Shown piece by piece: positions 1 through 64,000 of a stretch of DNA of 64,000 bases; positions within the stretch are counted from its first letter, which is position 1, and each line of letters opens with the position of its first letter. Position numbers and translations under genes: made by a program. Source of the stretch: Methylobacter sp. BlB1 (lineage in GTDB: Bacteria; Pseudomonadota; Gammaproteobacteria; Methylococcales; Methylomonadaceae); NCBI RefSeq assembly GCF_015476545.1, contig NZ_JADMKV010000009.1:1-64000 (forward strand), read 5' to 3'. The notes below the pieces were generated by a model. The model saw nothing but the letters and a program-made list of their open reading frames with translations. It had not been told where the DNA came from and did no database searches.

Positions 1-431
1 GCATCAGCCTCAATTCATTCCGGGTCAGCGGCGGCATTTTGCTGATGCTGATGGCGCTTTCCATGCTGCAAGCTAAAATCAGCGAAACCGTGCACACCAA
101 AAAGGAAGCCAAAGAAGGCGAAGCCAAACAATCCATTGCCGTGGTGCCTTTGTCGATGCCGCTTCTGGCCGGGCCGGGCGCCATCAGCACGGTCATCCTG
201 TATTCGCACCGGGGCACCGATATCAATCATTATTTGTTCATGAGCCTGGATATCATTGCCGTCATGATAATTTTATGGATCGTGCTGAGAACGACTCCCT
301 GGCTGGTCCGGCATATCAGCCAAACCGGCATCAACATATTCATCCGGCTAATGGGGCTGATTCTTTCAGCGCTGGCTGTTGAATTTATCGCCAGCGGCCT
401 GAAAGGCTTATTCCCGGTATTGGCCGGCTGA
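1..431 (+). CDS. MarC family integral membrane protein (5' end outside window)
   Basis: The reading frame is already open at the left edge, so this is the C-terminal part of a gene that begins upstream; the first full codon is at position 3. The visible 142 residues contain a glycine-rich membrane segment, a polar loop rich in Lys/Glu, the stretch LSMPLLAGPGAIST that is typical of MarC/YchE proteins, and two further hydrophobic segments near the end. MarC proteins are inner-membrane proteins of about 200 residues with six predicted helices and no settled transport substrate. The old link with multiple antibiotic resistance has not held up. The stop lies 35 bases before corA on the same strand. 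Confidence 0.85.
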   Translation, partial: ISLNSFRVSGGILLMLMALSMLQAKISETVHTKKEAKEGEAKQSIAVVPLSMPLLAGPGAISTVILYSHRGTDINHYLFMSLDIIAVMIILWIVLRTTPWLVRHISQTGINIFIRLMGLILSALAVEFIASGLKGLFPVLAG

Positions 432-466
432 AACCTGCAATACTGCTCACCTGATTATTTTTTATC

Positions 467-1531
467 ATGTCTGAATCATTAAGTTATTCGTCTGAAAAAT
501 CCGGCCTGCCGTCCGGATCGCTTGTGCATGTCGGCGAAGTGCACATGGTTGAAAACCGCATCACGGTTGTGGATTACAATAAATCCATGCTCGAAAAGCG
601 CATCGTCAAATCGATCGACGACATTCTGCCGTATAAAGATACCGATACGGTAACCTGGGTTAATATCGAAGGTCTGACAGACGTTTCGGCCATCGAGGCT
701 ATCGGCAGACATTTCGGTATTCACGCACTGGTGCTTGAAGATATCCTCAATACCCATCAACGGCCCAAATTCGAGGATTATGAGGACTATCTGTACATCG
801 TCCTGAAAGCCCTGTCCCTCAGTGACGACGTATTTGACGTGGCCTATGAACAGGTCAGCTTATTGGTCCTCGACAAATTCGTTTTTTCTTTCAAGGAAAA
901 ACCCGACGATATATTCGATCCGATTCTGGCCCAGCTCAACAATGAGAAAGGCCGCTTGCGCAATTTCGGCACGGATTACCTGGCTTACGTGATCATGGAT
1001 ACTGTCGTTGATGAGTATTTCACGCTGCAGGATAAGCTCGATGAGCTGATTGAAACCGTCGAGGATGAATTGCTGTCATCGCCCTCGGCAAAAACGCTGG
1101 CGACCATACAGATCATCAAGCGCGAATTGATTTTCTTGCGCAGAAGCGTCTCGCCACTGCGGGAATTGCTGGCCGGCATACAGCGCAGCGAGTCGGGTTT
1201 GCTGCAGGAGCGCACCAAGCGCTATTTCGGCGATGTCTATGACCATGCCATACGCGTCATCGAAGCCATGGAGTCCTGCCGCGATCTGATCGCCGGCATG
1301 ATGGACATTTACTTATCCAGCGTCAGCAACAAAATGAACGAAACCATGAAAGTCCTGACCGTGTTCGCCACGATATTCATTCCATTGACTTTCATCGCCG
1401 GCGTCTACGGCATGAACTTCGAGTATATGCCGGAACTGAAATGGAAGTGGGCTTATCCGGCCTTATGGGGCGTCTTTATCGCCATCTCGGTCTTTCTGCT
1501 CGGCTACTTCAAGAAGAAAAACTGGCTTTAG
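467..1531 (+). CDS. corA: CorA-type magnesium/cobalt transporter
   Basis: A 354-residue protein with the full CorA layout: an acidic cytoplasmic N-terminal domain, a long helical region (about residues 170-290), and two C-terminal membrane helices. The first helix ends in the signature YGMNFEYMPE, whose GMN motif forms the selectivity loop of the pentameric channel. The positively charged end (KKKNWL) is also typical. The family takes up Mg2+ and admits Co2+ and Ni2+. Length and motifs are complete, so function is likely intact. It follows marC at a short distance and may be cotranscribed. A perfect 10-bp hairpin lies just after the stop. Confidence 0.95.
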   Translation: MSESLSYSSEKSGLPSGSLVHVGEVHMVENRITVVDYNKSMLEKRIVKSIDDILPYKDTDTVTWVNIEGLTDVSAIEAIGRHFGIHALVLEDILNTHQRPKFEDYEDYLYIVLKALSLSDDVFDVAYEQVSLLVLDKFVFSFKEKPDDIFDPILAQLNNEKGRLRNFGTDYLAYVIMDTVVDEYFTLQDKLDELIETVEDELLSSPSAKTLATIQIIKRELIFLRRSVSPLRELLAGIQRSESGLLQERTKRYFGDVYDHAIRVIEAMESCRDLIAGMMDIYLSSVSNKMNETMKVLTVFATIFIPLTFIAGVYGMNFEYMPELKWKWAYPALWGVFIAISVFLLGYFKKKNWL

Positions 1532-1535
1532 GCAA

Positions 1536-1562
1536 ACCGGTTCCGCTGATGCCGGAACCGGT
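1536..1562. terminator. Hairpin between convergent corA and slyD
   Basis: A perfect 10-bp inverted repeat (ACCGGTTCCG / CGGAACCGGT, 7-base loop) sits between the stop codons of the two convergent genes. Neither strand shows a strong T-run after the stem, so a bidirectional terminator is likely from position but not proven. Confidence 0.5.
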
Positions 1563-1574
1563 ATCTCTAATAAA

Positions 1575-2054
1575 TTAGTGATGGCAACCGGCGCCGTGCA
1601 CATGCCCGTGCGCGAGCTCGTCCTGTGTTGCGGGCCTGACCGCTACGACTTCAACGTCGAAATTCAACGCTTCGCCGGCCAGCGGGTGGTTGCCGTCGAT
1701 GGTAATGTCATCGCCATCGACATCGACCACTGTGACAATGCCCGGACCTGAGCTGACATCGGCATGAAACTGCATGCCGACTTCAACCGTGTCTATGCCT
1801 TCGAACATCGCCCGAGGGAGAACCTGAACCATATCGTCTTCATGTTCGCCATAAGCATCCGCCGGCTCGATGTGGACGTTGAATTTGTCCCCTGCCGATT
1901 TACCCGTCAAGGCTTTTTCCAGGCCGGAAATGATGTTTCCCATGCCATGCAGGTAAACCAACGGCTCATCCCCAACTGAACTGTCCAACTCCTCGCCGGC
2001 ATCATTGGTCAAAGTGTAGTGAATAGAAACAGCCATATTGTCTGCTACTTGCAT
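1575..2054 (-). CDS. slyD: FKBP-type peptidyl-prolyl isomerase, SlyD-like
   Basis: A 159-residue protein from the ATG at 2054, which has AAAAAGG a few bases upstream; a longer in-frame extension to 2162 has no such support. The FKBP fold is seen in DNMAVSIHYTLTNDAGEELD at the start and in GNIISGLEKALTGKSAGDKF, which carries the start of the IF (insert-in-flap) domain. The end is rich in His and Cys (GHVHGAGCHH), as in SlyD proteins that bind nickel, although the metal-binding tail is much shorter than in E. coli. The role is prolyl isomerisation and chaperoning in the cytoplasm, possibly with nickel delivery. Convergent with corA. Confidence 0.92.
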   Translation of the reverse strand: MQVADNMAVSIHYTLTNDAGEELDSSVGDEPLVYLHGMGNIISGLEKALTGKSAGDKFNVHIEPADAYGEHEDDMVQVLPRAMFEGIDTVEVGMQFHADVSSGPGIVTVVDVDGDDITIDGNHPLAGEALNFDVEVVAVRPATQDELAHGHVHGAGCHH

Positions 2055-2317
2055 GTTGAAACCTTTTTCGTGAATTAAAAGGTGGCTATCATATCGATTT
2101 ATCGAGCATTTGTCTGGAAAAATAAGCGACAAAGCCAAAATCCTATGATTGAAATCAGCCATGAGGAATTCTTACATATCACGCTGGCGGCTGCCTCAAT
2201 CACAGGTAAAATGCGTAAATCCTGCACTATTCCCCTTCGCCGGATAAATCTTGAGCTTGCGGACAGATTGAGGGTTACCTAAACTATGTCGCTCCCCTTT
2301 CATTTCCAGCGTTTATA

Positions 2318-3121
2318 ATGAAATCAACTGCCAAAATCATCGTCGGCTTGGCCGCGACAGGATTCCTCTTCGCCTGCTCCGGCCACAAGCCCACCGCTCC
2401 TACCGCCAGCGCCATGGTCGTCAAACCGCAGACTCAAGCTGCGAGGAAAACTCATGACATCCCGCCCAGCAAGTTGCTTGGCCAACGGACCGTGCAGGAT
2501 GTTCTGCAAACTTATGGCGCTTATGCAACGAGCAAACTCAAACCCTATTTCGACAAGGCGAAGGTGGCCTATCCGCCCCGGGAAGTGACGTTCATCGCCT
2601 TGAAACAGGAAATGAAGCTGGAGCTCTGGGCCAGAGACAGCGGCGAGTTCCGCCTCATCCGCAATTATCGCATCCGCGCCGCCAGCGGTGTGCCCGGCCC
2701 CAAGCTGCGTCAAGGTGACATGCAGGTGCCGGAGGGCGTTTACCGGATCGCGGGACTGAATCCGAACAGCCATTTCCACTTGTCGATGAAATTAAATTAC
2801 CCCAACGAATTCGACCTCTTCCATGCATGGCAGGAAGGACGCTCTGATCCGGGGTCGGATATTTTTATCCATGGCAAAGCCAATTCCCTCGGCTGCCTGG
2901 CCATGGAAGACGAAACGATAGAGGAACTTTTCGTCCTGACCGCACACACGGGCGCTGAAAATGTGAAAGTTGTGATTGCCCCGCATGACCCCAGAATTTT
3001 CCCTCTGAAGGCTGACATCGAAGGCCTCCCGGCATGGACTCCGGAGCTTTACTCGCGGATCTCCCGCGAAATTAAAGCCCTGTCGCCTGGATCGAAGCCG
3101 GTGGCTGCCGCCGGACTGTGA
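2318..3121 (+). CDS. L,D-transpeptidase family lipoprotein (YafK-like)
   Basis: A 267-residue protein with a lipoprotein signal peptide: charged start, hydrophobic core, then lipobox LFAC with Cys near residue 20. The catalytic region is of the YkuD/ErfK type, with FIHGKANSLGCLAM supplying the HG...S.GC catalytic motif (His and Cys present). The sequence EFDLFHAWQEGRSDPGSDIFIHG is characteristic of the YafK (DpaA) branch, which in E. coli cleaves Braun lipoprotein from peptidoglycan rather than forming crosslinks. The location would be periplasmic, lipid-anchored. Monocistronic as seen; a hairpin follows the stop. Confidence 0.88.
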   Translation: MKSTAKIIVGLAATGFLFACSGHKPTAPTASAMVVKPQTQAARKTHDIPPSKLLGQRTVQDVLQTYGAYATSKLKPYFDKAKVAYPPREVTFIALKQEMKLELWARDSGEFRLIRNYRIRAASGVPGPKLRQGDMQVPEGVYRIAGLNPNSHFHLSMKLNYPNEFDLFHAWQEGRSDPGSDIFIHGKANSLGCLAMEDETIEELFVLTAHTGAENVKVVIAPHDPRIFPLKADIEGLPAWTPELYSRISREIKALSPGSKPVAAAGL

Positions 3122-3152
3122 TCATCCAGTCTGGCGTGTTGGAATCGAAAAA

Positions 3153-3204
3153 AACCGGCCACGAATACGCTCGCCAATTTCCAATTGGCGGCTGGTTATT
3201 TTGA
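3153..3204 (+). terminator. Probable intrinsic terminator after the L,D-transpeptidase gene
   Basis: Two nested stems: AACCGGCC with GGCTGGTT (one G-T pair) outside, and CGCCAATT with AATTGGCG inside, followed by the T-rich run ATTTTGATTT. It lies 30 bases after the stop codon. Confidence 0.55.
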
Positions 3205-3220
3205 TTTGAGATAATCAATC

Positions 3221-3319
3221 AAGACTTACGCAAGCCTGTGGGCGCTCTAGGCGAAGCCGCCCTCACAAGTTTTAAAATCGCTTGTTTCGGCGGTTGAACA
3301 GGCGAACTGCGTAAATCCT
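3221..3319. repeat. MITE-like palindromic element, family 1, copy A
   Basis: The ends are imperfect inverted repeats: GACTTACGCAAGCCTGTG at the left and CTGCGTAAATCCT at the right. The middle contains a G/C-rich palindrome region and TTTTAAAATCGCTTGTTTCGGCGGTTGAACAGGC-like sequence that reappears in reverse in copy B at 22186-22310. It lies between the ends of the L,D-transpeptidase and greB genes. No coding capacity. Confidence 0.75.
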
Positions 3320-3345
3320 GATAAAGCTATTTCCGGCCAACAGCC

Positions 3346-3831
3346 TCAATCAAAAGGTTTATATTGAATTGCATTGATAATCCACTCCTTTCTCCCTTCA
3401 GGGGTAATAACCACTATCTCATCATCAACTGATTTTCCAATAAGCGCTCTGGCCATAGGCGAATTTATGCTAATCGCCTTTTTGTGTGGATCAAATTCAT
3501 CTGAGCCAACTATTCGATAATGAACGATTTCCCCCGCCTCATTTTCAAGCTCCACCCAAGCTCCAAAAAATACTTTACCTTCTTGCTGGAGTGAATAATC
3601 AACAACTTTTAAAACGTCCAACCGCTTGGTAAGAAAACGGATTCGACGATCTATTTCTCTTAACCGTCGCTTCCCTTCCTTGTATTCGGCATTTTCTGAT
3701 CGATCGCCATGTGCTGCAGCTTCTGTGACGGATTGCGTTACCGCTCTGCGCTCTATCCGCCAAAGATAATCCAGCTCGTTTTCCAACTGAGTTCTTCCTT
3801 CACGAGTTATCAGATTATTTCTAGAAGTCAT
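3346..3831 (-). CDS. greB: Transcription elongation factor GreB
   Basis: 161 residues, the normal GreB length. The N-terminal coiled-coil domain carries GDRSENAEYKEGKRRLREID, where the conserved acidic tip and basic patch act in the RNA polymerase secondary channel to stimulate cleavage of backtracked transcripts. The C-terminal FKBP-like domain ends in ITPEGRKEWIINAIQY. The basic KRRLREIDRRIRFLTKRL stretch favours GreB over GreA. The ATG at 3831 has only a weak ribosome-binding site. It stands alone between a repeat element and the FtsH-like gene. Confidence 0.93.
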   Translation of the reverse strand: MTSRNNLITREGRTQLENELDYLWRIERRAVTQSVTEAAAHGDRSENAEYKEGKRRLREIDRRIRFLTKRLDVLKVVDYSLQQEGKVFFGAWVELENEAGEIVHYRIVGSDEFDPHKKAISINSPMARALIGKSVDDEIVVITPEGRKEWIINAIQYKPFD

Positions 3832-3979
3832 TGTTTTTTATGATTGATTTACTTCAATAATTTATATGAATATTAAATTTTAGGCCGTGATTATCGAAAC
3901 CCGGTGGCGCAAGCGCCTGCCGTCGCTGTACGCAATAGCTTGTCAGCCTTGAGCGCATTTTTATGTGATGCTGCAAGTG

Positions 3980-6079
3980 TCAAACTGTTTCGATCTCAGC
4001 TTCAATCTGAAATTCTTGCACACTACAGGCCGCCTCGAAGCTGCGGACCTCGAACAGCGCCTCACTCAGGCTCATTTCATTGGCTTCCAGGAGCTTGCCG
4101 ACCAGATGCTCGGTCAGCGGCTTGAGCTTAGCCAGCACGGCCTTGGTTTCGCCATACATGCGCTCGCTCTGCGCTTCCATGATGCTGCGCGTTTCCTCGT
4201 CCACTTCGCGGCTCTCGCGGGAGAGCGCGCCGAAGTTCAGGCGGGTCTTGCGGTACATGCCCATCTCGCCCACGGCGTGGTGCAGCAACTGCGTCACGCG
4301 GGTGATGTCGTTGTGCGCGCCGTTGGTCGTGCCATCTTCGCCAAAGAACAGTTCCTCATTGGCCATACCCCCCAGCAGCACGCGCACATCGTGTTCGATG
4401 TCGCCCTTGGTCTTAAGCAGGTTGGTCCCCTGCTTGTGGAAGACAAAGCCCAATGCGTTGGTGCGTGGATTGGCCTTGAGCGAAATCTTGATGGTCTTCA
4501 TGTCGGCCAGGATCTGCTCCCAGTTGTCGTTGGTCAGCTGGCGTTCGCGTGCAAGATCCATCAGGAAGTGGCCCCATTCGTGCACGGCGATGATGCGGCG
4601 GTCGCGCTCGCGTTCCTTCGTTGTGTTGGTGTTGACGTTGCCCACCAGCACGCGCTCGGCAGCCTGCATCAGGGTATCGGCACCAATCATCCCACCCGTC
4701 TTCACGGCCGTGATACCTGCCTGGTTGACGATGGTCTCCAGGTCGGCCGGGCTGCGGCCTTCGGTAACTTCCGCCAGATGGCGCAGGTCCAGGTCGGGCA
4801 GTACCTTGTCGGCCCGCTGGCCCAGGTAGTGGCCGAAGATAGCCAGCCGCTCTGACTGATTGGGCATGCGAAAGTCCACCTTCATCTGAAAGCGGCGCAG
4901 CATGGCCTCGTCCATTTCCATGGTTTCGCTGTTGAAGTTGCTGGCCACGATCCAGATGATCTCCGCTTCGTTCTTGCTGCGCACGCCGTCCAGCATAGAC
5001 AGAAACGTGTTCGCGGTGTCGTCGTCAAACTTGCGGCGGCCGCCGCGTTTCATGAACAAATCCTGCGCCTCGTCCAGAAAGACGATGCAACGCTTGCGCC
5101 GCTTGGCCATGGCCACAATGCGGCTGAGTGTATTCGAGCCGCCGGACACGAAGCCCGTTTCCAGGTTGGCTGCAGAATGAAACAGGATGGGCAGCTGCAG
5201 TTCCTTGGCCAGATAGCTGGCCAGCTTGGTCTTGCCGGTACCGGCCGGACCGCTGAACATCACATTGAAGGGTTTGAATATGCCGTACTCGGCATATTCC
5301 GCGCGGCGTTCATAATGATCTTTGATCTGCGCCACCTCGGCCTTGATGTCATCCATGCCCACCAGGTCGTCGATGGAACCGTCCACCTGTGCCGGCTCGA
5401 CGAACTTGAGCGACTTGTGTTGGCTCTTGAGCTGGAAGTACAGGAAGCCCAGCACACCGAGTGTCAGCAGGACCGACACTACACCGCTGACGCCGGCCTT
5501 CAAGTCGTCGTTCTCGGACTGCGGACGGGCGCTGGCAAAGCGCTGGTCCAGAAGCTCGAACAATTCAAGGCTGCCGGGATTGAGCTCTGCGCGCGGTATG
5601 AAGGCAAGCTTGCCGCCCCACGGCGCAGTGACGGCCTTGTCGGCGAAGATCTTGGCCTCCATGTCGCTGGGGTAATACGCATGCAGTTTGCCCTGCGATT
5701 CAACCAGGATGATGCGCTCCGATATGTTCCACAGCAGCGGCTCGTAGACCACGGTGATGCGCTCGACCGGGTTCGCTTCCAGAAAACTCAACACTGAACC
5801 AGTACCGAACACTACGGGCAGCTTGTCGTTGAGCGTCCACGCCGCCTCATCCGTCGTCATGCTCTTGACCTGCTCGGCCACGACAGCCTGTTTCTGGATG
5901 AGTGTGAACGAATAGATACCGGTGACGGGAATCAGGAGGGCAACGGCCAGCACCGTCAGCTTGACGGCCACCGATTGGATTACAAACCAGTCCTGCAGCC
6001 GGCCGGCAGCCTTCTTGATGGCGAGCCTGAGACGCGTTGCGGCCGGAGCTGCATCGCTGGATTTCGACAAATCTGACAT
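3980..6079 (-). CDS. Divergent FtsH-like AAA+ zinc metalloprotease
   Basis: 699 residues, ATG at 6079 preceded by GAGG. An N-terminal membrane helix (about 40-60), a periplasmic region and a second helix (about 205-220) precede an AAA+ module with Walker A GPAGTGKTK (about 276-284) and Walker B CIVFLDEAQD. A peptidase M41 domain follows with the zinc motif HEWGH (about 500-504) and NDITRVTQLL, which supplies the third-ligand Asp region. It resembles FtsH but is not the housekeeping copy: HEWGH replaces HEAGH, and the usual RPGRFD second-region signature is replaced by LRRFQMKVDF. It probably degrades or extracts membrane-linked substrates. The gene lies beside two Hsp70-family genes on the same strand, suggesting a protein quality-control island. 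Confidence 0.87.
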   Translation of the reverse strand: MSDLSKSSDAAPAATRLRLAIKKAAGRLQDWFVIQSVAVKLTVLAVALLIPVTGIYSFTLIQKQAVVAEQVKSMTTDEAAWTLNDKLPVVFGTGSVLSFLEANPVERITVVYEPLLWNISERIILVESQGKLHAYYPSDMEAKIFADKAVTAPWGGKLAFIPRAELNPGSLELFELLDQRFASARPQSENDDLKAGVSGVVSVLLTLGVLGFLYFQLKSQHKSLKFVEPAQVDGSIDDLVGMDDIKAEVAQIKDHYERRAEYAEYGIFKPFNVMFSGPAGTGKTKLASYLAKELQLPILFHSAANLETGFVSGGSNTLSRIVAMAKRRKRCIVFLDEAQDLFMKRGGRRKFDDDTANTFLSMLDGVRSKNEAEIIWIVASNFNSETMEMDEAMLRRFQMKVDFRMPNQSERLAIFGHYLGQRADKVLPDLDLRHLAEVTEGRSPADLETIVNQAGITAVKTGGMIGADTLMQAAERVLVGNVNTNTTKERERDRRIIAVHEWGHFLMDLARERQLTNDNWEQILADMKTIKISLKANPRTNALGFVFHKQGTNLLKTKGDIEHDVRVLLGGMANEELFFGEDGTTNGAHNDITRVTQLLHHAVGEMGMYRKTRLNFGALSRESREVDEETRSIMEAQSERMYGETKAVLAKLKPLTEHLVGKLLEANEMSLSEALFEVRSFEAACSVQEFQIEAEIETV

Positions 6080-6177
6080 GAAAGTACCTCAAAGCGGGCG
6101 CTAGTCATGTTCCGGGGCCGGAGCATGAGTGCGCTGAACAAAAGCCTGTTAGACCCTGATTCAAGCCTGAGGTTCCG

Positions 6178-6441
6178 TTGCCTTTGTGCAAATACACAGA
6201 AACCGGGCCAGAAAGGGTCGAAGAAGAGTTGATGTGCAGTGAATTGCCTCAGACACACATTTCGATACCTGATTTAAGAGCGCTGCTTAAGAAAACGATT
6301 GATGATGTAGTCATTAATCTGAATATTTCACCACGAACGACTGCATGGATGCAGAAGGTAGAATTGCGTCTGGAACAGCAATCGAGTACACGAAGGTTTT
6401 TCAATTCAGATGCTTGCCAATATTTTCAGATGAATTCATGA
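6178..6441 (+). CDS. Small hypothetical ORF, doubtful
   Basis: An 87-codon frame divergent from the FtsH-like gene; an internal ATG at 6232 would give 69 residues. The central part (ISIPDLRALLKKTIDDVVIN) could form an amphipathic helix, but no domain is recognised. The last 50 bases fall inside a dispersed repeat that is also found at 32671-32790, which argues that the 3' part is repeat sequence and the frame may be fortuitous. Confidence 0.25.
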   Translation: MPLCKYTETGPERVEEELMCSELPQTHISIPDLRALLKKTIDDVVINLNISPRTTAWMQKVELRLEQQSSTRRFFNSDACQYFQMNS

Positions 6442-6511
6442 AGTGATCAGTGAAGAGAATGACAACGGCTTGCTTTTCTTCGTGTTCTCTGTGGTTTTAT
6501 GAAATATCCAG
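6389..6511 (-). repeat. Dispersed ~120-bp repeat, family 2, copy 1
   Basis: Reading the minus strand, this stretch runs from GGATATTTCATAAAACCACA through ATGAATTCAT to AATTGAAAAACCTTCGTG. It aligns along its whole length, with scattered mismatches, to the plus strand at 32671-32790. No coding frame is conserved between the two. Confidence 0.75.
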
Positions 6512-6512
6512 A

Positions 6513-6875
6513 CTAGAGCTCCCACCGTTTATCTCTCTTGTTCTTTAAATGCCTCGCGAACACATAACCCGCCAGAGCCCCCCATAGCAGCATATAAGCG
6601 CCGTGCAGCTCGGCTTCGAACTTAAAGCTGTTGATATTTCTAAAATAATCCCAGATATCATCGGCGAATGCCACGGCTAAAATGACATATAACACGTTCA
6701 TGAATCTGATTTTATGCTTTAAAAAAAACCAGATTCCGATAGCGATAAAGCCGGTAAAGAATCGGATGGCACTGTGGATCAGAATCTCCTGGTGCCATAT
6801 ATCCACTTTAAAGGCCGCATTTACGAAATAAAGCAGGATAAATCCCACCACCATGACAATGCCGACTGATTTCAT
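6513..6875 (-). CDS. Small integral membrane protein, unknown function
   Basis: 120 residues with three to four hydrophobic segments: IVMVVGFILLYFVNAAF, FFTGFIAIGIWFFL, VLYVILAVAFADDIW and AYMLLWGALAGYVFA. The C terminus is basic (RHLKNKRDKRWEL). No family is recognised. It directly follows the large Hsp70-like gene with 17 bases between, so it may be the last gene of that transcription unit. An inner-membrane location is inferred from hydrophobicity only. Confidence 0.65.
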   Translation of the reverse strand: MKSVGIVMVVGFILLYFVNAAFKVDIWHQEILIHSAIRFFTGFIAIGIWFFLKHKIRFMNVLYVILAVAFADDIWDYFRNINSFKFEAELHGAYMLLWGALAGYVFARHLKNKRDKRWEL

Positions 6876-6892
6876 CTTTAGTTTGCTAAGTT

Positions 6893-9667
6893 TTAATTAT
6901 TATTGATTAATTTTAGCCCCGGCGGCAGTGCCTCGCCAAAAATTTGTTTCTCCTCTTTTTCATCGAGCTCGCGTATCTGCTCGACCATGTCTACCCAGGA
7001 TGAAGGTGCCTTGCTCAGCCTCAATTTGTCAATGATTTGCCTGCGCACGGCCTCGTCGATGTCGCGCGCGCGGTCGCCGCTCATGCGCGCGATCAGCGTT
7101 GCGGCAAAACCGGCCTGAGGATTTTTCTTCCAGTCTTCCGACATCATCTGTTTCAGCCATAGGCAGACCGTATCGGCGGGGATCACATTATGGCTGCTGC
7201 CATGAAACGGCATGCGCGCCCCGATACGTCCGACGGCCCACCAGGTCTGGCTGGACTCACCGGCTTTCTGCAAGCGCTTCAGCAGCCATTCGCCCAGTTG
7301 TATCTTCTTGTCGACCGGCAGGCGCTCCAGCACTGCCGCCAGACGCACGATGTCGTCATAGCTGCGCGTCTTCAGCTGTTTGACGACAGCGGGCTGCCTG
7401 GCGGCAGTCGGATCGATATATTTGGCGATATCGTTGAAGATCTGCTCCTGCGCCTCGCTGCTGAGGCCGCCGGCAATACGGCGCCACAGCGTCCACCATT
7501 CGCTCCAGTTCTGGGCTTCGTTGACAAACTGGATGCCCTGCGGATAGGTTTTCCAGAGCTGTTCCACGCGCCAGTCGTCGAGCGGATAACCGAATCCCGG
7601 ACGCAGACAGAAGCCGGTCAGGCTGAGCCAAACCCTTTCATGGTTATCGGAACGGCGGCGATACTTCAGGCCATCCAGCAGCGCCGCGAACATGGCCCGA
7701 AGCAGCGGCGTTTCCCATTCATTGCGCGAGCTGCCCAGCAGCTTTTCCAGATCGGCGCGCAGGTTCTTGACCGCTTTGGGATCGACCTGCTTGGACTTTG
7801 AACCGAAGACCGTCTGTATCTTCTCGACTGCGGCATTAAACTGGGCCGGCAGGACCACATCGGCTTGCAGACCCGCCATGCCTTTCTTTCTGATCTGGAA
7901 TTCCACATCCCAGCGCTGCGTGCTGTCGGCCACGGACACGCACTGAATTTTCAGCGTGCCGATTTCGGTCTGGGTCGCGGCCAGCTGCACGATGACTTCG
8001 CGGTTGCCCTGTTCCTCGTCAGCCCCGAAGGCCACGGCCAGAGGCGGCAGAGAATGGAACTGGTCGGTAATGTCGGTCAGATCGCCGGGCTTGAACGGCG
8101 CATCGCCGGATAGCGAGGCCAAATGGAAGCGCACAGGCTGTCCCAGACGCAAGGCAAATTGCCGGTCTTTCAGGATCGCCTCGTCGCCCTCCTCGCTGCC
8201 GCGCGGCAGGATGCAGACGCCCTGCTGCACGGCTTTGTCGGTATCGACCAGCAGAAAATAACTGCGCGCTGCGCCGCCGCCGATTTTCAGCTTCTTTTCG
8301 CGGCGCGCGATGGCGTAACTGACCGCGCCCAAAGCCACAGACAATTCAGGGTGCTTGTTTTCCAGCAGCACCGGCGGCTTGGAGGCCCATGAATTGATCA
8401 GCTCGATCGTGCGCTGCGTGAGCGGCCGGCTGCGGAACACGCCGCCGTTGAGCAGCAACGCATCGGGCACCACACCCTCGCCTTTCAACGCTTCACGGCA
8501 GGCTTCGCGGTGCAGTTTCAAAAATGCGGCGATATGCTTGCTGACCGCCGGCTCGGCCGCATAAGGCAGCCCGAACTCCACCACGCCGCTGCGCTTTCTG
8601 TCCGGCAATTCATCCAGCCCCGACAGCGGAAAGAATCCGTCCAGGGCGATGGCCCTGACCTCATCGCGGCTCAGTGAAGCGGAACGCGAGCTGCCGATCA
8701 GTTTGGAGCCGCCGCCCAGCAGGGTGACATTGACCCGCTCCGGCGCATCCTCGGCCAGCAGCCGCTCTTTGGCGATACGGCATTGCTCGATCAGCTGCGA
8801 CAGATCGGCCGCCGATAAGCGCCTGTCGTCGCTGACCAGCCGGCTCTCGGCCAAGTGCGCCAGGGCCAGGTCGATATTATCGCCGCCCAGCATCAAATGC
8901 TCGCCGACGCCGATACGGGTCAATTTTGGCTCCTGTTCGCCGTGTTCGACCTTGATCAGCGTCAGGTCGGTCGTGCCGCCGCCGACATCGCAGACCAGCA
9001 GCAGATGGACATCGGCCAGCGCCTGCCCGATTGTGCCGGCGTGGCGTCTCAGCCAGTCGTAGCACACTGCCTGCGGCTCTTCGAGCAGGCGGACATTGGG
9101 GAAGCCTGCGATTCTGGCCGCTTCCAGCGTCAGCGAGCGCGCCGCCTCATCGAATGAGGCCGGCACGGTAATGACGATGTCCTGCTTTTCCAGGGGCGCA
9201 TCGGGAAACCGGTGGCCCCAGACCGTACGGATGTGCGCCAGATAACTGGCGCTGGCATCGATCGGTGATACTTTGTCAATGTCGTCGCTGCTGCCCCAGG
9301 GCAGGATTTCGGCGCTGTGATCGACCGACGGATGCGACAGCCAGCTTTTGGCGCTGGTCACGAACCGGCCTTTGGTCTTGGCGCCCAACAGACGCGCGGC
9401 CTCGCCGATCACGGCCGTCTCGCCAGCAGGCGAAAAAGCGACATCGGCCCCAGACAGCTCGCCGGCGGCCGGATGGTAACGCACGGACGGCAGCAAAGGC
9501 CGCGCCGCAACCTGGCCGGGAGCGACCAGCTGCTCGACCTGAAAAATTTCGATTTCGGAATTGGGTTTATCGGCTCTGGCAAAGGCAACAACGGTATGCG
9601 TTGTGCCCAGGTCGATGCCGACTAAATACTTGGCGGATTGATTTTGCACGGTGTTATATGATTTCAA
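6893..9667 (-). CDS. Hsp70-family protein with long C-terminal extension
   Basis: 924 residues. The N-terminal actin-like ATPase half has the phosphate-1 motif GIDLGTTHTVVAF (about 17-29), phosphate-2 LLVCDVGGGTTDLTLI, and the adenosine-binding region ALLLNGGVFRSRPL. The C-terminal half is far longer than the substrate-binding and lid regions of DnaK and is rich in Trp and Arg (LKYRRRSDNHERVWLSLTGF), so its client binding differs. The apparent start is a TTG at 9667 with GGA upstream; a GTG at 9649 is an alternative with poorer support. It lies downstream of a second Hsp70-like gene and a DUF2760 gene on the same strand; such trios recur in proteobacteria. No DnaJ or GrpE gene is nearby. Confidence 0.9.
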   Translation of the reverse strand: MKSYNTVQNQSAKYLVGIDLGTTHTVVAFARADKPNSEIEIFQVEQLVAPGQVAARPLLPSVRYHPAAGELSGADVAFSPAGETAVIGEAARLLGAKTKGRFVTSAKSWLSHPSVDHSAEILPWGSSDDIDKVSPIDASASYLAHIRTVWGHRFPDAPLEKQDIVITVPASFDEAARSLTLEAARIAGFPNVRLLEEPQAVCYDWLRRHAGTIGQALADVHLLLVCDVGGGTTDLTLIKVEHGEQEPKLTRIGVGEHLMLGGDNIDLALAHLAESRLVSDDRRLSAADLSQLIEQCRIAKERLLAEDAPERVNVTLLGGGSKLIGSSRSASLSRDEVRAIALDGFFPLSGLDELPDRKRSGVVEFGLPYAAEPAVSKHIAAFLKLHREACREALKGEGVVPDALLLNGGVFRSRPLTQRTIELINSWASKPPVLLENKHPELSVALGAVSYAIARREKKLKIGGGAARSYFLLVDTDKAVQQGVCILPRGSEEGDEAILKDRQFALRLGQPVRFHLASLSGDAPFKPGDLTDITDQFHSLPPLAVAFGADEEQGNREVIVQLAATQTEIGTLKIQCVSVADSTQRWDVEFQIRKKGMAGLQADVVLPAQFNAAVEKIQTVFGSKSKQVDPKAVKNLRADLEKLLGSSRNEWETPLLRAMFAALLDGLKYRRRSDNHERVWLSLTGFCLRPGFGYPLDDWRVEQLWKTYPQGIQFVNEAQNWSEWWTLWRRIAGGLSSEAQEQIFNDIAKYIDPTAARQPAVVKQLKTRSYDDIVRLAAVLERLPVDKKIQLGEWLLKRLQKAGESSQTWWAVGRIGARMPFHGSSHNVIPADTVCLWLKQMMSEDWKKNPQAGFAATLIARMSGDRARDIDEAVRRQIIDKLRLSKAPSSWVDMVEQIRELDEKEEKQIFGEALPPGLKLINNN

Positions 9668-9789
9668 GAGTCCAATTGATCCAGGCTATTTAAATTAGCC
9701 TCTTCCATGAGTCATTGGGATGATATTTGCCGGATTCAGCCGATATCATCAGGGCGACCGACCGGCCGCCCTGTTATCAGGGGAACCTG

Positions 9790-11883
9790 CTATTCTTCCC
9801 CGGCCCTGACATCAAACTCGATCTTCCAGCGGCCATTGTCTTTTTGCGATACGGCCTGCAATTCCAGCGTACCGACTTCGGTCACGGCCGCACACAGATG
9901 CACCGGCACGATTTCACCGGGCCGGCGGCCTTCTTCCGGCAGCGTAACCTCGATTTCATCCAGCTCTTCAAGCTCGTCAGGCGCCCAATAATCGAGGCGC
10001 GTGCCTACCTGATCATCGCGGCGCGTGTTGGACGCGAAGAAGCGGAAACGCACCGGCTCGCCGATAACGAGGCCGAATTCATCATGAGGCAGTTCCTCCT
10101 GAGTGCCCTCTTCCATGCCGAACGGCGCGATGCACAAGGCTTCGATTTCCGGTGCCATGCCCGGTACGGCCGGCATGGCGCTTTCGACGCCGACATAATA
10201 AGAGGCCGCCGTGCCGCCTTTGATGCGCACGCCTTTGCCTTTGCGCACGTAACCGTAATAAGCGGCGCCGCGCGCAACGGCCAGATCCAGATCAACGCCT
10301 GGCAATAGTCTGGCTTCAGGCGCCTGCTCGGCCTTCAGCCAGGAATTCAGGACTTCCATCAACCGGTCGGCAAGCACCTGCGCTTTCAGCACGCCGCCAT
10401 TGAACAGCACGGCCGTCGGGTGCAGGAATGACGCGTGCTCGGGCAGATTGACGTCTTTCAAATCCACTGCCGCGCCCTGCTGTTTAGCCAGGAACGCCGC
10501 CAGATGCCGCGTAATGCCCGCATCCTGCGCATAAGGCAGGCCCGCGGTCCTTAAACCGGTACGCGTGCGGGTAATGGGCCGGTCGCTGGCCGCAACCTTG
10601 GGCATGAAGCCTTCGACCAACACGCGGTTGACTTCTTCGCGCGTTAGCTCGGTGCGCAGCGTGCCGCCGATCAGCGACGAACCGCGGCTGGCGACGACGA
10701 GCGGAATCGTATCGATCTCGGCATTATTGAAGATTTTTTCCTTCGCATCGCGGCAGCTGTGCGTCAACGCCTGTATCTGCCAGGGCTCGAGGCGCTTGCC
10801 GTCCTTTTCCAGCTTGGCTTTGACCGTGTAGGCCAGCGCCAGGTCCATGTTGTCGCCGCCGAGCAGGATATGGTCGCCGACCGCAACACGGGTCAGTTCC
10901 AGATTGCCGTCCTGTTCGGTGACAGCGATCAATGACAAGTCGGTCGTACCGCCGCCGATATCGATGACCAGGATGATATCGCCGCAAGTGGCGTAATTAC
11001 GCCAGTCGCCGTGGCTTTTCTCGATCCAGCTGTACAAAGCCGCTTGCGGCTCTTCCAGCAGAATCGCCTGATTCAGGCCCACAGACCGGGCCGCTTCAAC
11101 GGTCAGCTCGCGCGCCGCCGGATCAAACGAGGCCGGCACGGTAATGACCAGATCCTGCTCATCCAGCGGCGCATGGGGATGCAGACTTTCCCAGGCATCG
11201 CGCATGTGTTGCAGATAAGCCGTCGTGGCCTCGAAAGGCGAGACACGCTCGATTTCATCCGGTGCCTCGGCCGGCAGGATGGGTGATTTGCAGTCGACGC
11301 CGGCATGGCACAACCAGCTCTTGGCGCTGGCGACCAGGCGGATCGGCGTTTTGCTGCCCAGGTTACGGGCGATTTCACCGACCAGGTAATCCGGCTTGGG
11401 CGCCCATGGCAGTGAGGTCGACCCCTCAGCTAGTTCGGCTTCGTGCGCCTGATACAGAAACGACGGCAACTGCTCTTTTTCCTCAACCTCACCGGGCGAG
11501 GTCAATTGCGGTATGGCCATGACCTGCTGGTAAAATTCATCATCAATTTTGGTGAGATCGGCATAAGACAGGACGCAATGCGTCGTGCCCAAGTCGATAC
11601 CGACGGAAAACCTTGGCCCGTCGTGAGCGGTCATTTCAGCAATCTCATCACTTTCTTGCGGCTCATCCCTTGCTTGCAGGTTCTCACCCGCTGGTGAAGT
11701 ATCGCTAGCCTGCTGATCTACAGCTTCAACCTTTTCAGTTTCCGGCATTGCGCTCGCTGCAGGCGCTGAATCCGTAGCGGCAGGAGCGGCATTTTCCGGC
11801 TCTGGCGCAGGCGCAGAAGTGTCGGGTTTCTCATCCTTTTTCTTCAACGCATCCGGCTTTATATGACTGAACAGCCCTTTCAT
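9790..11883 (-). CDS. Hsp70-family protein with acidic N-terminal extension
   Basis: 697 residues. Residues 1-90 are a low-complexity Ala/Pro/Glu-rich extension (probably disordered), after which the Hsp70 ATPase begins: GIDLGTTHCVLSYA, then ILVIDIGGGTTDLSLI and AVLFNGGVLKAQVLADRL. The C terminus is short (ends at VRAGEE), giving a near-minimal ATPase plus beta-sandwich. The ATG overlaps the stop of the DUF2760 gene by four bases (ATGA) and has GGAGG upstream, so translation is probably coupled. It is paralogous to the larger Hsp70-like gene at 6893-9667; the two may form a heterotypic pair. Function beyond ATP-driven chaperone-like activity is unknown. Confidence 0.9.
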   Translation of the reverse strand: MKGLFSHIKPDALKKKDEKPDTSAPAPEPENAAPAATDSAPAASAMPETEKVEAVDQQASDTSPAGENLQARDEPQESDEIAEMTAHDGPRFSVGIDLGTTHCVLSYADLTKIDDEFYQQVMAIPQLTSPGEVEEKEQLPSFLYQAHEAELAEGSTSLPWAPKPDYLVGEIARNLGSKTPIRLVASAKSWLCHAGVDCKSPILPAEAPDEIERVSPFEATTAYLQHMRDAWESLHPHAPLDEQDLVITVPASFDPAARELTVEAARSVGLNQAILLEEPQAALYSWIEKSHGDWRNYATCGDIILVIDIGGGTTDLSLIAVTEQDGNLELTRVAVGDHILLGGDNMDLALAYTVKAKLEKDGKRLEPWQIQALTHSCRDAKEKIFNNAEIDTIPLVVASRGSSLIGGTLRTELTREEVNRVLVEGFMPKVAASDRPITRTRTGLRTAGLPYAQDAGITRHLAAFLAKQQGAAVDLKDVNLPEHASFLHPTAVLFNGGVLKAQVLADRLMEVLNSWLKAEQAPEARLLPGVDLDLAVARGAAYYGYVRKGKGVRIKGGTAASYYVGVESAMPAVPGMAPEIEALCIAPFGMEEGTQEELPHDEFGLVIGEPVRFRFFASNTRRDDQVGTRLDYWAPDELEELDEIEVTLPEEGRRPGEIVPVHLCAAVTEVGTLELQAVSQKDNGRWKIEFDVRAGEE

Positions 11884-12539
11884 AGCTCGACCTCCGCAGG
11901 TGCAACGATATGGGCATTATGGCCCTGAGTCAGTTTCGGCAGGCGGACGTCAGTCACTTTCCAGCCTTTATGGACCAGCGTGCCGGTAAACGGCGCCGTA
12001 CCGACAATATTGCCGGTCAAGCGCACGCTGGCGGCATCGAAGCCTTGCGGCAGGGTCAGCTTCGAACCTTCCTGCTCACTGCGTACGGACGCCAGGCTGA
12101 AGTGCTCGTTGATAGCCCGGTTGCAACCTTCGTGTACGACGCGCGCGGCAATGCCCACATCGGCATCGCCATAGGCGGAAATATCTTCCTTGATGAAATC
12201 GATAAAACGCGCCTCTTTTTGCAGCAGTCCCAGTAATTGCAGGGCGGCATCGGGCGTTGCTTCTTTCAATATCACCGGTTCCGGCGCCGGGGCATGAACG
12301 ATTTTTTCGACTTCGACGATTTTCTCGATGACTCTGGGTTCAGGCGCAGGTGCAGGTGCGGCTGGCACGACAACCGGCGCTACCGCTTTTTTGCGGCCGC
12401 GGGCCAGACTGATCACCATGGCCAGCAGCAAAATGATCAGGATCAGTGACAACAGCGCCACGGCGCCGGCCAAGTATACATGCCACAAGTCGAACGTGGT
12501 CGGCACCAGCGTCAAATCAATTGCGTAGTTAGTATTCAT
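11880..12539 (-). CDS. DUF2760 domain protein, membrane-anchored
   Basis: 219 residues. One membrane helix near the start (AGAVALLSLILIILLLAMVISLA) is followed by a basic patch (RGRKKA), a Pro/Ala/Glu-rich linker, and a C-terminal globular domain (about 95-219) that matches my memory of DUF2760, a family commonly encoded next to Hsp70-like genes. The domain ends in THKGWKVTDVRLPKL-like sequence. It probably anchors the soluble Hsp70-like partner to the inner membrane; this role is inferred only from topology and the overlapping gene order. Confidence 0.82.
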   Translation of the reverse strand: MNTNYAIDLTLVPTTFDLWHVYLAGAVALLSLILIILLLAMVISLARGRKKAVAPVVVPAAPAPAPEPRVIEKIVEVEKIVHAPAPEPVILKEATPDAALQLLGLLQKEARFIDFIKEDISAYGDADVGIAARVVHEGCNRAINEHFSLASVRSEQEGSKLTLPQGFDAASVRLTGNIVGTAPFTGTLVHKGWKVTDVRLPKLTQGHNAHIVAPAEVEL

Positions 12540-12562
12540 TCAATTAGGAGCTCTTTCGATTA

Positions 12563-12943
12563 TTATTGTTGACCCGCTTTACGGGCTGCTTCGGCAAACA
12601 TCAGTTCCTGAAGCACGGTACGAGTGGTTTGGATGCGCATCTGTTTCAGATGGCGGTCGGCGATTACGCCGGGCACGTTTTCTTCCGTGTATACTTCACG
12701 CATTTTCGCTAAAGCCGGCTCACACTGTTTGATAAGGTCTTCCGTGGCCCTGCGGCTTTCCATTTGTTGATAAGCCGGTTTTCTCATTTCGTCCACGACG
12801 CATTTTTTATAGTCGTATTTGGCTTCCTGAATTTTTTTCATTGTGGCTTCAGTCAGTACGGTGTTGTGCCATTCGTTTTTCGCATCGTCAGCGAAAGCGG
12901 TTACTGCTGAGAGCAAGATAGTCAGGAAAAAAAGCTTTTTCAT
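12563..12943 (-). CDS. Small secreted protein, unknown function
   Basis: 126 residues from the ATG at 12943, which has GAGGA seven bases upstream; the longer in-frame extension to 13006 lacks a signal sequence. A clear signal peptide (KKLFFLTILLSAVTAFA, cleavage before DD) leads to a mature, mainly helical, charged domain with two Cys residues (KKCVVDEMRK and IKQCEPAL) that could form one disulphide in the periplasm. It lies 24 bases upstream of the DUF2760 gene and may be the first gene of the Hsp70 unit. No family is recognised. Confidence 0.72.
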   Translation of the reverse strand: MKKLFFLTILLSAVTAFADDAKNEWHNTVLTEATMKKIQEAKYDYKKCVVDEMRKPAYQQMESRRATEDLIKQCEPALAKMREVYTEENVPGVIADRHLKQMRIQTTRTVLQELMFAEAARKAGQQ

Positions 12944-13148
12944 GATAGTCCTCAATATTAAACGTTTAATTTTACGCGAACTGGTTAAAAAATAAGTAAT
13001 CAACATCTAAATCGGGGCAGATGTCATTTTTTCAATGCTGTCCATGATAAATAACATAGTATGACGGAATGGCTATTTATCCAAAAATACCGGCCGGCCG
13101 TCATTCCTCTGTATAATATTCGGTTACCATTAAACACCAGCAATCTTT

Positions 13149-13955
13149 ATGTACAAATATGATGGCCGCCTGATCCACCAAAGCCACGACGATGACGGCA
13201 TTATAGAGGTGGTCGAACTCAACGGCATCAGATCCCTGCATTTCGGCTCCCATCCCAGACAAAGCAGCATGCGTCTGGCCGCCCCGCACATACTGCAATT
13301 GACTTACGTGCGCGCCATGACCGGCTGGCTTTTATTCAAGCAAACGTTAGCCGACGATGCTCTGATTATCGGTTTAGGCGGGGGTTCACTCACCAAGCAT
13401 TTATTGCACTATTTTCCCGAATGCAAATTGAAAGCGGTGGAATACAGGAAAAGCGTGGTCAGAATCGCGCGCAGCCATTTTGGCCTGCCGCTGGACCCGC
13501 GCCTGAAAATTATTATCGATGACGGCGGACGCTACGTTTGCAAGCGGACCGAAACCGAACGGGAACATTACAGCCTGCTTTTTGTCGATGCTTTCGATCA
13601 TGAAGGCATGGCCGAATCCATCTGTAATGAAGCTTTTTTCGAGGCCTGCAAGCGGCTGCTGAAAAAAGACGGCATGCTGGTCATTAATCTTTGGGGCACC
13701 GAAAATTCCCAGTTTAGGGAAATTTCCCAATGGCTGGGCCGCATTTTCCAGTGGAAACTTTTATTTCTGCCGGTACGCTGCAAAGGCAATATTATCGCCC
13801 TCGCCTTTAATGATCATTCCGCCTTTTATTCCATGAGAGATTTAAGAGCAAGAGCTTTGGCCCTTGAAGAGCAGTATCAAATCGAATTTCCGGTCTTCCT
13901 GAGAGATCTGAATACGCACAACCCCCACACGCTGACTAATCTGATAAAACCATGA
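13149..13955 (+). CDS. Spermidine synthase-like methyltransferase-fold protein
   Basis: 268 residues with a Rossmann-like fold. [21 protein letters not shown] is the GGGxG nucleotide-binding loop of the SpeE family, followed by [15 protein letters not shown] (acidic residue ending strand 2) and [10 protein letters not shown], which corresponds to the catalytic DGG region. The spermidine synthase N-terminal tetramerisation domain is short, and similar genes in proteobacteria often lack proven polyamine activity, so putrescine aminopropyltransferase activity is likely but unproven. The stop overlaps the ygiQ start by four bases, so the two are cotranscribed. Confidence 0.82.
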
Positions 13956-16138
13956 CGTCTTTCGCTTTGCCTTCCGTACCCAACCTTTTCAGCTATCGCA
14001 AATACTGGGCGCAACGTTTCGGCGTAGCACCGGAATTACCGATGAGCCGGGAGGAAATGGATAACCTGGGCTGGGACTCGTGCGATGTCATCCTCGTGAC
14101 CGGCGATGCCTATATCGATCATCCCAGCTTCGGCATGGCATTGATCGGCCGGCTGCTGGAAGCACAGGGATTTCGGGTCGGCATCATCTCGCAACCGGAC
14201 TGGACCAGCGCCCGCGACTTCCAGAAGCTCGGCCGACCGAACCTGTTCTTCGGCGTGACCGGCGGCAACATGGATTCGATGGTCAACCGCTACACGTCGG
14301 ACAAGAAAATCCGCTCGAATGACGCCTATACGCCGGATGGCGCCGCCGGCAAGCGCCCCGATCGCGCCGTCAACGTTTATTCGCACCGCTGCCGCGAAGC
14401 CTACAAGGACGTCCCGATCATCATCGGCGGCATCGAGGCCAGCCTGCGGCGCATCGCGCATTATGACTACTGGTCCGACAAGGTCCGTAAATCGGTCCTG
14501 CTCGACTCCAAAGCCGACCTGCTCGTGTACGGCAACGCCGAACGGCAAATCGTCGAGATCGCGCACCGGCTGGCGAACGGCGAGTCCATCTCCGACCTGA
14601 AAGGCATCCGCGGCACCGCGCATTTCGTCAAGCAGATTCCCGAAGGCTGGATCGTCAAGGATTCCACGCATCTCGACATACCCGGCCCTCTGGCGCCGCA
14701 GCAGAATCCTTATCAGGAACAGCCCGCCTGCGAAGTCAAAAACACGGCCGAGCCAAGCGATGAAAAAGTCGTCCAGTTCGACAAGCACCTGATCAGAAGC
14801 CAACGCGCGCAGACCGTGATCCGCCTGCCCGATTATGAAGACCTCAAGGACGACCCGATCCTCTATGCCCATGCTTCGCGCGTCATGCACGGCGAGACCA
14901 ATCCCGGCAATGCCCGGCCTCTGGTGCAGAAGCACGGCTCGCGGCTGCTTTGGGTCAATCCGCCGCCGATTCCTTTAACCACGAAGGAAATGGACGGCGT
15001 CTTCGACCTGCCCTATTCACGTCTGCCGCACAAGGTTTATGGCAACGCCAACGTGCCCGCATTCGAGATGATCCAGCATTCGGTCAACATCATGCGCGGC
15101 TGTTTCGGCGGCTGCTCCTTCTGTTCCATCACCGAGCATGAAGGCCGCATCATTCAAAGCCGCTCGGAAGATTCGATCATTCGCGAAATCGAAGCGATAC
15201 GCGACATTTCGCCCAACTTCACTGGTCATATCTCCGACCTGGGCGGGCCAACTGCCAACATGTACCGACTGGCCTGCAAGGATAAAAAGATCGAAGCGGC
15301 CTGCCGCAAACCGTCCTGCGTTTATCCGGGCATCTGCCCCAACCTGAACACTGACCATACTCCGCTGATCAAGCTGTACCGGCGTGCGCGCGCCCTGCCC
15401 GGCATCAAGAAAATCTTCATCGCCTCCGGCCTGCGCTACGATCTGGCCGTGGAATCGCCCGAGTACGTCAGGGAACTGGTCAAACACCATGTCGGCGGCT
15501 ACCTGAAAATCGCCCCGGAACATACCGAGAAAGGCCCGCTGTCGAAAATGATGAAGCCGGGCATGGGTACGTACGACCGCTTTAAAGCCATGTTCGACAA
15601 ATTTTCCAAGGAAGCCGGCAAGGAGCAGTACCTGATTCCTTACTTTATCGCCGCGCATCCCGGCACGACCGATCAGGACATGCTGAACCTGGCCTTATGG
15701 CTGAAGCGCAACGGCTTCAGGGCCGATCAGGTGCAGGCCTTCCTGCCCTCGCCGATGTCTATCGCCACGGCCATGTACCACTCGGGCAAGGACACCTTGC
15801 ATAAAGTCAGCCGGACAATCGCCGACATCCCGATCCCCAAAAGCGTCAAACAGCGCCGCCTGCACAAAGCTTTCCTGCGCTATCACGACCCGAAAAACTG
15901 GCCGCTGCTGCGCGAAGCTTTGAGAGACATGGGCCGCAGCGATCTGATCGGCAACGGCAAACATCATCTGGTGCCTTCATTCCAGCCCAAAGGCACCGTT
16001 GAGCCTGCCGAAAAAAAGACCCTGCCATTTAAAACCAAACACACCGGCCTGGACAACAAACGCAGCGGGATTCGCCCGTCCGGCAACAAAAACAAAACAG
16101 GAAATAAACAAAAATTAAAAAAACGCTTGGCAAAATAA
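13952..16138 (+). CDS. ygiQ: YgiQ family radical SAM protein
   Basis: 728 residues, typical for YgiQ (UPF0313). The N-terminal domain contains [18 protein letters not shown], a family hallmark. The radical SAM core carries [16 protein letters not shown], giving the CxxxCxxC cluster ligands, then [15 protein letters not shown] second Cys cluster ([16 protein letters not shown]) is also characteristic. The C terminus is basic (KKRLAK) and probably disordered. The substrate is not established. It overlaps the spermidine synthase-like gene by four bases. The promoter of the downstream tRNA gene lies inside and just past its 3' end. Confidence 0.93.
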
Positions 16139-16154
16139 TAAAACGCTGTATAAT
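16127..16154 (+). promoter_or_regulatory. Sigma70 promoter of tRNA-Thr
   Basis: TTGGCA (16127-16132) and a perfect TATAAT (16149-16154) are separated by 16 bases; transcription would begin near 16161, five bases before the tRNA. The -35 lies in the last codons of ygiQ. Confidence 0.75.
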
Positions 16155-16165
16155 AACACTCATTC

Positions 16166-16241
16166 GCTGGTGTAGCTCAGTCGGTAGAGCAGCTGATTTG
16201 TAATCAGCCGGTCGCGGGTTCGATTCCCATCGCCAGCTCCA
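16166..16241 (+). tRNA. tRNA-Thr (anticodon TGT)
   Basis: 76 bases folding into a complete cloverleaf with encoded CCA. The acceptor stem pairs GCTGGTG with CGCCAGC, the anticodon stem GCTGA with TCAGC, and the loop TTTGTAA places anticodon TGT at 16199-16201, reading ACA (and ACG by wobble). The T stem has one C-A mismatch and one G-T pair at its base. A strong terminator follows, and the retron locus begins just beyond it. Confidence 0.97.
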
Positions 16242-16247
16242 TATTCC

Positions 16248-16280
16248 AAAGGCCTTTAGTGCAAACTAAAGGCCTTTTTT
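16248..16280 (+). terminator. Intrinsic terminator of tRNA-Thr
   Basis: A perfect 13-bp stem (AAAGGCCTTTAGT / ACTAAAGGCCTTT) closed by a GCAA tetraloop and ending in six T residues. It lies six bases after the tRNA CCA end. Confidence 0.93.
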
Positions 16281-16525
16281 ATTGCCTGTTGTTCAGGATC
16301 GCCCTTTTTCGTAGCCGTTATTAAATTGCTTAATTGAGCAGTAATTCTTGCTGCACTCACTTTAGGCTCATTGTGTTCTACTATTCCTCACAGCCCAGAC
16401 CGCTACCAAAAACTTGCCTATCGCATTTAAAGCATTATCCCAAATGATAATGGTTCGTACCTCACCGCATCTTACTGCGCTATTAATCTTCATATTTATA
16501 TCGACCAAAGCGCCAAATTCAGTTA

Positions 16526-16568
16526 ATAATTTCGCAAATAGCGAAATTATTTTGACAGTAGCGAAATT
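16526..16568 (+). promoter_or_regulatory. Putative operator of the retron operon
   Basis: A perfect 10-bp inverted repeat, ATAATTTCGC (16526-16535) and GCGAAATTAT (16541-16550), with a 5-base spacer ends one base before the -35 box. A third half-site, GCGAAATT, lies at 16561-16568 inside the -35/-10 spacer. Two-fold symmetric sites of this size suit an XRE-family dimer, and such a protein is encoded in the operon, so autorepression is likely (inference). Confidence 0.6.
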
Positions 16569-16580
16569 TTTCTTTATAGT
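16552..16580 (+). promoter_or_regulatory. Sigma70 promoter of the retron operon
   Basis: TTGACA (16552-16557), a 17-base spacer and TATAGT (16575-16580) make a near-consensus promoter; the start point would be near 16587, about 16 bases before the msr-msd candidate. No other comparably good promoter is seen before the reverse transcriptase gene. Confidence 0.8.
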
Positions 16581-16602
16581 TATTTTGCGGTCAGTGATTA
16601 AA

Positions 16603-16813
16603 TCTCGTAGCTGTTAGAGCTTCGGCTCTGTGGAGGCTTGGTTTCGCCTTGTCTCTGACCATTGTCCTGTGAAGCGTTGAGCGTGACGTGTTGTGCTCAT
16701 CTATGATGTACATGGGATAGCCGGTTCCGACGAGAGGTCGGAACCGGGTGATTCAGTAAGGGGGAAAAATACTGCTCAACACTGCTATTTTGTTTGATTA
16801 ATTACGTACGAGA
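16603..16813 (+). ncRNA. Candidate retron msr-msd RNA
   Basis: The region begins with TCTCGTA (16603-16609, candidate a1) and ends with its exact complement TACGAGA (16807-16813, candidate a2). Right after a1 comes GC within TAGC (16608-16611), placing G16610 as the likely branch nucleotide. The msr part shows two short hairpins: AGAGC-TTCG-GCTCT (16615-16629) and GAGGC with GCCTT (about 16633-16650). The msd part is a long stem: GTTGAGC (16676-16682) pairs with GCTCAAC (16774-16780), and the tip is a perfect 11-bp hairpin CCGGTTCCGAC / GTCGGAACCGG (16721-16747). Position, size and a reverse transcriptase downstream fit a retron; ends of the reverse-transcribed DNA are not determinable here. 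Confidence 0.75.
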
Positions 16814-16837
16814 GGCGCAATTTTTGCGCCGTAATTA
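16799..16837 (+). other. Hairpin overlapping the a2 end and leader of the retron mRNA
   Basis: GGCGCAA-TTT-TTGCGCC (16814-16830) is enclosed by TAATTAC (16799-16805) and GTAATTA (16831-16837). The candidate a2 sequence (16807-16813) forms the one-sided bulge between the two stems. No T-run follows, so it is not an ordinary terminator. Confidence 0.6.
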
Positions 16838-16867
16838 GTTAGATTCATAAATTATTTAGGTTCATAT

Positions 16868-17050
16868 ATGAGACAAAATAGAGTAAAAGCCGCAGAGCAG
16901 TGTTCGATTTGTGATGGAAAATTTAAAAAGAAACCCAAATTTGATTTTTGGTTTTTGTTTGGCGTTGTTAGATTTTTTGTAAACTTATTCTCGCTAATCG
17001 ATAAATATTGGCCAAAGATCGAAGATTTCTTTAATGGTGGCCCGGAATAA
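16868..17050 (+). CDS. 60-residue CxxC protein with hydrophobic segment, retron accessory candidate
   Basis: A short gene between the msr-msd candidate and the HTH gene. The ATG at 16868 has the modest site TTTAGG ten bases upstream. Residues 12-15 are CSIC, a single CxxC knuckle, followed by the basic run KFKKKPK and then a strongly hydrophobic, aromatic stretch (about residues 26-45, containing FWFLFGVVRFFVNLFSLI); the tail is acidic (KIEDFFNGGPE). This could be a short membrane-binding or pore-forming peptide held by a metal- or thiol-based element. I do not recognise a family. Its fixed place inside the operon, 44 bases before the HTH gene, suggests a function with the retron, possibly as toxic effector, but that is inference. 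Confidence 0.6.
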   Translation: MRQNRVKAAEQCSICDGKFKKKPKFDFWFLFGVVRFFVNLFSLIDKYWPKIEDFFNGGPE

Positions 17051-17094
17051 ATCTACTCCTCTGTAGTTACCTCTGCCTTATCTTGAGGACTAAA

Positions 17095-17421
17095 ATGTTA
17101 AATCAAGCTCTTAGACTTATACGCACCTATCATGATCTTTCTCAGACAGAGCTTTGCTCTGAGCTTGGTCTTTCCAATTCCTATCTTTCCGAGATTGAGT
17201 CAGGTAAAAAGCAACCCTCACTAGAAATTCTAAAAAAGTATAGTGAACAATTCGATATTCCATTGTCCTCAATACTATTTTTCTCTGAAAATCTAGAAGC
17301 GCCAAAACCTTCTGATAAATTCAGAAAAAATATTGCGGAAAAAATAATAACAATTCTCGAATGGAATGAGAGTCGAATTAATGCTAAAGAAACCAACAAA
17401 AAGAAAGCGAAAATGCCTTAA
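17095..17421 (+). CDS. XRE-family helix-turn-helix protein of the retron
   Basis: 108 residues from the ATG at 17095, preceded by TTGAGGAC; an in-frame TTG at 17083 is less likely. Residues 3-60 form an HTH_3/XRE domain (LSQTELCSELGLSNSYLSEIESGKKQPSLEIL), with helix 3 at SNSYLSEIE. The C-terminal 45 residues are charged and helical and end in a lysine-rich tail. Likely a DNA-binding repressor or antitoxin-like controller of the operon; the symmetric operator at 16526-16550 is the obvious target. Some described retrons carry an HTH protein as their partner, so it may be more than a regulator. Its 3' end overlaps the reverse transcriptase gene by about 40 bases. Confidence 0.85.
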   Translation: MLNQALRLIRTYHDLSQTELCSELGLSNSYLSEIESGKKQPSLEILKKYSEQFDIPLSSILFFSENLEAPKPSDKFRKNIAEKIITILEWNESRINAKETNKKKAKMP

Positions 17422-18421
17422 ACGATACTCAATAGATCAATGTTCTCTTTATAAAGTAAGGTCCGCAAAGAGGCTATCTGAAATTTTAGGAGTAGAAAAA
17501 CAACGATTAGATTCAATTTTGAAAAGTTCAGCCAAATATCGAGAATTTACTATCGAAGAAACAACCAACCCATTTTCTTCAAAGTTCATAAAATCTCGGC
17601 AAGTTCAAGCTCCATCCGATGAATTAAGAAGGATACATGAGCGTATCTTGTATTTACTTGAACCTATTGAATTACCAAACTATGCCCATGCCGCAGTAAA
17701 AGGGCGCTCTTATCGATCAAATGCCGCTACTCATGTTAATTCAGCAAGAATGGCTACATTTGACTTAAAAAATTTTTACGGATCAACGCAACGTTATCTG
17801 GTCTATTCCTTCTTCTTGGATAATCTAAAATGTTCTCCCGATATTGCAGGAAAATTGACAGAGTTAACTACTTTTAGAAATGCCTTACCAACAGGCAGCC
17901 CATTAAGCCCGCTTCTGTCCTTGCATGCAGCCAAGCCAATGCTTGATGAATTATCGAAGCTAGCACAGCTTCATGATCTTATTTTTACATGCTACATCGA
18001 TGATCTAACTTTTTCTGGAAAGAAAATACCACGATCTTTAGAAAGGCGTGTTTCTCGAATAGTTGGTAAATATAATCATCAATTATCAATTCATAAAACA
18101 AAGATATTTGATGAAGATAAGCCCAAACATGTAACAGGGGTCGTAATTAATAAGGGAAAACTAGCTGTGCCTCACTCAAGATTCCTTACAGCAAGAAAGC
18201 TTGAGCTAGCAATAGCTGGTAAGTTTCCAATGCACGGAAATAGCATGTTGAAACTTTGCGAGAAACTGGCAGGACTACTAGGAGAAACTGCTTGTATTGA
18301 TCCGACTTACAAAAAATGGGCGGAAAAGGCCCAAGAAGACCTAAGAAAGGCTCGAACTAAGGATAGCAGTATTGTGGGGCCAGATTCGACTGATTTTGGC
18401 AGCTGTCAGCAAATTGACTAA
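17381..18421 (+). CDS. Retron-type reverse transcriptase
   Basis: 346 residues from the ATG at 17381 (GAGAG upstream at suitable distance; another in-frame ATG at 17366 has its GGA too close). Motifs in order: the retron-specific SNAATH motif (about 113-118), ATFDLKNFYGS with the first catalytic Asp (about 128), LPTGSPLSP (about 169-177), the active site YIDD (about 205-208), and HVTGVVIN (about 250-257), where VTG is the retron motif in the thumb region thought to contact the msr. Length is normal and no inactivating change is seen. It would prime at the 2'-OH of the msr branch G and copy the msd. The start overlaps the HTH gene, so translation is coupled. Codons are AT-rich compared with flanking genes, which fits horizontal acquisition next to a tRNA. 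Confidence 0.93.
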   Translation: MLKKPTKRKRKCLKRYSIDQCSLYKVRSAKRLSEILGVEKQRLDSILKSSAKYREFTIEETTNPFSSKFIKSRQVQAPSDELRRIHERILYLLEPIELPNYAHAAVKGRSYRSNAATHVNSARMATFDLKNFYGSTQRYLVYSFFLDNLKCSPDIAGKLTELTTFRNALPTGSPLSPLLSLHAAKPMLDELSKLAQLHDLIFTCYIDDLTFSGKKIPRSLERRVSRIVGKYNHQLSIHKTKIFDEDKPKHVTGVVINKGKLAVPHSRFLTARKLELAIAGKFPMHGNSMLKLCEKLAGLLGETACIDPTYKKWAEKAQEDLRKARTKDSSIVGPDSTDFGSCQQID

Positions 18422-18531
18422 ATTAAGCGCTCACTGCCAGAACCGTTCCTTTTCTCATTGGATGCGATAGAGGCAACAGAACGGATACTATATTCACTTC
18501 GAGCCCAGTTATTTCTGCTTCCTGGATGTCT

Positions 18532-19245
18532 TCAATCCTTCGGAGCAAGCACAATCACCGTCACATTATCCTTGCCCCCGGCTTCCAGAGCCGCTGCAAT
18601 GAGGCGATCCACCCTGGCTTGAGCGCCAGCAGTTTCGGCTAGAATGCCAGCAATATCGCCGTCAACAACTTCACCGCTCAGCCCGTCAGAGCAAAGCAGC
18701 AGGGCATCGCCCTCGCCTAATTCGCCCGACACCAGATCGACCTTGATATTGTCCGCGCCAGACCCTCCTACGCCTAGCGCCTGGGAAATAACATGGCGAT
18801 AAGGGTGCTCCGGAATCTCGCTTTCGGTAATCAGGCCGGCGTTCAGGAGCTGCTGTACATAGGAATGGTCAGTAGTGAGCCGGTGCAATGCGCCATTCCA
18901 CCAATACGCGCGGCTGTCGCCCACCCAGGCGATTTCATAGTGCAGCCCATCCAATTTTGCAGCGACCACGGTCGAACCCATGCCTGCAGCTCCCTCGCCG
19001 CGCCGGGCAGCGGCTTGTATCGCGCGATGGGCTGCTTCGATAGCCTCAACCAGCGGCAGGCCCTGCTCGATACTGTGCGTTATTTCCTGAACTGCTATCC
19101 TGCTTGCCACTTCGCCCGCTTCATGCCCGCCCATGCCATCCGCCACTATCCATAAGCCAAGCTGCGGCGATGCAAGACAGCTGTCTTCGTTTACTTCTCG
19201 CAGCAATCCGGTATGCGTGCCTTGGGCGAAATCGATGTCATTCAT
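18532..19245 (-). CDS. PP2C-family serine/threonine protein phosphatase
   Basis: 237 residues from the ATG at 19245, which has GGAG upstream; the frame continues to 19293 without support. Metal-binding motifs of bacterial PP2C enzymes are present: REVNEDS near residue 18, VADGMGGHEAGE near 35-46, AWVGDSRAYWW, LLLCSDGLSGEV, and the final GGKDNVTVIVL. It belongs to the Stp1/PrpC type that removes phosphate from Ser/Thr residues with Mn2+ or Mg2+. The partner kinase is not in the window. It is transcribed toward the retron and convergent with it. Confidence 0.93.
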   Translation of the reverse strand: MNDIDFAQGTHTGLLREVNEDSCLASPQLGLWIVADGMGGHEAGEVASRIAVQEITHSIEQGLPLVEAIEAAHRAIQAAARRGEGAAGMGSTVVAAKLDGLHYEIAWVGDSRAYWWNGALHRLTTDHSYVQQLLNAGLITESEIPEHPYRHVISQALGVGGSGADNIKVDLVSGELGEGDALLLCSDGLSGEVVDGDIAGILAETAGAQARVDRLIAAALEAGGKDNVTVIVLAPKD

Positions 19246-19311
19246 GTGATTCTCCTGTCTGCCAATACCCGGATGCTCACTTTCCGAAATCACTTAGCCG
19301 GGCTAAGCATT

Positions 19312-19635
19312 TTAATTGCTTGGTTTGGATACAATATCTTCCGTGACATAAAAATTATTCAGTACCCCAACCGCCCGCATATGTTTATCGCCAATCGTCG
19401 TGTCATAAGTGCTGAAAAAAACATAATCCTTCCGCACCGTCTGTTTGGTCATCAGGTTGGCGGCGAAACCGCCGAACAAAGAATTAATCGCGCCAATGAC
19501 AGGGTCCTTTTCTTTTCTCGCGTCTTCGGTGATACGCTGGCTGTTGAATTGATCGTAGTTGTCAAGGGTTGGATTGGTATACGCCAAAAGACCTAATAAA
19601 GCGATCAGGACAAGGGGAATCAAAAATTGTTTCAT
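19312..19635 (-). CDS. DUF4359-like small exported or membrane protein
   Basis: 107 residues from the ATG at 19635 with GAGG upstream. The N terminus (KQFLIPLVLIALLGLLAYTNPTLDNYDQF) is an uncleaved membrane helix or a signal peptide followed by the NPTxxxY pattern that I associate with DUF4359. The rest is a small soluble domain ending in VLNNFYVTEDIV. Function unknown. It lies 66 bases upstream of the PP2C gene on the same strand and may be cotranscribed with it. Confidence 0.7.
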   Translation of the reverse strand: MKQFLIPLVLIALLGLLAYTNPTLDNYDQFNSQRITEDARKEKDPVIGAINSLFGGFAANLMTKQTVRKDYVFFSTYDTTIGDKHMRAVGVLNNFYVTEDIVSKPSN

Positions 19636-19718
19636 GGAGCCTCGATGGTTATGTGTTTTTCTGAAAAAGCTAAAAATCATTGATGAAGTTTATTAGAGCT
19701 TGGCCATTTTCTACGTTG

Positions 19719-19922
19719 TTAATTATAAAATGAATTCAGATGGTACCAGTTTTTCTCATTTGGCCTCGCGCCCAGCTTCCAGCGAGCCCTTAATTGTCCA
19801 AAAGTCTTTGGGCCCTTTTGATATTCAAAACAGTCATATTCTAACGGAGGTATAAGAAACTTTATCCAAACCGAAACGATCTTATGGTTTATAGCATAAC
19901 CCACGGTTAGCACTAAGAGCAT
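19719..19922 (-). CDS. Doubtful small ORF in a 420-base gap
   Basis: 67 codons with a short hydrophobic start and a charged end (KGPKTFGQLRARWKLGARPN). No ribosome-binding site stands out and no family is recognised. It is the only frame of note between 19636 and 20056; the remaining part of that gap shows nothing I can assign apart from upstream sequence of the dioxygenase gene. Confidence 0.25.
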   Translation of the reverse strand: MLLVLTVGYAINHKIVSVWIKFLIPPLEYDCFEYQKGPKTFGQLRARWKLGARPNEKNWYHLNSFYN

Positions 19923-20056
19923 TACCGTGTCCTTAGGGTTATTTCCATAAATTTAAGATGACTCAAAAGCGAATCTGGCAAAGACCTATTCATCGCTGAG
20001 CTTGTGTCTTATAGCAAAGATCGCGGGATGTCATCTTCTGCAGGGAGACCGCAAAT

Positions 20057-20728
20057 ATGCAAGAAGTATTCGTATCGACCGGGTTCGAATTCGGTTTTCT
20101 ATTTTGCATGAGAACAGAACACGCCATAGATCCGGAGGTATTTAAACCATTTTTTAATGATCTTCCGGTTGATCCCAATATTAAGGGGCATTACCGTTAT
20201 CGACGATTGTCGCGGTTCAGGGTTACCGAAGAAGGGGTAACGAAGCTTCCCCATGGTTACCTATTCCAAAGCAAGGAATATAATCCATTGGTGGGCGACA
20301 TTAAAAGGGAGTTTGAAGAGCTCAGCGATGAACTTGCCAATTTAGAGATGTTCAAAGCCTTTTTACTGGTATTTCGGGATTTTTGCGCGCTCCGCCCTGG
20401 CGCTGAAATAGGCGTTCATCAGATACGGACGACTTGTTCACCGCATAGTTATGGCGATCCAGCGCCGGAAGGTATACATCGGGATGGCACCAGTTTTGTC
20501 TGTATTTATTCAGTCGATCGGAACAATGTCGAGGGGGCGAAAACCCACTTGTACACGAGTAGAAATGAAGAACCGGTATTCAACAAAACGCTGTATCCGG
20601 GAGAACTGGTACTGGTCAACGATCGGAAGTTCCTCCATTATACGACGCCAGTGCATCCGGCTGGCGAAGGCAATGGCACCCGTGACGTATTCGTATTGAC
20701 CAGTCCAAGCTTGATAGTGGATTTTTGA
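20057..20728 (+). CDS. 2OG-Fe(II) dioxygenase family protein (PF10014 type)
   Basis: 223 residues, ATG at 20057 with GGGAGA upstream. The double-stranded beta-helix core has the iron triad: HRDG supplies His and Asp (about residues 141-143), and the distal His is in KFLHYTTPVHP (about 194-196); the 2-oxoglutarate-binding Arg is probably in GTRDVFVLT. The family includes L-isoleucine 4-hydroxylase and related enzymes that hydroxylate free aliphatic amino acids; the substrate here is not known. The gene converges on a cysteine desulfurase-like PLP enzyme, a possible functional pairing. Confidence 0.85.
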   Translation: MQEVFVSTGFEFGFLFCMRTEHAIDPEVFKPFFNDLPVDPNIKGHYRYRRLSRFRVTEEGVTKLPHGYLFQSKEYNPLVGDIKREFEELSDELANLEMFKAFLLVFRDFCALRPGAEIGVHQIRTTCSPHSYGDPAPEGIHRDGTSFVCIYSVDRNNVEGAKTHLYTSRNEEPVFNKTLYPGELVLVNDRKFLHYTTPVHPAGEGNGTRDVFVLTSPSLIVDF

Positions 20729-20771
20729 TAAGTGCAGCAGTAACTCACCACATGCGTCCCAAAGAGGAGCA

Positions 20772-20814
20772 ATCAAAAAATAACGCCGCTTCGGGTTCTC
20801 TATTCTGAAGCGGC
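20772..20814 (-). terminator. Terminator of the cysteine desulfurase-like gene
   Basis: On the minus strand GCCGCTTC and GAAGCGGC form an 8-bp stem with a 14-base loop, followed by GTTATTTTTTG. The stem includes the last codons and stop of the gene it terminates and also faces the end of the convergent dioxygenase gene. Confidence 0.8.
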
Positions 20815-22053
20815 AATTTCCTCTAATGCCTGCAATAATTGTTCAATCTCTTCCCGAGTGTTGTAGGCCAACAGTCCGATGCGCAGAAAGCCGCCTTCAG
20901 TCTCGACCTTCAATTTTTCGGCGATGCCCAACGCATAAAAGTTTCCATGCCAGGTATAAATACCGCAATCGCCTAATTCCTTGGCGATAGTATATGTAGA
21001 TTTCCCGGCTAGCCGAATCGCGACCGTAGGCGTACGCCAATCGAAACGCGCAGGATCGGTAATACCGTATAGAGTCAACCCAGGTATCTTTAGCAGTCCA
21101 GTAATCAACTGCTCACATAATTCCCGCTCATACCGTCGGCTCGCTTCCAAAGCCGCAACCAACGCTTCGCGGCGATTTGCGGCGGATGGCGAGACGTATC
21201 GACCCAATTCGGCCAGGTAATCAATGGTCGCCACCAGCCCCGCCAAGCCCTCGTGATTGAGCGTCCCCGTTTCCCAACGCGACGGCACTTCTTCAGGAGC
21301 GGGCTGTGCCTTATACGGACGAAGCTGAGCAAGGTGTTTTCGTTTGCCGTACAGAATGCCGACATGTGGTCCGTAGAATTTGTAGGCGGAACAGGCGAGA
21401 AAATCGCAGTCGAGTGCACGCACGTCGATGGGGCCATGGGGACTATAATGGACTGCATCCACAAAGACCCACGCGCCAACCGCACGGGCCAGACGTACCA
21501 CAGCCGCCACATCATTGATTGTACCTACGGCATTGCTCGCATACGCTATTGCCACAATACGCGTTTTTTCATTAATCTGACGCTTTAGATCTTCCATATC
21601 GAGCGTACAGTCTTCGGTATGGAAATCCACGACGCGGACAATCGTACCGGTCTCTTCTTCCAGCGCCCGCCAGGGAGAGACATTGGCGTAATGGTCGAGC
21701 CGGGTAACCACAATCTCATCGCCCCGGCGCAGCTCGCGGCCGATGGCTCGACTGAATGCGAAGGTGAGCGTGGTCATATTAGCTCCGAAAACCACCTCGT
21801 CAGAGTCACACCCGAGGAGATCGGCGACCGCTGCCCGTGCCGAAGCAATCCATTCGTCCGTTCGGCGACTGGTCGCAAAGGCCCCGTGGGCGTTAGCATT
21901 GGCCGTTATAAGACAGTGGGACATGGCATCAATTACGGAGCCAGGTACCTGAGAACCGCCGGGGCCATCGAAAAAAATGGGAATACGTCCATCGATCTCT
22001 TGAGAGAGCGCCGGAAACCGGGAACGCACCCAGATCGGATCAAAGGGCAGCAT
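20800..22053 (-). CDS. Cysteine desulfurase-like aminotransferase class V protein
   Basis: 417 residues, fold type I PLP enzyme. IPIFFDGPGGSQVPGSVIDAM is the typical opening, VVFGANMTTLTFAFSRAIG binds the cofactor phosphate, VFVDAVHYSPHGPIDV contains the Asp that pairs with the pyridine nitrogen, and CSAYKFYGPHVGILYG contains the Schiff-base lysine. It matches the cysteine desulfurase-like (TIGR01976-type) branch rather than IscS or SufS: the long catalytic-Cys loop of IscS is not evident, so the substrate may not be cysteine. No iron-sulfur assembly genes are adjacent. The convergent neighbour is a 2OG-Fe dioxygenase. Confidence 0.88.
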   Translation of the reverse strand: MLPFDPIWVRSRFPALSQEIDGRIPIFFDGPGGSQVPGSVIDAMSHCLITANANAHGAFATSRRTDEWIASARAAVADLLGCDSDEVVFGANMTTLTFAFSRAIGRELRRGDEIVVTRLDHYANVSPWRALEEETGTIVRVVDFHTEDCTLDMEDLKRQINEKTRIVAIAYASNAVGTINDVAAVVRLARAVGAWVFVDAVHYSPHGPIDVRALDCDFLACSAYKFYGPHVGILYGKRKHLAQLRPYKAQPAPEEVPSRWETGTLNHEGLAGLVATIDYLAELGRYVSPSAANRREALVAALEASRRYERELCEQLITGLLKIPGLTLYGITDPARFDWRTPTVAIRLAGKSTYTIAKELGDCGIYTWHGNFYALGIAEKLKVETEGGFLRIGLLAYNTREEIEQLLQALEEIAASE

Positions 22054-22185
22054 ATGGAACTCCTGTATCTATAAGTTGAATCTCAACCCTTTGACAAGAT
22101 GACAGACATTTTTGTTTATAGCTTTACAATAAAAAGCTCAGCCCTGGCTGAGCCACCTACCAACCGCCTATTAGAAATATAAGTC

Positions 22186-22310
22186 AGGACTTACGCAGTT
22201 TGCCTGTTCAACCGCCGAAACAAGTGGTTTTAAAACCTGTGAGGGCGACTTCAGTCGCCCTTTCAGATAAAAGGCGACTGAAGTCGCCCCCACAGGCTTG
22301 CGTAAGTCCT
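22186..22310. repeat. MITE-like palindromic element, family 1, copy B (complete)
   Basis: The ends are perfect 11-bp inverted repeats, AGGACTTACGC and GCGTAAGTCCT. Inside, GGGCGACTTCAGTCGCCC and AGGCGACTGAAGTCGCCCCC form further palindromes. ATAAGT occurs on both sides (22179-22184 and 22311-22316) and may be a target-site duplication. It lies in the gap upstream of the cysteine desulfurase-like gene. Confidence 0.85.
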
Positions 22311-22316
22311 ATAAGT

Positions 22317-22724
22317 TTAATTTTAGTCAGCCCGATTTGATACAGTTAAAATTCTCCAAAACACCTGAAGTACGACTAAAATCGGCGCAAGCCAAGCTTA
22401 TTGGAAAATCAATTGTTGTTGGAGAGACGCTATTCTCTTTCTGCTGATGGCTGACTGGTTACGTTCTAATTGATATTAATAGTCAGAGAAATAGAAAATG
22501 GTCCTGACGAGAGCTTTCACATTGATGCTGTGATATGTCTCAGCCCACTCTTTGCACAACGCTTCCCATTAAAGTTAAGTTTCATAGAACCTTGACGGAA
22601 GACAATCTAACTTATCAACTGAACTTTACGCTCATTAGTTTCAGAACAGCTTCGATTGAAATACCGGAACGATAAATTTTCACGGCTGATTTCAACGGTT
22701 CCCTGATAAGTTTTTGCATATTGA
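22317..22724. other. Gap without a recognisable gene
   Basis: No convincing coding frame. A minus-strand frame that runs on from 22833 to 22615 in a different phase to the SRPBCC gene ends in the plausible-looking MQKLIREPLKSAVKIYRSG; it may be an old extension of that gene put out of frame, but I cannot show it. Confidence 0.5.
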
Positions 22725-23327
22725 TCAGCAACAGTTCGAGATTGCCATCCGCTCCAGCCCGTGGGCGATCTCTGACGCTTCCTCGTAAAGTTTCTGTTTC
22801 ATCATCCAGGAACCGATTAACGGCGGAAACCATTGGTTCGGCGTCAGATCGGCATCGAAGATCAGCCGGGTGCCGCCGCCGTTGGCAAGCAGGCGCCAGC
22901 GGCTGTTTCCCTTCCGGAAATCGCCCCGGTTCGGCACGATGGTCACGGCAATATCTCCTCTGGGCAGAAGCCGGACATCCTGAACCCAGTCAAAATGCAG
23001 GCAGACGACTGCAATGCAGAGGCTCGAACTTACTCCCATCCGTGTTCCTCCGCCATCAAGATGCTCCATAGGTTCTACCCGCTTGATATCCGGGTTGAGT
23101 CGAAGGAAATTTTCATAATCCATGAGAAGAGCGCGGACTTTCGAAACGGGCGCCTGAACTACGCTTTCCGAATGCATCATATACCGTCCGTGCTGCTGTT
23201 TGACTGAGCTGTCCAACACCTCCGCGCCCTGGGTTGCCAGAGGAAGACTGAATGCTATCAGCAACAGCCAGGCCGATATCCGGGCAGGACAAATTTTGCG
23301 CATTACTGAAAAAGCCGAAAACCTCAT
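22725..23327 (-). CDS. SRPBCC (START-like) family secreted protein
   Basis: 200 residues with an N-terminal signal peptide (ISAWLLLIAFSLPLATQGAEV, cleavage near residue 34). The mature part has the helix-grip fold pattern of SRPBCC/polyketide cyclase-like proteins: SESVVQAPVSKVRALLMDYENFLRLNPDIKRVE near the front, GGGTRM and GNSRWRLLANGGGTRLIFDAD as beta strands, and a long C-terminal helix (WMMKQKLYEEASEIAHGLER). The family binds hydrophobic ligands in a deep cavity; the ligand is unknown. A later ATG (23303) lacks a ribosome-binding site. The C terminus ends abruptly compared with an open neighbouring frame, so a late frameshift is possible. Confidence 0.75.
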   Translation of the reverse strand: MRFSAFSVMRKICPARISAWLLLIAFSLPLATQGAEVLDSSVKQQHGRYMMHSESVVQAPVSKVRALLMDYENFLRLNPDIKRVEPMEHLDGGGTRMGVSSSLCIAVVCLHFDWVQDVRLLPRGDIAVTIVPNRGDFRKGNSRWRLLANGGGTRLIFDADLTPNQWFPPLIGSWMMKQKLYEEASEIAHGLERMAISNCC

Positions 23328-23944
23328 TTTCCGCCTACTCCAGAAAGCACAGATCGCGTCGAAATGCCGCTTGTCGAGGAAGGCAATGGTATGACTTTCC
23401 CATTGCTACATGATGTGAAGTTTGGGAAGCGGCATGACGTAATCACCGAGCCCCGGCGGTTGCAGGACGGCCGAGCATCGAATGCATCAGCGTTCGAAAT
23501 CAATCGTGAGGAATGGATCACAAGAAAACCAAAGCCCATCATAAAAACATGCTTGAAAAAAATGCCCTTCAGAAAGCATAGCAAACCTCCCTATGCAAGC
23601 GGCCGCGGTTTCCAGCTACGGTCACTAGAAAAAATACAGAAACTGACCGGTCGTATTACAACACGACGCTATCTTCGATTCCCAGCATCGGGCAAGGTTC
23701 AAAGGCCAAATCCGGCGGATCAATCGAAGACTCAATTCCCACATTAAAATCTGAAGGGCGGCGATGGGGTCATTTCAAATATTTTCAAGAATCAAAGTTT
23801 GCCGCGAACTTGATCCCTGCCGCGGCAATGCGTTTGAAGGCGATGACGATTAACCGACTGAACGTTTCGGCAGTTATCAGGTCACTGATCTACGCTCGAC
23901 AATACAATGCCTTGACCTAAGCCGGCAGCAAAGAGGACATCGCT
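23328..23944. other. Gap with only weak overlapping frames
   Basis: Two overlapping open frames exist (plus 23364-23747, minus 23324-23584), neither with a domain, signal peptide or good ribosome-binding site; they cannot both be real. Upstream sequence of the 823-residue fusion gene occupies the right end. Confidence 0.45.
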
Positions 23945-26416
23945 ATGGATCTGAATGAACATCCTACCGTCAAGCAGTTGCGCGCCCGAAAAACCGGTGA
24001 AGATGACATCGAGAAAGTCAGGCCCAGACTGCAGGCTGATTGGCTGCGGCAGCTGGCTCTGGATTGCGGTGCTGACGATGCCGGCCTGATAGACCTCGAC
24101 CTGCCGGCGCTGGACCCGCAGCGCAGCGAGATTCTGAAGCACTATCCCTGGACCAAGACATTGCTCAGCTTCGTGGTCCGCATGTCGCGCGAACCGGTGC
24201 GCAGTCCCGCGCGTTCCGTTGCGAATATCGAGTTCCATAACACCGGCGATCTGGTGGATGAAGTGAGCCGCCGCATCGTCCTGCGTCTGGAGGAATCCGG
24301 CATCCGGGCGGTTAATCCCGCGATGGGCTTCCCGATGGAAATGTACCAGTTTCCCCACGGCGGTGCCTGGGTGGTGTCGCACAAGCCGGTTGCTGTCGCG
24401 GCAGGACTGGGCCATATGGGCATCCATCGCAACGTCATCCATCCCCGATTCGGCAACTTCATTCTGCTTGGAACCGTACTGATCGATGCCGAGGCCACGG
24501 CGCACGATGAGCCGCTCGATTACAACCCCTGCCTGGAATGCAGGCTCTGCGTGGCGGCTTGCCCGGTAGGCGCCATTGCGCCCGACGGCGGATTCAACTT
24601 CTCGGCCTGCTTCACGCACAACTACCGGGAATTCATGGGCGGGTTCACCGATTGGGTCGAGCAAGTGGCGGACAGCAAGGATGCCATGGACTACCGCAAG
24701 CGCATCAGCGGCCCGGAAACCGCCGCCATGTGGCAAAGCCTCTCGCATCGCGCCAATTACAAATCCGCCTATTGCATGGCGGTCTGTCCGGCCGGAGAAG
24801 AGGTAATCGGCCCTTATCTTGCCGATCGCAAGGCCCACCTGCAGGATGTCGTCAAGCCGCTGCAGGACAAACCGGAACCCGTTTATGTCATCAAAGGCTC
24901 CGACGCCGATACGTTCGCCCGCAAGAAATGGCCAAACAAAACCGTCAAGCACGTCGGCAATGCGCTTCGTCCGCGCACTATCCCAGGCCTGCTGGCCACC
25001 ATGCCCCTGGTTTTCCAGCCCAATCAATCGCGGGGCCTGAATGCCACTTATCATTTCAGTTTCACCGGCGAAGAAAATCATGAAGCGACAGTCGTCATTC
25101 GGGATCGAACGCTCCACATACAGGAAGGCCTGGCTGGTTCTGCGGATCTGCACGTGACGGCGGATACTCGCACCTGGCTCGGCTTCCTGGCCAAGGAACG
25201 CAACCTGGCCTGGGCGTTTGCCCGTGGAAAAATCCGCATAAAAGGCTCGCCCAGGCTGCTGATCGCTTTCGGCAAATGCTTTCCGGGCGCCGGCGTTCGG
25301 CACCAGCCAACGGAAATCGTGCCGCAAACTTCCACGCTGCAGCGCGAACCTGTCTTTTACCGTCAGAACGATGCCGCCACCGGCAAAATCAAATGGCACG
25401 GCGCGTTGACTGTCGCCGAGATCATTGATGTCGCGCACCAGGTCAAGACCTTCCGGCTGGTCAATCCGGCCGGAGGCGAAATTCCGTTCCAGTATCTGCC
25501 CGGACAGTTTCTGACGCTGGACATCCAGCCCCGCGGCATTCCCACCCGGCGCTCGTACACCATCGCCTCGACGCCGACCTGGCGGGACCGCATCGAGATC
25601 ACCGTCAAGCGCGAGGAGCACGGACTCGTTTCCGGCTGGCTACACGATGAGCTCAAGCCGGGCGATTCCCTTCAACTGCTGGCTCCGAACGGCACCTTTG
25701 TTTTCACGGGCGACAGCGCGCCGTCCATCGTCCTGATCGGCGGAGGCGTCGGCATGACGCCATTGCTGAGCGTGGCCCGCTACCTGACCGACAGCCAATG
25801 GCCGGGAGACATACACATGCTGCTGAGCTTTCGCGGGCTCGGCGACTATCTGTTCCGAGAGGAAGTCGACTCGCTCCAGGCCCGTAACCCGAACCTGAAG
25901 GTCACGGCCACGCTGAGCAATCCGGGCGATGTCCCTTGGTCCGGACCGACCGGCCGCATCGACAAGGCGTTTCTGGAACGCACTGTTCCCAATCCCGCCG
26001 CTCAGAGAATCCATCTCTGCGGCCCGCCGCCGATGATGGAGGCTGTGAAAGCCGCGCTGAAAGCGCTTGGCGTACCGAAGGCCCAGATCAAAACGGAAGC
26101 CTTCGGAACCATCAAGCGCGATCCGACCGCCGCCGGCGCCTGTACCGGAACGGTGGCCGGGCGCGTACAATTCCAGCGCTCCGGCATCAGCGCTACGGTC
26201 CTGGAAGGCGCCACGATACTCGATACGGCGGACGAGGCGGATGTCTATATCGACAGCGCGTGCCGCTCCGGCACCTGCGGCTTGTGCCGCGTGAAGCTGC
26301 TGTCCGGCAAGGTGCGCATGGCGGTCGAGGATTCGCTGACGGAAAGTGAAAAAACGGACGGCTACATTCTGGCCTGCCAGGCCGAAGCCGAATCCAATGT
26401 GGAAATCGATGCCTGA
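23945..26416 (+). CDS. Four-part redox fusion: 4Fe-4S domain, SCP2 domain, ferredoxin reductase, 2Fe-2S ferredoxin
   Basis: 823 residues. Residues 1-320 resemble the iron-sulfur part of epoxyqueuosine reductase/reductive dehalogenase-type proteins, with CLECRLCVAACPVGAI (about 196-211) and YCMAVCPAG (about 277-285) as Cys clusters. Residues about 330-450 look like an SCP2 sterol-carrier domain (LNATYHFSFTGEE, ending near GSPRLLIAFGKCFPGAG). Residues about 460-720 are a ferredoxin-NADP reductase module with FAD motif RRSYTIAST and NAD motifs GGGVGMTPLLSV and HLCGPPPMMEAV. Residues about 735-823 are a plant-type 2Fe-2S ferredoxin with CRSGTCGLC and a final ILACQ. Electrons probably flow NAD(P)H, FAD, 2Fe-2S, 4Fe-4S onto a hydrophobic substrate held by the SCP2 domain. 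An alpha/beta hydrolase gene follows at once. Confidence 0.88.
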   Translation: MDLNEHPTVKQLRARKTGEDDIEKVRPRLQADWLRQLALDCGADDAGLIDLDLPALDPQRSEILKHYPWTKTLLSFVVRMSREPVRSPARSVANIEFHNTGDLVDEVSRRIVLRLEESGIRAVNPAMGFPMEMYQFPHGGAWVVSHKPVAVAAGLGHMGIHRNVIHPRFGNFILLGTVLIDAEATAHDEPLDYNPCLECRLCVAACPVGAIAPDGGFNFSACFTHNYREFMGGFTDWVEQVADSKDAMDYRKRISGPETAAMWQSLSHRANYKSAYCMAVCPAGEEVIGPYLADRKAHLQDVVKPLQDKPEPVYVIKGSDADTFARKKWPNKTVKHVGNALRPRTIPGLLATMPLVFQPNQSRGLNATYHFSFTGEENHEATVVIRDRTLHIQEGLAGSADLHVTADTRTWLGFLAKERNLAWAFARGKIRIKGSPRLLIAFGKCFPGAGVRHQPTEIVPQTSTLQREPVFYRQNDAATGKIKWHGALTVAEIIDVAHQVKTFRLVNPAGGEIPFQYLPGQFLTLDIQPRGIPTRRSYTIASTPTWRDRIEITVKREEHGLVSGWLHDELKPGDSLQLLAPNGTFVFTGDSAPSIVLIGGGVGMTPLLSVARYLTDSQWPGDIHMLLSFRGLGDYLFREEVDSLQARNPNLKVTATLSNPGDVPWSGPTGRIDKAFLERTVPNPAAQRIHLCGPPPMMEAVKAALKALGVPKAQIKTEAFGTIKRDPTAAGACTGTVAGRVQFQRSGISATVLEGATILDTADEADVYIDSACRSGTCGLCRVKLLSGKVRMAVEDSLTESEKTDGYILACQAEAESNVEIDA

Positions 26417-26439
26417 TGGGGGATGATTGATCATGAACA

Positions 26440-27402
26440 ATGTGCTTTCCATGCTCATCGCCGCCGGCCTGGGCTTGCCGGTGCTTTCCCTGGCTGTCGA
26501 GGCTTTGCGCCGCAGCCCCCTTTCCTCCGGCGCAACTGCGATGGGCACCTGATATCCCGATCCAATATGTTGAAGTAAATGGCATCCGGCTTCGCTACAT
26601 CAAGACAGGCCGAGGCCCCGTCCTGGTTCTTCTGCATACGCTGAGAACCCAGCTTGACCTCTTCGAGAAGATCGTGCCGGAGCTGGCCGGGGATTTTACC
26701 GTCTACGCGCCCGACCTGCCGGGACATGGCTGTTCGGATATTCCTGATGCGAAATACGACGCCGCGTTTTTTGCCGATACGGTGGAAGGTTTCCTCGAAG
26801 CGCTTCATTTAAACGACGCCACGCTCGCCGGCGTATCCATCGGCGGAGCCATTCCATTGATCGTCGCTGCCCGCCACAATCCGCGCGTTGCCCGCGTCGT
26901 AGCGATCAATCCTTATGACTATGCGCAGGGCCGGGGCATGGCGCGCAGCTCATTATTGGCCCGGCTCGTGGTAATGGCGGCCGCCATACCCGTTGTCGGC
27001 GAGACGATAATGCGCCTTCGGAATTTTTTTGTCATGAAGAACATACTCGAAGGCGGCGTGTTCGACCCGCACAGCATACCGCCGCCGCTTCTGAAGGAGA
27101 TGTATTTGACGGGCAACCGGAAAAACCATTACCGGGCGTTCATCAGCCTGCTTCGAAATGCAGGCAGCTGGCAGACAGCGACCAGAGACTATGCCCATAT
27201 TAAGATTCCTGTTCTCTTCCTCTGGGGTAGCCAGGACTGGGCAAGACCCGATGAGCGAGAACAGGATCGCCGGCTTGTGCCGGAGGCCGAGATGGTGACA
27301 GTCGAGCGCGGCGGACATTTTCTGCCGCTGGACAGGCCCGATGAAGTCGTCAAGCATCTGCGCGAATTTTATCGACGCCATAGCCCCCGCTTGGCGAGCT
27401 AA
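26440..27402 (+). CDS. Alpha/beta hydrolase, apparent frameshift near the N terminus
   Basis: The hydrolase body (from about 26545) is intact: LVLLHTLRTQ (oxyanion region), DLPGHGCSDIPD, the nucleophile elbow LAGVSIGGAIPL with Ser, VLFLWGSQDWARPDE with the acid, and GGHFLPLDRPDE with the catalytic His. The open frame begins MCFPCSSPPAWAC, an implausible start. In another frame an ATG at 26433 opens MNNVLSMLIAAGLGLPVLS, a convincing membrane anchor that ends out of frame near 26545. Joining them through the C/T run at about 26511-26523 gives a normal anchored hydrolase, so a one-base indel (real or sequencing) is likely. It follows the redox fusion gene by a few bases and is probably cotranscribed with it. 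Confidence 0.75.
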   Translation: MCFPCSSPPAWACRCFPWLSRLCAAAPFPPAQLRWAPDIPIQYVEVNGIRLRYIKTGRGPVLVLLHTLRTQLDLFEKIVPELAGDFTVYAPDLPGHGCSDIPDAKYDAAFFADTVEGFLEALHLNDATLAGVSIGGAIPLIVAARHNPRVARVVAINPYDYAQGRGMARSSLLARLVVMAAAIPVVGETIMRLRNFFVMKNILEGGVFDPHSIPPPLLKEMYLTGNRKNHYRAFISLLRNAGSWQTATRDYAHIKIPVLFLWGSQDWARPDEREQDRRLVPEAEMVTVERGGHFLPLDRPDEVVKHLREFYRRHSPRLAS

Positions 27403-27410
27403 CAGACGTC

Positions 27411-29387
27411 CTATTTGCCTTTCCCTTTCAGCGGCGCTTTGCCGGGCCTGCTTTGCTGTATTTTCCGTGCTGTCTCGTCGCTCTCCGCTTTAGCCTCGTC
27501 AATCATGGCATGGCAGGCGCTGTCTTTGCCTAATCCCAAATCGATCCATGGAATAATGGCAGCAGCCGGCGTCAGCAGCGCGCCTAAAGCGACCGAAGCC
27601 GCGCCCTTGGCAGCCAGAACGGTTGTATCCGGCTTCACTGACGGCGATTTGAGCGGCCCTTTGACATTCAATGGCGCATTTGCGCTTAAACTAACATCTT
27701 TGGGATGGGCATTGATCTGCAAGTCGGCGGTCTCTTTGCCCAGATCGACCTGGCCTGCGATAGTGATATTCGCATCGGCAGTATCGATCACAAACGGCGA
27801 AGTCTTCATGATGCCTTGATTGACATTGAAGCTGCCGATGATGCAGCGTACGCGGGTGCTTTTATCATTGGTCAGCAACAGGCCCAGCGACTTCGCCACA
27901 TCAAGACCAAGCAATTCTACCAATAGCCTGCTGACGCGACCTTGCTCCATCAGCAGCAGAACATCGCCGTTTCCGTGGCCGAGCATATCGGCTATCGAGT
28001 TGCCGGTCGTATCCAGGTTGATCTGGCCGAAGAACATGCCGTCGCTTTCTTCTTTAAATTGCGTATCGGCCAACAGGCGTTTGAGCGGCACCTTTCGGAT
28101 ATTGACGTCGGCCTTCGTGGCGATAAGGTCCTTGCTCGCATCGAGCTGGATGGTGGAGGCAATCTGGCCGATATCGATGCGAAAATTCAAAGGGTCCACC
28201 GTTAACATGCCGTGGTCCATTTTCAGATGCGTCTTAAATTCGTCAACCGGCAGATTGGGCGTGATGATGTTGTCGCTATAGAAATTCACATCCGCATCGG
28301 CGGAACGCATGGCTTTCGGATTGTAGGGTTTATCGGGGAAAATGCGTGGATTCTTCTTGCCTTCTTCCGGCGTCGGGTCAGCGCCTATGAAACCGACAAG
28401 ATCCTTGAAGTCGAGCCGCTTGGACTTGATGTCGGCCTTCAGAAAAGGGCGATCTTCAGGCGAGCTGTATTCAACATTGCCGGCCATATCGCTGCTGCCC
28501 ATGTTTCCTTTCAGATCGTGTATGACCCAGCGCTCGCCGGAGCGCGTCACATGGCCGCTGAACTTATAAGGCGGCGTCTCGGCCAGAGGCACGCCGATAA
28601 AAGGCGCCAGCTTGGCAAGGCTGTCGCCCCGCAGGTCAAGTGTCAGCTTGGGCTCCTGCAATTGTACCGGATCGGCGAACGTACCTTCGACCGCCACCCA
28701 GGTATCGCCGGCAGCCATTTTCAGATCGACGGGATAGGGTTTGGTCTTTTCCCATAACTCCAGCAGGGAGCCGCCTTGTACTTTCAACGTGAAGCGCTCG
28801 CCCTGGAAACGCCCCTTGCCCTGCAAGTTGACGCCCTGCTCTTTCGCCGCCCCGGCGGCCGAAGCGGTCAAATTCAGTTCTGTGTCCGTAGTTGGATCGC
28901 GATAGACAAGCTTGCTGTCCTTGAGCGTCAGCTGGTCAATTTTAGGAATCTCAGTGCGGTCGGTTTTGTCCTTCTTGTCGGTTTTAAACTCCCAGTTGCC
29001 TTTGCCTTTGGCGCTCTTTTCCAACTGGGCATTTAGCTTGGATAGATGAATTTCCGGCAGCACGACATCGCCTTTCAACAAGTCCCACAGCCTGACGCTG
29101 AATTGGAGGCGGTCCAGCGTCAGCATTTCCGGCTTGCTGCCCCAATTTGTATTGGCCAATTCCATTTCGTTGACCGTAATGCGTGGTGTCCAGGTTGTAA
29201 TGCGGGATGTCCAGTCCATATCGACATCAAGATCGCCCTTGATCTCGAAGCGTCGATCCAGCTTACTGCTGATCTGGGATGAGATCGGGCCGCGCAGCTT
29301 GTTCCAGTCGAAGAAAGCCAGGAACAGCGCGACAGCCGCGATCAGCACGAGCAAAATGATTCCGACCCATTTCAAGATATGCTGCAT
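27411..29387 (-). CDS. AsmA family protein
   Basis: 658 residues from the ATG at 29387, which has GAGGG upstream; the frame is open to 29489 but that part lacks a signal. An N-terminal membrane anchor (ILKWVGIILLVLIAAVALFLAFF) is followed by the AsmA N-terminal domain (KLRGPISSQISSKLDRRFEIKGDL-type pattern) and a long beta-rich periplasmic region ending in the AsmA_2-like segment (DTTGNSIADMLGHGNGDVLLL). AsmA-like proteins bridge the periplasm and are thought to move phospholipids between membranes. The basic C terminus (PGKAPLKGKGK) is unusual but short. Convergent with the alpha/beta hydrolase gene, nine bases between stops. Confidence 0.9.
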   Translation of the reverse strand: MQHILKWVGIILLVLIAAVALFLAFFDWNKLRGPISSQISSKLDRRFEIKGDLDVDMDWTSRITTWTPRITVNEMELANTNWGSKPEMLTLDRLQFSVRLWDLLKGDVVLPEIHLSKLNAQLEKSAKGKGNWEFKTDKKDKTDRTEIPKIDQLTLKDSKLVYRDPTTDTELNLTASAAGAAKEQGVNLQGKGRFQGERFTLKVQGGSLLELWEKTKPYPVDLKMAAGDTWVAVEGTFADPVQLQEPKLTLDLRGDSLAKLAPFIGVPLAETPPYKFSGHVTRSGERWVIHDLKGNMGSSDMAGNVEYSSPEDRPFLKADIKSKRLDFKDLVGFIGADPTPEEGKKNPRIFPDKPYNPKAMRSADADVNFYSDNIITPNLPVDEFKTHLKMDHGMLTVDPLNFRIDIGQIASTIQLDASKDLIATKADVNIRKVPLKRLLADTQFKEESDGMFFGQINLDTTGNSIADMLGHGNGDVLLLMEQGRVSRLLVELLGLDVAKSLGLLLTNDKSTRVRCIIGSFNVNQGIMKTSPFVIDTADANITIAGQVDLGKETADLQINAHPKDVSLSANAPLNVKGPLKSPSVKPDTTVLAAKGAASVALGALLTPAAAIIPWIDLGLGKDSACHAMIDEAKAESDETARKIQQSRPGKAPLKGKGK

Positions 29388-29618
29388 AGAAATACCCTCT
29401 CTGATCCAAGGCTTAACCTGAAGCTTGAGATACCCGATTTTTATGCACGGATTAGACTTTAAAGACTCGATGAAATCATCAGAGTTCATGGATTACGGAA
29501 CTACATGGCTTTAATAAGGCACGAATCATATGTAACGAATGAAATCCGAACTTGCTTTATCTCATCAATGCAATGTATAAATAGTATCGAATCAATACTT
29601 TTTTGATGGAGACTGACT

Positions 29619-30191
29619 ATGAAATTCATTAGCAAAAAATCGTTACTTGTATCAGCCATTGGCCTGACACTGACCAGCGGCATGGTTCTGGCCCAGGCGG
29701 CCGGCTATCTGACGCTCAAGGAAGTGGAAGTGGAATGGGAAGGCAAAGCCGACAAGAAAACGCTGGAAGTGGAAATCAAAACCAATCAGGACATACCCAC
29801 GGACGGTAAATCCGGCGCCTTCGGCTATGCGGTATTGACCGACGGCGGCAACAACGTGCTGGTGCTGGTCACTCACTTGCCTATCGATGACAGTTCCCAT
29901 GAAGCCATGCCATCCGGATTTCATGCCCATGTTCTGGATCTGAAAGAACCGACCGGTGCCTGTTCCGGCGCCAATTTTGAAGTGGACCTGGAAAATTCCG
30001 GCAAGAACACGGCTTTCGACGCCGATTACAAATGGAAAACCGAAGACAATAAAATCTCTGTCGAAAAAGTGCCCGCCAGCGATCTGGGCGATGCAGGCGT
30101 GGAATCGGTCGTCTCATTCACGCTGAAACCGATACTGGACACCAATAAAAAACCGACCAATCTTTGCGTGACAGTGGTGGATAAGGTCTAG
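29619..30191 (+). CDS. Secreted protein, unknown function
   Basis: 190 residues with a signal peptide (KKSLLVSAIGLTLTSGMVLAQA). ATG at 29619 follows GATGGAGAC. The mature domain is acidic and mainly beta (WEGKADKKTLEVEIKTNQDIP; GAFGYAVLTDGGNNVLVLVTH), with His-rich HLPIDDSSHEAMPSGFHAHVLD in the middle and a pair of Cys residues (GACSG and NLCVT) that may form a disulphide. The His cluster could bind metal. No family is recognised. It stands alone between the AsmA gene (divergent) and a block of inverted repeats. Confidence 0.75.
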   Translation: MKFISKKSLLVSAIGLTLTSGMVLAQAAGYLTLKEVEVEWEGKADKKTLEVEIKTNQDIPTDGKSGAFGYAVLTDGGNNVLVLVTHLPIDDSSHEAMPSGFHAHVLDLKEPTGACSGANFEVDLENSGKNTAFDADYKWKTEDNKISVEKVPASDLGDAGVESVVSFTLKPILDTNKKPTNLCVTVVDKV

Positions 30192-30243
30192 ACTCGCCCT
30201 TATACGGCGCAATGCTGATAAGGTATCGCGCCGTATAGTTGAG

Positions 30244-30455
30244 TAGGCTGGGTTGATAAACCCAGCATTTAGCGTCTGTCCATCTTCGTAGGGTACGCAT
30301 CGCGTACCTTTTGGAGTTGGAGTGAGCTCGGCAAGCTTTGAAAAGGTACGCGATGCGTACCCTACCGTGGATTTCGCCTTGATTTTGGCCGGGCAGCTAA
30401 ACCCAGCATTTCGGTTACCCACGCCGGGTTTACGCTAAAGCTCCAACCCAGCCTA
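30244..30455. repeat. Nested inverted-repeat element
   Basis: Outer arms TAGGCTGGGTT (30244-30254) and AACCCAGCCTA (30445-30455) enclose a perfect 25-bp inverted repeat: the arm at 30288-30312 (starting GTAGGGTACGCATCGC) and its exact complement at 30341-30365, with a 28-base spacer. Each inner arm is itself nearly palindromic. Additional CCCAGCATTT copies occur at 30261 and around 30403. No coding frame. Confidence 0.8.
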
Positions 30456-30545
30456 AATATGCTTGTCTGTAGGATCGAATTCACTCGTGCCCCTTGTGGG
30501 TATTCGACCCGAAATTGCCGCCAAGATATGGAACAGCAATAGGCA

Positions 30546-30563
30546 GTGCGAATGAATTCGCAC
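30546..30563. repeat. Short palindrome, GTGCGAAT type
   Basis: GTGCGAAT-GA-ATTCGCAC. The same palindrome in the opposite orientation is at 49941-49958, inside a terminal-inverted-repeat element, and related GTCGAAT palindromes are at 46580 and 49983. Confidence 0.7.
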
Positions 30564-30596
30564 CTACACGCGCACTTGAAATGTTCCGTGGATCTG

Positions 30597-30959
30597 TTAG
30601 CGATCAAGATCCGCTTCTTCATCCCCGGTCAACAGCCTTGAGCGAGTGATAAACCGCACGCCTTCGGGCGCTTCCAGCGAGAAACCGCTGCCCCTGCCGG
30701 GCACCACGTCGATGATCAGATGGGTATGCCGCCAGTATTCGAATTGATCGGCGCCCATGTAGAAAGGACAGCCTTCAATCTCGCCCAGCTTCACGTCAGA
30801 ATCACCGACCCGGAATTCGTCTTGCGGATAACACATGGGCGCGCTGCCGTCGCAGCAGCCGCCCGACTGGTGGAACAACAGTTCGCAGCCGTGCAACCGC
30901 TTGAGCTTGGCGATCAGCTCGGCAGCGGCCGGGGTGCAGGAAACGCGGGTCACGCTCAT
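30597..30959 (-). CDS. DUF779 domain protein
   Basis: 120 residues with the DUF779 signature: FHQSGGCCDGSAPMCYP near residue 30 carries a CC pair and a third Cys, and EYWRHTHLIIDVVPGRGSGFSLE follows. DUF779 genes are regularly found next to acetaldehyde/aldehyde dehydrogenase genes, as here, where the dehydrogenase stop is nine bases upstream. The conserved Cys and His residues suggest metal binding, but the function is not established. The C terminus is acidic. Confidence 0.9.
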   Translation of the reverse strand: MSVTRVSCTPAAAELIAKLKRLHGCELLFHQSGGCCDGSAPMCYPQDEFRVGDSDVKLGEIEGCPFYMGADQFEYWRHTHLIIDVVPGRGSGFSLEAPEGVRFITRSRLLTGDEEADLDR

Positions 30960-30968
30960 CGGCCAACC

Positions 30969-32489
30969 TCAGAAAAATCCCAGCGCTTTCGGGCTATAGC
31001 TCACCAGCAGGTTCTTGGTATGCTGATAATGCTCGAGCATCATTTTGTGGTTCTCCCGCCCGATGCCCGACTGCTTGTAACCGCCGAAAGTCGCATGGGC
31101 CGGATAAAGGTGATAACAATTGGTCCAGACCCGTCCCGCCTGAATGCCGCGCCCCATATGATAGGCGACGTTGATGTCCCGGCTCCAGACGCCCGCGCCT
31201 AGACCATATAAGGTTTCGTTGGCGATTGCCAGCGCTTCGGCCTGGTCCTTGAACGAGGTCACCGAAACGACAGGGCCGAAGATTTCTTCCTGGAAAATCC
31301 GCATCCGGTTGTTGCCGGCGAAGATGGTCGGCTCGACATAATAGCCGCCGGCCAGCTCGCCTTCCAGTTCGCAGCGTTTGCCGCCGGCGAGCAGTTTGGC
31401 GCCCTCCTGCTGGCCGATGTCGATGTAGGCGAGGATTTTTTCCAGCTGGTCATTGGAAGCCTGGGCGCCGACCATGGTATCGGTATCCAGAGGATGGCCG
31501 CGCCGAATATGCTGCAGGCGCGCGACGGCCCGCGCCATGAAGTCGTCATAGATCGATGCCTGTATCAGCGCTCGGGACGGACAGGTGCAAACCTCGCCCT
31601 GATTGAGCGCAAACATCGCGAAACCTTCCAGCGCCTTATCGGCGAAATCGTCATCGTGGACCAGCACGTCCTCGAAAAAGATGTTGGGCGATTTGCCGCC
31701 CAGTTCCAGCGTCACAGGAATGAGGTTTTCCGAGGCATACTGCATGATCAGGCGGCCCGTCGTGGTCTCGCCGGTGAAGGCAATCTTGGCGATGCGCTTA
31801 TTTTTGGCCAGAGGCTTGCCGGCTTCCACGCCGAAACCGTTCACGATATTCAACACGCCGGGCGGCAGTAGATCGCCGATCAGCTCCATCAGCACCATGA
31901 TGCTGGCGGGGGTCTGCTCAGCCGGCTTAAGCACGACGCAATTGCCCGCAGCCAGCGCCGGCGCAAGTTTCCAAGCGGCCATCAGGATGGGGAAGTTCCA
32001 TGGGATGATCTGCCCGACCACGCCCAGAGGCTCGTGGAAATGGTAGGCAATGGTGTCATGGTCTATTTCGCTCAACGCGCCTTCCTGGGCGCGGATGCAG
32101 GAGGCGAAATAGCGAAAATGGTCGACAGCCAGCGGGATATCGGCGGCCAGGGTTTCGCGGACCGGCTTGCCGTTGTCCCAGGTCTCCGCCACCGCCAGCA
32201 TTTCCAGGTTGGCTTCCATGCGGTCGGCGATTTTCAGCAGGATGTTTGAGCGGTCTGCGGGAGCCGTGCGGCCCCAGGCGTCTTTCGCGGCATGGGCGGC
32301 ATCCAGGGCCTTTTCGATATCCTCAGCCGATGAGCGGGCGACCTCGCAGAAGGTCTTTCCGTTGATCGGGCTTGGATTCTCGAAATAAAGTCCGTTGGCA
32401 GGCGCTATCCAGGCGCCGCCGATGTAGTTGTCGTAGCGGGATTTGAAATGGACTTTGCTGTCGGCCTGGTTGGGATCAATGTAACGCAT
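30969..32489 (-). CDS. NAD-dependent aldehyde dehydrogenase (ExaC/AldB type)
   Basis: 506 residues, full length. The catalytic Cys is in [15 protein letters not shown] (near residue 302) and the general-base Glu in [13 protein letters not shown] (near 268); cofactor motifs [20 protein letters not shown] and [13 protein letters not shown] are intact. The length, the [10 protein letters not shown] end and the DUF779 neighbour place it with ExaC/AldB-like dehydrogenases that oxidise acetaldehyde and other short aldehydes to acids. Likely role: removing aldehydes formed in alcohol oxidation. It probably forms a two-gene operon with the DUF779 gene. Confidence 0.93.
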
Positions 32490-32670
32490 ACGGGTCTCCG
32501 AATGTAGATAGATGTGCGCCCCATCTACAATGCCGTCAATAAACCGCAGCCGTCATCACCATGAATAAGTCGAATCTGGTAATCCGGATGTCATTGTGAA
32601 GGGAGTCAAAAACTGCTGCCTTACAATATCATCGAAGATTCGGTTATACAACTTTGCCTAATTTCTATCC

Positions 32671-32790
32671 CGGATATTTCATGAAACCACAGAGAACGCT
32701 AAGAAAAGCAAGGTGCTGTCATTTTCTTCCCGTCACTTTATGAATTCATCCGGAAATAGTTGCCAGCATTTGAATTGAAAAGCCTTCGTG
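32671..32790 (+). repeat. Dispersed ~120-bp repeat, family 2, copy 2
   Basis: Runs from CGGATATTTCATGAAACCAC through CTTTATGAATTCATCC to AATTGAAAAGCCTTCGTG, matching the complement of 6389-6511 with scattered mismatches. The sequence continues with ACTTCGTATCCTTCGTGG to about 32808, a motif widely seen in intergenic repeats. The gap it fills (32490-32891) has no gene. Confidence 0.75.
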
Positions 32791-32891
32791 TACTTCGTAT
32801 CCTTCGTGGTGAAATATTCAGGCTATGCTTACATTCTTGATAGTATACAGATCTGTCTACATCTATCGCTAACTGCTACGGGAGACCCGAT

Positions 32892-33359
32892 ATGGAAAAC
32901 AAACCGCCGCTTCCCCCTTTTACGCCTGAAACCGCCGCCCAAAAGGTACGCATGGCTGAGGATGCGTGGAACACCCGCGATCCGGATCGTGTAGTGCTTG
33001 TCTACACGGAAGACTCCCATTGGCGCAATCGCGCCGAATTTCCGGTTGGGCATGAGGAAATTCACCAGTTCCTGTCGCGCAAATGGGCCAGGGAACTGGA
33101 TTACCGGTTGATCAAAGAATTATGGGCTTGCACCGGCAACCGCATCGCCGTGCGTTTTGCCTACGAATGGCATGATGACTCCGGGCAGTGGTTCCGCAGC
33201 TACGGCAATGAAAACTGGGAATTCAACGAGCACGGCTTCATGATGCGCCGCTACGCCAGCATTAACGATCTGCCCATCAAGGAGTCCGAGCGCAAGTTCT
33301 TCTGGCCGCTGGGCAGACGTCCCGATGATCATCCGGGGCTGAGCGATCTGGGCCTGTAA
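32892..33359 (+). CDS. Nuclear transport factor 2-like protein (DUF1348)
   Basis: 155 residues, ATG at 32892 with GGGAGA upstream. The sequence [25 protein letters not shown] is the NTF2-fold opening of SnoaL-like and DUF1348 proteins, and [23 protein letters not shown] is characteristic of DUF1348. It is a small cone-shaped cytoplasmic domain, often dimeric; enzymatic activity is not known. Complete, apparently monocistronic. Confidence 0.88.
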
Positions 33360-33468
33360 AAACAGGCTGGCGGGGATATCATCACTGCGCCATCTCTAAC
33401 GGATTTTTTACCGCTCGGGCCGAAGATGGCGCAATCATCTGAAACTGCCGCCCTCTGTCAGCGGCTTC

Positions 33469-33837
33469 TCAGCTTCTGTTCAATGCGGCCGCGGCATCCT
33501 GTTCGTTTCCGGCCAGATGCGCATCGCGGGGCGGCAATACATCAGCGACAGCCTCCAGGCGCTTCCAGGCCGGCACGGGCGTTTCACACTGGGCCTTGGG
33601 CACAAAAGCCGATTCCTCGATCAATTCCATTTTGTGGATATAACGCGGACAGTTCGGGAACATTTCCCGCACTTTGACCCGCAGCACCAGTTCGGCTTCC
33701 GGCCAGTGCTTGAGCAAGGGATCATCTTCCTGGATGAAAGCGTTGCCGTTCAGGCGAAGGCGGGCCTGTCTCTGAAAATCGACGAACAACAGACCGACAT
33801 GCGGGTTAACCAATACGTTGCCGGCCGAAATATACAT
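33469..33837 (-). pseudogene. 5'-truncated pyridoxamine-phosphate oxidase-like (PPOX) gene
   Basis: The 122 residues from an internal ATG (MYISAGNVLVNPHVGLLFVDF) match the C-terminal half of PPOX-family flavin-binding split-barrel proteins, including MFPNCPRYIH near the end. Members of this family start about 60-100 residues earlier. Upstream the frame is open only to a TAG near 33917 and reads RAAAHQIDWLGPSAQPEK, which does not look like the conserved FMN-binding N-terminal half, and has no start codon. I read this as a gene that lost its 5' half. It lies at the left edge of a decayed region. Confidence 0.65.
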
Positions 33838-34031
33838 GCCGCTGTCGCAAAGTTTCTCAGGCTGGGCAGAAGGCCCAAGCCAGTCAATTTGATGAGCGGC
33901 AGCGCGCTCTGACCCTATCTAAAACGGGCCATCATTTGAAATTAACTGGAAACTTGGGCCGCTTTACCAAGCTATCACTTTAACTCGGGCGCTCTATCCC
34001 CTCTCCAGATTTTGCGCCCGTCCCTCTGAGC

Positions 34032-34388
34032 CTATTTCGACACTGGGTTTTTAAGTTGCAGGTTATTTTTTACGGATTTAACGCCTTCGACTCGCTGGGC
34101 AACCTCAGTCGCTGTAGTGATATCCTCTTCAGAGTCTACGGAGCCACTTAATTGCACTACACCGTCGCGTGTTTCCACGTCGATGCTGAAGACGCTGAGT
34201 TTGGGGGTATTGACTATGGCGGCTTTTACCTTGGTCGTAATCATGGCGTCATCCACATATTCACCGGTGGCTTGGCCGCCTCCGGCTGCCAGCTCCATCC
34301 TTTCGCCCGCTATCGCAGTCCCGTAACCGGCCATTGATGTGAGTATCAGAGCGTAAAGAAATGCTGAGCGATAGTTGATTGATTTCAT
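34032..34388 (-). CDS. BON domain periplasmic protein
   Basis: 118 residues from the ATG at 34388 with GGAG upstream (the frame is open further to 34481). A signal peptide (SAFLYALILTSMAGYGTAIAG) leads to one BON domain: YVDDAMITTKVKAAIVN, SIDVETRDGVVQLSGSVDS and TATEVAQRVEGVKSVKNNL. BON domains are thought to bind membranes or other envelope components; the osmotic-stress protein OsmY has two. The single-domain form is common. Possibly stress-induced, but no regulatory site is evident. Confidence 0.92.
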   Translation of the reverse strand: MKSINYRSAFLYALILTSMAGYGTAIAGERMELAAGGGQATGEYVDDAMITTKVKAAIVNTPKLSVFSIDVETRDGVVQLSGSVDSEEDITTATEVAQRVEGVKSVKNNLQLKNPVSK

Positions 34389-34574
34389 AACGAATTCTCC
34401 AGATGAATAATTAAATGATAACGGCCGGCTCGTCTCGTTATTTAGGCTTGCTTGCCAGTCATAGCGGATAGCTCTAGCCACCTTTTTACTTCGGAATCAA
34501 TAAAGGCAAGACGCCCATCCTAATCAATGAATATCACCTGCCGATTCCCTCCCCCTGCCGTCCCCCTTTAAACA

Positions 34575-34790
34575 TCAGCGCATCGCCATGTTTGCCATTT
34601 GCTTGCAACTGTCGGAGCATTCACGGCAGGCAGATGCACAGGCTTTCATGTTCCCGATACTGGCGCAGGCCTCGCAGATTTCAACACAGACTTCACAGGT
34701 GCAAAGGTAGAAATGGAATTGCTTAGCATGAAGTTGGCTGACGCTGAGCAGTAGGCATGGTCGGGATTCTCCAACATTAGAAAGACAAAC
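34575..34790 (-). pseudogene. Fragment of a four-helix-bundle copper-storage-like protein
   Basis: The minus strand reads CTCEVCVEICEACASIGN and then ACASACRECSDSCKQMANMA before a TGA (34575-34577). This CxxxC-rich pattern along helices is that of Csp-type four-helix-bundle copper-binding proteins (DUF326-like), C-terminal half only. The frame runs upstream to a TAA near 34810 but has no start codon and loses resemblance to the family before LLSVSQLHAKQF. It is a 5'-truncated remnant. Confidence 0.6.
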
Positions 34791-34810
34791 GTGGCCTGAT
34801 GGGCACGCGG

Positions 34811-35390
34811 CTTGTTATAGAAAACCAGGCTTCGCCATGTACTTTAGGTCAAAACCTAACCAATAATTTAACCCGGCCAGTGATTGCGCATCGGTGCGAT
34901 ACCATACATAAAATATTTTTTGTGATAGACAAGGCGAATTTCTCGATAGACTTTCAGCCCGCCTTTTACGTACCATCACCTAGTGCAAGCTGTTGTAGCG
35001 GCGTCCATCAAGAATCATGCACATCATGAGTTGGTCGTTGCGGCGAAGACGGCATCAAGCCGTGGCCCGTGCCTGCCATTACCGACGACGGGAGAAAAAT
35101 AATCGACAACTGTAGTACTAGGATCAATAACGTATTAGGTCATCGATCATGAGCAGGAAATTGAACCTCTCCCGAGACCTTCGAACCCGTTTTCAGTTTT
35201 CTAATAATGTCAGGTTGCACTGACATTTAGCATGAGTCTTAGAGAAATTGCGCCATTTTTAACAATGGCGAATCTGCTATTGGTGATAGGAATATAGAGC
35301 CGCATGAAGTCCTCCGCCTCAAAGTGACTCAATCAATGTGTGGAAGCGCACTGACTTCAACAAACCTTATAGTTAATCTTTAATTAAATC
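34811..35390. other. 580-base gap without a recognisable gene
   Basis: No convincing frame. A short hairpin (CGCCATT / AATGGCG) lies near 35251-35272. The base composition is uneven and the region may be decayed coding sequence, but no family could be read in any frame. Confidence 0.4.
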
Positions 35391-35504
35391 ATGGCATTTT
35401 GCAGAATGCCTACCCATTCAAATCTCAGTAGGAGGGCTAATAAAGCCCCAACAACTGAAGAAGTGCTTTTAAATCACCTTAAAAAACTAAACCAGTCTCA
35501 GTAG
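35391..35504 (+). CDS. Possible 37-codon leader ORF
   Basis: ATG at 35391 to TAG at 35502-35504, encoding a basic peptide with KAPTTEEVLLNHLKKL. Its stop lies directly before the AGAGGA ribosome-binding site of the secreted-protein gene at 35516. Whether it is translated cannot be told from the sequence. Confidence 0.25.
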   Translation: MAFCRMPTHSNLSRRANKAPTTEEVLLNHLKKLNQSQ

Positions 35505-35515
35505 AGGAATCGATC

Positions 35516-35911
35516 ATGAAAGCTATAGAAAAAGTATCGAATACAGCTGGATTTTCTACAAAAAAGTTCTGGCTGCCGTTGGTCTTCGGAGCCAGCCTGA
35601 TCTACATGGGCAATCCTCTGCAGGCAGGAGAACAGCAAGGGGCGAGCGGTGAGCCTACGCAGTCCAAAGGCAGCGAAGGAGAGCCTGGCAAATGGGGAAG
35701 AGCGTTTCGTATTGAAGGCCAAGGTAGCGGCAAGAAGGACCTGCCGAAAGTGAACATGGGTAACAGGCCTGGAGGTAGTCCGGAAGGCAACAAACCGGGC
35801 AGTAGCCAGGAAAGCACCGGTACAACTTCAGGCAGCGAGGGAAGCACCGACAAGCCGGATGTCAACATGGGCAATAGGCCCGGCGGTGATCCGACACGCA
35901 GAGAAGAATAG
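35516..35911 (+). CDS. Secreted Gly/Ser-rich protein with internal repeat
   Basis: 131 residues. A signal peptide with a long n-region (cleavage near QAGEQ, residue 40) precedes a low-complexity Gly/Ser/Pro/Glu/Lys-rich mature part. VNMGNRPGG occurs twice (about residues 79-87 and 116-124), framed by SPEGNKPGSSQE and DPTRREE. Such sequence is probably disordered and exported. AGAGGA precedes the ATG. No family is recognised; no catalytic residues are apparent. Confidence 0.7.
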   Translation: MKAIEKVSNTAGFSTKKFWLPLVFGASLIYMGNPLQAGEQQGASGEPTQSKGSEGEPGKWGRAFRIEGQGSGKKDLPKVNMGNRPGGSPEGNKPGSSQESTGTTSGSEGSTDKPDVNMGNRPGGDPTRREE

Positions 35912-36099
35912 CCCGGATGCCCAATAACTGAGCACAAGCCCTGCTATTGGCAGTGAGCATGTCAATAAAGATACCAGTTTCTGAAGGACAGCAATTCTGA
36001 TCGATCTATTCGATCACGCCCAATACCTATCAGGACGGTATTCTCTATGGTTCGTAAACTGCCGTGATCCGGTTAAACATCAGCTGCGCTTTCATAAAC

Positions 36100-36176
36100 A
36101 GGACTTACGCAAGCCTGTGGGGCGGCTTTAGTCGCCTATTTTCGCCCCAGGAGGCGACTAAAGTCGCCCCCACAGA
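36100..36176. repeat. MITE-like palindromic element, family 1, copy C (clipped)
   Basis: Starts with AGGACTTACGCAAGCCTGTG like the other copies and contains GGCGGCTTTAGTCGCC and AGGCGACTAAAGTCGCCCCC. The right inverted repeat is missing: the element stops at CCCCCACAGA and passes straight into the transposase remnant. Confidence 0.8.
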
Positions 36177-36592
36177 TTTTAATCATGAAATCCTTCTGGT
36201 TAGCCAAGGGTGAACTCCTCAAGCCAAACACTAGACATTGATGTCTTTCGGCCTCTTCGACAGAGGCTTTTTTTTGCGCCCAAGCATACTTAATCGTGTG
36301 CATCAGCTCGATGCCTTGCAGAATGATGCTGGCCGAACGAAAGGATTTGAATCCGGGCATCGGTCGAATAATGCGTTTGATGGCCCGATGGTCTTGTTCG
36401 ATGCGATTGTTCAGGTATTTGCTCTGACGTATCTCGACCGCGTGACCGGTCTCCTCCTGGAGTGCCTCGAGCCGCGGCGCATTGGCGCCGCTCTGGTCGA
36501 CCGTGACCTTGTCCGGTAGACCGTGCTGATGGATGGCTTTCTTGAAAAACAATGACGGCTTTTTCAAATCGGTGGCCTTTGAAGTCGATCAT
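36136..36592 (-). pseudogene. IS6-type transposase remnant
   Basis: The frame 36567-36136 reads KVTVDQSGANAPRLEAL, then YLNNRIEQDHRAIKRIIRPM and GFKSFRSASIILQGIELMH, the C-terminal half of an IS6/IS26-like DDE transposase with the Asp and Glu of the catalytic triad. The preceding IDFKGHRFEK lies in another frame (from 36592), so there is a frameshift near 36560, and the N-terminal third is gone. No terminal inverted repeats are visible. The 3' end of the frame runs into the clipped palindromic element. Confidence 0.8.
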
Positions 36593-36887
36593 GCAGATAG
36601 TTTAAGCGGTGTTGATCGAGCGCATAGCCTACCGGAATCAATGCTCCCTCTGCTAACGCGCCAAAACCGGCTCTTTTCCCGGCATCAATCCCATCACTAT
36701 GAGCTAAGCGTACGTTAATCTAGCTGAGGTATTCTTAATGATGCCGACTGTATCCTTTTAATCAGCATTTCAGCCTTGTGCCTCATGACTGGCAAGACGA
36801 TCGCGCCAATTTGGCCGACAAGCTGAAGCTACAGCAGTACGGCTTTGTCATTTTTAAAATCCCCGCAAAGAAGTTTGTTGTTTCCTT
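36593..36887. other. Gap before the ABC exporter gene
   Basis: On the minus strand a frame across 36595-36705 reads AGKRAGFGALAEGALIPVGY, which looks protein-like but matches nothing I know; it may be part of the lost insertion sequence or another decayed gene. The upstream region of the ABC exporter occupies the right end; no clear promoter was found. Confidence 0.35.
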
Positions 36888-38723
36888 ATGCAAAATCCTC
36901 ATTCGAAAGTTAAACTGCTGCCCAGCAAGCCGCTGGCCTTTCTCTGGCACTATATCCGCATGCGGCCCTGGCATTTCGGCGGCCTGATGGTCATCATTTT
37001 CGGCGCTGCAAGCAGCGCGATCGCCGTACAGTACGGCATGAAGCTGCTGGTCGATGCCATGTCCGGCGACGGCCGAACCCATACCACTGTCTGGTTCGCC
37101 TTGGGGCTATTGATCAGCCTGATCGTCATCGAGAATACCCTTTTGCGCCTTAGCGGCTGGCTCGGCTCCCGTACGATACTGGCCAGCTGCGTAGACATGC
37201 GCATTGACTTGTTCAAATACCTGACCGGCCACTCGATGCGCTACTTCCAGCAGCTGCCGACCGGTTCGCTGGGCAACCGAATCACCGCGGTCTCCGGTGC
37301 GGTCGAATCGATCTATGGCGGGCTGATCTGGAGGATTATGCCGCCTGTCGTCGATTTCTTCGGCGCGATGGTGGTGCTATTGAGCGTGGATCAACGCATG
37401 GCGTTGACGTTGGTCGGCTTCGCGATCGCGGTTTCCGCGTTGATCACGGGTCTCGGCATCCGTGGCCGAACCAAGCACCAGCACTTTGCCACTCAGGTCT
37501 CAAAGGTCGGTGGTGAAGTGGTGGATGCCGTATCCAACGTCTGGACCATCAAAGCCTTTTCGGCGCGCAACCGTGAAAGCGAACGCCTGGCTCAGCTGTT
37601 TGGCGAAGAAGCGCGCGCCCATCGGCGCAGCTGGATGCATGTGGAGCTGACCCGGGTGATCCATGATATCTGCCTGTCGCTGATGGCCGGCGGGATGCTG
37701 GTGTGGGCCATCAATCTGTGGCTGGCTGGCGCCGTTACGACCGGCGATGTGGTCATGGTCAGCACGCTGACGTTTCGCATCCTGCATGGCTCGCGGGATC
37801 TGGCTTTGGCACTGGTGGACAGCACGCAGAAGATCGGCGCGATCGCCGATACCCTGCGTATCATTAGCCCGCCTCATGATCTGGACGATCCCGAGCCTCA
37901 GCTGGTCCTGACCCAAGGCAGCATCGACTTTGAGAATATCCGCTTCGTCTATCAGGGCCGTCGCGAGGTGTTTAAAGACTTCAACCTGCATATCCCGGCC
38001 GGACAAAAGATTGGCATCGTCGGCTCATCCGGTGCCGGCAAGTCCACCCTGATCAGCCTGGTCCAGCGTCTTGACGATGTGCAGGGCGGGCGTGTTCTGA
38101 TCGATGGACAGGATATCCGCAGCGTCAGCCAGGACAGTCTGCGCGAGCAAATCGCCGTGGTGCCGCAGGAGACTGCGCTGTTTAACCGCAGCATCCTCGA
38201 GAACATCCGCTATGGCCGTCCCGATGCGAGCGATGAAGAAGTCTATGAAGCGGCGCGGCACGCCTTCTGTGATGAGTTCATCCGCGAGCTGCCGCACGGC
38301 TACCAGACCGTGGTCGGCGAGCGCGGTGTGATGCTCTCCGGAGGCCAGCGCCAGCGCTTGGGGATCGCACGGGCGTTCCTGAAGGATGCGCCGATCCTGA
38401 TTCTCGACGAGGCCACTTCGGCGCTTGATACCCATTCCGAGGCGGAGATCCAGGCCGCCCTGAGCGAGCTGATGCACGGCCGCACGGTACTGGCCGTGGC
38501 GCACCGTCTGTCGACGCTGTCCGGTTTCGACCGCATCATCGTGCTGCATCAAGGGCACATCGTCGAAAGCGGGTCTCCTCATGAGCTGCGCCAGAGCGGC
38601 GGCGTGTTCAACACGCTTTGGCGCCTGCAGACGGAAGGCTTCGATGCCGAGCCAAGCGCGCGCCCGAAACGGAAAAAGCAGGCATCCGACAATGTCTGCT
38701 CGCCGGATTACGACACCGAGTAG
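36888..38723 (+). CDS. ABC exporter, fused permease and ATPase (MsbA-like)
   Basis: 611 residues. Six membrane helices lie in the first 320 residues, followed by a complete nucleotide-binding domain: Walker A GSSGAGKSTLI, Q-loop VVPQETALFN, signature LSGGQRQRLGIA, Walker B ILILDEATSALD and switch His in AVAHRLSTL. It is a homodimeric type IV exporter half. The tail (PKRKKQASDNVCSPDYDTE) is hydrophilic. The substrate (lipid, peptide or drug) cannot be inferred. The ribosome-binding site before the ATG at 36888 is weak. No partner genes are adjacent. Confidence 0.92.
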   Translation: MQNPHSKVKLLPSKPLAFLWHYIRMRPWHFGGLMVIIFGAASSAIAVQYGMKLLVDAMSGDGRTHTTVWFALGLLISLIVIENTLLRLSGWLGSRTILASCVDMRIDLFKYLTGHSMRYFQQLPTGSLGNRITAVSGAVESIYGGLIWRIMPPVVDFFGAMVVLLSVDQRMALTLVGFAIAVSALITGLGIRGRTKHQHFATQVSKVGGEVVDAVSNVWTIKAFSARNRESERLAQLFGEEARAHRRSWMHVELTRVIHDICLSLMAGGMLVWAINLWLAGAVTTGDVVMVSTLTFRILHGSRDLALALVDSTQKIGAIADTLRIISPPHDLDDPEPQLVLTQGSIDFENIRFVYQGRREVFKDFNLHIPAGQKIGIVGSSGAGKSTLISLVQRLDDVQGGRVLIDGQDIRSVSQDSLREQIAVVPQETALFNRSILENIRYGRPDASDEEVYEAARHAFCDEFIRELPHGYQTVVGERGVMLSGGQRQRLGIARAFLKDAPILILDEATSALDTHSEAEIQAALSELMHGRTVLAVAHRLSTLSGFDRIIVLHQGHIVESGSPHELRQSGGVFNTLWRLQTEGFDAEPSARPKRKKQASDNVCSPDYDTE

Positions 38724-38998
38724 CATGGTGAGAGAGTCCGCGTTTACAGTCTGATAATGATGGGTGGCGGAATCGCCGCCGCCTCGCCATTAGTTGGCAA
38801 CGGGAATGTCCTGCGTGCGGCTTAAGCCTGTTTCACCCTGGCCGTTTCAGCCCATGACAGTCCGCTGCCAATCACTGGCAAACCGCTGTAGCATTGATCG
38901 GTATGGATTTGCATTTCATGAATATGCGCTCGGATTAAATGCACCCAAAATTCTCGGCTTCAGAGCCTTTGTAATCGATAAAGCCAGACCTGCACCTC

Positions 38999-39814
38999 TT
39001 ACTTGGTAGCCACTGCGTAAATGACGTTCGTGGCTATAGTCTTCACCTGATGTTCATCCAGATGTGCCAGATTTTTTTCGTGCACATAAGTTAAAGCTTC
39101 CACATCGAGTTGCGCCAGCGTGCCTCGATAGCCGCTGCCCATGGCAATCAGCCACCAGTCCTCGGGCGTATTCAACGGATGCGCGCCGGTTTCTGCCACA
39201 ATGTTATCAGTACATACGCCGGCCTCGGCGAGCATTTCGCGCAGTCCGGACGGCTCTGAAATACGCTCCCAGGGATTGAAGCTTCGCTGCAGGTCCGGGC
39301 GCACATCGGCAATGGCGTCCCAAAAGGCGCTGTTGGCCGGCTCGAACAGGTCGGGCCCCCAGGTCGTGATGGCCAGACGGCCGCCGGGCTTCACCATGCG
39401 CCATAACTCTTTGACCGCCGCCGCCATATCCGGCACGAAGAAGATGCCGAACACGCACACGACCGCATCGAAACTGGCATCCGGATAGCCCAGATCCAGC
39501 ATATCGGCAACCCTGAACTCGATGTTTTCCAGGCCTCTGGCCTGCGCCTTAGCCTCAGCCAGAGCAATCAAACGCTCAGCAAGATCAGACGCCACCACCT
39601 GGCCGCCGGGTCCAACCAGCTCGGCCGCAGGCAGGGCGGAGCCGCCGCTGCCGGAACAGACATCCAGCACCCGCTCTCCCGGCCGCAAGCCGATGCGTTC
39701 AATCGTCTGCCGGCCAAAGCCGTGCCAGAAGGAACTGACCGGGTGGTCGAAATAGTCGGCTGCCGCATTGTAGGTCATGGCCGCTTTGGCTTTGGCGACT
39801 TCAAGTTCATTCAT
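38999..39814 (-). CDS. Class I SAM-dependent methyltransferase
   Basis: 271 residues. SAM motif I is VLDVCSGSGGSALPAAEL, followed by VVASDLAERLIALAEAKA (motif II acid), FRVADMLDLGYPDASFDAVVC and WRMVKPGGRLAITTW. It resembles UbiE/Coq5-type methyltransferases. It is the last gene of the arsenic cluster on the same strand, 109 bases after acr3. The conserved Cys set expected of ArsM is not obvious (only three or four scattered Cys), so arsenite methylation is a possibility rather than a call. Confidence 0.85.
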   Translation of the reverse strand: MNELEVAKAKAAMTYNAAADYFDHPVSSFWHGFGRQTIERIGLRPGERVLDVCSGSGGSALPAAELVGPGGQVVASDLAERLIALAEAKAQARGLENIEFRVADMLDLGYPDASFDAVVCVFGIFFVPDMAAAVKELWRMVKPGGRLAITTWGPDLFEPANSAFWDAIADVRPDLQRSFNPWERISEPSGLREMLAEAGVCTDNIVAETGAHPLNTPEDWWLIAMGSGYRGTLAQLDVEALTYVHEKNLAHLDEHQVKTIATNVIYAVATK

Positions 39815-39923
39815 GGCTGTCTCGCTGTTAAATAGTCGATGGTGTAATTATTGAGGTAGCGCTTAGGGATAAGTTTACCCTATCCCGGGCCTGCGGTTTC
39901 CCCGCCGTCTGCCTGTACGTTCA

Positions 39924-41033
39924 TTACCGGACAGGCATAAAGTACTTTTTCCTGAAGTAAAGGGCCACGTTGACCAGCCCGATCAGCACCGGCACCTCCA
40001 CCAGCGGCCCTATCACCGCCGCGAAGGCTTCGCCCGACTGCAGCCCGAACACCGCCACCGCCACGGCGATCGCCAGTTCGAAGTTATTGCTGGCCGCTGT
40101 GAACGATAACGTAGCGCTGATGCGATAACCGGCGCCGGCCTTGGCGGACATATAAAACGTGACCAGAAACATGATGATGAAATAGATCACCAGCGGAACG
40201 GCGATGCGCAGCACATCCAGCGGCAACTGCACGATGTATTCGCCTTTCAGGGAAAACATGACCAGAATCGTGAACAGCAAGGCGATCAGGGTAATCGGGC
40301 TGATTTTCGGGATAAACTTTTCCTCATACCACGCCCGGCCTTTTTGCCGGACCAGCAGAAACCGGGTCAACATGCCGCCGAAGAAAGGAATGCCCAAATA
40401 AATGAGCACGCTTTCGGCCACCTCCAGCATGGTGATTTTCACTTCCAGCCCGGACGCGATGCCCAGCCAGTCAGGCAGCAGGGTCACGAAAAGATAGGCA
40501 TAGACGGAAAAGAACAGCATCTGGAAAATGGAGTTGAAGGCCACCAGCCCGGCGCAATATTCGGTATCGCCATCCGCCAGATCGTTCCAGACCAGCACCA
40601 TGGCAATGCAGCGGGCCAAGCCGATAATGATCAGTCCCACCATATAGCTGGGATAGTCCCGCAGGAAAATGATCGCCAGCACGAACATCAGAAAGGGGCC
40701 GATCACCCAGTTCTGGATCAGCGAAAGCGACAGCACCTTCAGGTCTTTGAAGACCAAGGGCAGTTCCTCATAACGGACCTTGGCCAGCGGCGGATACATC
40801 ATCAGGATGAGGCCGATGGCGATCGGCATGGAGGTTGTTCCGACCTGAAAGCGGGTCAACCAGGTCGTGACCTCAGGGACGAAATTGCCTACGGCCACGC
40901 CGGCCACCATGGCCATGAAAATCCACAGCGTCAGAAACCGGGCCATGAATCCCAAGCGCTTGGGAGCCGCATGAGGTGGGCTGCCAGGGCGATTACCGGA
41001 TCGCCTTGAGCTAGGGATCTCTTGCATGTTCAT
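39924..41033 (-). CDS. acr3: ACR3 family arsenite efflux permease
   Basis: 369 residues from the ATG at 41033, which has GAAGGAG eight bases upstream; the frame stays open to 41165 without support. Ten hydrophobic segments. Family motifs include [14 protein letters not shown], the [17 protein letters not shown] segment, and the conserved region [18 protein letters not shown] that contains the Cys required for As(III) transport, as well as [17 protein letters not shown]. It expels arsenite across the inner membrane. It follows arsA by 58 bases in an operon arsR-arsC-arsH-arsD-arsA-acr3. ArsA is better known with ArsB, so its pairing with Acr3 here is notable. Confidence 0.93.
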
Positions 41034-41091
41034 GAAAGTACTCCTTCGTTTATATGAGCAGAGCGTTAGCCGTTTGACAGGCTGCCGGGTT

Positions 41092-42858
41092 CTAGTTGCC
41101 GCCGGCCAATGCCAGCAGGCGGCTGACGCCCACAGGCTCTTGTTGAAGCAATGGAACCACGGCATAACGCCGGACGTAGTGTTTGGTCACGGCATCGATT
41201 TCCCGCCACTCGTTGGCCGCCCGCTGGCGCAGCAGGGGCGAGGTGACCGTCGCCGCGGCCAGGCTGTTATTGATCACCCAGGCCCACGGCTCGATGCCGG
41301 CCCGGCGCAGGTCCTCTTGCAGATTGGCCGCTTCCAGTATCGGCGTGGTTTCCGCCAGCGTGACGATCAGTACCTTGGTCAGTTTCTGGTCCTGCAAGCG
41401 CATCAACGGCGTGGTGTAGTGCATTCCCGAGGCTCCCATCTGCCGGTTGATCTCACGGTGATAGGCGCCGGTCGCATCCAGCAGCAGCAGGGTATGACCG
41501 GTCGGGGCCGTATCCATGACCACGAATTGCTTGCCCGCCTCGCGGATGATGCGCGAAAAAGCCTGGAACACGGCGATCTCCTCGGTGCACGGGGAGCGCA
41601 GGTCTTCCTCGAGCATGGCAAGGCCTTGCGCATCGAGCTTGGCGCCCTTGGTCTGCAGGATATGCCGGCGATAGCGTTCGGTTTCCTCGTGCGGATCGAT
41701 CCGGCTGACCGTCAGGTTATCCAACGTATCGTTCAGCGTTTCGCTCAAATGGGCGGCCGGGTCCGAGGTGGTCAGGTGCACCGGCAAGCCGCGGCGAGCC
41801 AGTTCCACAGCGACCGCAGCAGCCAGCGTGGTTTTGCCGACGCCGCCTTTGCCCATCAGCATCACGAGGCCATGGCCGTCTTGCGCCATGGCCTCGACCA
41901 GTTCGGCAAGGCGAGGCTTTTCCAGTTCGGCGGAGATACCCACCTGGGCTTCTTCTAGCTCGGGTGCATCCTCCAGCAGCTGACGCAGGAGTTCTATGCC
42001 GACCAGGTTGAATGGTTTGAGCATGACTTCATCGCGCGGCAGGGCTCTCAAGGCGTCCGGCATCGCAGCCAGCGCGGCACTCTCTCTTTCATGAATGGCG
42101 GCCGCTAACGAATCTTTATCGGCTTCGGCAGGCGACAGGATGCCGTTGATCACCAAGTATTGCTGCGATAGGCCAATCGCCGCCAGTTCTTCATGCGTGC
42201 GGGCCACTTCGCGCAGGGTCGCCTGTTGGGCACGGGCCACCAGTATCAACCGGGTACGAGCCGCATCGGCCAGTGCTTCCACGGCCGCCTTGTATTGCGC
42301 CCGCTGCTTTTCAAGGCCGGCCAGAGGCCCTAGGCAGGAGGCATCGCCTTTGCCGGCCTCCAGAAAGCCGCTCCAGGCGCCGGGCAGTTGCAGCAGGCGA
42401 ATAGTATGGCCAGTGGGCGCCGTATCGAAAATGATGTGATCATAGCCGGCTGTCAGGTCCGACTCGATCAGCAAGGCAGTGAATTCATCAAAGGCCGCAA
42501 TCTCGGTCGTGCAGGCGCCGGACAGTTGCTCCTCGATGCCTTTCACCACCCCATCCGGCAAAATGCCGCGTACCGGGCCGACAATGCGGTTCCTGTAGGT
42601 TTGGGCGGCGGCTTGCGGGTCGATCTCCAGGGCGGCCAGATTGGGCACTGCGGCAATCGCGGTGATCTGATTGCCGATATTGACGCCGAACACCTGGCCG
42701 ACATTGGAAGCCGGGTCAGTGCTGACCAGCAGCACACGCCGGCCGCCATCCGCCAGCTGTATCGCCGTGGCACAGGCAATCGAAGTCTTGCCGACACCGC
42801 CCGTGCCGGTGAAAAACAGGAAGCGCGGCGGTTGGTCGAGAAATTTCAGCGCAGCCAT
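41092..42858 (-). CDS. arsA: Arsenite-stimulated pump ATPase ArsA
   Basis: 588 residues forming two homologous halves, each with a deviant Walker [21 protein letters not shown] near the start and [20 protein letters not shown] at about residue 331. Each half also has the signal-transduction DTAPTGHT motif ([14 protein letters not shown] and [14 protein letters not shown]). Cys residues at [12 protein letters not shown] and [11 protein letters not shown] correspond to the As(III)-binding allosteric site. It drives arsenite efflux with a membrane partner, here most likely Acr3. Preceded by arsD, the arsenite chaperone that hands As(III) to ArsA, 22 bases upstream. Confidence 0.95.
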
Positions 42859-42880
42859 GACGATACCTTCAAGTTATTTT

Positions 42881-43243
42881 TTAACAGCAGCTACTGCCGC
42901 CGCAGCAGCCGCCCGCCGGCTTGATTTCAATGACCGGTTTGCTGATTCCGGCCCAGCGCGCCAACTCGGCACGGTTAGGGTAACGGCCGGCCAACGCCAC
43001 TTCGCCATCGACCAGAATCAACGGCAAAGCCTCGGCGCCGGAGCGCTCCAGGAAGCTTTTCACGACCGCATTTTCGGCAAAAGCCATCGGTTGCTGGGCG
43101 AGATTGAAGCGCTCGATTTGGGCGCCCTGTTGTTTGGCCCAATCGACATCGGCGGCAAAGCTGACCAATTGCTGGTCGACATCAACGCCACAGACGCCGG
43201 TGCTGCAGCACAGCGCCGGGTCAAACACTTGGATAGTTTTCAT
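42881..43243 (-). CDS. arsD: Arsenite metallochaperone ArsD
   Basis: 120 residues from the ATG at 43243 with GGAG upstream. The N-terminal sequence IQVFDPALCCSTGVCG contains the essential CC plus C set that binds As(III); the fold is thioredoxin-like. The C terminus GGCCGGSSCC carries two more vicinal Cys pairs, as in E. coli plasmid ArsD. It delivers As(III) to ArsA and may weakly repress the operon. It lies directly upstream of arsA. Confidence 0.94.
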   Translation of the reverse strand: MKTIQVFDPALCCSTGVCGVDVDQQLVSFAADVDWAKQQGAQIERFNLAQQPMAFAENAVVKSFLERSGAEALPLILVDGEVALAGRYPNRAELARWAGISKPVIEIKPAGGCCGGSSCC

Positions 43244-43291
43244 GCGGAATCTCCACTTAATAATCAATAACAGTTATGGCCAAGCCTTTTA

Positions 43292-44014
43292 CTAAATCGC
43301 GGCCTGATTAACCCGCCGGGACAGTGCTTCGGCGCTCTCCTTGCGCTCGCTGTAACGGTCCACCAGATAAGGCGCCACATCCCGGGTCAGCAGCGTGAAC
43401 TTGAACAGTTCCTCCATCACGTCCACTACCCGGTCATAATAAGCCGACGGCTTCATGCGGTCGTTGTCGTCAAATTCCAGATAGGCTTTGGCGACCGACG
43501 ACTGATTGGGGATGGTCAGCATGCGCATCCAGCGGCCCAGGACGCGCATCTGGTTGACGGCATTGAAGGACTGCGAGCCGCCGCACACTTGCATCAGGGC
43601 TAAGGTCTTGCCCTGGGTGGGACGAATAGCGCCTATAGACAGCGGAATCCAGTCGATCTGCGTCTTCATGATGCCGGTCATGGCGCCATGGCGTTCCGGC
43701 GAGCACCAGACCATGCCTTCGGCCCATTGGGTCAGTTCCCGCAGTTCAACCACCTTCGGATGCGTTTCGGGCGCATCATCAGGCAGCGGCAGGCCGCTGG
43801 GGTTGAAGATCTTCACCTCGCCGCCCATGGCCCGAAGCAGTCGGGCGGCTTCCTCGACCAGCAGACGGCTGAAAGAGCGTTCGCGCAGAGAGCCGTACAA
43901 CAGCAGGAAACGCGGGGCGTGCGCGGAAGGAGCCGCAGGCCGGAGCTGGCTCAGATCCGGAGTATGGAACAGTTCACGCTCGATATTCGGTAAATCATTC
44001 AATAAGTCAGACAC
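43292..44014 (-). CDS. arsH: ArsH, NADPH-dependent FMN reductase/organoarsenical oxidase
   Basis: About 240 residues. The GTG at 44014 is the better start because AGAGGG stands five bases upstream; a TTG at 44035 would instead overlap arsC by four bases. The flavodoxin-like fold is marked by [21 protein letters not shown] (FMN phosphate loop) and [19 protein letters not shown], with [18 protein letters not shown] also typical of ArsH. Known members oxidise trivalent methyl and aromatic arsenicals and reduce flavins or quinones. Same operon and strand as arsC and arsD. Confidence 0.93.
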
Positions 44015-44031
44015 GTTGGCCCTCTTAAAGC

Positions 44032-44511
44032 TCAAGGTAACAGGTTGCCGATACGATCCAGCTCTGCCTTCAGGCGTGCCGGGTCGTTTTCCAGCTCTGC
44101 CAATGGCAAAGCCAGCAAGGTTTCAATGCGATGGCGCAGGATGCGATAGGCGGTCATAAAAGCTGCATCGACTTCCTCGTCGCTGCCGGTCGCATGGGCC
44201 GGGTCTTCGACACCCCAATGCGTGCGCAGTACCGGTCCCAGATAAGCCGGGCAGGTTTCGCCTGCCGCGCCCGCGCATACGGTGATGACAATATCCGGCG
44301 TCTGCGGCAGATTGTCCCACGACTTGCTGTGCAGGCCTTCGGTCGAAATACCTTCGCGGTTCAACAGCGCCAGTGAGCGCGAATGCACCTGCCCGGTGGG
44401 CAGGCTGCCGGCGCTCATGGCCCGCCAGCCTGCCGGGGCCAAATGGTTGAAGGCGGCTTCGCCGAGAATGGAACGGCAGGAATTGCCGGTGCAAAGAAAC
44501 AACACATTCAT
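44032..44511 (-). CDS. arsC: Arsenate reductase, low-molecular-weight phosphatase type
   Basis: 159 residues from the ATG at 44511, which overlaps the arsR stop by four bases (ATGA). [15 protein letters not shown] contains the CX5R phosphate/arsenate loop with nucleophile Cys7. Two further Cys residues in [19 protein letters not shown] correspond to the resolving pair of thioredoxin-coupled ArsC enzymes (S. aureus pI258 type). It reduces As(V) to As(III), which Acr3/ArsA then expel. An upstream extension of the frame to 44613 overlaps arsR and is unlikely to be used. Confidence 0.92.
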
Positions 44512-44882
44512 GGAGTGGATTCCGTCTGGGTTAATGAAACCGATGAGCTTGAATCGCAGCAGCCGGATGCCGGCGCTTGATCGAAGCACTGTTCGGGATG
44601 CCCGGCGCAGCACTCCTCGGTCAGATAGGCGATCAGCTCCCGCATCAGCGCTAGGTTGGCCCGGTAACGCTGGAAGCGGCCTTCCTGGGTCACATGCAGC
44701 AATTGAGCATGGGTCATGGCTTTTAAATGAAAGGACAGGTTCGTGGGCGGCAGATTCAGTGCCGTGGCGATTTCACCCGCCACCAAACCATTGGGGCCGT
44801 GTTTTACCAGTAACCGGTACACATCCAGGCGCACGCCGGATGAAAGGGATTCGAAAATTGAAGTGGCAGTAGTTTTATCCAT
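44508..44882 (-). CDS. arsR: ArsR/SmtB family repressor
   Basis: 124 residues, first gene of the arsenic operon. The winged helix-turn-helix (IATALNLPPTNLSFHLKAM) is clear. The metal site is not the classic ELCVCDL in helix 3; instead Cys residues lie at the C terminus (EECCAGHPEQCFDQ and SGCCDSS), as in other ArsR branches where As(III) is bound near the C-terminal helix. No Shine-Dalgarno sequence precedes the ATG at 44882, and the -10 box ends only six bases upstream, so the mRNA may be leaderless. The stop overlaps arsC by four bases. Confidence 0.92.
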   Translation of the reverse strand: MDKTTATSIFESLSSGVRLDVYRLLVKHGPNGLVAGEIATALNLPPTNLSFHLKAMTHAQLLHVTQEGRFQRYRANLALMRELIAYLTEECCAGHPEQCFDQAPASGCCDSSSSVSLTQTESTP

Positions 44883-44888
44883 AGATGA

Positions 44889-44917
44889 ATACTACAACAA
44901 TTATTGAAATATTGAAA
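44889..44917 (-). promoter_or_regulatory. Promoter and likely ArsR operator of the ars operon
   Basis: On the minus strand TTTCAA (44917-44912) and TAGTAT (44894-44889) are 17 bases apart. The direct repeat ATTTCAAT ATTTCAAT covers the -35 box and spacer and is a candidate ArsR site. The predicted start of transcription falls on the arsR start codon. Confidence 0.6.
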
Positions 44918-45245
44918 TACTTTACATGATCACTGTTCCGTATCGGCATAATCAAACTGAACTGCCCTAATGCAACACTTTAAATGCCTCATTAGGGCTG
45001 TTTTGGACTCTTTGGAGGCTATTGTCCCAGAGCTAAACTCTATCGAGGCCAATCAGGGCTCATGGCTAATTTATGATTACAGCCGCAGTAATATTAAAAA
45101 AGCTCATAGGTCGATTCGCGCATAAAACCAGACAATAAACCAGGAGCCTAGTGAGCCAGGGTAGCTTGATCCGTTTGATCTTCTTGTTGACTCGCATCCA
45201 GAAAATTCACAACCGGCCGCGAAAAATTTGAGAAATTTTGGTTGC
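44918..45245. other. Gap between arsR and the PEP-CTERM gene
   Basis: No gene is apparent. GCCCTAATG (44964-44972) and CATTAGGGC (44990-44998) form a perfect 9-bp inverted repeat with a 17-base loop; there is no T-run, so its role is unknown. Confidence 0.45.
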
Positions 45246-45299
45246 CATCACCCATATGGGTGATGACTGACCTTTTCTAAGAAATTCATAATGAATTTC
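45246..45299 (+). promoter_or_regulatory. Two perfect palindromes upstream of the PEP-CTERM gene
   Basis: CATCACCCATATGGGTGATG (45246-45265) is a perfect 20-bp palindrome. GAAATTCAT-A-ATGAATTTC (45281-45299) is a second perfect one with a single central base. They lie 87-140 bases before the start codon, a suitable place for activator or repressor dimers. No protein is identified. Confidence 0.5.
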
Positions 45300-45385
45300 C
45301 TTGGTTGATCAAGGAACAAAACATAGGGGCTGTATTCTTCCTTATTTTATCAACAATCTTTTGCATCAATATGGAAGTGAATTTT

Positions 45386-46003
45386 ATGAAACTTTTATCG
45401 ACTATATTAGTTTTGGCTGCCTTATCATTGGATTTAACAAGCGCAGCTTTTGCATCCACCCAAACCTTGGACTTCTTCAACCCTGGTCCTGGCACAACCT
45501 ACTGGACTCCAGACGAAGCCAGCAAAGAAAGCAGCCCGTATTACAGATGGCAAGGGGAAGACTGGAGCTGGCAGTTCAGACCGGTTGCCGACGCCATCAG
45601 CAGCGCCTCGGTATCTGTCAGCGCCTTTGATGCCGATACAGATGCTGGAGAAATAGACAATATTTACGGTTGGAGTAACGACAGCTCGTCGTGGGAATTG
45701 CTGGGCAACTTGGCCGGCGCAGGCGACATATGGTCTTTCACCACATTCGATCTGGCTTCCTCCTGGTTTGATGAAATCAATGCCGGTTTACAATTAAAGA
45801 TAGCGATAGACGCTTTGGGCGACAACTGGGCCGTTTCACTCGCTAAATCATCCCTGATTATCAACGGCGGCACCCTGCCTCCTCTCAATCCGAGCGCAGT
45901 ACCTGCACCGGCCGCAGTATGGTTGTTTGGTTCTGCATTGGCAGGGTTAGGATTCTTTAGCAAACGTCGTAAAACTTTGGTGCTTAATAGTTGGCTGTCA
46001 TAA
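45386..46003 (+). CDS. PEP-CTERM sorting-domain protein
   Basis: 205 residues from the ATG at 45386 (GGAAGTG upstream; an earlier in-frame start at 45305 would spoil the signal peptide). Signal peptide (LLSTILVLAALSLDLTSAAFA), then a beta-rich mature domain with many Trp, Ser and Asp residues (WQGEDWSWQF; DIWSFTTFDLASSWFDEI) and no Cys. The end is a PEP-CTERM tag: VPAPAAVWLFGSALAGLGF followed by SKRRK, that is the VPxP motif, membrane helix and Arg cluster recognised by exosortase. It is therefore exported and probably anchored in or released to the surface or extracellular matrix. Exosortase genes are not in this window. Confidence 0.9.
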   Translation: MKLLSTILVLAALSLDLTSAAFASTQTLDFFNPGPGTTYWTPDEASKESSPYYRWQGEDWSWQFRPVADAISSASVSVSAFDADTDAGEIDNIYGWSNDSSSWELLGNLAGAGDIWSFTTFDLASSWFDEINAGLQLKIAIDALGDNWAVSLAKSSLIINGGTLPPLNPSAVPAPAAVWLFGSALAGLGFFSKRRKTLVLNSWLS

Positions 46004-46010
46004 ATAGAAT

Positions 46011-46036
46011 AAAGGCCGGGTATACCGGCCTTTTTT
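46011..46036 (+). terminator. Terminator of the PEP-CTERM gene
   Basis: AAAGGCCGG-GTATA-CCGGCCTTT with a run of six T residues, eight bases after the stop codon. Confidence 0.92.
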
Positions 46037-46113
46037 GTGAACTCTGTCGCGTTGATTGCCATCAAGCGCAGCTTGCCTGTTCCTGCCTGGCTTTAGGCGG
46101 CCATGAGAGTAAG

Positions 46114-46407
46114 CTAGCGAATCATCGACGCCTTTCCACGGATTTGCCTCTCGCCATAAGATCTGTTACGCCAGGAAGGACCTGTTTTGGCGCAATTCAA
46201 GGCTTCATCGAGCGTATCAAAGACGCCCCAGCATCTGAGGCTTCCGCCCATCAGGCAATGCACTGACATCACATGGTCTGTACGAAGAATGAAAGATTCT
46301 GTCGGAGTAGATCCTCGCAGCAAAAGCGGATTAATTAAATGCCCGTCAATAAAATCTTCCGCCAGATACTCAGTGCCATCATCAAGTTTAAACTTAGCCA
46401 TAATCAT
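46114..46407 (-). CDS. Small cytoplasmic protein, unknown function
   Basis: 97 residues (95 if the second ATG at 46401 is used); AGGGGG lies just upstream of either start. KFKLDDGTEYLAEDFIDGHLI forms the front, VMSVHCLMGGSLRCWGVFDTLDEALNCAKTG the middle (three Cys). No signal peptide or membrane helix and no known domain. The strong ribosome-binding site is the best evidence that it is a real gene. Confidence 0.6.
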   Translation of the reverse strand: MIMAKFKLDDGTEYLAEDFIDGHLINPLLLRGSTPTESFILRTDHVMSVHCLMGGSLRCWGVFDTLDEALNCAKTGPSWRNRSYGERQIRGKASMIR

Positions 46408-46515
46408 AGTTCCCCCTAATCAATTTTTACATTGTCATCAGAGGGTAGCATTCGCTGGCTTAAGCTTGCTTTAAATCGTCGTCCTACCTGTTCAGTGCTC
46501 TACGGCATAAAGGTT

Positions 46516-46616
46516 AATCACTGATGTTACGCACGAATCGCTCTCTGTGCTGTTTTAGTTTTACCGCGATGCCATGTAGGGTCGAATGAATTCGACTCTA
46601 CACGTCAGTTAATTAC
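46516..46616. repeat. Terminal-inverted-repeat element, family 3, copy 1
   Basis: Begins TTAATCACTGATGTTACGCA and ends ACACGTCAGTTAATTA, imperfect inverted repeats of each other and of the ends of the element at 49855-50022. Inside is the palindrome GTAGGGTCGAATGAATTCGA followed by CTCTACAC (46576-46603). Confidence 0.65.
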
Positions 46617-46661
46617 CGCAATCGTCCGCTTGAATTGTTCTTTCGCGCGATGCACTGCTTT

Positions 46662-48365
46662 TCACTTTACGACACACTCGTTTTCGTTGATCTTCTTCCA
46701 GGCCTGGCGGGTCTGCATGCCGCCGGAAAGCACTTTTACCTGCAGGCCGTTCTGCTGCAAAAGACGATACGCATAATAAGCCCGCTGCCCGACACCGCAA
46801 ATCAGCCAGATTTCCCGCGTCCTGGGCAGTTCGTTCACCCGGTCGCGCAAGGACTCGAGGGGAATGTTTTGGGAATTCGGAATGTGATCTTTGCTGTACT
46901 CCGCCTCGCTACGGACATCCACCAGCAGGGCCACAGTGGATGCCAGCTCATCCCAGTTCGCCAGTTGCAGATCGCCGCGCAGATGATTGGCGGCCACCAT
47001 GCCGGCCATGTTAACCGGATCTTTGGCGGCGCCGAACTGGGGCGCGTAGCAAAGTTCCAGGTCTTCCAGATCGAATACCGACGCCTCCTGCATCATGGCC
47101 GTGGCAATAACATCGATGACTCTCGCCACGTCGAGCTCGCCCACGGCTTGCGCGCCGAGAATCCTGCCGTCCGCTTTGGAGAACAGCAATTTGATGTGGA
47201 TCGGCCTGGCGCCCGGAAAATAACTGGCATGGTGGCCCGGATGCAGGTAGACCTTTTGGAAATCCACGCCGGCGCGTTTGAGCTGCTTTTCGTTGACGCC
47301 GGTGCAGGCAACGGTAAGGCCGAAAGCTTCACAGACAGCCGTTCCGAGCACACCCTCAAAAGCCAGGGGCGGCCGCGTTTCAGCATCGCTGCACGAAAAA
47401 TGGTGGAGAATGGCGGTGGCCGCCACTCGTCCCTGCCGGTTGGCCGGTCCTGCCAGCGGAACGAGCTGCCACTGCCGGGTGATCCTGTTTTTCACTTCGA
47501 CCACGTCGCCCACCGCCCAGATGGCGGCATCGCTGGTGCGCTGGTAGGGATCGACGCGAATGCCGCCGAGCTCGCCCAGTTCCAGCCGGGCATCGCGGGC
47601 CAACGCGGACTCGGGCCGCACGCCGATCCCCAGAATGACCAGGTCGGCAGTTAGCGTCGCGCCTTTTGAAGTACGCACGCTCAAGCCGCGCTCAGGGAGC
47701 GGTTCGAAGGCTTCGACAGCTTCGCCCAATCTCAGATGCACGCCATTGGCTTTCAGGCGTTCGGCGGCATAGCCGGCCATTTCAGGGTCCAGCGGCGGCA
47801 TGACCTGGTTGGCCAATTCCAGCAGGGTGACGTCAAGTCCAAGCCTGACCAGATTCTCAGCCATTTCCAGGCCGATAAAACCGCCGCCCACGATCAGCGC
47901 GCGCGAGGCATCGGCGACCGCGGCCTTGATCTTCCGGCTGTCAGGGATGTTGCGCAGCACGTAAATCCCCGGCAGGTCGATGCCCGGCAGAGGCGGACGC
48001 ACCGGCTGGGCACCGGTTGCCAGCACCAGGGCGTCATAAGGTTCTTTTCGCATGGCGCCGGTTTTGAGATCGCGCACTTCGATCAATCGGGCTTGCCGGT
48101 CGATGCGCGTGACCTCCGTTTCGGTATGGATTTCGATGTTAAAGCGGTGCTTGAACATTTCCGGGCTGGCCACCAGCAGTTTGGCTTCCGATTCGATAAC
48201 ATCGCCCACGAAATAAGGCAGGCCGCAATTGGCAAAGGATACATGCGGGCCTCGTTCGAACACGACGATCTCACAGGTCTCGCAGAGCCTGCGCATACGC
48301 GCCGCGCAAGTGGCTCCGCCGGCCACGCCGCCGACGATAAGGATACGTTTGTTTGCTGCATTCAT
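46662..48365 (-). CDS. CoA-disulfide reductase-like flavoprotein with rhodanese domain
   Basis: 567 residues from the ATG at 48365 with GGGAGA upstream (frame open to 48449). The FAD motif ILIVGGVAGGATCAARMRRL opens the protein. SFANCGLPYFVGD carries the single redox Cys of the CoA-disulfide reductase/NADH oxidase family, and ALIVGGGFIGLEMAENLVRLG is the NAD(P)H-binding motif. The C-terminal 90 residues are a rhodanese domain (LLVDVRSEAEYSKDHIPNSQ, active loop WLICGVGQRAY with Cys). The combination is that of CoADR-Rhd enzymes that reduce CoA disulphides, per- or polysulphides. Likely roles are sulfur or redox balance. No adjacent partner. Confidence 0.9.
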   Translation of the reverse strand: MNAANKRILIVGGVAGGATCAARMRRLCETCEIVVFERGPHVSFANCGLPYFVGDVIESEAKLLVASPEMFKHRFNIEIHTETEVTRIDRQARLIEVRDLKTGAMRKEPYDALVLATGAQPVRPPLPGIDLPGIYVLRNIPDSRKIKAAVADASRALIVGGGFIGLEMAENLVRLGLDVTLLELANQVMPPLDPEMAGYAAERLKANGVHLRLGEAVEAFEPLPERGLSVRTSKGATLTADLVILGIGVRPESALARDARLELGELGGIRVDPYQRTSDAAIWAVGDVVEVKNRITRQWQLVPLAGPANRQGRVAATAILHHFSCSDAETRPPLAFEGVLGTAVCEAFGLTVACTGVNEKQLKRAGVDFQKVYLHPGHHASYFPGARPIHIKLLFSKADGRILGAQAVGELDVARVIDVIATAMMQEASVFDLEDLELCYAPQFGAAKDPVNMAGMVAANHLRGDLQLANWDELASTVALLVDVRSEAEYSKDHIPNSQNIPLESLRDRVNELPRTREIWLICGVGQRAYYAYRLLQQNGLQVKVLSGGMQTRQAWKKINENECVVK

Positions 48366-48609
48366 GAGCTTAAATCTCCCGGCTCGGTTGTAGGTTAAAG
48401 TCGCTTTCTGAAATTGATCTGCCATTCCGACAGCATCATAGATGACCATGCGCTATAGTGTTATGGATTTGAAACGTTTCCTCGGCAATCAGTGAAGTAC
48501 AGATTGTTTGGTATCCTCTCAAGCTGGTATGGCCTTTGAGTCTTTGTTCTCCACGCAACGATGACGCCCTGAATCAACCGCTTCATTGGAACAGCAAACC
48601 CGACATCGG

Positions 48610-49506
48610 TTATTGGATCGCCTCAAGTTTCCTTCGGGACGGTATCGAGTCGGCAGCGCCATGCCGCGTGATGCATAGTGCTGCCGCGCGGGTAGCCCAT
48701 TGCAGGGCGGCCGCTGGATTGTTGGTTTCGATGAGCTCAGCCAAAAAGAAGCCAATAAACGTATCGCCGGCTCCTGTTGTATCTACGGCATGGACTTTTT
48801 TCGCCGACTGATAGAATCGGGCTTGCGGACTGAAATAGGCGGCACCCTTGTCGCCTAAAGTGAGTACAACCGCCGTTTGGGGAAACCGCCGGTTGAGAGT
48901 CTCGCCGATGCTATCCGGCTCGCTTTCTCCGGTGAGGGCCTGCGCCTCAATCTCGTTCACTATGAGAATGTCCACCAGTTCAAGCGGATAATTGAGCACT
49001 TGGGCATTCATGGGAGCGGGGTTAAATGCGATCGTCAGCCCTTTGGCTTTTGCGGACTGGATTATCTGCGGCACGGCATTTACCTCGTTTTGCACGAGAA
49101 GATAATCATCCGGCCCGAAATCAGCAACGATGCCCTGCACTTCTGCTTCGCTTATGAGCTGATTGGCGCCGCCGACGATTATGATAGAGTTTTCACCCTC
49201 CGCATTCACCTGAATGATGGCGTGCCCGCTGGGACCGTCGATTGTCTGTACAAATCCCGTGTCCACGCCCTTGTCTTCCATCAACGTTTTCAGCGAGGCG
49301 TCTGCGGCGCCTACTTTACCGGCGTGATACACGCACGCCCCAGCCTGGGCAAGCGCAATGGACTGGTTCAAGCCCTTGCCTCCGGCAAATCGACGGTATT
49401 TCCGGCAACCGATGGTTTCACCGGGACGCACGAAATGCTCGACAGTATAAACATGATCAACATTGATCGACCCAAAGTTCAGCACTCTTTTCATCGTTGC
49501 AAACAT
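48610..49506 (-). CDS. Ribokinase-family (PfkB) sugar kinase
   Basis: 298 residues. GSINVDHVYTVEHFVRPGETI and the GG motif RFAGGKGLNQSIALAQAGA bind the sugar; VHAVDTTGAGDTFIGFFLAEL is the second PfkB signature with the catalytic Asp in GAGD. It is closest in pattern to ribokinase, which phosphorylates ribose at O5, but related kinases for other ribosyl compounds look alike. No ribose transporter or regulator is nearby, so the sugar is uncertain. A second ATG (49494) is a possible start. Confidence 0.85.
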   Translation of the reverse strand: MFATMKRVLNFGSINVDHVYTVEHFVRPGETIGCRKYRRFAGGKGLNQSIALAQAGACVYHAGKVGAADASLKTLMEDKGVDTGFVQTIDGPSGHAIIQVNAEGENSIIIVGGANQLISEAEVQGIVADFGPDDYLLVQNEVNAVPQIIQSAKAKGLTIAFNPAPMNAQVLNYPLELVDILIVNEIEAQALTGESEPDSIGETLNRRFPQTAVVLTLGDKGAAYFSPQARFYQSAKKVHAVDTTGAGDTFIGFFLAELIETNNPAAALQWATRAAALCITRHGAADSIPSRRKLEAIQ

Positions 49507-49854
49507 AAAAAGTAATAATCACTCTCTTGTGCTTTTACAGCATTCATAAAAACTTGACAACAAGGGGTTTAATATCTTTTGAAGACAAATAGAATGAACA
49601 AATTTATAGCTATAACCTGTTATTTTTCTTGCAATACTGAATAAATACGGAAATGGAGCTGTTGCAGGATGCTGGGAAGATGCGATTTGAAGCGGCGTAT
49701 GATAGACGCAAGAGCACCAACCACAACTTGCAAATTCTTAGTTTTTAAAAAGATCGACCGCTCAAGCAAAAGTCAGTTCTTAAGCTGAAAGCACTCGAGG
49801 CGAACCGTGCAAAGAGAAACTGATAAATAAGCCAAACCCTGTTTCACCTTAATG
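49507..49854. other. Gap upstream of the ribokinase-like gene
   Basis: AT-rich in its left half, which suits a promoter region for the minus-strand kinase gene, but no clear -35/-10 pair was found and no coding frame is convincing. Confidence 0.4.
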
Positions 49855-50022
49855 ACTGATGTTGCGCACAAATCGTTTCAGACACTCGGGGACGAATGCC
49901 AACGGCAAGCGCTTCAGGAGCATTCGGATCGGCCGTGTCGGTGCGAATTCATTCGCACTGAACTGTCGCTTTATAACGTTTCGGGTCGAATTAATTCGAC
50001 CCTATAGCTGCGCAACATCAGT
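49855..50022. repeat. Terminal-inverted-repeat element, family 3, copy 2
   Basis: Perfect 14-bp ends ACTGATGTTGCGCA and TGCGCAACATCAGT bound a 168-base element. It contains GTGCGAAT-TC-ATTCGCAC (49941-49958) and the perfect 20-bp palindrome GGGTCGAATTAATTCGACCC (49983-50002). No open frame of note. It abuts the end of the cyclase gene. Confidence 0.82.
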
Positions 50023-50062
50023 TATATTTTCAGTTTTTCGACCACAATGCCTCCAGAATGCC

Positions 50063-52270
50063 TTACTTTGCGCTCAGTGTAATGACACCGTCCCATGGCT
50101 GTGGCGGATCTTCCTGGTAAATTAAAGCCAGATTCAAATAAAAGTTTGTCGGGCCATCTTGTCCATGACTGTCCAGCAATGCTTGAAAGCTGACTACGGC
50201 ATCTTGCCACAAGCCTTGCCGGAATGCGCTTAATCCTGAAGCGAATTGCTCATATTTGGCGTAATCAGCCACATCGGTCTCCGTCGCCTTCCCCACAATC
50301 TCCACAAGCTCTATGGGTTCATGTCGTCCAACCAGACGAAAACCGCCTACCGGCCTGTAGATTACATTGCCTAGGCCGGCAACACTGGCCGCGGAAGCTA
50401 AAATATGAGTTCCCAGAAATTTATTTACGCCCTGAATGCGTGAAGCAATATTCACCGTATCGCCAATTGCGCGGAAATGACTGCCTTCCCCGGCATCCAG
50501 CCTGCCAAGCGTCATGTCGCCTTCGTGCAAACCGATACGCGTGGGAAGCTGGCAGGTACTGGATGTCGCATTGAATTGTTCAACCGCCAGCTTCATTTCC
50601 AGCGCCGCCAGACAGGCTGCCAGCCGCAGGTCGGCGGCAGGCAAATCAATCCATACCGCTATCATTGAATCGCCGGCCACATCCTGAATGATCCCGTCAT
50701 GCGAACTCACCGTACGGCCCAGCACCTGGTAATACGTATTCAATAATTTCCACATTTCATGAGCGGTATGATTCGCCGCAACAGTCGTATAGCCTTCAAT
50801 ATCCGTGGCAAGGCATACCCCGCCGACATCCCGTCGAGAGGTTGATTCCGCCGCGCCTTGTTCCGGACGCCATTGCCCCGGCGATTCCGCGACGAACGGC
50901 AGCCATTTTGGAAACACGCGGCTGACAAAAGCCAGAATCCGCTTTCTTTCATTCAACAGATCGCGGCGCGCCCATAGCGATGAAATAAACCAGGCCAAAG
51001 GCAATTGGATCAATAACGGCACAGCCACCGGCAGCCACACGCCGCTTCGGCTGAAGCACCAAACAGCCAGACCCGCATAAGCGCCGGCCGCTAGTAAACT
51101 TGCCGCTATGCCGAAAAGCCCGGCGAGCCTGATCAGCAGCAAACCGACAACCAGCCCGAACGTCATCAGCAGTAATCCCGGTGGCATCGGTGATGCAATA
51201 CTGCGGTCTTCGAGTAAATTGGCGAATTGCGTAGCCATAATCTCTACACCGGCCATTTTGCCGCTTTGCGTGTCGCTGAAAGGGGTTTGAAAGTAGTCGA
51301 TGTGGCCCGGTGAAAACTTGCGGTTAGCCTTCCCTACAAATACCACTTTGCCTGACAAGTCGGTGACTTTGCCTTCATAGACATCGCTGTACGACTCCAT
51401 GCGCAAGGTCTGAGCCGGGCCGTAGAAATCAAGGTATCGCCTGTCTTCCAGGCAAATCACCTCATCAATGAGATGCGCCAGAGCGGATTTTCCCGGCAGG
51501 CTCATCGGGGATTCGTTTGCGGCGGACAGGCATTGTCTGCGCCGTTCCGTCAGCCAGACAGAAAAAGGATACTCAGGATGGATCATGCCCTGCAACGCGC
51601 CTGTACGCTGAAGGTAATACATCCATGTCAGTACCGGTAAGGTCGGGGTTTCCGCAAGCCCATCAAGAAATGTCCAGCCTTCCCGAATGATAGGCTCCTC
51701 CGCGTCATTAGCCAGATAAAACGGCGCATGATCCAATGCAGACTTGGCCAGCAGCGGCGTAGAGCCGATTACACGCATGGCGACCAGTCGTTCGGAAAGC
51801 GGCTGCCGCTGCGCCCCATCCTTCTGTACGAAGGGCTTCTTGTTACTTTCCGAACACTCCTCACGCCCGTAAAAGTCCTCGTCCCCGCGCCGCAATTCCT
51901 GCACGCATTCCGTCACCAGCACATTGCCTGCCGCCTGCATGGCCGCGGCAAAGTCCGGATCATGATCAGGATGGGGGACGATAAACTGAAGGTCAAAAAC
52001 GATCAACGCCGCCCCTTGGCACTGCAATTCCTGTATTAACCGGGAATGAAAGCCGCGCCAGCGAGTTAAATCCTGGCCTACGCCTAAAACGGCTTCGGAA
52101 GTTTCATCCATCGCCACGACGACAACTTCATCAGGCGGCGTGCGCTGGCCCCGGATTCGGAATAAAGAATCCAGACCCAGTGATGCTTCCAGGCCGGTCA
52201 GATAATCAATGCCGCTCCCTGACAATAATGTTATTAAGGCAATAGTGATTGCCCGCAGGAAATGGCGCAT
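50063..52270 (-). CDS. CHASE2-domain adenylate/guanylate cyclase
   Basis: 735 residues. An N-terminal membrane helix leads to a periplasmic CHASE2 sensor (about 25-340; PDEVVVVAMDETSEAVLG opening and VVFVGKANRKFSPGHIDYFQTPF near its end). Three to four membrane helices follow (about 350-430). The class III cyclase domain (about 475-650) has both metal-binding Asp residues: CLATDIEGYTTVAANHT and VAGDSMIAVW; DTVNIASRIQGVNKFLG is the conserved dimer segment. A short TPR-like tail follows. It turns an envelope signal into cAMP or cGMP. It shares its strand with the secreted protein and the FecR-TPR-barrel gene upstream; a Crp-type gene is divergent from that cluster. Confidence 0.92.
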   Translation of the reverse strand: MRHFLRAITIALITLLSGSGIDYLTGLEASLGLDSLFRIRGQRTPPDEVVVVAMDETSEAVLGVGQDLTRWRGFHSRLIQELQCQGAALIVFDLQFIVPHPDHDPDFAAAMQAAGNVLVTECVQELRRGDEDFYGREECSESNKKPFVQKDGAQRQPLSERLVAMRVIGSTPLLAKSALDHAPFYLANDAEEPIIREGWTFLDGLAETPTLPVLTWMYYLQRTGALQGMIHPEYPFSVWLTERRRQCLSAANESPMSLPGKSALAHLIDEVICLEDRRYLDFYGPAQTLRMESYSDVYEGKVTDLSGKVVFVGKANRKFSPGHIDYFQTPFSDTQSGKMAGVEIMATQFANLLEDRSIASPMPPGLLLMTFGLVVGLLLIRLAGLFGIAASLLAAGAYAGLAVWCFSRSGVWLPVAVPLLIQLPLAWFISSLWARRDLLNERKRILAFVSRVFPKWLPFVAESPGQWRPEQGAAESTSRRDVGGVCLATDIEGYTTVAANHTAHEMWKLLNTYYQVLGRTVSSHDGIIQDVAGDSMIAVWIDLPAADLRLAACLAALEMKLAVEQFNATSSTCQLPTRIGLHEGDMTLGRLDAGEGSHFRAIGDTVNIASRIQGVNKFLGTHILASAASVAGLGNVIYRPVGGFRLVGRHEPIELVEIVGKATETDVADYAKYEQFASGLSAFRQGLWQDAVVSFQALLDSHGQDGPTNFYLNLALIYQEDPPQPWDGVITLSAK

Positions 52271-52411
52271 TGTGCCTGGACCTTTTTGTTTGATTCACGA
52301 TGATTGAGGGTTTAAATCAATTGGCTGGCCAATAAAGCATCTAACCGGCTTTTTCCAGGTTAAACGCAAATATGACTTCAGCCAGAACCGATAGTTAGAA
52401 ATGCCGGATTT

Positions 52412-53038
52412 TCAACTGCATGGAGGCAAGCCCGGTATGGCAGTAAGCCCGACTCTTGGCGCCGATTTACAGCAGGAGCCATCGGGTATGTTGACGTTAT
52501 ATATTTTATAAATTCCCATAATGGCATTATCTAATTTCACCGGAGCGTTTGGATTCGCTACGTCGCATGAACTATTTACTGCGCCTTTCCAGGTCTTTGC
52601 CGTATTAACGTTTGCGCAAAAACAGGCAAATCCAAGCTGGTTTGCTTCAGATGTGCCGAGAATTTGATAGATATAATCCGATCCTATTGCAAATTTGCGA
52701 TATTTCACGTCATAACCTGAGATACTGCCTACACTAACCCACCCGTCATATAGCAATGCCATTGGCTCATCCTTCGGCTCAATCAAAGGTAATTTATCTT
52801 TCGGAATAACTGGATGAAGCGGGACGTCAGGACGCACTCTATGTCTGTCAGCAATCTCGCGGCCAGGAACATCCTTGTCAGTGAAAGCCGCATTTACTCT
52901 ATGTCTGCCTGCGGTCTCCTGGCCAGAAACATCCTTGTCAATAACAGCCGCGCCTGTAAGAAAACTGACACCTATAAGACCTAAAAGCATTTTTTTATTT
53001 CTCTGAAAAAGATTAGTGTTTCCAGTATTTTTAAACAT
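52412..53038 (-). CDS. Secreted protein with an internal tandem repeat
   Basis: 208 residues. The start carries a hydrophobic segment (MLLGLIGVSFLTGAAVI) that may be a signal peptide or anchor. Two copies of a 22-residue unit, DKDVSGQETAGRHRV and DKDVPGREIADRHRV, lie at about residues 34-70. The C-terminal domain has six Cys residues (FACFCANVN, SSCDVANP, GSCCKSAP, and the last at PPCS), suggesting disulphides. No family is recognised. It lies 22 bases downstream of the FecR-TPR-barrel gene, upstream of the cyclase, so it may belong to the same signalling unit. Confidence 0.7.
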   Translation of the reverse strand: MFKNTGNTNLFQRNKKMLLGLIGVSFLTGAAVIDKDVSGQETAGRHRVNAAFTDKDVPGREIADRHRVRPDVPLHPVIPKDKLPLIEPKDEPMALLYDGWVSVGSISGYDVKYRKFAIGSDYIYQILGTSEANQLGFACFCANVNTAKTWKGAVNSSCDVANPNAPVKLDNAIMGIYKIYNVNIPDGSCCKSAPRVGLTAIPGLPPCS

Positions 53039-53060
53039 CTTCCTCCCCCCTTGTTATTGA

Positions 53061-56000
53061 CTAAAAATTAAGAACTATACGGCCGAAAACCGCCCTTTGC
53101 GGGATAAACTCGCTGGCATTAAAAAATATATTGCTGCTGTCTACCCGGCTCATATCATCAAAACGGTATTTTTTATTTAACAGATTTTTCCCTTCGAGGC
53201 TCACAATACCCAGCCGCTTCGGTAATCGGTAGCCGATCGCTGCATCAAGAAGAAAAAAACTGCTCGACTCTTTATTATCGCCCCCTTCTTCATATACACA
53301 TGTTGGGTCCTGGCTTTCACATGAGCCTGTTTCCTGGCTTATATAAGTTCCCGTGAGCTTACTAAAAAACCCGGAAGGATCGAAATATCTGAACTCTAAG
53401 GGCACGCTATGAGTAAAAAGCTTATCAAGAGGGATCGACTCGTGAGGGTATTTATTGTATGTATATCTATACCGTGTGGAGATAGAAAATCGGTCCAGTG
53501 CAGCCCAGTTTAAATAGACTGCAGCTGAATCCTGCTTTGTGAATAAAGCGCCTGGCAATGGATCAAAAACATCTCTCTGGGAAAGCTCAAGGCCCGCAAA
53601 TACTGTTGGCTGTATAACAAAATCCAGTGCACCACCATAAAATGAAAAAGAATACCCTGCAAAATCGTCAAAAAACTGATTAAATCCTGCTATCTGAGTG
53701 GGTTCAATGGATTGCACCGCGGCTAAAGGCCTTTTTTTTCCACTGAAATAGGCCAGTCTGAGCTTGGCTTTATCGTTCATGTCCCACATTAAGCCGACCT
53801 TCGGATATATCCGCAGCTTATCTTTCTGGTCTTTTGCATGGGAATAATCATTTGATAATCCAAGCGTTCCAGTTACCCGATAGGGTAATTTCAAGTTAAG
53901 ATAGGCATACTGATTGCTTCCATTACGACCGTCTCTAAATCCATCATTCCTCGATACATCTATCCCGAATTTAATCTGTTCTTTTTCTGTTATCGAATAA
54001 AAACTGAACCCGGTTATGACATTATAGAACTCACTGTGACGCAGATACTGCCCTTCAATAAGGTCGCTGTTACTGTCAGTGTCCGCCGTTAGCAGTCCCG
54101 CCAACTCAGGCGAAGCCCCAAACGGATCTTTATGAGTTGAGGAATCTGCATGCACGTACGAGACCAACAGATGGTCATCAGTAAAAAACCTGATGTTAAG
54201 CCCCGCCCGATAAATATTTTCTCTCAATCTAGCCCGTTCCAGATATGAGTTTCCTTTCGTAATAAGATCCTGCCGAAAATCTCCCTGTTCGGTATCCCTG
54301 TACACATATTCAAACTGGGCATTCAAGCGATCATTAACCGCTGCCTGGAAAAAAGCATCATAAATATCATGTCGCTGATCGGTATTATGCCGTTCTTCTT
54401 CCATTGAAATAGAGTCAGAGGCTCTGGTAAACCCATCCGTCCGATAATGGTACTGCCCCAGGCTATAAGAAAACTTATCGAGAAGCCCGCTCAAAGTAAC
54501 TTCATCGCTATAAGTCCCCATGTTGCCCACCACGCCGGAAGCAATCAGCTGAGGGCGATTGCGTTCGAAATTGCGGGTAAAGTCCTGGAACGATGAGTTG
54601 GCCATGTCCGAAGCGCTCAGCAGGCCTCTTTGCGATACCGATAAATGCGGCTGCACCGGGTTGATATTGATCGGCTGCAGCAGTTTGGCCTGCAGCAGTT
54701 CGCTAAGCTGCGCGGTTTCCCGGCTGGATTGATTGACATAGGTATCCGACAGGAAACGATGGGCGGAATAATTGGTGGGATCGGTTTGCAGCGAAGTAAT
54801 GGCTTCAACCACGCCCCGCTGTTCAAAACCCAGGTCATCGTAAACACGCGCCAGGCTGGCCCCGCGTGCGGCCCGGTCGGAATCCAGCAACTCCCTGGAG
54901 CGATACACCGCGCGATTGTCATTCAAGGCCATCGCCTGCTGCAGATCCTGCAAGGCTTCAACCGGCCGGTTCTCGGTCTGTTTTTTCATCGCGTCGTAAA
55001 AATACGGCGTGGGATCGTTGGGATCGCGCTCCTTCGCCAAGCTGAATTGATCTTCGGCCAGCGCATTGCGTTTTTCTTCGAAGTAGCCCTTGCCCAGATA
55101 ACTGCGCAGCAATGAATTGTTGGGATCGAGCATGGCGGCGATTTCCAGATCCTGGCGCCCTTCTTTCAAATCGCTCTTGCGAATTTTCGCCAGGCCCAGG
55201 CCCAATCGCGCCAAAGGCGAGGTGGAATCCAGCTGGACGGCTTTAGTAAAAGTTTGTAATGCTTTATCCGTATCCATGCGCCGCAAATAGGCAAATCCGG
55301 CTACGGTTTGTGTTCTTTCCAGGCCGGCATCCAGATCTAACGCTTTTTCTGCGCTTTTCTCGCTTTCGGCAAGCAAGCCCAAGGCGAGCTCCAGCTCTGA
55401 TTTCCGCGCCCAAACCATCGCATCGTGCGGCGCGAGTTTCATCGCCTGTCCGGCGGCTTTCAAGGCTTTCTCCAGTTCAAAGCGGCCTTGCTCGGCATAG
55501 GATAAAGCTGCGTAAGCCGTTGCCGAGTTGGGGTCGGAGACAACGGCCCGGCTTGCCAGGCTATGAGCTTCATCTTTGCGATTTTGCGTCAGCGCCAGTA
55601 CGGATTGCAGTGCCAATGCTTCGGCATCGTTAGGATTATCGGCCAGCAAGGCCTGGATATCCTGCAAGGCCAGTTCAACCCGTCCGACGGCGAGTCTTAT
55701 GGCGCCGCGTATTTTGTAAAAATAAGGCGTCCGCTGCTCAGGCGATAAGGCATCCAGCCGGGACAAAGCCGCATCAACCCGCCTTTGACGAAAATCCCCT
55801 ATCGCTGTGCGAATGCCGGCGTCAACTGCCATTTTGTCATCGGGATAAGGCAGCAAAGGCGGGTAATAGAGCGCCCACGCCACGGCATCCTGAGGCTTGA
55901 TGTCAATCTTAGCTTGCGGCGCCTGTCCCCGGTAGACCTGAGCGCCCTGCCCCGGGTTGATGCGAATGCTGCCCTGCTCATTGAAAAATCTTACCTTGCC

Positions 56001-56462
56001 TTCGTAAACCCATAGCGAGGCCTTGGTGTCATCGGCGCTCAGGGCGAATTCGGTGCCTTCGGGTCCGGCGTTGGCGATCGGCGTATTGACTTGCAAACGC
56101 CTTGGCGTGCGGCTGATAAAATTGACGAAGCCTTTCAGCAGGTCCAGCAAGGTAGGCTTGTCGGGATTAATGCCGTTCAGGCTAAGCACAGTGCCTTCGT
56201 CAAGGCGCAAGACGATGCTGTCTGGCAGCATTAATGAGGCTCGACTGAAAGGCGCTACCCGCACCCGGCTGCCTTCGCAGATTGCTTCATTGAGCTGTGC
56301 TCGTTGCCAGTGTCCCTTGTTGTCAGGATCGAAAAATACATTGCCTTGCAAGGAGACCAGTTTTGCGGAGGGCTTGCCAATACAGTTATTATCGGAAACA
56401 GTTTCTTCCGACCAACTTACAGGCGCAAATAAAAACAGTGATAGAGCAAGTAGGTAATGCAT
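53061..56462 (-). CDS. FecR-TPR-outer membrane beta-barrel fusion protein
   Basis: 1133 residues. Signal peptide (LLALSLFLFAPVSWS), then a FecR domain (about 30-165: LQGNVFFDPDNKGHWQRAQL, SRASLMLPDSIVLRLDEGT, NAGPEGTEFALSAD). About 215-560 are TPR repeats (for example NDAEALALQSVLALTQNRKD and SPLARLGLGLAKIRKSDLKE). About 620-1133 are beta strands of an outer-membrane barrel of the TonB-receptor type, ending AVFGRIVLNF with terminal Phe. A TonB plug is not obvious. FecR plus TPR proteins are often encoded beside CHASE2 cyclases; the added barrel puts the sensor into the outer membrane. The ATG is the first gene of the unit that continues into the cyclase gene. Confidence 0.88.
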   Translation of the reverse strand: MHYLLALSLFLFAPVSWSEETVSDNNCIGKPSAKLVSLQGNVFFDPDNKGHWQRAQLNEAICEGSRVRVAPFSRASLMLPDSIVLRLDEGTVLSLNGINPDKPTLLDLLKGFVNFISRTPRRLQVNTPIANAGPEGTEFALSADDTKASLWVYEGKVRFFNEQGSIRINPGQGAQVYRGQAPQAKIDIKPQDAVAWALYYPPLLPYPDDKMAVDAGIRTAIGDFRQRRVDAALSRLDALSPEQRTPYFYKIRGAIRLAVGRVELALQDIQALLADNPNDAEALALQSVLALTQNRKDEAHSLASRAVVSDPNSATAYAALSYAEQGRFELEKALKAAGQAMKLAPHDAMVWARKSELELALGLLAESEKSAEKALDLDAGLERTQTVAGFAYLRRMDTDKALQTFTKAVQLDSTSPLARLGLGLAKIRKSDLKEGRQDLEIAAMLDPNNSLLRSYLGKGYFEEKRNALAEDQFSLAKERDPNDPTPYFYDAMKKQTENRPVEALQDLQQAMALNDNRAVYRSRELLDSDRAARGASLARVYDDLGFEQRGVVEAITSLQTDPTNYSAHRFLSDTYVNQSSRETAQLSELLQAKLLQPININPVQPHLSVSQRGLLSASDMANSSFQDFTRNFERNRPQLIASGVVGNMGTYSDEVTLSGLLDKFSYSLGQYHYRTDGFTRASDSISMEEERHNTDQRHDIYDAFFQAAVNDRLNAQFEYVYRDTEQGDFRQDLITKGNSYLERARLRENIYRAGLNIRFFTDDHLLVSYVHADSSTHKDPFGASPELAGLLTADTDSNSDLIEGQYLRHSEFYNVITGFSFYSITEKEQIKFGIDVSRNDGFRDGRNGSNQYAYLNLKLPYRVTGTLGLSNDYSHAKDQKDKLRIYPKVGLMWDMNDKAKLRLAYFSGKKRPLAAVQSIEPTQIAGFNQFFDDFAGYSFSFYGGALDFVIQPTVFAGLELSQRDVFDPLPGALFTKQDSAAVYLNWAALDRFSISTRYRYTYNKYPHESIPLDKLFTHSVPLEFRYFDPSGFFSKLTGTYISQETGSCESQDPTCVYEEGGDNKESSSFFLLDAAIGYRLPKRLGIVSLEGKNLLNKKYRFDDMSRVDSSNIFFNASEFIPQRAVFGRIVLNF

Positions 56463-57063
56463 TTTTTATTTTTTCCAGAGAGGAAATTTCTATGCTTTTC
56501 TAAATAATATTTGAGTAATAATATCTAAGTATTTATACTTAAATAATCATACTAATATTTATTTGCGTGAAATCAAGAAATTTAATTTTGCAAGCTGAAT
56601 AAAAGCCGGACGGTCACCCGGCTGCTCACTATATAGATATCGGCATGCAAGATATCGCATTAAGTTTTTCAAAACGCTGGCCCTGCATCTGGCATTTATA
56701 TGATGATTTTTAGAGGATATGAAATATAGGCGGCTTGGCTTTGGAAAGGGTCAACTAAATAAATTAAGCGCCTTTCTCTGTAAAACTCTCGCCAAAATCA
56801 AACAAAGATTATCACCTGATTTTGAACCCCAAATAATCAGCTTTACCGCCTCTTTTTGTTCTGAATTTCCTGTAATGCAGTTACTTATGCTTCAGGCGGC
56901 AGAAAAAAAACGTTAGGGCAATTATTCCAAGCCGCCGGTGTCACTTATGCCCTGCCGCATCCAAGAAACCGGAGCGTTAGCTTATTTATAATTTATTCAA
57001 CAGCGCGCCGTTGCTATAATGCCTCTCCAATTGGTTTCACTGTATAAATAACAAAAATTCACT
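56463..57063. other. 600-base regulatory gap between divergent genes
   Basis: The left part is very AT-rich and serves the minus-strand FecR gene. A short plus-strand frame at 56719-56916 (65 codons, Lys-rich) has no ribosome-binding site and is doubtful. TATAAT at 57015-57020 is a good -10 for the Crp-type gene, without a matching -35, which suggests an activator-dependent promoter. Confidence 0.5.
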
Positions 57064-57729
57064 ATGCAACAAGAAATCCTCCCGGCGCTAAAAAAAATCG
57101 ATTTTCTTGCCAATCTGTCCGATGAAAGACTCGAGTCATTGGCAGCAAAGGCAAAATCGATCAAATTTCCCAAAAAGGCAGTCATTATCACGGAAAAGGA
57201 TGAAACCGGCTCGCTTTATATTATTCTTTCCGGCAAAGTGCGCGTTTTTAGCAGTGATGAAAAAGGCAAGGAAGTTACCTTGCTTATACAGGAGGCTGGT
57301 ACTTATTTTGGTGAATTGGCATTGCTCAGCGATCAAACCCGATCGGCTTCCGTGGCAACCCTGGAAAAAACCGCATGCTGCGTTATTTCCAAAGAGGATT
57401 TTATCCATTGGCTTACCCTGCATCCGGATGTGGCGATTAATATGTTAGGTACCTTATCGGAGAAAATCAGATACCTGACCGAAAAAGTCAAACAATTGGC
57501 CTTGTCGAATGTTTATGAAAGAACCGTTAAACTGCTCTATGAAATGGCTCAAAAAGAAGGCGATGTTTATGTTATCCATAACAAGCCCAGCCAGCAGGAA
57601 TTAGCCAATATGGTGGGTTCATCCAGAGAAATGATCAATAAAATCATGCATGACTTAACTAAAGGCTCCTATATTGCAATTGAAGACAAAATGCTCAAAA
57701 TTCAACGCACACTACCGGCATCCTGGTAA
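57064..57729 (+). CDS. Crp/Fnr family transcription regulator
   Basis: 221 residues. The cyclic-nucleotide-binding domain (about 10-125) has a good phosphate-binding cassette: TYFGELALLSDQTRSASVATLE, with the Glu that contacts the ribose and an Arg-Ser pair that contacts the phosphate, so cAMP or cGMP binding is likely. The C-terminal winged helix has SQQELANMVGSSREMINKIMHDL. There is no Fnr-type N-terminal Cys cluster. The ATG at 57064 has no good Shine-Dalgarno. It is divergent from the FecR-TPR-barrel gene and thus a natural receiver for the signal made by the nearby cyclase. Confidence 0.92.
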   Translation: MQQEILPALKKIDFLANLSDERLESLAAKAKSIKFPKKAVIITEKDETGSLYIILSGKVRVFSSDEKGKEVTLLIQEAGTYFGELALLSDQTRSASVATLEKTACCVISKEDFIHWLTLHPDVAINMLGTLSEKIRYLTEKVKQLALSNVYERTVKLLYEMAQKEGDVYVIHNKPSQQELANMVGSSREMINKIMHDLTKGSYIAIEDKMLKIQRTLPASW

Positions 57730-58179
57730 TGATTCCACATAAGTCATAAGATTTTAGTCGGGGTTTATCGGATTCGCCATCGAGCAGCAAAAATCACACA
57801 ATTAGCTCATCTGCGGCAATCTAACCGTTCTGCTCCACTTCGCCTTGTACGCGCGTTGAATTCTCCCGGGTCAGGCGCGCTCAGAAATCATTGCATCAGC
57901 CACTCAAGGTATACGCTAACAAGTGAAGCATGAGCATAAAACAAAGAAGATTTTGTCTTTTTTCGGGAAAAATCTGACTATCAAGGAAAATAAAATCTGA
58001 TATCTCAACGTTGCTGCGGCCAGTTCATGAATATTTCCAGGCTGAATACATTCACAGTTTCTTTCCTGTAACCACATCAATGCATCAATTTCAAAACAGA
58101 ATACCTGTGCAATATTTCACTGTGCACATGTGAATTTGTTCGTTGGTACGCATCCTGACTGCACTTACCATAGCAAGCA
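57730..58179. other. 450-base gap without a recognisable gene
   Basis: No convincing frame, repeat or terminator was found downstream of the Crp-type gene; the nearest gene converges from the right. Confidence 0.4.
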
Positions 58180-58701
58180 TTACTCCGGTTCCGGATACTC
58201 CAAACGACGGTTTATACGATCATCGCGAGACACGGGCTGCAAGGTCAGATGCGTTCGTTTGATCTCAGTTTTCCGTGCGTCATTATCGAAACCGACATAC
58301 CAGTATTCGCAAATCACGTTGGCATTCTCCGTGATCCATTCCTTTCCTTGGGATGTTTCATCGATGACATATTCGCCGGGCTTGACAAAACGTCCCCGTA
58401 AACGGCGGGCATTATAGGTGTAGTTTTCCGCCGCCGGTTCCGATGCCAACCAGATGACCAATGCTATTTGATCGGGTGACACTCCATGAAAGATCCCCTT
58501 TACCAATTCAATATATTGGATGCGCGGACATTCATCCGGAAGGTCTTTTTGATTCTGGCATACTCGGCTCGTCACACGGTATAGACCCGGACGCAAGCTT
58601 TCGGCGTTGACGCTGGGGGGTGCTAAGAAGCTTATGGTAAACACTAAAGCCGAAATGAACACGCGAGGTCTTACGAGGGCGGTAAAATTGATAGTGTCCA
58701 T
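58180..58701 (-). CDS. Secreted protein, unknown function
   Basis: 173 residues. A signal peptide (VFISALVFTISFLAPPSVNA, cleavage before ES) leads to a soluble domain with four Cys residues: RVCQNQK, DECPR and VICEYWY among them. YNARRLRGRFVKPGEYVIDET and the final TLQPVSRDDRINRRLEYPEPE are hydrophilic. No family is recognised. The start lies three bases after the stop of a decayed L,D-transpeptidase gene, so the two once formed an operon, and this protein may have acted on the cell wall; that is inference from position. Confidence 0.65.
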   Translation of the reverse strand: MDTINFTALVRPRVFISALVFTISFLAPPSVNAESLRPGLYRVTSRVCQNQKDLPDECPRIQYIELVKGIFHGVSPDQIALVIWLASEPAAENYTYNARRLRGRFVKPGEYVIDETSQGKEWITENANVICEYWYVGFDNDARKTEIKRTHLTLQPVSRDDRINRRLEYPEPE

Positions 58702-58704
58702 AGG

Positions 58705-59100
58705 TCACCAAGGATAGTTTATGAGCAAACGGGTCGGCCGATCTACCCATGCATATACGAGATGCGCATTACCCCGATTAACATGGATACAGCCGTGAGT
58801 CGGACCTCCATTGCCTGCGTACGTAGCCGGTGTGGGCCATTCGTGAATGTACACTCCTTGTTGTCCTCAAATAAGAATCGAGTAAGGCATGATGCATTGG
58901 CCCAAGGCATTGTTATTAGGCGGGCAGCTGTATTGTCTGCTATAGTGAGGGGACTCTTTGGTGCCAGAGATTGACGGGGCGACGGTTATGTCGGTCGGAT
59001 ATCTGAGTCCCTTCTGGCCTAGGCAACGAAAGGTGTTGAATCCAACACATTCAAGCGAGCCTTCGCCCAGTCGTTGAATTGAATCTTTATGAGTTTTTTA
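58705..59100 (-). pseudogene. L,D-transpeptidase (YkuD) gene broken by an in-frame stop
   Basis: The minus strand reads RYPTDITVAPSISGTKESPH and continues NNNALGQCIMPYSILI to a TGA at 58867-58869. In the same frame it resumes GQQGVYIHEWPTPATYAG, then GGPTHGCIHVNRGNAHLVYA, ending NYPW. HGCIHV with the preceding YIHEW is the YkuD active-site pattern (His and Cys). The frame can be followed upstream to about 59090 but no start codon with a ribosome-binding site was found. The gene is most likely inactive, unless the stop is a sequence error. Confidence 0.68.
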
Positions 59101-59464
59101 GCCATAGTTTTTTCGATTAATGGGTGAATTTAAACAAACGACACCAAAGTTCCATAGGATTTTGAGCTGTAAAAAATGGAATTATAGGAGCAAATATCGC
59201 ATTAACCTAGCCTCTATTGCCCATTTCCGCATGAATTCTCACGAACCTAATATCAGATAACAGCTCTCCCGATCTGGTTGGGGTGCAGCCCCATTTAAAT
59301 CCAAATCTTAAAACCAATACTTCGAACATTTTTAATGGAGTAGAGCCATGAGCTAAGGATGTCGTCATAAATAACTTCCCGAAATCAGCAGGCTTGAGGG
59401 AGGGCTCGATAATTCCAGCGCGGGAGATGTTTATCGAAAACAATCCGCATATTGGCAATGAAAT
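59101..59464. other. Gap with one unassigned frame
   Basis: A minus-strand frame of 83 codons (59207-59458) contains SNGL-poor, mixed sequence and no recognised domain; it sits beside a transposase remnant and may be part of the same decayed insertion. Nothing else was seen. Confidence 0.35.
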
Positions 59465-59738
59465 CTATGGCACACTTTTCCCTGTTTTATAAACGCCCGC
59501 CAAAATAGCTACAGTTACTTTCAATCCGACGGTGGTTTTCGCCCCCCAGCTTTTTTTTCGGCCCCGATCCGATACCAGGTCATCGGCCAAGTCTAATTCC
59601 TGCAATCAGCGCCGGATCGTTTGAGGGGCGATATCAAATAGTCTCGCAATATAGTCAACACCGCCATGCCCCAGTTTCGTTGCTTCTATGCCGGCATAAC
59701 GACGCTTATCCTTTTCGGACAGGCTGGTAAAAAGTCGC
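59465..59738 (-). pseudogene. Transposase N-terminal remnant (ISAzo13-like)
   Basis: The minus strand reads LFTSLSEKDKRRYAGIEATK and LGHGGVDYIARLFDIAPQTI, then RR and a TGA, then LQELDLADDLVSDRGRKKSW. The LGHGG...IA...TI pattern is the helix-turn-helix part of ISAzo13-type transposases. A stop also lies just before the segment and another ends it. No inverted repeats or catalytic domain remain. Confidence 0.6.
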
Positions 59739-59829
59739 TACATTTTGACGTCAATGGCTTGTTCGTAACCGATCACTCGCTTTTCAATCTTTCGCTGGTT
59801 AAAGCGTTTTGTTATCGTCGATTTCTGGA

Positions 59830-62076
59830 TCAGTTCAGAGAAGTTGTTTTTGGCGGTATCCTTAGTGCGGTTTTTTGTATATTTTCGATCAAGGTTGTGA
59901 TTTGTTCGTCCAGCATAAATCGCAATTCCCATTCCAAAGCCCAATCGGCCGGCAGATCTGCAACCTGATGGTGCTCGATATAGCTTTGCTTGAGTTGGGC
60001 CTGGAATTCCGAGACTTGTTTTGCGCTGTCTCGGCGTCCACCTTGCAAAATCTCCGCAGACTGTTCCAGCGCCAGCGACAGCGCCGCGTCGAAGGCCCGG
60101 CTATGTTGTTGCAGTGCAGCGGGAAAATGGTCAAATTGCTGCCCGCTCAGCAGGCGGTAGCGTTTTCTGACCTGCAGCAGAGTCGAAAGCGTATCGGCAT
60201 CGCGGATAATTTCTCGCAGCAACGTTCTTTCGTAGGCCTTGGCTGGCAAGCGGGCGTCCGGTTCCAATACGGCATGGGCCAAAAGGTCATGCGCGGCCGC
60301 TAAATCTTTTTCCGCCGCCAAGCGTAAAGGCAAGGCATAACTCAGCAGATGATCAGAATTTTGTAAACGCACCGTGAGTTTTGCCAAGGTGCGTAAGGCC
60401 GCGATGCAATGGTGGCGCGCCAGCACGGAGGAACGTCTGGGCCACAGGGCATAGTCGAGCACACCCATGACAATCAGGCCGAGCAAAATGCCGATGACCC
60501 GATCGCGAGACAGGTATAAATCCGTGACTGCGCCGAAATCATGCAACACGAAGAGGGCAAAGGAGAAGCCGAGTTGCCGGCCCAGATAGGCGATGCGATC
60601 GCTGCCGGCGGTAATCCAGGCCGACAAGGCCCAGAACGGCGCAGTGGCCAGCGCGAAGCCGATAATGGTGTCGAATTGCGGTTGCAGCACCAGGACATAA
60701 AGGTAGGCGCATAGACCGCCGATGGCGGCGCCCGATATACGCAGCAGCGACAGACGATAGTCGGCGCCGAGGCTGGTTTGCGCCGCCACCAGACAGGTTG
60801 GGATCGCGGTGTTGATGTCCGGCCAATTCAGGCCTTGCACGATCAGCATGCACAAGATCGCGCCCAAGGAAAATTTGATGCCGAATTGCAGGCTGTCGGC
60901 ATGCGAGGCCCAAAATTCGTAGTCCAGCCAGACCGGCCGCCAGCTTGCCGTATCGTTAGCGCTGCTGTCCTGTTCGGCAGGTTTATCACCGCTCACGGCG
61001 GGATGATGCAATTGGCTGTTCAAGGCGGCGATGGCTTGCAGGGCTCGCCAAAAGGCGGTCAGTATGGAAGGATGACTTAACCGCGAATAATCGTGCAGTA
61101 TTTCGTTGTTCAGCAAAACCTCGATGGGTTGGATAACGTCGAGATTTTCTTTCACGCCTTGCCGCAGTAACGCGCAGGCCTGTTGCAGAGCCTGATAGAC
61201 GCGCAGTTTTTCCGGGTTCATCGGTTGCGCGCGATAGTCCGCCGCCAGGCTTTGATCCAGCCAAGCGGCCAGTTGGCGCAGGCCGTCGATTTCCTGCAAC
61301 AAGGCCAGGTAAGTACCGTGGTGCCGGCGTATGGACGGATGCAACAGTTCGGCATGGCCGAGCAAGGCTTGCAGTTTACCGAACTGGCCTACCCCCGCCG
61401 CCTTGTGGACGGCTTTATGCTGCTCTGCAACACCGCTGTCGGCCAAACGGCGGCTGAAAATAGCTTCAGCCGCCGCCAGTTGCTCCGCCATGCCGGCAGC
61501 CAGTAACTGGCGCGGGTCCTGCGGTTTAATGCTCAGATGCACTAGCGTCCAGGTACCTAAGCCCAGCCCGCCGATGATAGGGATATTCCACAAGGCATAG
61601 TAAATGTTCTCGTCCGGTGTGCTGGGGCTATACAGCACTGCAATCGCATACCAAAGCGCAATGCCGGTAGGCCAGGCAATCAGCCGGGCGTGGAACAAAG
61701 CTAAGGCGATGATGACGAAGGATAGGCTCAGCATCAGCCATGCGTCGTTGCCGGCCACCATCAACGCCAATACCGAAATCAGCACAGTGATGAACAGGAA
61801 GAACAACTGGCGCAGACCGAAGACCAGCGATTGGCCGGCATTGGCGTAGGCATCGTAACTCAGGGAAACCAAAATCGACAGCGCCCCGAGCGGCGGCACG
61901 TATAAGGTTTGGCTGACCAGGGCGATGATCAGCGTGACGGCGAACAGGCGGATGGCGGCGACTCGCCGGCCGGGAAAGTCTCTCAGCTCCGTCGCCAGAA
62001 ACTGTGTCAGACCGGTGCCGAACCAGAATCGGCTTTGACCATGCGCCGAGCTATGCCTCTCGTCTAGTTCACTCAT
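59830..62076 (-). CDS. FUSC family inner-membrane efflux protein
   Basis: 748 residues with the duplicated FUSC (AaeB/YccS-like) layout: about six helices in residues 40-175, a long cytoplasmic helical part, a second set of helices at about 395-545 (FGIKFSLGAILCMLIVQGLNWPDI; IGGLCAYLYVLVLQPQFDTI), and a second helical cytoplasmic tail. These proteins export aromatic acids or other compounds with a periplasmic adaptor. The start at 62076 overlaps the HlyD-type gene by eight bases, so the two are coupled. The last 30 residues run into sequence beside a decayed transposase and might have been altered there. Confidence 0.9.
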   Translation of the reverse strand: MSELDERHSSAHGQSRFWFGTGLTQFLATELRDFPGRRVAAIRLFAVTLIIALVSQTLYVPPLGALSILVSLSYDAYANAGQSLVFGLRQLFFLFITVLISVLALMVAGNDAWLMLSLSFVIIALALFHARLIAWPTGIALWYAIAVLYSPSTPDENIYYALWNIPIIGGLGLGTWTLVHLSIKPQDPRQLLAAGMAEQLAAAEAIFSRRLADSGVAEQHKAVHKAAGVGQFGKLQALLGHAELLHPSIRRHHGTYLALLQEIDGLRQLAAWLDQSLAADYRAQPMNPEKLRVYQALQQACALLRQGVKENLDVIQPIEVLLNNEILHDYSRLSHPSILTAFWRALQAIAALNSQLHHPAVSGDKPAEQDSSANDTASWRPVWLDYEFWASHADSLQFGIKFSLGAILCMLIVQGLNWPDINTAIPTCLVAAQTSLGADYRLSLLRISGAAIGGLCAYLYVLVLQPQFDTIIGFALATAPFWALSAWITAGSDRIAYLGRQLGFSFALFVLHDFGAVTDLYLSRDRVIGILLGLIVMGVLDYALWPRRSSVLARHHCIAALRTLAKLTVRLQNSDHLLSYALPLRLAAEKDLAAAHDLLAHAVLEPDARLPAKAYERTLLREIIRDADTLSTLLQVRKRYRLLSGQQFDHFPAALQQHSRAFDAALSLALEQSAEILQGGRRDSAKQVSEFQAQLKQSYIEHHQVADLPADWALEWELRFMLDEQITTLIENIQKTALRIPPKTTSLN

Positions 62077-63235
62077 TCCGGGGGGCCTGGCCGCCGCTCT
62101 GGTTCGACGGTGCGGCTGGCGCTGCCGATTGGTCGAGCACGGTTACGAAGGCAGTCATACCCATGCGTAGCGGGCGCTCGGGGTCGCGATCGAGAATTTC
62201 GACCCGGACCGGAAAGCGGGATGCCAGAATCACCCAGTTCAAGGTGCGTTCGACTTCGGGGAGCACGCCTTGTTGTTTGATATTATCGGGCGAATTGGCC
62301 CAGCCGATGCCGGTGACCATGCCGCGAAAGCGTTTACCGGGATAACCCACCAAGAACACTTCGGCTTCCTGGCCGGTTTGTATCGATTGCAGGTAGGTTT
62401 CCTTGAAGTTGGCGATGGCGTACCAGTGGCGATCGTCGACCAGTGCGAACAATTGGCTGCCGACCTTGGCGTATTCGCCTTCACGGGTATTCAGATTCGT
62501 GACGTAAGCATCGAACGGCGCCCGCACAAAGCAATATTCCAGATCCAGTTCGGCGGCGGTGACTTGCGCTCTGGCCGCCTCGATGCGGGCGTTGACTTCG
62601 CCGACTTGGGCGATCAGGGATTGCGCGCGGCTGCTTTCGCTTTGGGCTTCCTCGATCGCGCTGGCCATCGAGCGTTCCTTGGCTTGCGCGTTCGCCAATT
62701 CGGCCCGTGACGCATCCAGGCGCGAGCGGGCCTCTCTGAGCTGATCGGTCGTTACGTATTGCTTTTCGGCCAAGGGTTCGAGTTCTTGCAAACGATGGTG
62801 CAAATACGCGTCTTCGGCCTCGATGCGTTTGATTTCGGCGGCGGCTGCGGCGCGCTGGTGTTGCAGGCGGCCGATGGCGCTTTCCGCCGAACTGCTGGAG
62901 GCACGCCGCGATTCGACCTCTTTTTCCGCCAACATCAATTCCGCTTTGGCCCGGTTCAGTTTGGCCTGGTAAGGGCGGGGATCTATGACATATAAGAGTT
63001 CGCCCTTGCGCACGAACCGGTTGTCCTCGACATGTAATTCGACGATACGGCCGCTGACCTCGGCGGTGATGCCGACGATGTTGGCCCTGACCATGGCATC
63101 GTTGGTACGGGGGTGTTGGTAATTGATGCGCCAGACAATCGTGCCGGTGACGATCGCGCCCAACACGATCAGGATGCCGAGCGTGCGGCCGATCAGGATA
63201 CGGCGTTGAAGATCAGGATTTTGCTGCATTTCCAT
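62069..63235 (-). CDS. HlyD/EmrA-type periplasmic adaptor protein
   Basis: 388 residues from the ATG at 63235 (frame open to 63535, but that part overlaps ytcA). An N-terminal membrane helix (ILIVLGAIVTGTIVWRINY) is followed by the lipoyl half-motif (IVGITAEVSGRIVELHVEDN), a long coiled coil (about 100-225), the second lipoyl half (LDLEYCFVRAPFDAYVTNLNTREG) and the beta-barrel domain (VFLVGYPGKRFRGMVTGIGW). It links the FUSC protein to an outer-membrane channel. The operon order is ytcA-like, adaptor, FUSC, as in mdtNOP/aae-type systems. Confidence 0.92.
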   Translation of the reverse strand: MEMQQNPDLQRRILIGRTLGILIVLGAIVTGTIVWRINYQHPRTNDAMVRANIVGITAEVSGRIVELHVEDNRFVRKGELLYVIDPRPYQAKLNRAKAELMLAEKEVESRRASSSSAESAIGRLQHQRAAAAAEIKRIEAEDAYLHHRLQELEPLAEKQYVTTDQLREARSRLDASRAELANAQAKERSMASAIEEAQSESSRAQSLIAQVGEVNARIEAARAQVTAAELDLEYCFVRAPFDAYVTNLNTREGEYAKVGSQLFALVDDRHWYAIANFKETYLQSIQTGQEAEVFLVGYPGKRFRGMVTGIGWANSPDNIKQQGVLPEVERTLNWVILASRFPVRVEILDRDPERPLRMGMTAFVTVLDQSAAPAAPSNQSGGQAPRNE

Positions 63236-63252
63236 GCGAGGGGCCCAAGCGA

Positions 63253-63522
63253 TTAGTGGGAGTAAAACAACAGCCAGATGACAAAACTGCATAAGGCCCA
63301 CAAACTCGGCGCGATTAACAGCGGCGGTCCCAGATGCGGCGCCAGGTGCAGGCGGATGAATTGCCACATCAGCAGCATACTGGTTGCCAGCCCAGCGAGA
63401 ATGCAGATAATCCAGGCCGGCCAGAACGAACCTTCCAGGCTCACCATCGGATCGCAGGCAGTCAGTAGCAAGGATGAAACCAACGCCATTGCCGTTTGGG
63501 TCAGCGTTGCAATCGGCTTCAT
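63253..63522 (-). CDS. YtcA family lipoprotein
   Basis: 89 residues, ATG at 63522 with GGAGG upstream. The lipobox LLLTACDP gives a lipidated Cys near residue 23; then SLEGSFWPAWIICILAGLATS and SLWALCSFVIWLLFY form two membrane helices. The pattern CDPxxxLEGSFWPAW is characteristic of YtcA. Such genes precede adaptor and FUSC genes; the lipoprotein's role in export is unknown. Probably the first gene of the efflux operon. Confidence 0.85.
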   Translation of the reverse strand: MKPIATLTQTAMALVSSLLLTACDPMVSLEGSFWPAWIICILAGLATSMLLMWQFIRLHLAPHLGPPLLIAPSLWALCSFVIWLLFYSH

Positions 63523-63535
63523 GGCGGTCCTCCAA

Positions 63536-63830
63536 AACAGAAAAAAGACAAATCTAATGGTTTAGCCGTCGGCCACAAACTTTCGGCCTCGGCATACCTG
63601 GATATTGGTGCAGATGCAGTATCTATCCAAGACAGGAAAACAAATCGGGGCTATTCTAATGCGATTCGGCGCTTAACGGGCAGGAATATTTGTCAATTGA
63701 TTGCATCAATTTGGTTAGGCAGTTCCATTACCATATAGTCAGCATTTTCTTCTGGAATAGGCAACCATTGATGACACTATTTCTCCGCTTTCCCTGCGGC
63801 GAGCGATTCATGAATGATCGGTGGATTAAC
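63536..63830. other. Regulatory gap between divergent genes
   Basis: No gene is apparent. This stretch must hold the promoters of the leftward efflux operon and the rightward lipoprotein gene; no clear -35/-10 pair or symmetric operator was found. Confidence 0.4.
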
Positions 63831-64000
63831 ATGTCACCGGTTTACTTCATACGGTTACGGCCGATTATTCAGGCTTTAACCATGGTTTCCTTATTGGCGG
63901 CTTGTTCGCCACCCTCGTTAATCGTCGCCCCCCTACCCAGCGCACAGCCAGTAGCGCATGCCGTGCGCTGGTCGGCATACCGGATGAGCGGCGCGGCGGC
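63831..64000 (+). CDS. Lipoprotein gene, 3' end outside window
   Basis: Open to the right edge. From the ATG at 63831 (GGTGG upstream) it reads a basic start, a hydrophobic core and the lipobox LLAACSPPS (Cys near residue 25), then a Pro/Ala-rich stretch. In-frame ATGs at 63810 and 63771 are alternatives. The mature protein is not visible, so no function can be given. Confidence 0.55.
   Translation, partial: MSPVYFIRLRPIIQALTMVSLLAACSPPSLIVAPLPSAQPVAHAVRWSAYRMSGAA

Follow-up and report, generated by a model that had tools for sequence, protein, structure and literature searches.

The window analysed here is a 64,000-nt stretch of the Methylobacter sp. BlB1 genome (NZ_JADMKV010000009.1), and all coordinates are positions within it. 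An earlier note, made from the letters of this window, read the segment at 16603-16813 as a candidate msr-msd element of a retron, a bacterial defence element built around a reverse transcriptase. This reading raises the questions of whether a conserved RNA is encoded at the locus, which type of retron it would belong to and what a DNA copy of it might do beside a gene for a very small peptide.

Gene content and genomic setting of the locus

Three genes lie 3' of the RNA on the + strand in the order small ORF, HTH gene and RT gene. The retron reverse transcriptase (17366-18421, at most 351 aa, with a second ATG at 17381) matches the PADLOC family RT_VI at 7.4e-79, the top match among 38 PADLOC families, with the runner-up at 2.3e-47. 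A check of its sequence found the YxDD, NAxxH and VTG motifs (YIDD at 17993, NAATH at 17720 and VTG at 18131), of which NAxxH and VTG are motifs of retron RTs. The closest solved structures, searched with a profile of five RTs, are likewise retron RTs with Ec86 at the top (8.9e-32). The HTH gene (17095-17421) overlaps the RT gene and codes for a 108 aa protein of the XRE/Cro type that matches PADLOC HTH_VI (5.9e-40) and Pfam HTH_3 (1.1e-13). The small ORF (16868-17050) encodes 60 aa with a basic first half and a hydrophobic helix, has no match in Pfam, NCBIfam or PADLOC and represents a candidate toxin.

Type VI retrons are described as an RT accompanied by a DNA-binding protein and a small protein in PMC8541194, which cites Mestre et al. 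2020. The present locus combines an RT of the type VI clade, an adjoining HTH_VI protein and a small auxiliary protein with an msr-msd RNA bearing an a1/a2 inverted repeat. The RT and HTH families, the small auxiliary protein and the gene order are the same as in the type VI retrons represented by PADLOC RT_VI and HTH_VI, and no gene difference from them is shown at this locus. No Rfam retron family matches the RNA. Judged from sequence, the locus is probably a type VI retron, in an explanation that includes the roles proposed below for msDNA, toxin and repressor.

The whole retron cassette corresponds to a stretch missing from a sister genome (G399). Homology to the matching locus of that genome (L114) stops at 16481 and restarts at 18421, leaving 16482-18420 without a counterpart and 5.3 kb of other genes at the same site. 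The cassette occupies a variable spot adjoining a tRNA-Thr gene. The 5.3 kb replacing it (positions 821-6156 of L114, G399:C1:3346300-3353400) contain ORFs that by eye resemble uracil-DNA glycosylase, thymidylate synthase, an HD-domain protein and deoxycytidylate deaminase-like proteins. Elsewhere in the window, two adjoining long ORFs of 924 and 697 aa on the - strand (6893-11883) both appear Hsp70-like by eye.

An alignment of five RTs, used to scan the species genomes of GTDB, yielded 63 loci, and an HTH_VI search of 296 related genomes yielded 10 genomes. The closest relatives (62-63% RT identity) are methanotrophic gill symbionts of the same family as the window genome. In IMG/VR, searched with a single RT protein, no relatives were confirmed among 11 pattern matches. 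We compared 58 loci with an HTH gene after removal of duplicates (L001, L005, L044, L049, L074, L083, L084, L085 and L093) and of loci with a divergent HTH gene (L007, L008 and L010). From these, 24 were then dropped (promoter rule, missing module or near-identity), leaving 34 loci for the a1/a2 test or 31 for a tip/a2 test allowing several hairpins. By rule, 52 of the 56 loci compared keep this gene order, with a small ORF of 38-80 codons that ends beside the HTH gene; 46 of these 52 ORFs contain a hydrophobic stretch and 50 have a basic first half.

Related layouts were also observed. L007, L008, L010, L089 and L090 form a second group that combines a retron RT with a divergent HTH gene and a longer small ORF, called at about 76-137 aa; they lack the operator found in the main group and perhaps represent another type. 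In L009, L011 and L013, once oriented, a 62-67 aa ORF with a hydrophobic end lies directly 5' of a retron-like RT, and an HTH gene was not detected. In two Aeromonas plasmids (L102 and L103), a gene annotated as Hok/Gef family follows the RT gene of a type VI-like retron at a distance of about 0.5 kb.

Promoter, fold and covariation of the leader RNA

A sigma-70-like promoter (TTGACA - 17 nt - TATAGT) is found on the + strand at 16552-16580. Five sigma-70-like sites were found in this stretch versus 5.8 expected from shuffles, so the promoter call is based on the constant spacing to a palindrome and to a1 in relatives and not on the rarity of the site. The palindrome TTCGCAAATAGCGAA (16531-16545, + strand) matches TTCGCTNNNAGCGAA at 11 of 12 positions and is the likely operator of the HTH protein. 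Palindromes with at least 11/12 matches to TTCGCTNNNAGCGAA lie 5' of the promoter in 39 of the 58 loci, and with at least 10/12 in 47, compared to chance rates of 0.0009 and 0.0164 per shuffled locus, respectively. The usual distance to the -35 box is 5-8 nt. A further half-site, AGCGAA, is located between the -35 and -10 boxes (16560-16565), is also seen in L022, L023 and L025 and could be a second operator. Between 16300 and 18700 neither a + strand terminator-like site nor, in a scan for promoter-like sites, a - strand promoter-like site was found; the absence of the former is in keeping with one transcript. These sequence features mark the RNA as the leader of an operon of small ORF, HTH and RT genes that is preceded by a conserved palindrome.

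Folded by itself, a 221-nt segment differs only modestly from shuffled sequence (z = -2.26, with 4 of 200 shuffles equally stable) and the case for an RNA consequently comes from the relatives. For 14 close loci aligned with MAFFT (alignment A3), 79.6% of cells are paired compared to 68.0% when shuffled (0/500) and 37.6-49.6% when slid, with changes on both sides in 35 of 53 pairs. The compensatory changes that the earlier note had named as a check on its model are thus present, and they extend to 24 aligned loci, where 85.6% of cells are paired versus 64.8% shuffled (0/500) and 38.5-49.5% slid, and to 34 loci for a1/a2. Fitting to the model shaped the 24-locus alignment everywhere but at a1/a2, where 88.5% of cells are paired. 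Both small msr hairpins of the original proposal covary. H1 (16615-16630, + strand), capped by a TTCG loop, has 90.5% of cells paired and both-side changes in 5 of 6 pairs while H2 (16632-16656, + strand) has 100% paired and both-side changes in 3 of 6 pairs (14 loci). The proposed basal stem, GTTGAGC (16676-16682) with GCTCAAC (16774-16780), is present as letters and was rejected as a conserved element, being paired in 43.2% of cells versus 43.8% shuffled, with 355 of 500 shuffles as high. The conserved stem in this region is S3, formed on the + strand by 16663-16671 with 16711-16719 (61.3% paired and 7 of 9 pairs with both-side changes in 14 loci; 68.3% and 8 of 9 in 24 loci).

A covariance model built from the 14 close loci (R1) places the type VI retron ncRNA at 16589-16844 on the + strand with 186.1 bits, a score from a model that includes this sequence. 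The true 5' end precedes 16589 by a few bases, and the element continues past the previously assigned end at 16813 to about 16844. Beyond the loci it was built from, R1 recognises nine type VI loci at E ≤ 0.001, another at 0.0075 and, partially, one at 0.014 (L004, at the expected place). Thirteen loci with other retron-like RTs give no match at E ≤ 0.05. No match at E ≤ 0.05 was obtained in 37 of 48 other type VI-like loci searched, so that for the wider family the evidence comes from hairpin searches. Among the 296 related genomes, R1 matches occur in three, each at a type VI locus, with no solo RNA copies. As R1 missed seven of the ten genomes with HTH_VI, distant solo copies may exist. In the linker at 16748-16790, GGGGGAAAAA and CACTGCTCAACCCG-like words are found; the linker is conserved in sequence in close relatives, is largely unpaired and would be among the earliest parts copied into DNA.

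The complementary ends described earlier, a1 (TCTCGTA, 16603-16609) and a2 (TACGAGA, 16807-16813), are both present on the + strand and covary across 34 nonredundant loci. The own-pair score in an own-versus-permuted test is 473 versus 369.5 (sd 14.0, maximum 429; 0/50,000), and on such permutation tests a chance match was rejected. The search was automatic, using a promoter rule and hairpin energy with no hand picking; the hairpin finder misplaces the 3' hairpin in a few loci (e.g. L028, L029 and L031), which were kept in the counts. The paired sequences vary between loci and include TCTCG/CGAGA, TCACGC/GCGTGA, GCCAC/GTGGC, GTCGTC/GACGAC, TGCACTAG/CTAGTGCA, TGCCT/AGGCA and TTCACC/GGTGAA, among others. 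In loci with a clear match, a1 usually lies 20-29 nt 3' of the -10 box. The branch G proposed to follow a1 (G16610) is a G in 9 of 14 close relatives, an A in 4 and a T in 1, and no fixed G follows a1 in the wider set of loci.

The covarying 3' hairpin (16792-16844, + strand) consists of an outer stem (16792-16805 with 16831-16844), an 8-nt bulge (16806-16813) occupied by a2 and an inner hairpin (16814-16830). Since a1 lies 5' of this hairpin and a2 in its bulge, a1/a2 pairing crosses the outer stem, and the covariation indicates that a1/a2 is a pseudoknot with the 3' hairpin. The hairpin ends at most 12 nt from the start of the small ORF in 33 of 52 loci and at most 20 nt from it in 42. In the window itself 23 nt separate the end of the hairpin from the ATG, and the Shine-Dalgarno sequence is weak. 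Overall, the comparison indicates that the candidate msr-msd is real and encodes an msr-msd-like RNA ahead of a retron RT. The a1/a2 ends, both msr hairpins and the msd tip hairpin are as first read, though the basal stem is not supported and the fold differs in part.

Likeness of the tip loop and a2

The msd tip hairpin (16721-16747, + strand) contains the perfect 11-bp stem noted earlier (16721-16731 with 16737-16747) and a GAGAG loop at 16732-16736. The word ACGAGAGG spans this loop and its edges (16730-16737) and recurs on the same strand at 16808-16815, where it covers a2 and the first two bases of the inner hairpin. Across loci, the tip loop changes together with a2. For 34 loci, the longest words shared by the tip loop (with two flanking bases) and the a2 bulge sum to 162 compared to 113.3 for permuted pairs (sd 6.1; 0/50,000; z = 8.0), and the own match exceeds the median of the other pairings in 22 of the 34. 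Pairing between the a1 region and the tip loop is also stronger than in permuted pairs (448 versus 373.1, sd 13.3; 0/50,000; z = 5.6). A mere shared GNRA-like CGAGA was rejected as the source of the likeness: the 24 loci without CGAGA in a2 still give z = 5.9 for tip and a2 (101 versus 74.2, sd 4.5; 0/50,000), and 304 versus 256.1 for a1 and tip (sd 11.4; 2/50,000).

When several candidate hairpins are allowed for both real and permuted pairs, the tip/a2 sum is 172 versus 120.9 (sd 5.9; 31 loci). At least 5 nt are shared in 26 of these 31 loci, some of them with the best word from a hairpin that is not necessarily the tip (L002, L033, L064 and L087), compared to 25% of non-matching pairs; fewer than 5 nt are shared in L022, L031, L051, L055 and L057. 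Ten held-out phage and plasmid loci, which include two pairs of near relatives (L095/L096 and L102/L103), give 55 versus 43.4 (sd 3.2; 34/50,000), and a weaker 41 versus 33.8 (sd 2.8; 668/50,000) under the stricter rule of using only the best hairpin. The palindrome is present at 10/12 or better in eight of these ten.

Over 26 loci, 155 bases are common to tip and a2, and a1 pairs with 123 of them by Watson-Crick pairing or with 134 when G-U is included. The tip hairpin is also poor in G-U pairs, with 12 of 231 (28 loci) compared to 67 of 502 in 3' hairpins (p = 7.6e-4) using a G-U-neutral picker, and 0 of 81 in the close group. An earlier picker that scored G-U low had given 6 of 230 versus 61 of 467, a contrast weakened by the neutral picker. 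Such scarcity would follow from a need for the hairpin to fold as DNA as well. Of the three relations, the likeness of tip and a2 scores highest (z = 8.0), followed by a1 with a2 (z = 7.5) and a1 with the tip (z = 5.6). Because the tip-a2 relation is the strongest and the shared words exceed a1 pairing, these comparisons favour, without proving, a direct link between tip and a2 over a simple switch of a1; antisense DNA and template recycling would both be links of this kind.

Possible roles of the DNA copy

In the mechanism we propose, the RT would bind the leader RNA, with a1/a2 pairing setting the primer beside the template, and would copy from a2 upstream through the linker and the tip hairpin to give a branched msDNA bearing a DNA hairpin. 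The HTH protein would repress the promoter via the palindrome. The small basic and hydrophobic peptide would act as the toxic effector, restrained by the RT-msDNA complex, the leader or both, and a phage disturbing this complex could release the peptide and cause abortive infection. Because the tip loop contains a copy of a2, a DNA loop made from it would repeat a1 and could pair with a2, so that the DNA copy would be antisense to a2 in the leader of a toxin-like gene. The type VI retron may be a toxin-antitoxin system with an antisense DNA antitoxin. The tip DNA loop would pair with the a2 bulge beside the ribosome-binding region of the toxin gene and block the toxin mRNA or, through RNase H, lead to its cutting, until phage attack on the msDNA or the RT lifts the block. 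This proposal is tentative and, on the whole, unlikely.

Several other explanations were weighed. The RNA might itself be a switch in which a1 pairs with either the tip loop or a2, the tip loop masking the primer until it is released by the RT or by a signal, and the DNA loop having no role. The pairing of the a1 region with the tip loop (448 versus 373.1; 0/50,000) is in line with such a switch. Of the three relations, however, this pairing is the weakest, and the words common to tip and a2 extend beyond what a1 can pair with (123 of 155 bases, or 134 with G-U). A switch also leaves unexplained why G-U pairs are scarce in the tip hairpin, and this reading is fairly unlikely. Recognition of the two loops as one binding motif of a protein, either the RT or the HTH protein, could have made them co-evolve, or cDNA-mediated conversion could maintain their likeness without any function. 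Either process could produce the identity of tip and a2, the strongest signal, but neither predicts complementarity of a1 and a2 at a constant place, and we regard this combined alternative as distinctly unlikely.

The strongest relation would also suit template recycling, in which the 3' end of the cDNA re-anneals to a2 after the tip loop has been copied and synthesis restarts, yielding repeats of about 75-80 nt, much as in the template jumping or repeat addition reported for DRT2 and DRT10. The words that recur identically at the two template ends would meet the need of such re-annealing, but the motif is in a loop, which means that the RT must stop inside a melted hairpin, and the scarcity of G-U suggests that both hairpin arms are copied. 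It also counts against recycling that retrons are not known to make repeat products. Related defence RTs have been reported with repeated products in PMC12039810 and PMC12632851; on balance, recycling at this locus seems very unlikely. Lastly, the RNA could be only a structured mRNA leader, an attenuator of the small ORF operon that is not reverse transcribed. The proximity of the 3' hairpin to the start codon (at most 12 nt in 33 of 52 loci) with no terminator between them fits this explanation, which is made highly improbable by the retron-family RT with its YIDD motif and by an RNA that, like those of retrons, has an msr of two hairpins, a1/a2 and a tip hairpin.

The locus has partial counterparts in known systems. 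Retron-Eco1 (Ec86), a canonical retron, has a related RT and shares a1/a2, msr hairpins and an msd tip hairpin with the present locus. Its a1/a2 is 12 bp long and it is not known to have a 3' hairpin around a2; in this single canonical control, tip loop and a2 have just 3 nt in common. In type I toxin-antitoxin systems such as hok/sok, a small hydrophobic peptide is encoded behind a structured leader that has an antisense RNA partner. The small hydrophobic peptide and structured leader found here are alike, possibly including an antisense partner, which is RNA in type I systems whereas here it would be the msDNA loop. DRT2 and DRT10 are described as similarly pairing an RT with a neighbouring structured RNA and having repeats at both template ends, but they belong to other RT classes, and a retron-type a1/a2 with a tip hairpin is a feature of the present locus.

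The type VI family itself is known. In the portions of the open literature that were searched, neither an RNA structure nor a mechanism was found for type VI; PADLOC uses covariance models of msr-msd elements (PMC9252829). The location of a2 in a bulge, the pseudoknot, the tip loop repeating a2 and the operator are therefore new as far as this literature extends and may be partly known.

The covariation-supported fold gives the exact bases to alter, and the relation between a1, the tip loop and a2 predicts that matched changes in tip loop and a2 restore function. The build of the RNA suggests a new and testable route by which a retron could control its own toxin. If the antisense DNA reading is true, the element would regulate its toxin via a DNA decoy of its own primer. 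An msDNA acting as antisense DNA on the toxin leader would put reverse transcription to a new use in immunity and would make sense of a tiny peptide as the only cargo of such retrons.
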